Shown here: one piece after another, positions 1-20,951 of the stretch
Position numbering within the stretch: position 1 is the stretch's first letter
Layout of the letters: each line of letters begins with the position of its first letter
Origin: a virus
IMG/VR virus record: IMGVR_UViG_3300021440_000140
Span: 1-20,951 of that record
Reading direction: 5' to 3' (one strand)
Length of the DNA: 20,951 bases
Notes under the pieces: model-generated
Database searches by the model: none
What the model was told of the DNA's origin: nothing
The model's input: only the letters and a program-made list of their open reading frames with translations
Translations under genes and position numbers: made by a program

Positions 1-429
1 AGCCGCAGCAAAGGCCGTCAGAACGATGGTATTGCCGGTTGTTGCGGTGTAATCCTCGCCCCGCGTCAGAACCGCGCCGTTCAGCGTGACCACCTCATTG
101 CCGGGAATGTAGGATAGGGTATGCCCGCCCGTATCCAAGCCGCTGAACGTGGTTTGCGAAGCTGTGGCGGTGTAGGCAAAGCGCGTGATCTTGTCTTGCG
201 TGATGGCAAGAATATCCGCCGCCGTCGCGGCATAGGCCGCAGCCGCCGAAATTTCCGCAACGGTCGGCCCCGCCGCAAACCCTGTCGTTCCCCAGATCAG
301 CGAGGTATTCGCGCCAATGGCGGTCATGTCCACCTTGCCGTAGCGCCCGTCACTGGCACGCCCGACAATCGCCAGATCGGCGCTGTCCAGAACCGGCAGT
401 TCATCGGCGGCGATGTTGTCAACAGCCAT
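1..429 (-). CDS. Tail fibre/spike-like protein, 3' end beyond window
   Basis: An open frame starts at ATG 429-427, three bases after the preceding fibre stop, and runs 143 codons to the window edge without a stop. A GGGAG Shine-Dalgarno lies just upstream. The visible part begins MAVDNIAADELPVLD, has an Ala-rich stretch near residues 60-75, and then a segment with FAYTATASQTTFSG, LSYIPGNEVVTLNG and GEDYTAT. I recognise that last segment as a beta-rich repeat module common in phage tail fibres and appendages. It follows another fibre gene, so it is probably a second adsorption protein or a distal fibre subunit. The receptor-binding end is not visible. Family assignment comes from memory of the module; the reading frame itself is clear. 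Confidence 0.75.
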   Translation of the reverse strand, partial: MAVDNIAADELPVLDSADLAIVGRASDGRYGKVDMTAIGANTSLIWGTTGFAAGPTVAEISAAAAYAATAADILAITQDKITRFAYTATASQTTFSGLDTGGHTLSYIPGNEVVTLNGAVLTRGEDYTATTGNTIVLTAFAAA

Positions 430-432
430 AGG

Positions 433-1239
433 TCACTCCCACGAAATATTGATTGCGCCAGCGTCGAAGGTTGACCCGCTGACCGAAGTCAGCCGCACCC
501 GGTCCAAGGCAGCGGCCAAGGTGATCGACCCGCCGCCAATCATGACCTTGCCCGTGGACAGGTAGCCGGTATGGGTGCAAAGCCATTTGTTGCTGCCCAT
601 CTGGCGCAGGGTCAGCACGAAGGAAGACGTATCCGCCGCCGCTTGCGTGTCGAAAACGAAACCATCCGTTGCCGCCGTGGCGTGGGTCGTGCCTGCAACC
701 GTAGCACCTTCGGACACATACCCGGCAGTCGTGAAGCCCGAGGTCGTGCCGAGCCTGACAAGCAGGTTGTCGGATGCCGACATGGAAATGCCGTATCCCA
801 TCATATCAATCCGCTTGATCCATGACGGGATCGACGTGAATGAAAACGTTGTTCCCGATGTTGTCGCCTGTTCGGTCTGGTATCCAATCGGATCTGACCA
901 TGCAGACGCGGCAGAGACAGACCGTATGATCTGGCCTTCAACCCCGGCGCTGGACGGGGAAACGATAAAACGCCATGTGCCCCACACCCCGGCAGTCAGC
1001 ACCCGCTGGAAATACATGCTGCTGTTAAGCGGGTGCCACGTCTGGAAACCGTCCGTTGCCGCAGATCGATACATGCCCATGACGCCGCCGTTTGCCGACG
1101 TGTAGCCGGTCGGGAATGTCCCGGTCGTGGCAACCGTTACCTTGTAGCCGATGCCCGCCGGGGTATTCGTGGCGTCCAGATCGGCAATCGTGGTGCCGTC
1201 GCCTGTCGTGCCGATGCCCGCCGCAGCATCCGCAGCCCG
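433..1239 (-). CDS. Distal part of tail fibre, same frame as upstream N-terminal part, beyond an in-frame TGA
   Basis: This stretch continues, in the same frame, the gene that starts at 1611. The codons straight after the TGA at 1242-1240 read RADAAAGIGTTGDGTT, then KVTVATTGTFPTGY, 53 codons before the first in-frame ATG at 1080. The first ATG (MGMYRSAATDG) has no Shine-Dalgarno, and the coding-like sequence upstream of it argues that it is not the natural start. The product from that ATG would be 215 residues. The sequence is rich in Ser, Thr, Gly and aromatic residues (for example TWHPLNSSMYFQ, WGTWRF), as expected for a beta-structured fibre. It should be made only by UGA readthrough or by weak reinitiation, unless the TGA is a mutation or a sequencing error. 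Confidence 0.7.
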   Translation of the reverse strand, partial: RAADAAAGIGTTGDGTTIADLDATNTPAGIGYKVTVATTGTFPTGYTSANGGVMGMYRSAATDGFQTWHPLNSSMYFQRVLTAGVWGTWRFIVSPSSAGVEGQIIRSVSAASAWSDPIGYQTEQATTSGTTFSFTSIPSWIKRIDMMGYGISMSASDNLLVRLGTTSGFTTAGYVSEGATVAGTTHATAATDGFVFDTQAAADTSSFVLTLRQMGSNKWLCTHTGYLSTGKVMIGGGSITLAAALDRVRLTSVSGSTFDAGAINISWE

Positions 1240-1611
1240 TCATGCCGTATCCGTGCCTTCGATGGCCGTTTGCACGTTGGCATAAGGCAGGTTTGTGGTC
1301 GGCGCGAACGTCACCGAATTCGCGCCCGTGCCGACACCGGAAGTCATGCGCACCGGGTCAAGCGTGTAAAGCGTGGCCCCCGCCGAAGTCGTGACCACCA
1401 GCTTTGCCGCTTCGGTCACAAACCGCTGCGGCAAGATGCCGCTGCTGTCGGCAATCGCCGGGTTCGCGGCCAGGATTGTTCCGTCTTGGTCCGTGTAAAC
1501 GTCCAGCAATGTCGTTGTGCCGCTGGCGTAGAAATAGGCTTTCGCGCCCGGCACCGGCAGGCCGTTGGCGTCGAAAACCCGGCCTTGGTTTGTGTCAACT
1601 TGATCAGCCAT
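1240..1611 (-). CDS. N-terminal (virion-binding) part of tail fibre, ending at an in-frame TGA
   Basis: The product is 123 residues from ATG 1611, preceded by a GGGG Shine-Dalgarno six bases upstream and 9 bases after the preceding stop. The sequence GRVFDANGLPVPGAKAYFY, then GTTTLLDVYTDQDGT and ANPAIADSSG, is the conserved N-terminal module found on many tail fibres and tailspikes. It attaches the appendage to the virion. A 123-residue protein would be only this anchor with no receptor-binding part. The gene stops at TGA, but the same frame continues as fibre sequence down to 433, so the intact gene would be 392 residues. The TGA is followed by CGG, giving the leaky UGA-C context. Either the short form is made together with a readthrough form, or the gene carries a nonsense mutation. 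Confidence 0.85.
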   Translation of the reverse strand: MADQVDTNQGRVFDANGLPVPGAKAYFYASGTTTLLDVYTDQDGTILAANPAIADSSGILPQRFVTEAAKLVVTTSAGATLYTLDPVRMTSGVGTGANSVTFAPTTNLPYANVQTAIEGTDTA

Positions 1612-1620
1612 TTTTGCCCC

Positions 1621-3579
1621 TTATTTGGCAGCGCGGTTCGGGTTATTGGCTTCATTGGCCGCAACGCCCATCGCCGGGGTTGCTTCCCGTATCGCCGTCG
1701 CAAGTCTGGAAATGGCCGAAGCCTGTGCGGCACCTTCCGCCCGAGCCACCGCGCGCAACGCGCTGCGCACGCCCGTTGCCTCGTAAACGCGGGCAAGACC
1801 GCCAATCGTGCCAAGACCGCCAAATGTCCCAACGACAGAGCCGGTCATTGACCCGACAAGGCCGGAAATCACAGCGGGGAAATTCATCATCCCCGTAGAT
1901 GTGGCAACGCCCGCCGCCGACGCGTGCTGCGTAAGTTTCAGCGCCTTCATCAGCCCTTGCACGGCTTCCAGATCGCTGCCACTGAACATCACGCCTACTT
2001 GCGTTCCTAGACGCGCGATTTCGGCGCGGAATTTCTCGGGACTGACCGTGTTGAATTCCCCGGCCTTGCTGAATGCCTCTTGAATAACCGCCGTTCGCGC
2101 CGCCGCCTTACCTTCCGGGGTCAGGTTCCGATACAGCAGGGCAATGTCGGACGGTTTCTTGCTGAAAAGCATAGTCCGCACGGCCTCCGGGGTTTCAGCG
2201 CCCTTTTTCAGAACTGCGCCGAGCGCCGTCAGTTTTTCTTCCTTGATCGAACCCGCAATGGCGGTATTGGCAGCTTTCCAGATGCGATAGGCGGCACCGC
2301 CCGCGCTTCCCTTGATGAATGCGCCCATGTCCTCATTCAGCGGCCCATAGACGGCGGAAAGTGCCTTTTCACCAACCGTCCGAAGATCACCCATATCAAC
2401 GAAGGCGTCCCCGATCACCTTGCGGTTTTCTTCAATCACGGGCAGGGTTTTTCCCGTCACCGCAGCCTTGAATTCTTCCAGCTTGTTGATGACGGGTTGC
2501 AGGGAAGACATGCCCTGTTCGGCCAGTTTTGCAATCTGGGCATCAATCGCGGCAATAGCCCGAGGTGCCTCGACAACCCCTTTGATTCCATTGATGACGG
2601 ACGTTTTCCGGCCAACCCATTTCGCCAGATCGGCCCCGCGCTTGGCGATCAGCGAAGCCGTTACATCGGGGATAGCCGATGCCGGAATGTCAGCGCCGAA
2701 TTGCCGGATCACGTCTTGAACAGCGGCAACGCGGGCAGCGTTCTGTTTTGCGCGAACCGGCCCGGTTCCGGCAATCGGGATAGCCTCCCCGGTTTTCTGA
2801 ATGACCTTGCCAGCGAAGGTCTGCGGCGGTTTCACGTCCGTCCGCATGACAGGGATACCGACCTTGTCGGCGGCTGCGATGTCACCGGCCAGGCGCGATG
2901 TTGCCTCAGGAACAGGCTTAGGCATCCGCCCCGCCATCATCGCAACAGACGAGCCACCAGCGAGTTCGGGAACGGCGAATTGCGGCATGGCCGAGAGGTC
3001 TTCGCCAAGGTTCTGACGGCCTGTCCGCGTCATGCCAGGCACAGCATCGACGCCGTAGCCAATCATCCCGTTGATCGCAGCACCACCGGCAGAAAGCGCC
3101 ATGCCGCCAAGATCGCCAACCGCGCCAAGCGTGTTCAACACTTGCGGGTTCCAATCCCGCGTCATTGGGTCATTGGCGAGGAAAGACCGTGACGGGCTAG
3201 GCCCGCCGACAAGCCCGCCCCCGAATGCCTTTGCGGCATCCCAAGGCTGTTGCGCCAGATATGCCGCCGTATCCCCGAAATGCTGCGGCGCGGGCGGCGT
3301 CATTTGCGACGGCAAATCAGCGGCGGGCGGCACCATAACATCGGGCTGGCTACCCAAATACGACATGCGCGCACCGCGATAATCCGGCATGGTTTGCGCG
3401 TATGCCGAAAGCTTGTCTGCCGCTTCCTTGTCGCCCGCTGCCATGGCCTTGCTGGCGGCACTCATCACGGATTGCGCGCTTGGGGTCTGGGCATAGGCGC
3501 GCAGCTTGGCCGCGCCCGCAGCATCACCAGCCTTTTCGGCCCTGTCCGCTGCGGCCAAAATCTCAGCCGTTGTTGCCAT
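1621..3579 (-). CDS. DNA ejection / internal virion protein, P22 gp16-like by position
   Basis: This 652-residue protein occupies the place of P22 gp16 (about 609 residues), the last ejection protein before the adsorption genes. Residues 5-32 and 36-63 form two similar 31-residue units, each with an A..A.....AGD..AA.KL..YAQT pattern. The middle is rich in Ala, Gly and Lys with long helical stretches, and residues about 560-610 hold a Gly-rich hydrophobic region (GLVGSMTGSVVGTFGG) that could insert into a membrane. Such proteins leave the capsid with the DNA and help build a conduit across the cell envelope. Start ATG 3579 has an AAGGTGG Shine-Dalgarno. I see no catalytic motif. The assignment rests on synteny and composition. 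Confidence 0.75.
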   Translation of the reverse strand: MATTAEILAAADRAEKAGDAAGAAKLRAYAQTPSAQSVMSAASKAMAAGDKEAADKLSAYAQTMPDYRGARMSYLGSQPDVMVPPAADLPSQMTPPAPQHFGDTAAYLAQQPWDAAKAFGGGLVGGPSPSRSFLANDPMTRDWNPQVLNTLGAVGDLGGMALSAGGAAINGMIGYGVDAVPGMTRTGRQNLGEDLSAMPQFAVPELAGGSSVAMMAGRMPKPVPEATSRLAGDIAAADKVGIPVMRTDVKPPQTFAGKVIQKTGEAIPIAGTGPVRAKQNAARVAAVQDVIRQFGADIPASAIPDVTASLIAKRGADLAKWVGRKTSVINGIKGVVEAPRAIAAIDAQIAKLAEQGMSSLQPVINKLEEFKAAVTGKTLPVIEENRKVIGDAFVDMGDLRTVGEKALSAVYGPLNEDMGAFIKGSAGGAAYRIWKAANTAIAGSIKEEKLTALGAVLKKGAETPEAVRTMLFSKKPSDIALLYRNLTPEGKAAARTAVIQEAFSKAGEFNTVSPEKFRAEIARLGTQVGVMFSGSDLEAVQGLMKALKLTQHASAAGVATSTGMMNFPAVISGLVGSMTGSVVGTFGGLGTIGGLARVYEATGVRSALRAVARAEGAAQASAISRLATAIREATPAMGVAANEANNPNRAAK

Positions 3580-3609
3580 TTGCCACCTTATGCATTACCA
3601 TGCGCACCC

Positions 3610-3846
3610 ATGCGGATTTGGTTCCCATGGGTCTTTAGCGCGGGGTATTTCGTGCTTTCGTCTTTCGCCCTGCCCAACATGGGGATGGCGATTGGCCTGA
3701 CGATGCCGTTTCTCTATTGGTCGTTCCGCTACACCCTTAAGGTGTGGGTCCATACTTCCGAAGAAGCGCGTCAACATCAGCCGGAAGGTCCGGCGAACCA
3801 GCCGAAGAAGCCGCAGCGGAAGGTTGTGCGGTTGTCGATGAAGTAG
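3610..3846 (+). CDS. Possible antisense small membrane protein (doubtful)
   Basis: On the plus strand, ATG 3610 opens a 78-codon frame in the only gap between the ejection genes. Residues 2-20 (IWFPWVFSAGYFVLSSFAL) and about 25-44 (MGMAIGLTMPFLYWSFRYTL) look like two membrane helices, followed by a polar, Lys-rich tail. Third positions are G/C-rich over the first 46 codons. Against it, no Shine-Dalgarno or promoter is apparent, the last 110 nt lie antisense to the end of the gp20-like gene, and everything else reads minus. The same third-position signal also fits a minus-strand frame ending just before 3579 (MLGRAKDESTKYPALK, 30 residues from ATG 3680). Both readings are plausible and neither is proven. 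Confidence 0.25.
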   Translation: MRIWFPWVFSAGYFVLSSFALPNMGMAIGLTMPFLYWSFRYTLKVWVHTSEEARQHQPEGPANQPKKPQRKVVRLSMK

Positions 3847-5095
3847 CCTGCACCTTGAGGGCTTCCAGATCGCGCTTTTTCTGTTCAATGAACGATTTCA
3901 GCACGGCTTGCTTGGCGGAAGGTTGCAGGTCTGGGTTGCCGAGCGTATCCATCAGGCGACGGCCTTCTGCCTCGGTGAATTGAGCGCCGAAGGTATCCCG
4001 CAGAAGCGGCAGGATTTGGTTGCTGATGATGGCGATGTATTCCTGCCGGGCGATTGCTTCGGGGCGCGGTTCCATGCCCAACTGCAACCTAGTTTCGTCG
4101 GCAATCTGTCCGGCTTTCGTGTAAGTCGCCGTTTCCGCAAGCTTGTCTAATTGATCAACGACAGTCAGCAGCCCCGGCATTTTGGCTTCAAGGCTTGCCG
4201 CTGCCGCGCCCGCGTCGCCTTGGGATTTCCCGAGCGCCGTTTGTTCTGCGGCCCCCGCTACATCCTTCGGGATGATCGTGGTTTCTTGCGGCGTCCCCTG
4301 CGTCGGCATTGCCGTGTAACCCGTCCCGATATCAAGGAATTGGTTTTTCGGCGTCCACCCGTAAGGTAGTTGGACCTCGACGGGCGGACTTCCATCCTTG
4401 GACACTTGGAACAGGTGATATTGCCCCGTTTTGGGGTCTTGCGTGACAACAGGGGTCAGGCCGTATTCCTTGTTCGCCCCCGATGCAGGCGGCGTATACC
4501 CAGGAATAGGCGCAACCCCGAGGCTTGGGTCATTCGCATTCTTCCACATCATGCCATCAGGCGCGCCCGCCGTGGCCGTCTTGCCGTCGATAACGGTTTT
4601 CAGACCGTCCTGAATGCCGAGGTAATAGCTTATCACCGCATCGCGTTGCGCGAATTTCCCGGCCAGTTCCGGCGCACCGTATTGCGTCACCAGCGCATCC
4701 CATTCTTGCGGCGATTGGGCCGTTGTCGCAGCCTGCACCCCGCGCGACACTTCGTCAAAGTGCTGTTGCACCTCGTTGGCGTTCATCGTCGCGGCATGTT
4801 CCGCCGTCGCCTCTGCCGCACGGGTGCGCAGCATGGAAAGCTGTTCCTGATCGCCCGCCATCTGCTGTTGCGTCTGCTGGATACCCAAGGCCGCCGCCGG
4901 GTCCATGCCAGCCAGCGCATTCAACGCCCCCGCATCGCCCGCCATGATGCCCGGTCCCTGCGTCCGGTAAAGGTTGGTCAGCGCGTTCTGCTGTTGCAAG
5001 CCAATCGCGTTCTGCGCCGCAATCGTGCCGCCGTTCATGGCCGCAAGCGCGTTTACCGGCTGGCCCGCGAGGATGATGCCAGGATCAAGAGCCAT
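3737..5095 (-). CDS. DNA ejection protein, P22 gp20-like by position
   Basis: The product is 452 residues, close to P22 gp20 (about 471), and the gene lies between the gp7-like/lysozyme genes and the gp16-like gene. The N-terminal 130 residues are Ala/Gln-rich and predicted helical (QQQNALTNLYRTQG, GIQQTQQQMAG). The C-terminal third carries a helical block, roughly residues 330-415 (IADETRLQLGMEPRPEAIA, DTFGAQFTEAEGRRLMDTL), that I associate with phage DNA-transfer proteins. The end, DVDALLRKYG, is also typical. The start ATG at 5095 overlaps the lysozyme stop as TGATG, so the two are translationally coupled. The likely role is an internal capsid protein ejected with the genome. There is no enzymatic motif. 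Confidence 0.78.
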   Translation of the reverse strand: MALDPGIILAGQPVNALAAMNGGTIAAQNAIGLQQQNALTNLYRTQGPGIMAGDAGALNALAGMDPAAALGIQQTQQQMAGDQEQLSMLRTRAAEATAEHAATMNANEVQQHFDEVSRGVQAATTAQSPQEWDALVTQYGAPELAGKFAQRDAVISYYLGIQDGLKTVIDGKTATAGAPDGMMWKNANDPSLGVAPIPGYTPPASGANKEYGLTPVVTQDPKTGQYHLFQVSKDGSPPVEVQLPYGWTPKNQFLDIGTGYTAMPTQGTPQETTIIPKDVAGAAEQTALGKSQGDAGAAAASLEAKMPGLLTVVDQLDKLAETATYTKAGQIADETRLQLGMEPRPEAIARQEYIAIISNQILPLLRDTFGAQFTEAEGRRLMDTLGNPDLQPSAKQAVLKSFIEQKKRDLEALKVQATSSTTAQPSAAASSAGSPDLPADVDALLRKYGPTP

Positions 5096-5586
5096 CAGAC
5101 TTTCCTCATGAAATCAGCCGGATTGAGATAGTTCAACTGAATGCGCGGCAGCATCGCCAGCGCGTTCTGTTGCGGTTGGGGAACGGCAAGGCTGTTTACG
5201 TTCGCCCCGGCATAATCAGCCGCCCGGCGTGCGCGGTTGGCTTCGGCAGGCCGCTCGAAGTAGTTCAGCACCGCCAATGCCGCGTCATTCGCATTGCCGG
5301 TTGCCTTGATCTTGGACCAAGCACCGCTTTCCGGCCCCTGCAATTCGGTCATCAGGTAGTCAAGCTGCGTATTCAGATCGCCCGCGTCCCGCCCGTTGGA
5401 ATGGGCGTAAGACTGCAATGCGTGCATTCGCGGGCCGTTCCACTGAAACACCCCGAAGGCGTTGCCGTTGTCGCCGCTGGCCTGCGGGTTGAAGCCGCTT
5501 TCATCCCGCGCGTTCATCACGAAAGCTTGCGCGATGTAGGGCGGCATTCCCCGCGCAATCAGGCCGTTGATGATGTCCTGTTCCAT
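5095..5586 (-). CDS. Virion-associated lysozyme (phage tail-tip lysozyme family)
   Basis: This is a 163-residue protein whose first ~90 residues match the Phage_lysozyme2 pattern: MNARDESGFNPQASGDNG, then FGVFQWNGPR, with E29 as the expected catalytic acid. A later segment (LDYLMTELQGPESGAWSKI) fits the remainder of the fold. The C-terminal tail (AVPQPQQNALAML) is Pro/Gln-rich. The enzyme would cut peptidoglycan locally so that the ejection channel can cross the wall. It lies between the gp7-like and gp20-like genes, three bases after one and overlapping the other. P22 itself has no separate gene here, so this is an inserted muralytic component. With no holin or signal sequence beside it, a virion role is more likely than host lysis. 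Confidence 0.85.
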   Translation of the reverse strand: MEQDIINGLIARGMPPYIAQAFVMNARDESGFNPQASGDNGNAFGVFQWNGPRMHALQSYAHSNGRDAGDLNTQLDYLMTELQGPESGAWSKIKATGNANDAALAVLNYFERPAEANRARRAADYAGANVNSLAVPQPQQNALAMLPRIQLNYLNPADFMRKV

Positions 5587-5589
5587 CGG

Positions 5590-6249
5590 TCAACTCCAGC
5601 TAGAACCGCCGAACAGCGACCCGGGCGCGCCGATGTTGATGCCGAATGATTGGTTGTTCGGTTGCATGGCCCGCTGATACTGCCAAATCCCGAGCATGTT
5701 GTTGATGCCGCCCGTGATGGCGTTGCCCATGCCGATGTTGCCCGCCGCGCTTGCGTTGCCCATCGCGGCAAGGCTGTTGCCGATGCTGTTGGCGCTGTTC
5801 TGCGCTGCGTTGGAATTCATGTTCGCGGCGGAAAGACCCATGCCCGCCAAGCCCGAAAGCCCCGCCAGATAGTTGCCGCGCCGGGTCGATGCATAGTCCT
5901 GCGACCATTGGTTAAGATCACGCATGGCCGCGCCGGAATAAAGCCCGCCCCGCGCCGCCGCCGATGCCTGCACCGCCTTTTGTCCCTGATCCATGCCGAA
6001 CCGGTAATCCTGCGTCTGCCGGAAACCGTCATAACCCTGCGGACGCCCCCGCAGCCCGTATTCATAGGCCAGCGCGTTCTGGGCATTGCGCCCGCTGTTG
6101 TAGAAGGGCCGGTTAAGCCCCATGATCATGTCGCGGGTTTCGCGCTGGTAGTTGATGTCGGCTTGTGCCGCTGCCCGCTGCGATTTGGCGGCACGATTGG
6201 CCGAAATGCCTTGGGCAACAGCCCCGACGATTGCTGCACCTATAGCCAT
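5590..6249 (-). CDS. DNA ejection protein, P22 gp7-like
   Basis: The product is 219 residues, near P22 gp7 (about 229). It starts with a hydrophobic helix (MAIGAAIVGAVAQGI), followed by a charged coiled-coil segment (residues about 17-50, NRAAKSQRAAAQADINYQRE) and a Gly/Ala/Asn/Ser-rich C-terminal half. This architecture is typical of small ejection proteins that open the series gp7, gp20, gp16. I chose ATG 6249 over the in-frame ATG 6261. A perfect GGAGG at 6259-6255 sits five bases before 6249, and the stop of the GNAT gene overlaps it as TAATG. The longer start would put the Shine-Dalgarno inside the gene. Confidence 0.8.
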   Translation of the reverse strand: MAIGAAIVGAVAQGISANRAAKSQRAAAQADINYQRETRDMIMGLNRPFYNSGRNAQNALAYEYGLRGRPQGYDGFRQTQDYRFGMDQGQKAVQASAAARGGLYSGAAMRDLNQWSQDYASTRRGNYLAGLSGLAGMGLSAANMNSNAAQNSANSIGNSLAAMGNASAAGNIGMGNAITGGINNMLGIWQYQRAMQPNNQSFGINIGAPGSLFGGSSWS

Positions 6250-6620
6250 TACAGCCTCCATCCATACATCAGGACGCCGGGAAACCCGCCGTCACGTTGC
6301 CAGCCAAGCCGGGTCAGCAGCGAAACAACCGCACGGTTGCTTTCCGCCACCCAGGCAATCAGCCGGTCAGGTTCATGTTCGCGCCAGATTTCCCGCAACA
6401 GGCGGTTGATCGGCTTTTCCGTTCGGCCCCATGCCGAAGGAACAACGCCCAAATGCACCATCAGCACGCCCGGCCAGAGCGCGTTGTGGGCAATCAGGCA
6501 AACCCCGCTATCAGCGTAATATTCGGCCCAGTCCGGCAGATCGGCATCGCCAAGCATGGAAGCCTTGCGCTGCGAAGGATGATCAAAATACCGCCGCGCC
6601 TCGTCACGCCCTATGCGCAA
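6249..6620 (-). CDS. GNAT-fold head protein in the P22 gp14 position
   Basis: This 123-residue protein has a GNAT-like layout: VLMVHLGVVPSAWGR (central beta strand and following helix), then LIAWVAESNRAVVSLLTRLGWQRDG, the usual NR..SLL..LGF motif. It lies between a gp26-position gene and the gp7-like gene, exactly where P22 has gp14, which to my recollection belongs to the same fold (DUF2824). The acetyl-CoA loop usually reads Q/RxxGxG; here the region is AWGRTEKPINRLL, so catalysis is doubtful and a structural role in head assembly is more likely. The start is TTG 6620; no ATG lies before residue 22. An ATA at 6614 is an outside alternative. The upstream gene overlaps by 10 nt. Confidence 0.72.
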   Translation of the reverse strand: MRIGRDEARRYFDHPSQRKASMLGDADLPDWAEYYADSGVCLIAHNALWPGVLMVHLGVVPSAWGRTEKPINRLLREIWREHEPDRLIAWVAESNRAVVSLLTRLGWQRDGGFPGVLMYGWRL

Positions 6621-6817
6621 GCCGCTATCACCGCCGCAATCGCCGTGCGGGCTTGCGTGTCAATCGTGGCACCCCCGGAAGGCGCTACAATCGCCGCAAT
6701 CGCCGCAAGCTTGGCGTTCGCCGCGTCCAGTTCATCCCGCAGTTCTTGCAGCATTTCATAGCCCGCACGGGTCAGCCGCCCGCCGCCGTCCGAAAACTGT
6801 ATGTCCTGCCGGATCAT
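6611..6817 (-). CDS. Short coiled-coil virion protein in the gp26 position
   Basis: This 68-residue gene starts at ATG 6817, overlapping the gp10-like stop as ATGA. The N-terminus reads DGGGRLTRAGYEML, followed by a heptad-like helix at residues 22-42 (LQELRDELDAANAKLAAIA) and an Ala-rich hydrophobic end. In P22 the gene after gp10 is gp26, the trimeric tail needle of about 233 residues. This one is far too short to be a needle, although a small trimeric plug is conceivable. The coupled overlap and reading frame make the gene itself convincing. Its function is unknown. Confidence 0.7.
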   Translation of the reverse strand: MIRQDIQFSDGGGRLTRAGYEMLQELRDELDAANAKLAAIAAIVAPSGGATIDTQARTAIAAVIAACA

Positions 6818-8220
6818 GCCAGTTGAACCTCGATTTCAGCCCGCAACGGAATGTCGGAAAGCGACGAAAGCGACAACTCGATTGCACAACGCCGGAATTG
6901 CCCCAACTGCCGCCATGCAATCCGGTCGGCGTAATGCCCCGCCTCGCCCAAAGACCGCACCTTTTCCGGCCCGAAAATCACCCCGTCCGGTGAAGTCCGC
7001 AGCGTGATTTGTGCGGGCCCGGTATCGTTCCACCCAAGCGGATGAATACCCGTTGCCAGCGTGCCTGACGTGCCAACCAGCACCCCCGATGTTCCGTCCT
7101 GCCAGTCCAAGCCCTTGCGGGTGAAAGCCTCGACAAGCGACAGGATAACCCGCCGATCAGGTTCAAGCATCTTGGACACCGCCCGCCTGACCAGCGGACG
7201 CCCAAAGTCAGCGCAGGTATCCGACAGCACCGCGATTTGCCCCGTGTCCGTCCCGGCATACCAAACGCCGTTGTGCAGGATCGCCGTGGAAACAGCCCAA
7301 GGGCCGTCATCCTGATCCCGCTCGTGCCACTCGCCCGTTGCGATGTCATAGCACCATGACGCGCCATAGGTCATTTGCAGGCAGATGAACGAATGCCCCC
7401 GCTGGGCGTAGTAAAACACCCGGCGCGGACCTTTCTTGTCAATCGCGTATTCGACAGTCGGCGTCGAAACCGGCTGCAACGCCGCGCCGTTCCAAACATA
7501 CATGCGGCCATCGGTCGAAGCGAAAGCCATGCCGTTGGGAAACAGCGTCAACAGCCCGAATTCCCGCAAGCCCGTTTCCACCATGCCGCCCGTGATGGAC
7601 GTGATGGCATCAGGCCCAGATTTCCCCGTAACGCCCCACCGTTCAAACCCGGAAACCTTCAAGACAACCAGCGTTTCAGCAACAACCGCCAGCCGCAGCA
7701 CGTCATCGTCATTCGTTTCAGCCGAACGGAAGTCCAGCCCGTTGAATGTGGTCGGATCGGCCAGCCCTGACCACGCCACCCGCCGCCCACCCAATTCAGA
7801 AACAACCGTATAGCTGCCAATCGTGACCACCGACGCCACGTCGAAACCGACCGAAACATTGGTCAGAATGTCGTCTTTCAGCGTCCAGTATTTCCCCGCT
7901 GCGACGATGGTCGCATACCCCGTGTTCGTCGCAATCGCGGTTTCTTCGCTGTCGCCTATGTTGCCCAGATCGCGCGCCAACCCATCAGCCGACACCGCGA
8001 ACACATGGCCACCACAGACGACAATCATTTCCTCGTTCAAAACCGTCATGGCACGCACCCAGACGCGGCCAAGATCGGCAAATTCCGTCAGGCCCGGCGT
8101 GGCCCGCAGCACGTATCCACCGGCCCCCGAGGGTTCACGGTAGAAGTTCACCAGCCGCGCCGTTGCCGCCTGCGTTGACGCATCGCTGATGGACTGGGCG
8201 ACGAATTCAACGCGACTCAT
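6814..8220 (-). CDS. Tail hub / packaged-DNA stabilisation protein, P22 gp10-like
   Basis: The product is 468 residues from ATG 8220 (MSRVEFVAQS), almost the length of P22 gp10 (about 472). The N-terminus VAQSISDASTQAATARLVNFYRE and LRATPGLTEFADLG is the signature opening of this family. Repeated short beta segments follow (MIVVCGGHVFAVS, GRMYVWNGAALQPV, GVWYAGTDTGQIAVL), suggesting a beta-propeller-like body. Gp10 closes the portal together with gp4 and forms the tail hub to which appendages attach. The frame extends 11 codons further upstream, but MSRVEF fits the family start better. It overlaps the gp4-like gene by 14 nt. Confidence 0.85.
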   Translation of the reverse strand: MSRVEFVAQSISDASTQAATARLVNFYREPSGAGGYVLRATPGLTEFADLGRVWVRAMTVLNEEMIVVCGGHVFAVSADGLARDLGNIGDSEETAIATNTGYATIVAAGKYWTLKDDILTNVSVGFDVASVVTIGSYTVVSELGGRRVAWSGLADPTTFNGLDFRSAETNDDDVLRLAVVAETLVVLKVSGFERWGVTGKSGPDAITSITGGMVETGLREFGLLTLFPNGMAFASTDGRMYVWNGAALQPVSTPTVEYAIDKKGPRRVFYYAQRGHSFICLQMTYGASWCYDIATGEWHERDQDDGPWAVSTAILHNGVWYAGTDTGQIAVLSDTCADFGRPLVRRAVSKMLEPDRRVILSLVEAFTRKGLDWQDGTSGVLVGTSGTLATGIHPLGWNDTGPAQITLRTSPDGVIFGPEKVRSLGEAGHYADRIAWRQLGQFRRCAIELSLSSLSDIPLRAEIEVQLA

Positions 8221-8854
8221 TGAACCACACAGACCCTTCGCGGTCGAAAGCAAGCGCCTCGTTCAGAAGTTGTTCAGCGCGGGCGACAACGCGGGGCGCG
8301 TCAACTTGATAATCATCGGTCAACCGAGCCGCGAGATTGTAAACCGCCGCGTCATACCATTCCCCCGGAATGTCCGGCTCATCGGTTGCAACCGGGTCGT
8401 CAAGTTCGCGCGTATAGGTGATTTCCAGCGTTTCGCCCGCAGGGCTTGCCATCACCGGCCAGACATAAATTCGCACGTTCTCGCGCTGCCGGTCATAGTA
8501 AAATGTCGTCGGCGTTCCGGTCGCGTCCTTGTTCGGCAGGCTGTCGTATTCATCCCGCGTCATCTGGTTCATCGGTCGTTCGATACCGTTCTGGGAAAAC
8601 CGAACGCTCAGCAATTCCAGCGGGCGCACATTGTCCAGCGTGTAGCTGGCGGATGTGGTCAGGGTTTGCGACTGGCTGTCTTTTGCCCAAACAGCATAGC
8701 CCTTGTTCTGCCACGATTTCAGCATCCGCCCGAATTGCCGCAACCCGCTGGCAAGTTGATCAGCCGTTGCGTTTTCATCGACAGCAGCCACGCCGATCTT
8801 GCGCAGCGCATCCTCGACAATATCCCGGCACGTGTCTGTTGCGGAAGTGGTCAT
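8207..8854 (-). CDS. Head-tail adaptor, P22 gp4-like
   Basis: This 215-residue protein starts DTCRDIVEDALRKIGVAAVDENATADQLASGLRQF. That is the helical opening typical of podoviral head-tail connectors of the gp4 type (ALRKIGVL, then a D..L..LN pattern). The middle part (YTLDNVRPLELLSVRF, NQMTRDEYDSLPNKDATGTP, RIYVWPV) is the usual beta-rich region, and the C-terminus is helical (ARAEQLLNEALAF). The protein binds the portal after packaging and holds the gp10 hub. P22 gp4 is also a muramidase, but I see no convincing catalytic residues here. ATG 8854 overlaps the upstream stop as ATGA. Confidence 0.83.
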   Translation of the reverse strand: MTTSATDTCRDIVEDALRKIGVAAVDENATADQLASGLRQFGRMLKSWQNKGYAVWAKDSQSQTLTTSASYTLDNVRPLELLSVRFSQNGIERPMNQMTRDEYDSLPNKDATGTPTTFYYDRQRENVRIYVWPVMASPAGETLEITYTRELDDPVATDEPDIPGEWYDAAVYNLAARLTDDYQVDAPRVVARAEQLLNEALAFDREGSVWFNESR

Positions 8855-9099
8855 AGGTCATCCGGAGTTACAGGGGTGCCGGTTTCAACCGTGATGTCAG
8901 GCCCATCCGAAGCCGGGCGCGACCATGGCGGCACTTGCCGATCAGCTTTGCCGCGCACGAATTCTTGCGCGTTGCGTTCTTCATAGCAGCCCGCACAAAC
9001 GCGAAAGCCGGTCCATTCAAGACGCAACTGATTTGACTTGAGCCAAAAGCCGCAACGGTCGCATTGCGCCTTATGCAGGCCAGGCTCGAAACTGCTCAC
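8851..9099 (-). CDS. Small zinc-ribbon protein of the head region
   Basis: This 82-residue gene starts with GTG 9099, whose GTGA overlaps the stop of the upstream gene. Two CxxC pairs (C14/C17 in CDRCG and C35/C38 in CAGC) form a probable zinc ribbon. They are separated by LRLEWTGFRV and followed by YEERNAQEFVRGKADRQVPP. I recognise this as a recurring small protein near head-tail genes of podoviruses. Its role is unknown; it could be a structural zinc-binding part or an assembly factor. The Pro/Thr-rich tail is probably flexible. Confidence 0.72.
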   Translation of the reverse strand: MSSFEPGLHKAQCDRCGFWLKSNQLRLEWTGFRVCAGCYEERNAQEFVRGKADRQVPPWSRPASDGPDITVETGTPVTPDDL

Positions 9100-9443
9100 C
9101 GCAGCAACACCGCAGAGAATGTAACTGTCAGCGATTGCCCCGTGCCACCGGATGCAACCGGCTTCACATAAAGCGGCAAAGGCCCGACAGACGCCAAGCC
9201 CGCCGCAGTCAAGCTGATCGCAGACCCCGCGCCGTCCTTCAGATCGGCGTAGTTGGTGCCGTCATTCGATCCTTGCAGCTTCACCGTCGCAGCCCCGAAA
9301 GTTCCCGCAACCTGCACCGACATGCTGGAAACAGCCCCGTCGATCTTGATCGGCGCGCAAGTGTCGGCTTCGGTAAACGGCGTCCATTGGTAGACCTTGC
9401 GATATGGCGACATATCGGGTTTCGTGTAAGAAATCGTAGCCAT
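9096..9443 (-). CDS. Small beta-rich virion protein, possible capsid decoration
   Basis: The product is 115 residues from ATG 9443 with a perfect AGGAGG upstream. The central pattern MSVQVAGTFGAATVKLQGSND, then GTNYADLKDG, is characteristic of small beta-sandwich proteins in phage structural clusters. The end LTVTFSAVLLR finishes the last strand. No catalytic residues are seen. It lies after a stable hairpin that follows the head-fibre gene and precedes the zinc-ribbon gene by a GTGA overlap. A decoration or stabilising protein on the head is likely, but a neck protein cannot be excluded. Confidence 0.68.
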   Translation of the reverse strand: MATISYTKPDMSPYRKVYQWTPFTEADTCAPIKIDGAVSSMSVQVAGTFGAATVKLQGSNDGTNYADLKDGAGSAISLTAAGLASVGPLPLYVKPVASGGTGQSLTVTFSAVLLR

Positions 9444-9462
9444 GCCAAGGCCCTCCTATGGA

Positions 9463-9484
9463 TAAAGCGGGCCAACCGGCCCGC
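9463..9484 (-). terminator. Hairpin after head-fibre gene, terminator-like
   Basis: The inverted repeat 9467-9473 / 9478-9484 gives GCGGGCC, loop GGTT, GGCCCGC on the minus strand, followed by TTTAT. The stem is perfect with seven strong pairs, but the T tract is short. It lies between the fibre stop (9492) and the next Shine-Dalgarno. Partial termination or mRNA end protection would reduce downstream relative to capsid transcripts. Confidence 0.55.
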
Positions 9485-9491
9485 CTCGTTG

Positions 9492-9743
9492 TTACAGGGT
9501 CACTTGCGAAGCCGTCAGGGCGGCGGACAGCGCATTGACCTTGGCCGAAAGCGAAGCAATCGCGTTCTTGACTGCGGTCATGTCGGCTTGGGCATAGGAA
9601 GCCCCCGCCGTGATCGAAGCCAAGGTGCCTGTTGCCGTGCCGCCCGTGCTGTCCGTCAAAGCCGCGATGGCCGCTGTTTGCGTGCCGGTCGTGGTCAGGA
9701 TCGGCCCCTTGATGCCGTTCGGGAAGTTGGTCGGTTTGATCAT
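9492..9743 (-). CDS. Small head-fibre-like protein
   Basis: The product is 83 residues from ATG 9743 (MIKPTNFPNGI). GGAGG at 9753-9749 lies five bases upstream and fixes this start; the longer frame would need TTG at 9755. The sequence is Thr/Ala/Gly-rich in the middle (DSTGGTATGTLASI) and ends in a heptad-like helix (MTAVKNAIASLSAKVNALSAAL, residues about 55-76). The layout resembles small head-fibre proteins encoded next to the major capsid gene in podoviruses. It sits between two stable hairpins directly after the capsid gene. The family call comes from layout and position only. Confidence 0.65.
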   Translation of the reverse strand: MIKPTNFPNGIKGPILTTTGTQTAAIAALTDSTGGTATGTLASITAGASYAQADMTAVKNAIASLSAKVNALSAALTASQVTL

Positions 9744-9765
9744 CTGATCCTCCAAAGATCAGGAA

Positions 9766-9781
9766 GGGGGCCGAAGCCCCC
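9766..9781 (-). terminator. cTTCGg-loop hairpin after major capsid gene
   Basis: The inverted repeat 9766-9771 / 9776-9781 reads GGGGGC, TTCG, GCCCCC on the minus strand. That is an exceptionally stable C(UUCG)G tetraloop hairpin, five bases past the capsid stop. It is followed by TTCCTGATCTTT, a poor T tract. It may cause pausing or partial termination, or protect the 3' end of the abundant capsid mRNA. Confidence 0.5.
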
Positions 9782-9786
9782 CGCCA

Positions 9787-10695
9787 TTACGCGCCCGGCG
9801 AACCGTAGATGCCGCGCCAATCGCCCCACCCGAAGGCGTAGCGTTCCGAGGCTTTCATGCAGGCGTTTTCGGTGTCGAAATCGTTATCCTGCGTGAATTC
9901 GTATCCACGGCGTTTCTGGTAGATCAGGCCGGTATCGACATCGGTTTTCACAAACCATGCGTCGGTATCGGTCAGATAGTCCCAATTGATCGCGCCACCG
10001 GGGAAAATCCCCATGTCGCGCACGGCGTTGGTATCGTTGTTCGCGGTCCCCGACTGGTTGGCCGACGACAGGATGCGGTGCGCGTTGAACACCTCCTGCG
10101 GCGGGATGATCAGGGACGTGGCCCGCGCCTGAATACGGATGCCGCGCGAATCCACCGCGAGTCGGATCAGGGTCAACATGTCTTCAAGCGAAGCTTCCGA
10201 AAGGTCAGCCGCAACCGCGAGGGTGTTGGTCTGGTTGCCCGAAAGCGACGGGTGAGCGTTGGAAACGAGGCAGACCGCATCGCCCCCAACATAGTTGCTG
10301 TCGAACGCCCGGTTCAGGACGTTCGCGCCAACGACTTCCTTGGTCGCGCGCATCGAACGAGCCAGCTTTGACGCCTTGCGACGGGCGACGTTTTCATACT
10401 GGTTGTCTTCGATGGCTTCGCGCGTCACCTTGGCACCGAGGCCATAAGTGACGTTGACCATGCGGGAAATGTAGCCCTGCTTGTCGGTGTCATAGCTGAC
10501 GCCCTGACCTTCCGGCTTGCGTGCGGCCAGACCGAAGCCCGTTTCCTCGACATATTCCTCGTATGCCTTGTCCGAAGACATGGCGTCGAAGACCTTTTCT
10601 GCGATGATCGGTTTTTCGGAATAGGATTTCCCAAACCAAGCTTTGACGCCCGGCCAGAGTGCTTTGGGGTGAGACCCCGTGGTGATGGTAGCCAT
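9787..10695 (-). CDS. Major capsid protein
   Basis: This 302-residue protein has a strong Shine-Dalgarno (AAGGAGGGG) and lies at the coat position of a podovirus gene order, after scaffold. The N-terminus SHPKALWPGVKAWFGKSY, then FDAMSSDKAYEEYVEETGFG and VTYGLGAKVTREAIEDNQY, matches a family of major head proteins (Mu gpT-like region) that I recognise. The body continues with LIIPPQEVFNAHRIL and DTDAWFVKTDVDTGLIYQKRRG, the usual late beta strands of the HK97 fold. It is shorter than P22 coat (430 residues) and has no visible extra telokin-like domain. It assembles on the scaffold encoded upstream. Confidence 0.85.
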   Translation of the reverse strand: MATITTGSHPKALWPGVKAWFGKSYSEKPIIAEKVFDAMSSDKAYEEYVEETGFGLAARKPEGQGVSYDTDKQGYISRMVNVTYGLGAKVTREAIEDNQYENVARRKASKLARSMRATKEVVGANVLNRAFDSNYVGGDAVCLVSNAHPSLSGNQTNTLAVAADLSEASLEDMLTLIRLAVDSRGIRIQARATSLIIPPQEVFNAHRILSSANQSGTANNDTNAVRDMGIFPGGAINWDYLTDTDAWFVKTDVDTGLIYQKRRGYEFTQDNDFDTENACMKASERYAFGWGDWRGIYGSPGA

Positions 10696-10707
10696 GGTTT
10701 CCCCTCC

Positions 10708-11319
10708 TTACACGCCAGCCACGCCGGGCATTTCGGTTGAGTTGTTGATCATGACAAGCACCTTGCAGTTGGTGCCGGTCTCCACGTCATCGCGGTTGAC
10801 GATGCCGTGAATTTTGACCTGCTTGGTCGCGCCCGTGCCGATGTTCGCGCTGTCCAGTTGCACGCCGGAAAGCCCGGTCACAGTGCTGCCAGCGGTCGCA
10901 AAGGTCAGATCGGCGTTGCTGGAAACGTCCGTGGCCGCGAAGGATGCCGAACACTGCACTTCATACAGCATGTCGGGATCGGTGCAGACATAGACAACCC
11001 GCGCGGTCGATGCCGGGTTGTAAACCCGGTCAAGCCCGGTAGGGTCGGGCGCGAAGCCCACGATCACGCCGGTAATCGCGTTGCCCGCGCCCGCCGTGGC
11101 CTTGTTGATTTCCGGCAGCGTGCCGACCGGGAAAATCCCGCCTTCGGGTGCGCTGACGGCTGCGGTGTTGGCGGTGCCGGTGCGAATGACCGGATCGCCG
11201 ATGTAGAGCGCCGTCGCGTAAGACGAAGGCACATAGAACGGGACGGTTTCGACGTGATAAGTCGCACCACCCCGACGCCGAGCGGGCACAAGGCCGCGCG
11301 GTGCGTTGGTGTTTGCCAT
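10708..11319 (-). CDS. Structural head protein next to major capsid gene
   Basis: This 203-residue protein starts MANTNAPRGLVPARRRGGATYHVET, followed by FYVPSSYATALYIGDPVIRTGTA. It continues as an alternation of Gly/Thr/Val beta segments (ITGVIVGFAPDPTGL, VYVCTDPDMLYEVQ). The opening NAPRGLVPAR is one I recognise from small head proteins encoded just before capsid genes in podoviruses. It probably decorates or stabilises the capsid. It lies 12 nt from the capsid gene and follows the 140-residue gene. There are no enzyme motifs. Abundance in virions would be expected. Confidence 0.7.
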   Translation of the reverse strand: MANTNAPRGLVPARRRGGATYHVETVPFYVPSSYATALYIGDPVIRTGTANTAAVSAPEGGIFPVGTLPEINKATAGAGNAITGVIVGFAPDPTGLDRVYNPASTARVVYVCTDPDMLYEVQCSASFAATDVSSNADLTFATAGSTVTGLSGVQLDSANIGTGATKQVKIHGIVNRDDVETGTNCKVLVMINNSTEMPGVAGV

Positions 11320-11353
11320 TTGAGGTTTCCCCTATGAAGAAGGATGGACCCGT

Positions 11354-11776
11354 TCAGACGATGGAAATCCCGCCCGCCGGAACGTAGTCCGATTGCGTCG
11401 TTCCTTCGCGGTCATTGCCACGGCGAAGGTCCTCAAGTTGCCGGTCAAGATGCCGGTGCTTGGTGCGTTGATCATCATCGAAGTAGTTGCGCGGCTTGCG
11501 GCAAAGGTAGGCATAAAGTGGACTGCCGTCCTTATTCGTGCCGACAACATACCGGAAAGCGTTGCTCAGATCGGGGCTGGCTTCTTTTACCCCGTCGCGC
11601 GTTACGATATCCCAGTCGTCATCTTTCGTTTTCGCATGGATACGCGCTGGCGTATCGTTTAACCACCGATACTCGAACCGATCATGGTCAAGCACCGATT
11701 CCGGCACGGCCAGCCGGATACCCGCCACGGCAGTTTCTGCCTTGCGGCGGCGTCCATCGCTCCGTTCAGACCGCAT
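11354..11776 (-). CDS. Conserved-looking small protein between scaffold and capsid genes
   Basis: The product is 140 residues from ATG 11776. GGAG lies about eight bases upstream; the frame is open for another 49 codons, but that part is Arg-rich antisense of the scaffold end and has no Shine-Dalgarno. The core RFEYRWLNDTPARIHAKT, then DDDWDIVT and LYAYLCRKPRNYFDDD, is highly polar and looks like a real soluble protein. Its place between scaffold and capsid genes is shared with similar genes in other podoviruses. The function is unknown; an assembly co-factor is a guess. It overlaps the scaffold gene by 11 nt. Confidence 0.72.
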   Translation of the reverse strand: MRSERSDGRRRKAETAVAGIRLAVPESVLDHDRFEYRWLNDTPARIHAKTKDDDWDIVTRDGVKEASPDLSNAFRYVVGTNKDGSPLYAYLCRKPRNYFDDDQRTKHRHLDRQLEDLRRGNDREGTTQSDYVPAGGISIV

Positions 11777-12575
11777 TGTAAATCTCCATGAAATCACGCC
11801 GACCCTGTTCGGTGTCGGGATAAAGCCCCTCCCGCGCGAACCGGGCGAACGCCGCCCGCGCCTCTTGCGGCAGGGCGTTGAAACCGTTGCTGGCCGGTCT
11901 TGCAGCAAGGCCACCAGGATCAACAGCAGCCGGTCGCGTGACAGGCTTTGGGGCTTCCGGCTTCTGGAACAGGTGCGGGTATTTCTGCCGCATCAGCCGA
12001 TCCGCATAAGCGATCTGCGATGCCACGTCAGAAACAGCCCCGGCCTGCAAGCCCAGATTGACCGCCTGAATAGCCTCCTGCCAAAGCAACGGGTTCTGCG
12101 TCCATTCGTTCTGCCGCTGATATTCCGCGACTTCCGTAGGGGCCGCGACGGCAGGCTGCGGAACAGTCAACTGCCGCTTCTGCCGTTCAATCCGGTCGAA
12201 AGCTTCGGCGTCCGCAACTTCCACCGCCGCGCGCTGTTGCGCCGTAAGATCGGTCAATTGCCGCTCAAAGTTGTCGCGTTGAATGCGCAACGCCGTTTCG
12301 TTCATGGCGTTCAGGCGGCGCGCGGTTTCCTGCGCTTCCATGTCCTGCCGTTCAAGGCGCGACTGCATTTCCGCGAAAGTCTTGGACCGCTTGACGCGAT
12401 CCATCCATTCAACCGGGCTTTCGATATGCCCTGCCGGGCGTTCGCCCTTCCATTCGGTTGACGGCTTCCAGCCGAAAGCACGCGCCTCCGTTTCGTCGTC
12501 TTCCGTCCAAACCCGTTCGGGTTCGGCAGGCGTTTCAACCGGGGGTTCCGGGATCAGATCTTCGCCGTCAGCCAT
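11766..12575 (-). CDS. Capsid scaffolding protein
   Basis: This 269-residue protein sits between portal and capsid genes. The N-terminus is acidic and Pro/Glu-rich (PEPPVETPAEPERVW), followed by the ARAFGWKPSTEWKGERP motif around residues 32-48. That motif (FGW...EWKG) recurs in podoviral scaffolds. Residues about 65-135 are a long coiled coil (MQSRLERQDMEAQETARRL, NFERQLTDLTAQQRAA). The C-terminal part has EARAAFARFAREGLYPDTE and probably binds coat protein. Length and composition fit P22 gp8 (303 residues). It directs capsid assembly and should leave before or during DNA packaging. It overlaps the GroES-like gene by 8 nt. Confidence 0.82.
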   Translation of the reverse strand: MADGEDLIPEPPVETPAEPERVWTEDDETEARAFGWKPSTEWKGERPAGHIESPVEWMDRVKRSKTFAEMQSRLERQDMEAQETARRLNAMNETALRIQRDNFERQLTDLTAQQRAAVEVADAEAFDRIERQKRQLTVPQPAVAAPTEVAEYQRQNEWTQNPLLWQEAIQAVNLGLQAGAVSDVASQIAYADRLMRQKYPHLFQKPEAPKPVTRPAAVDPGGLAARPASNGFNALPQEARAAFARFAREGLYPDTEQGRRDFMEIYNAV

Positions 12576-12897
12576 TTCGCATGACCCCCGCGATTGCCTC
12601 GTCCTTCATCAGCCAGTATTCCCGGCCATCAGCCCCTTTGATCTTGGTCGCCTGATAGCGCGAAAAGAAAACCCGTTCTCCGATCTGCGGTTTCAGGTTC
12701 GCCATGTCGGCAGGCCATTCGGAAAAGCCAAACGCCATCGGGCTTGCAGCGACCAATTCACCTTCCGTTTGGGCAAACTGCTCACGCTCTTTCGTATCGT
12801 CGGGAAGCAGCAGCCCCCCTTTGGTCTTGGCTTCCACCTCACGCGGAAGGACAAGCACGTTATAAGCCTGCGGGGAAATCCCGCTGGTATTAGTCAT
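12568..12897 (-). CDS. Phage GroES-like co-chaperonin
   Basis: This 109-residue protein is colinear with Cpn10/GroES. ISPQAYNVLVLPREVEAKTKGGLLLP (residues 7-32) aligns with the GroES first strand and mobile loop, and GGLLL (27-31) occupies the place of the GroEL-binding GGIVL tripeptide region. TEGELVAASP, then IGERVFFSRYQATKIKG and YWLMKDEAIAGVM, give the remaining beta barrel. Phage co-chaperonins such as T4 gp31 replace host GroES so that the large coat protein folds in GroEL. Placement just before scaffold and capsid genes fits that role. The start ATG overlaps the upstream stop within GAGGATGACTAA. Confidence 0.83.
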   Translation of the reverse strand: MTNTSGISPQAYNVLVLPREVEAKTKGGLLLPDDTKEREQFAQTEGELVAASPMAFGFSEWPADMANLKPQIGERVFFSRYQATKIKGADGREYWLMKDEAIAGVMRNG

Positions 12898-13147
12898 CCT
12901 CTTGCTCCATTGCTACTCTGACATCTTCCGCAGTTGACGTGAAAAAGTCGTCAACCCATTGCTCCACCAAGAGCAAAGCCTGTCTGTCCGCCTCCGGTGC
13001 CGGGTGGCCCGAAAGGTATGATTGCACCAGGACCGCCCTGCGGCGATCCAATACCTTGCCCATTGCTTGCCGCAGGATTGCCGTTACCGGGCTTTCCTGC
13101 CATTCCGGCAATGCCTTTGAGAACGAGGCCCATTCTGTTGCGTTCAT
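12890..13147 (-). CDS. Unrecognised helical small protein overlapping the portal gene
   Basis: The frame gives an 85-residue protein from ATG 13147 (MNATEWASFSKALPEWQES); the two preceding codons begin with TTG, so I do not use them. It looks genuinely coding: AILRQAMGKVLDRRRAVLVQSYLSG, then DRQALLLVEQWVDDFFTS, forms two amphipathic helices. The first 197 nt lie inside the portal gene in another frame, where the portal is a Gly/Pro/Asn-rich tail. A shorter start at ATG 13063 would still overlap by 113 nt. It ends 8 nt into the GroES-like gene. A possible portal- or terminase-linked assembly factor; function unknown. Confidence 0.6.
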   Translation of the reverse strand: MNATEWASFSKALPEWQESPVTAILRQAMGKVLDRRRAVLVQSYLSGHPAPEADRQALLLVEQWVDDFFTSTAEDVRVAMEQEDD

Positions 13148-14987
13148 CTTCAAGTTGCGTCCTCAAGGTATCCAGCCTAATCCCAAACTCTTTTGACTGG
13201 GCGTCGGCCAGGTTCTTCATCGCCCCCGCGCGTTCGCTTTCGATTTGCGCCAGGGTCAGTTCAATGTTCACTTGCGCTTGCAAAACCTGCGCGCGCATCA
13301 CGTCCGATTGCATCTGCGCCATTTGCTGTTGCATCGGGTCGGGCTTGGGCATCAATGCTTCGGCGTCGGGAATGTCCGCAGCCTGGGCAATCCGTGCCAG
13401 CGCCTCGCCGGTATCCACCAGACCCTGTTCCGCAAGCTGCATGATCATCTGCGCCTTGGCCATCGCCTGCATCTTGGTAACGCTGCGCGGGTCTGCGATG
13501 GGTTCGATGTCCATATCAGCCGCGCCGAAGTCCGCTTGCGGATCGGCTGGCATGTCATGGAATTGCGAGTAGATTTCCGGCGACAGGGTGGCGGCGTTCA
13601 TCGCGGCCAGCAGTTTGTATTCCGATTTCAGCGCGTTGAAGATGCGCTTATACGCGGCGGTGAAGACCATCATCCCCTGCTCAATCATCGCCATGGTCGT
13701 CGTCGCGGTCTGATTGCGCGGCGCGTCCCCGGTCATGATGTCCTTGACCGAAGCAATCTCCCTGCCCGCCTCAATCAGCATCCCAAGCATTTGGAACATC
13801 GTGGCATCGGGGCCGGGATATGTCAGCGGCACCAAAGCTTGCCGCGCATCAGACCCAAGCCCGTTCAGCAGCCGCCATTCACCGGGGCGCATCCGTTGCG
13901 CGCCGCCCTTCATCCGCAGTTCCGACCCGATGAAACCACCGCCAAGCGAAGCATAGTGCCCAGCGTCGATCAGCATGTTGAACAGCGTATTGATGGTTTC
14001 GGAAATGTCGCCCAGCAACAGACCAAGCCCGGTTCCCCAGAAACTACCCTCCATACCGGGCATGAATTGGTAGGCGACGAAGTAGCTTCCCCGATTGATC
14101 CGAACAACCTTGCCTTCCTGCGACAAGATCACATCGCCGGGGCCGTAGTCGGCCACCATCCTGACAAGCTTTTCCGTGGCGACATGGACAGTGACGATAT
14201 ACGGCTCGGGATACCCATCGCCGTCCAGATCATAACGGCAGTGCTGTTCGATGAAATCCTGCGGGGCTTGCGTATCCGCGCCTTCCTCGACGTATTCAAA
14301 AGGCTCAAAAAGTTGCCCCCTGATCCGGCTTTCAATCTCGACCGGAAACAGCGGGATTTCCTCGGTGACGCGCGGTGCATCCTCAAGCGCCTTCACCTTG
14401 GCGTTGACCATGAATTTGCCGGGTTCGATCAACCGGCAGCGCGGGCGGTTTTCCATCGGGTCATGCCACCACTTGCGGAACATCGTTCCGACGATGGGCA
14501 GCATGGTCAGCAGTTTGTCGGTTTCCGTTTCCCACTCCGGGATGCTGGCCGAAAGCTGATAGGACATGAATTCGGACACGCGGTCGGCGCGGGCGGCTTT
14601 TTCACCGCTTTGATCCTTGCCCCAGACCTTCGCTTTCACAACCCGGTCATCCGCCACGATGGCGGGATAAGCGCGGGCGTTAAATTGCAGTGCCGCAGAC
14701 GTGATCAGCGGATATTTGACATTAGCCGCCTTGTCGTGCGGGTAATCCTTGGTTTCCTTCACCAGCCGCGCCAGATCAATCCCGCGTTGCATCTGTGTCA
14801 GCCAATCGGCCATACTGGATTTATCCAGCCGGTAATCCTCGATAGCCTGCCGCGCGATTGGGCCGATTTCCTCCGGTTTCAGCCCGATCACCAGGTTATT
14901 GCCGGATGTGGCCCATTGGAAAAAAGCCACCGGGTTTGCCGGTTCGGCGGGCGTCAATAGCCCGTTGTCGAGTTGCGGCTCGTCCAT
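12951..14987 (-). CDS. Portal protein, P22 gp1-like
   Basis: This 678-residue protein follows terL and is close to the P22 portal in size (725). Family features are the N-terminal helical region with YPHDKAANVKYPLITSAALQFNARAYPAI (residues about 84-112) and FMSYQLSASIPEWE. The middle holds GTMFRKWWHDP, GDGYPEPYIVTVH, and FVAYQFMPGMEGSFWGTG..LLGDISETINTLFNMLIDAGH. The C-terminal third is a long helix with MQQQMAQMQSDVMRAQVLQAQVNIE (the P22-like barrel segment), ending in a disordered Gly/Pro tail. It forms the twelve-subunit DNA entry ring. The start ATG lies 34 nt inside terL, with a GAGGA upstream. The tail is overprinted by the next gene. Confidence 0.88.
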   Translation of the reverse strand: MDEPQLDNGLLTPAEPANPVAFFQWATSGNNLVIGLKPEEIGPIARQAIEDYRLDKSSMADWLTQMQRGIDLARLVKETKDYPHDKAANVKYPLITSAALQFNARAYPAIVADDRVVKAKVWGKDQSGEKAARADRVSEFMSYQLSASIPEWETETDKLLTMLPIVGTMFRKWWHDPMENRPRCRLIEPGKFMVNAKVKALEDAPRVTEEIPLFPVEIESRIRGQLFEPFEYVEEGADTQAPQDFIEQHCRYDLDGDGYPEPYIVTVHVATEKLVRMVADYGPGDVILSQEGKVVRINRGSYFVAYQFMPGMEGSFWGTGLGLLLGDISETINTLFNMLIDAGHYASLGGGFIGSELRMKGGAQRMRPGEWRLLNGLGSDARQALVPLTYPGPDATMFQMLGMLIEAGREIASVKDIMTGDAPRNQTATTTMAMIEQGMMVFTAAYKRIFNALKSEYKLLAAMNAATLSPEIYSQFHDMPADPQADFGAADMDIEPIADPRSVTKMQAMAKAQMIMQLAEQGLVDTGEALARIAQAADIPDAEALMPKPDPMQQQMAQMQSDVMRAQVLQAQVNIELTLAQIESERAGAMKNLADAQSKEFGIRLDTLRTQLEDERNRMGLVLKGIAGMAGKPGNGNPAASNGQGIGSPQGGPGAIIPFGPPGTGGGQTGFALGGAMG

Positions 14988-16282
14988 GCCCGGTCATCCT
15001 CGTCATCATCGTCGGTTTGGTCGCGTGCGGCCAAATCCGCGAAAAGGTCTGTGAAGGCCCAAACCAGTGCATCTACTCGGTCAGGACTGTAACCCGCCGC
15101 TTTCCGGTCCATGCCGGTTGTCACGCTACACATCTGGTCTTCAAGCTGCGGGAATTCTCCCACATGGAAAATCTTGCCCCGCTCATACAGCGCGGCAATA
15201 GGTTCGGCGCGGATCACCTTTGACCGTGTAGCCCTGACACCGCGATAAGGCACATTTGGCGACACGGCGCGGATGGTGCTTTCCACCATGTCGCCGCCTT
15301 GATTTACCTCCGCAACAACCCTGTCGGCGTTGCGGCTGCGAAATACGGCGACAACCCGCCGCGCCCAATCCTCGGCGCGATACTTGCCGCTGTCATCATC
15401 CAGCACATAGCCATTGCCGAATTGATCAACCCCGGCGCATATGATGCCGGTCTCATCCGATCCGGCCTGATTGGTTACAGCCGGGTCAACCGCAACGACA
15501 ATCCGCGTCAGACGCGGCACGTTCTGCACCCGTTTGATCATCGCGCGCCGCCAAAGCGCGTCTTCGGCGTCCTCGACGTATGTCCCGTCCAGGAAACGCT
15601 TGCGCGCCCGTGGCGGCAGGTTTCGCAGGTCAGCCAGATATTCCGGCGAAAGGTTCGCGGCATTGTCCAGCGGGTTAACCACGACATGCCCGAAGGTGTC
15701 GCGGTCAACAGCCAGTTGGCTTTCCGGGTCAACCCCGTCGATCCAAAGCCGGTAGGTCCAATGTTGCCGTGTAGTCGGGTTAAGGTCCACATAAAACCGC
15801 TGCGATAGCGGCTTGCCCTCGATTGTATCGACCATCTGCGCCAAGCGTGAGCGAAGCAGCGTGAACGCCAGATACCGGCATTCGCTGGCTTCGTTCATGT
15901 AGATGGTCGAGTATTCATTCCCCAGTATCTTTTCCAAGGCGGCGTCGTCATTCAGACCGCCGACCCAGACTTCCGATCCGTTTTCAAGCAGGAAATAGCC
16001 GTATTGCTCTTTCCACTCCCAGCCTACGCCGGGAAACCGGATCGCCATGACTTCCGGCCACGTCCCTTTAACGATCGCCCGCTTGGCCGATGTGCCTTCC
16101 TGCCGCACGACCAGGTGACGCGATTTCGGCGCAAGCAGCGCCCGCTCCGCAATCGTGCCAACAAGTTCGAACGTCTTGCCGCTGCGACTGCCCCCATAAA
16201 TCAGGCAGAACCGCTTTCCTGCCGTGAGAAGATCGCGCCGCGCCCGGTCCTGACCGGGGTTCCGCTTATAGCTTGGCGGCAT
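14954..16282 (-). CDS. terL: Terminase large subunit
   Basis: The product is 442 residues with complete motor and nuclease signatures. Walker A is GGSRSGKT (30-37). Walker B is STIYMNEA, with catalytic E131. The coupling motif is DLNPT (166-170). In the RNase H-like nuclease domain the acidic residues are D266 (VVAVDPAV), E325 (VAEVNQGGD) and D401/D404 (SPDRVDAL). The protein pumps DNA through the portal and cuts the concatemer. The Asp-rich stretch DQTDDDDEDD (421-430) near the C-terminus may contact the portal. ATG 16282 overlaps terS by 17 nt. Packaging type (pac or cos) cannot be told from this sequence alone. Confidence 0.93.
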   Translation of the reverse strand: MPPSYKRNPGQDRARRDLLTAGKRFCLIYGGSRSGKTFELVGTIAERALLAPKSRHLVVRQEGTSAKRAIVKGTWPEVMAIRFPGVGWEWKEQYGYFLLENGSEVWVGGLNDDAALEKILGNEYSTIYMNEASECRYLAFTLLRSRLAQMVDTIEGKPLSQRFYVDLNPTTRQHWTYRLWIDGVDPESQLAVDRDTFGHVVVNPLDNAANLSPEYLADLRNLPPRARKRFLDGTYVEDAEDALWRRAMIKRVQNVPRLTRIVVAVDPAVTNQAGSDETGIICAGVDQFGNGYVLDDDSGKYRAEDWARRVVAVFRSRNADRVVAEVNQGGDMVESTIRAVSPNVPYRGVRATRSKVIRAEPIAALYERGKIFHVGEFPQLEDQMCSVTTGMDRKAAGYSPDRVDALVWAFTDLFADLAARDQTDDDDEDDRAWTSRNSTTGY

Positions 16283-16670
16283 CGTTTTCCAGCGTGACGG
16301 TCAAGCCAACCTTGCCGCCGAGTTCCAGCTTGTCGCCATAGACCTTTGGCCGAAGCTTTCCCGCCGTCCATTTCAGCGCGTCGATCATCACGCGCGCCTG
16401 TTGCGGGTCGAGTTCGCTGTTTTGAACCTTGTCCACAATGGCGCAAACGCGGTTGAAATGTGCGTCGCCTTGGGTTTCGCGCGCGCGCGCGTATTGCTCA
16501 GCGAACGCCGCGTCATCCACGATGTGCTTATACACCGTTGGCAGACTTGGCATCCAGTCATCTTGACAGATTGCGGTGATGGTTTGCCCGCTTCCGAGCC
16601 TGTCACAGATTTCCCGCTCGATTTCTTCCGTCCAAGCGTAAGGGATTTTTCCTGTGGCCTTCTTCATCAT
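16266..16670 (-). CDS. terS: Terminase small subunit
   Basis: This 134-residue protein has an N-terminal helix-turn-helix: ICDRLGSGQTITAICQDDW, then MPSLPTVYKHIVDDAAF (residues 20-58). This is the usual opening of small terminases (IC..LA.G.SL..IC...GMPS..TV..WL..D..F). YARARETQGDAHF follows, and a helical oligomerisation region ends in ALKWTAGKLRPKVYGDKLEL, a common terminase motif. It recognises the packaging site and regulates TerL. ATG 16670 (or the next codon, 16667) has AAAGGCGGCAC upstream. It is the first gene after the promoter/terminator leader, so it opens the late transcript. A (GC)6 run at about 16480-16491 encodes ARAR. Confidence 0.9.
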   Translation of the reverse strand: MMKKATGKIPYAWTEEIEREICDRLGSGQTITAICQDDWMPSLPTVYKHIVDDAAFAEQYARARETQGDAHFNRVCAIVDKVQNSELDPQQARVMIDALKWTAGKLRPKVYGDKLELGGKVGLTVTLENDAAKL

Positions 16671-16699
16671 GTGCCGCCTTTTCTTCTTTCCGGGCGGAA

Positions 16700-16733
16700 A
16701 TGCAAAACGCGCCGCAGGTTTCCCCCGGCGCGT
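16700..16733 (-). terminator. Intrinsic terminator between early block and terS
   Basis: On the minus strand the perfect 8-bp arms ACGCGCCG (16733-16726) and CGGCGCGT (16714-16707), loop 11 nt, are followed by TTTTGCATTT. This is a textbook rho-independent terminator. It lies 83 nt after the stop of the 199-residue gene and 30 nt before the terS ATG. Transcription of the whole late block must pass it or be antiterminated. Confidence 0.75.
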
Positions 16734-16757
16734 CTGCGGCTGTCCAATTAAAGACGC
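16730..16757 (-). promoter_or_regulatory. Alternative hairpin that competes with the terminator
   Basis: Minus-strand GCGTCT (16757-16752) can pair with AGACGC (16735-16730), which contains the first four bases of the terminator's 5' arm, so the two hairpins exclude each other. A third pairing, GCGGC (16760-16756) with GCCGC (16740-16736), is also possible and would leave the terminator free. The arms are seen directly; use as an attenuation or antitermination switch is inferred. Confidence 0.35.
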
Positions 16758-16770
16758 CGCTATCTTATCC

Positions 16771-16798
16771 AGCCTACTTTGAATTTTTCATTTGTCAA
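16771..16798 (-). promoter_or_regulatory. Candidate late promoter upstream of terS
   Basis: A perfect TTGACA (-35, 16798-16793) is followed after 16 nt by TAGGCT (16776-16771), a weak -10. A downstream TAAGAT (16767-16762) is a better -10 hexamer but too far (25 nt) from this -35. The AT-rich spacer stands out in this GC-rich window. Transcription would start near 16764 and meet the terminator about 30 nt later. Confidence 0.5.
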
Positions 16799-16815
16799 CA
16801 TCTTGCGTGCGCGGG

Positions 16816-17415
16816 TCACTCTACTACCCGCCGCAGCGCGTCCACCGCCACCGCGCCTTTCGGGGTTGGCCGCGCATCCCGCCACAGGACGCATTCGCCC
16901 AGGCTATCGCCCAAGGCCCCGCGCAAGGCCCATTTGTGTTGCGGCGTGGGCAGGGTTGCCAGCTTGCTTTCCCATGCGGCCCAAGCGGTCTTGGCGGCGC
17001 GGTCGCGTTCATCTGCGGTGCGCAGATCCACCCGCAGGCTGGGGTCGGTTTCCATCTTGTCGGGGATCATGGCGATGGCGGCACCTTTCGGCGTGCCGGT
17101 TTGGCCGATGATGCGGGTTCGATAATTGCGATGCGCGGCGGATAGCGCAGCCCATGCCTCGGCCAGTTGCGCGCGGTCGTCACCCAAGGATAGCGCGTCG
17201 ATGCACTTGCCTAGATCGGTTGCCAGGAGCGGGTCGGTTGCGGCCTTGGCATCCTTGCCGGTGACTTTCTGCCGCGCGGCTATGGCCACGATCCGCGCAT
17301 CCTCGGCGGGCTGGTTTGTGTGGCGACGGTCGCGGCCTGTCGGCGGATGGTCCACCTGTTGCCCGCCCGGCAGGCTGATCTTGCGACGGCGTTTGCGTGC
17401 GGCTTTGCTTGTCAT
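16816..17415 (-). CDS. Unrecognised basic protein, candidate late regulator by position
   Basis: This 199-residue protein has a very basic N-terminus (KAARKRRRK, residues 4-12), a polar middle and a helical remainder. It includes ALSLGDDRAQLAEAWAALSAAHRNYRTRIIG (74-104) and a C-terminal segment HKWALRGALGDSLGECVLWRDARPTPKGA (160-188). I do not recognise a family. ATG 17415 has GAGGGG six bases upstream. The gene stands alone between two terminator-like hairpins and ends 18 nt before a promoter that faces the late genes, the place that Q antiterminators hold in lambdoid phages. That context makes an RNA- or DNA-binding late regulator plausible, but no sequence motif proves it. Confidence 0.65.
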   Translation of the reverse strand: MTSKAARKRRRKISLPGGQQVDHPPTGRDRRHTNQPAEDARIVAIAARQKVTGKDAKAATDPLLATDLGKCIDALSLGDDRAQLAEAWAALSAAHRNYRTRIIGQTGTPKGAAIAMIPDKMETDPSLRVDLRTADERDRAAKTAWAAWESKLATLPTPQHKWALRGALGDSLGECVLWRDARPTPKGAVAVDALRRVVE

Positions 17416-17462
17416 GTCTGCCCCTCAATAAAAACGTTTCCTTTTCGCGTTCTTTGCGTCGC

Positions 17463-17479
17463 CCTATGCCGGACATAGG
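17463..17479 (-). promoter_or_regulatory. CCTATG/CATAGG dyad upstream of the 199-residue gene
   Basis: Perfect 6-bp arms CCTATG (17479-17474, minus) and CATAGG (17468-17463) are separated by five bases. They lie about 50 nt before ATG 17415 and directly after a terminator-like hairpin. There is no T tract after it, so it may be an operator or a short stem rather than a terminator. Another half-site, CCTATG on the plus strand, spans 17509-17514. Confidence 0.3.
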
Positions 17480-17508
17480 AAAACGCGCCGATGCCGTTTC
17501 TCGCGCGT
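17480..17508 (-). terminator. Weak terminator-like hairpin after the two-HTH gene
   Basis: On the minus strand ACGCGC (17508-17503) and GCGCGT (17488-17483) form a 6-bp stem with a 14-nt loop, followed by TTTT (17483-17480) and CC. It starts two bases after the stop of the 226-residue gene. The loop is long and the T tract short, so termination is probably partial. Confidence 0.35.
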
Positions 17509-17509
17509 C

Positions 17510-18190
17510 CTATGAAGCGTGCGGGACTATCCGCACCCAAATGACCGCCTGCCCGCGCTTGCCCATGGCATCAATCAGCCCGTCATTCCGCAGCCGGTCG
17601 ATGATGCGGGCTTGCGATGATTTGCCGAGTTGCATCGCCTCGCCCAGTTCGCGGGCGGTGCGCGGTTCGGCCAGCAGGGAAAGCGCGATGGTCAGTTGCG
17701 CGCGGAAAGCCTCGGTCGTGTTTTGCGGCTCGTCGATATGCCGTGCGGTTGCCAGCAAGAACCGATCAACCCGCTTGCGCGCCCGGTCGGCGGGCAGCAT
17801 GGCGATCTTGCCGCGCTTCACCAGTTCGGCGCAGGTGGCGAAAACCATCGCGCGGGATAGCCCGGTGTTTTCGTGCAGCCAATGGCCCGACACCGGGAAA
17901 GCCGACATCTTCGCCATGATCCGGTCAATGCTGGCTTGCGTGGCCTGGCCTTCGATGCGGGGCGTGTATTCGGCCATATGCGGCACCCCGCGCCGATGCC
18001 CTTCGGATTTGGCCAGTTCCGCCCATTTCGCGGCAACGGTCAATTCGGTGCGCATGGCGTGTTGCGGGGTCAGGCGTGAAAGGTCGCAGGCATAGGGCGC
18101 GAAGTCAGGCAGCGGGCGGGCGGGGAAGCGTTTGACGCCGGGTCCGACTGCGATTGTGCCTGCGGGCATGATTGGGTTGATCGCGTTCAT
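17510..18190 (-). CDS. Putative DNA-binding protein with two winged-helix-like regions
   Basis: This 226-residue protein starts at ATG 18190, overlapping the upstream stop as ATGA. Two helix-turn-helix-like regions are visible. Residues about 90-135 include SGHWLHENTGLSRAMVFAT and AELVKRGKIAML. Residues about 165-222 include RTARELGEAMQLGKSSQARII and DRLRNDGLIDAMGKRG, followed by the beta wing QAVIWVRI. The second region is a good winged-helix pattern of the kind found in transcription or replication proteins. It closes the replication block. It could bind the origin or regulate transcription; no family name can be given with confidence. Confidence 0.65.
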   Translation of the reverse strand: MNAINPIMPAGTIAVGPGVKRFPARPLPDFAPYACDLSRLTPQHAMRTELTVAAKWAELAKSEGHRRGVPHMAEYTPRIEGQATQASIDRIMAKMSAFPVSGHWLHENTGLSRAMVFATCAELVKRGKIAMLPADRARKRVDRFLLATARHIDEPQNTTEAFRAQLTIALSLLAEPRTARELGEAMQLGKSSQARIIDRLRNDGLIDAMGKRGQAVIWVRIVPHAS

Positions 18191-18864
18191 TCGTTCTCTC
18201 CGAAAACTTCTTTGATGATTTCTGCGGCGCGGGCGGCGGTGACACGTTCGCGCTGTTCCATGCGTTCACTGGGCGTCCCGCACTCCAGCGCGCGGATCAT
18301 GGCCCGGCGCGGCGCGGCCAGCGTGTTGCACCTGGCTTCGAGTTCCGACCATGAAGGCCAAAACTTCCATCCGCCGTTCAAAACGGCCTCGCGCGCCACG
18401 TCTGCCGGATATGCCCGCAACCGCGACGCATAGGCTTCAAGGCGCAAGGCTTCGGAAAACTCGTCGTCCTGGCGTCGGGCGGTGATAACCGACAGTTCTG
18501 CAAGCCATGCCTCGATTGACCTGGTTTCCGCTTGCGCTTCCAGTTTGCGAATTGCCGATAGGGCTTCGGCGCGGGCTTCCTCTGTTCCGCCGACTTCGCA
18601 GGATTTCACCCGCGCAACAGTTGGCAAGGAATTGCCCCGTTCGTCGCGGGGAAAACTGTAATCAAACGATACCGAGAGCCTGACGCCGAGCTGCGATGCT
18701 CGCAAGACTGCTGCCTTGTCCACCTCTGCCGGGGAACGCTGGCCCAGCCACTCGGCTACCCGCAAATTTTCTTGCGTTGCTGAGCCACGTTCTCCAACCG
18801 GCATCCCAGTCTGCGAAGGTTGTTCCTTTTGAAAGGTGGTAATCGCGGAATGCAGTTGCTTCAT
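18187..18864 (-). CDS. Replication-region protein with YPADVAREAL...WPSWSELE motif, function unproven
   Basis: From ATG 18864 the frame gives 225 residues. The last 160 look strongly coding: VARVKSCEVGGTEEARAEAL, a coiled-coil stretch KLEAQAETRSIEAWLAELSV, then LRAYPADVAREAVLNGG and FWPSWSELEARCNTL (about 160-180). The last pattern is one I associate with proteins encoded after DUF1376 genes in phages; helicase loading is possible but not shown. The first 203 nt overlap the end of the DUF1376 gene. ATG 18864 has AGGA nine bases upstream, but a TTG at 18705 would cut the overlap to 44 nt, so the start is uncertain. It ends in an ATGA overlap. Confidence 0.65.
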   Translation of the reverse strand: MKQLHSAITTFQKEQPSQTGMPVGERGSATQENLRVAEWLGQRSPAEVDKAAVLRASQLGVRLSVSFDYSFPRDERGNSLPTVARVKSCEVGGTEEARAEALSAIRKLEAQAETRSIEAWLAELSVITARRQDDEFSEALRLEAYASRLRAYPADVAREAVLNGGWKFWPSWSELEARCNTLAAPRRAMIRALECGTPSERMEQRERVTAARAAEIIKEVFGENE

Positions 18865-19405
18865 GGTCGATTTCCTGCGGTGAAAAGTTGCGGTCGATTG
18901 CGTCGGATATGTTGCGATCAGAAGGAACCCAATTTTCAGGAAGTCGGGTTCTCTTTCTTGGAGAAGCTTTAGCTTCTCTTCTTTCTTTATCTTGATATGG
19001 TTCTGGTTCTGATATGCTAGGGTTTTGCTCTGGCAAAATCGTAGCTTTTGCTACATCAGCATCTTTAGATTTCAATGCTTTAGCCTTTCCGCCAAGACTT
19101 CCAAAGTTCTTCCGTTCCTGCGATAACCGAAGAACCTTTTGGCGATCTTCTGTCAGCCGATCCTGCGTGATCTTGTCGCCATCTACGGTGAAGAAACCTG
19201 CAATTTCAGACCACACTCCAGGCCATCTTTTTGGCGAAACGCGAGTGATGCGGGCCAGCTTGGCGGGGTCATTCGGTAGGGTGGCGTCACCATTCCAGAG
19301 TGCGAACAACAGGAGCAGGTAAGCTCCGTGCTGTTCCGTGGTCAGGTGCAGCGTCTTCTTGATGTAGTCCCCGACATAGAACTGCATATACGGGGTCGCA
19401 CTCAT
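18662..19405 (-). CDS. DUF1376-type phage replication protein
   Basis: This 247-residue protein starts YMQFYVGDYIKKTLHLTTEQHG, then AYLLLLFALWNGDATLPND and RWPGVWSEIAGFF. That is the DUF1376 domain (residues about 5-95), found in phage and cryptic prophage replication proteins such as YdaU. A Lys/Glu-rich linker follows. The C-terminal part TAFRDYHLSKGTTFADWDA, then GWRTWLSNA (about 190-217), is the second conserved element of such proteins. It probably works in origin recognition or helicase recruitment. ATG 19405 has AGGCGGT as a Shine-Dalgarno. The base composition in 18950-19080 is more AT-rich than the surroundings, in the linker. Confidence 0.8.
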   Translation of the reverse strand: MSATPYMQFYVGDYIKKTLHLTTEQHGAYLLLLFALWNGDATLPNDPAKLARITRVSPKRWPGVWSEIAGFFTVDGDKITQDRLTEDRQKVLRLSQERKNFGSLGGKAKALKSKDADVAKATILPEQNPSISEPEPYQDKERREAKASPRKRTRLPENWVPSDRNISDAIDRNFSPQEIDHEATAFRDYHLSKGTTFADWDAGWRTWLSNARKFAGSRVAGPAFPGRGGQGSSLASIAARRQALGIV

Positions 19406-19471
19406 GCGGCACCGCCTGTTCGGTCAATGTTCCGGGTTGCTTTTGGCGACAGAATCGCCATACTTCTGGCA

Positions 19472-19975
19472 TCAGCCATTCCTTGATCCTTCGACGATCA
19501 GGTTTCGGTTAGGGGCGGGCGATGCTGGAAACATCGTTTCGCCCCGCTTCAATTCTGGCACATCATTAGCGATTTGCAAGGCTTTTGACGGCATATTACG
19601 CCGCGCCTTTTCCGCGCTGATGCCATAGACAACCGTCGAATTGTCCAGCCCGAAAAATGCGGCGATCTGTCTGCCAGAAATGCCCGCAATTGACGCCAGA
19701 TACATGACTTCTTGTCGCGCGTGGCTGATTTCCCGCGCTTGGGTTCTTTCCATCAAGGCAACATCGGAAATCCCGCGTTCGGCGCATACGGCGGATGCAA
19801 TGGCGGCAGTCCTCTTGAACATCGCTGGATTGGGAACGATCTTTTCGCGCGATTTGACATATGCCAGCTTATTGCGCAGCTTGTTGCAAGTGTCCTGCAA
19901 TTCGGCCACTTGCCGCGATAGCTTGATGATCTGATCATCCTTGCAAAGCAATTCGGCCAAGAGTTTCTCGCTCAT
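19472..19975 (-). CDS. DnaA domain IV-like DNA-binding protein with N-terminal coiled coil
   Basis: This 167-residue protein joins two parts. Residues 3-45 (AELLCKDDQIIKLSRQVAEL onward) are a likely coiled coil. Residues about 55-125 carry the DnaA C-terminal signature: SHARQEVMYLASIAGISGRQIAAFFG, then LDNSTVVYGI, matching the ARQ..MYL...T..SL..IG..FG.RDHTTV pattern that reads DnaA boxes. There is no AAA+ domain. It could bind origin sites in phage or host DNA, or compete with host DnaA. ATG 19975 overlaps the nuclease stop as ATGA. It sits beside the DUF1376 replication gene. Confidence 0.78.
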   Translation of the reverse strand: MSEKLLAELLCKDDQIIKLSRQVAELQDTCNKLRNKLAYVKSREKIVPNPAMFKRTAAIASAVCAERGISDVALMERTQAREISHARQEVMYLASIAGISGRQIAAFFGLDNSTVVYGISAEKARRNMPSKALQIANDVPELKRGETMFPASPAPNRNLIVEGSRNG

Positions 19976-20283
19976 TCAATCCACCCCGCCAGCGACAATC
20001 CAGTTGCGCCGATAACAGCCAGCGCCGCCCCAACATCCTCGACCTTGGCAACCTGGCCCTTCCAGCCCGCGTGCCATTCCTGTTGATCCTCGGTCAGCCG
20101 CTTTTCGGATGGCGGCAGTTTCCAATCCTTCACCTCGATCAGCCAATTCCGGCCCCGAAAACCTACCAGCAAATCAGGGCATCCCTTGCCGACCGTGTGC
20201 AGCGGCTGGACGGTCGCGCCGATACCACGAAGGGCTGCGACGATTTCCGACTGATTGCGATCAACCTTGGCGGCGCGTCTCAC
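19972..20283 (-). CDS. VRR-NUC family nuclease
   Basis: This 103-residue protein has the minimal PD-(D/E)xK layout of stand-alone VRR-NUC domains: E13 in the first helix, GKGCPDLLVG with D37, and NWLIEVKDW with E50 and K52. The later helix SEKRLTEDQQEWHAGW and VEDVGAALAVI complete the fold. Phage VRR-NUC proteins are expected to cut structured DNA such as junctions or flaps during replication and recombination. The start is GTG 20283; no ATG lies nearby in frame. It overlaps the DnaA-like gene by 4 nt and follows the CxxC protein by 33 nt. Confidence 0.85.
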   Translation of the reverse strand: MRRAAKVDRNQSEIVAALRGIGATVQPLHTVGKGCPDLLVGFRGRNWLIEVKDWKLPPSEKRLTEDQQEWHAGWKGQVAKVEDVGAALAVIGATGLSLAGWIE

Positions 20284-20316
20284 TTCACACCCCGCGCCAA
20301 TACCTCATGACGGGCC

Positions 20317-20535
20317 TCATAGATCGAAGCTGCCCTGTCGTTCCTGTTGTGCAGCCGCAGGGCGCGGGCTTTCAGGTTGGGTTGCGCCTTTCCAACGGGT
20401 TTCGGCTGCATCGCGGCAATCGACGCAGGCCCAGAGATAGCCGCGCTTTGGGACTTGGGAGAGCGGCCCCGGCCAGCGATACCCAAACGGCGCAACAGGC
20501 GATCCGCAAAGGCTACAAGCATGATTTTCCCCCAT
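20317..20535 (-). CDS. Small CxxC/CxxC zinc-binding protein
   Basis: The product is 72 residues from ATG 20535 with GGGGAG five bases upstream. That is an internal start in a longer frame whose first 63 codons are antisense-like noise over the HNH gene. C7/C10 (CSLC) and C37/C40 (CVDC) should hold one zinc ion. FGYRWPGPLSQVPKRGYLW lies between them, and a Pro/Gln-rich tail follows. I recognise this layout from small genes in phage recombination regions. Function is unknown; it may assist the flanking nucleases. It overlaps the HNH gene by 23 nt. Confidence 0.68.
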   Translation of the reverse strand: MGENHACSLCGSPVAPFGYRWPGPLSQVPKRGYLWACVDCRDAAETRWKGATQPESPRPAAAQQERQGSFDL

Positions 20536-20833
20536 TATACTCCCCGGCCAGCATGTCCGCCACCACCGGCAGAAACTCGAAATCAAAGCCCCACCGATCA
20601 GCCCAAAGGGTTTTGTTCGTGTGGATACCGTCCGCGCCCTGATGGTGATTTTTGCAAAGCGGGATGGTTTCAAAATCGGATGCCTTCCCTGACCCATAGC
20701 GGCCATGAAAGACGTGATGGGCATCGCTCGGGCCGGGGCGCTGACAGATCACGCAGGGAAGCCGCTTGACGGCCTCTAGATGCGCCTTGGCCCTTACGGT
20801 GCCGCGTTCTGGCTTGGGCTGTTTAAGGCCCAA
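20513..20833 (-). CDS. HNH nuclease, Ref (RecA-dependent nuclease)-like
   Basis: Counting from TTG 20833, the product has 106 residues. LPCVICQRPGPSDAHH gives C27, C30, H39 and H40; FHGRYGSGKASDFETIPLCKNHH gives C60, H63 and H64. This is the zinc-bound HNH pattern of Ref-like nucleases (RecA_dep_nuc) and related NinR-region proteins, which nick DNA during recombination. The true start is uncertain. The frame is open upstream, the sequence NLAQRPPLGLKQPKP reads as genuine protein, and a perfect GGAGG at 20866-20862 points at ATA 20857. TTG 20833 has no Shine-Dalgarno. See the separate finding. Confidence 0.83.
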   Translation of the reverse strand: MGLKQPKPERGTVRAKAHLEAVKRLPCVICQRPGPSDAHHVFHGRYGSGKASDFETIPLCKNHHQGADGIHTNKTLWADRWGFDFEFLPVVADMLAGEYNGGKSCL

Positions 20834-20853
20834 TGGCGGGCGCTGTGCGAGGT

Positions 20854-20951
20854 TTATGCCGCCTCCATCTGGACGCCGTTCTCAGCCGCCCATGCGTCGA
20901 TGAATGTGATCAGGTCGGCCATCTGCGCTTTCGTCATGCGCGAGGTCCGAT
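20854..20951 (-). CDS. C-terminal end of a probable NinB-type recombination protein (5' end beyond window)
   Basis: Thirty-one codons before TAA 20856-20854 read RTSRMTKAQMADLITF, then IDAWAAENGV. The pattern S.MT..(E/Q)M..LI.(F/Y)...(F/W)(G/A)AE.GV is how NinB (lambda Orf) family proteins end. NinB helps RecA-independent recombination by acting on SSB-coated DNA. The next gene is an HNH nuclease, which fits a NinR-type neighbourhood. Only the tail is in the window, so the identity is tentative, although the frame is clearly coding. Confidence 0.5.
   Translation of the reverse strand, partial: RTSRMTKAQMADLITFIDAWAAENGVQMEAA
20862..20866 (-). promoter_or_regulatory. Shine-Dalgarno GGAGG facing an ATA codon
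   Basis: GGAGG lies four bases before ATA 20857-20855, which is the first codon of the HNH reading frame after the overlap with the preceding stop (GCATAA). No ATG, GTG or TTG is correctly spaced from it in that frame. Confidence 0.5.

Follow-up and report, generated by a model that had tools for sequence, protein, structure and literature searches.

The window analysed here, an entire IMG/VR entry that is 20,951 bases long and is classed as viral, contains PHROG matches to a terminase, a portal, a major head protein, a head closure protein, an endolysin-like protein and a DNA transfer protein. On the minus strand, the gene for the DNA transfer (ejection) protein (1621 to 3579; phrog_770, 1.7e-47) lies upstream of a tail fibre gene (433 to 1611), which is followed by the start of a second fibre-like gene (1 to 429), whose ATG at 429 comes after the fibre stop. 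This second gene begins MAVDNIAADELPVLDSADLAIVGRASDG and is cut by the contig end, leaving the phage's fibre set incomplete in the record. Elsewhere in the window, two minus-strand ORFs in different frames (18187-18864 and 18662-19405) share about 200 bases, and the listed start of the downstream one is probably too early. A small acetyltransferase-like gene (6249-6620, minus strand) lies within the structural operon, and a similar-looking gene is found at 5010-5402 of L002, another IMG/VR contig.

When translated, the minus strand between 1611 and 433 is a single frame running from the ATG at 1611 to a TGA at 435-433. The sole break in this frame is a second TGA at 1242-1240, after 123 codons and thus at residue position 124, where the nucleotide context is GCA-TGA-CGG. 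The first piece (1243 to 1611, minus strand, 123 amino acids) consists of an N-terminal virion-anchor domain, with 50% identity to the anchor of L002 and 43% to that of a further contig, L003, and the first half of a coiled-coil neck; GGGG is present upstream of its ATG. After the stop, the second half of the neck and the start of a knob-like domain (1081 to 1239) occupy 53 codons in which there is no in-frame ATG, GTG or TTG, and the distal fibre follows (433 to 1080; phrog_29482, 1.7e-15). Altogether 268 sense codons separate the two TGAs, an open run whose probability from base composition is about 1e-4. The coding character that the initial annotation had attributed to the 53 codons is confirmed by their mean codon log-odds, computed against the usage in the 20 other genes of the window: they score 0.456, as compared with a mean of 0.380 (sd 0.142) for in-frame 53-codon windows of those genes and of -0.505 (sd 0.252) for off-frame windows, none of which reached 0.456. 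Codon usage remains normal downstream of the internal stop, and no second lesion is present there.

In L002, the orthologous fibre is one uninterrupted ORF of 379 amino acids, with a sense codon at the site. The read-through window fibre aligns to it with 43% identity over residues 1-213, there is no gap at the stop, and the neck continues alike on both sides of it. The genes in L002 are ordered as head closure, acetyltransferase-like gene, short structural genes, transfer protein, fibre, and a second, larger fibre or spike-like gene. From inspection of the ORF lists, in which the DNA transfer gene is placed alike, the gene order appears to be common to both contigs. Anchor homology, the position after the DNA transfer gene and a distal domain common to fibres mark the window gene as a tail fibre with an N-terminal virion anchor. 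Taken with the shared frame, the homology supports a single fibre gene, cut by one in-frame TGA, as the source of the anchor and distal pieces. The earlier claim that these pieces lie in one frame with only this TGA between them is therefore borne out, both by the translation and by the one-ORF orthologue.

The distal part also points to a single gene. By tblastn, 24 phage records have fibre C-termini that match its last 132 residues. Five of these records were read (MW202485, Erebus, RHph_N2, RC1 and MW202711), and in each the matching stretch ends a single uninterrupted ORF of about 340-480 residues; in none of these five reference phages is the domain a stand-alone gene. In MW202711.1 (our locus L070), the deposited annotation omits the fibre ORF (1769-2914 of the locus) and gives short opposite-strand ORFs instead. 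A search of the IMG/VR contigs returned no relative of the distal fibre.

The neck itself can be compared across five homologues. In the window it reads NVQTAIEGTDTA*RAADAAA, the asterisk being the TGA. L022, which has the same anchor domain as the window, has the neck NVQSAVVLSDTNWRSAN, while two necks are borne in other fibres: NVQAAIAETDAGWRAAD in L018/L025, which are the same contig, and NVQAAIQEVDAEYRAAD in L065. In L003, the anchor and first neck half belong to one uninterrupted ORF of about 400 codons. At position 124 there is Ile in L002, Leu in L003, Trp in L018/L025, Trp in L022 and Tyr in L065, a sense codon in every case. L002, L003 and L065 were retrieved without any condition on this codon, while L022 was retrieved only by a pattern demanding TGG or TGA there, its Trp being partly selected for, and L018 was first retrieved with a read-through protein query in which the stop was written as Trp, which gives Trp a slight advantage. 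A pattern search of 2.9 million viral contigs for necks with TGA at the site returned only chance matches in unrelated frames. Searches for a close relative of the fibre (above about 50%) found none, a GTDB scan using the fibre alignment gave no match, and the six of 24 GTDB pattern matches that were read were all unrelated to fibres. The initial annotation had proposed aligning homologues at this codon and had named sense codons in the close ones as half of what would speak against readthrough; with no close homologues found, the distant ones all give that answer. Numbered from the N of NVQ, the stop is at position 13 of the neck, and positions 2, 6, 9, 13 and 16 fit the 4-3-4-3 spacing of heptads. 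The stop would accordingly fall at a core position of the coiled coil, taking the place of a core residue. Structure prediction for the read-through protein gave a mean pLDDT of 32.9, which is unusable, so that a helix at 110-130 spanning the stop is only a hint. L022 and L003 come from different phages and have anchor domains similar to that of the window but distal fibres unlike it; such mixing of anchor and distal parts may be a sign of module exchange at the neck.

Several explanations can be proposed for the stop. It is very improbable that the locus holds two genes, one for a short anchor protein and another for a distal fibre with its own start at the in-frame ATG at 1080: the 53 codons upstream of that ATG are coding and conserved, the orthologue is one ORF, and no Shine-Dalgarno was found upstream of the ATGs at 1080, 1071 or 1018, as the initial annotation had noted for the first of these. 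A restart at the ATG at 1243, which overlaps the TGA, was rejected, since it opens a different frame with an unlikely product of 72 amino acids. Reassignment of UGA to Trp in this phage would suit the site, but it has a negligible probability and is in effect excluded, because TGA terminates most of the genes here (13 of the 20 others, often at the start of the next gene); the contig also has no tRNA gene. More weight, though still very little, can be given to programmed readthrough, which the initial annotation raised as a means of setting fibre number. It supposes that a leaky UGA is kept in the neck so that short anchor and long fibre are made in a fixed ratio, as are the Q-beta coat and A1 proteins, and that Trp insertion would yield a small full-length fraction, tuning the number of fibres per virion. 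The in-frame extension does have coding character and homology running through the stop, its distal part is intact, and the UGA is followed by C. At a programmed site, however, the stop is expected in relatives, usually with a stimulating context. Here all five homologous necks have sense codons, and the stop cuts the neck midway, not after a complete domain. Compared with shuffled sequences, the 113 bases from the TGA show no stronger folding (z = +0.72), making the 3' RNA structure unremarkable. TGA-C is an ordinary stop context in this phage, being found at 7 of 14 TGA-terminated genes (6 of 13 other genes, plus the fibre's own final stop), and the hexamer TGACGG terminates one other gene in the window. 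The initial annotation had called TGA followed by C the leakiest context, as in Q-beta A1. The C is indeed present, and inefficient termination at UGA-C in bacteria has been called well documented (PMC5289835), but the coat stop used for A1 is a UGA followed by A, and A is reported to favour UGA misreading by tRNA-Trp in E. coli (PMC5289835). Programmed readthrough is thus improbable as an explanation of this site.

A nonsense allele that happens to leak is a better candidate, although an unlikely one overall. Near-cognate tRNA-Trp would read the UGA often enough for some full-length fibres to be made and for the phage to stay infectious, and there would be no evolved signal. In E. coli, no stop is read through more than UGA, with Trp as the favoured insert (PMC11126739), and the inefficient termination described for UGA-C in bacteria is a further point in favour. 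Because UGA leaks mainly to Trp, the residue found at this position in L018/L025 and L022, incidental leakage would probably give a working fibre. The downstream part is also free of a second lesion. Against this, little full-length protein would be made, and three full-length chains would be required for each trimeric fibre. Incidental leakage is the most interesting reading that is still plausible, and it requires no evolved mechanism.

The explanation that we consider quite probable is that the stop reflects one nonsense substitution, or a consensus error, and that the tail-fibre gene is intact apart from it. The stop is known from a single IMG/VR record, and a true allele and a consensus error are kept here as one account. 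The initial annotation had mentioned a nonsense mutation or sequencing error as the simpler alternative, and this becomes the best account given the five sense codons, the ordinary stop context and the unremarkable 3' RNA. Its further suggestion of a decaying prophage does not hold: the 20 other genes checked are all open and so give no hint of general decay, nor does anything here indicate a prophage. The absence of a second lesion downstream and the normal codon usage there fit a young lesion. Either a lesion of recent date or some remaining synthesis of the distal part would explain the clean downstream frame; the second of these counts against the nonsense-lesion account, as does the fact that UGA, the leakiest bacterial stop, is mostly read as Trp, the residue of two homologues. 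A recent nonsense mutation of the ordinary kind or a consensus error, and not a programmed way to two fibre lengths, remains most likely. The intact gene would encode one protein made up of virion anchor, coiled-coil neck, knob-like domain and a C-terminal domain that is probably receptor-binding. At the stop, ribosomes would release a product made of the anchor and half the neck; barring leakage, the fibres on the virion would be mostly stumps. From these comparisons, we infer that the stop codon is derived and recent, and that its effect on the virion is of this kind.

These results place the present case among known broken genes and in-frame stops. A lone in-frame stop is common among bacterial genes, and those of the mobilome category have one most often (PMC7918605); selection was tested in that study with groups of close genomes, whereas the window has no such group. 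The Q-beta coat/A1 gene, like the window, has an in-frame UGA and a coding extension in a virion protein gene. However, the Q-beta stop ends a complete coat protein, while the stop in the window cuts a neck whose homologues lack it. Caution is called for, as an in-frame UGA-C followed by coding sequence is insufficient for a readthrough call where UGA-C commonly ends genes. If virions were shown to contain full-length fibre, the gene would be a rare example, for a DNA phage, of dosage set by UGA readthrough. In gene 29 of the Gordonia phages Attis and SoilAssassin, the lesion is a frameshift and two isolates can be compared, whereas the window has a nonsense codon. In the side tail fibre gene (stf) of lambda PaPa, compared with Ur-lambda, a point lesion likewise breaks a long tail-fibre gene, and the other virion genes are intact; the case is described in PMC4929510, which cites Hendrix and Duda (1992). 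The lambda lesion is a frameshift that arose in a laboratory strain and whose plaque effect is known, while that of the window is a nonsense codon in an uncultivated phage. If the stop is indeed a nonsense allele, then the window would add, alongside the lambda side tail fibre, one more receptor-binding fibre gene that was caught in a broken state in nature.
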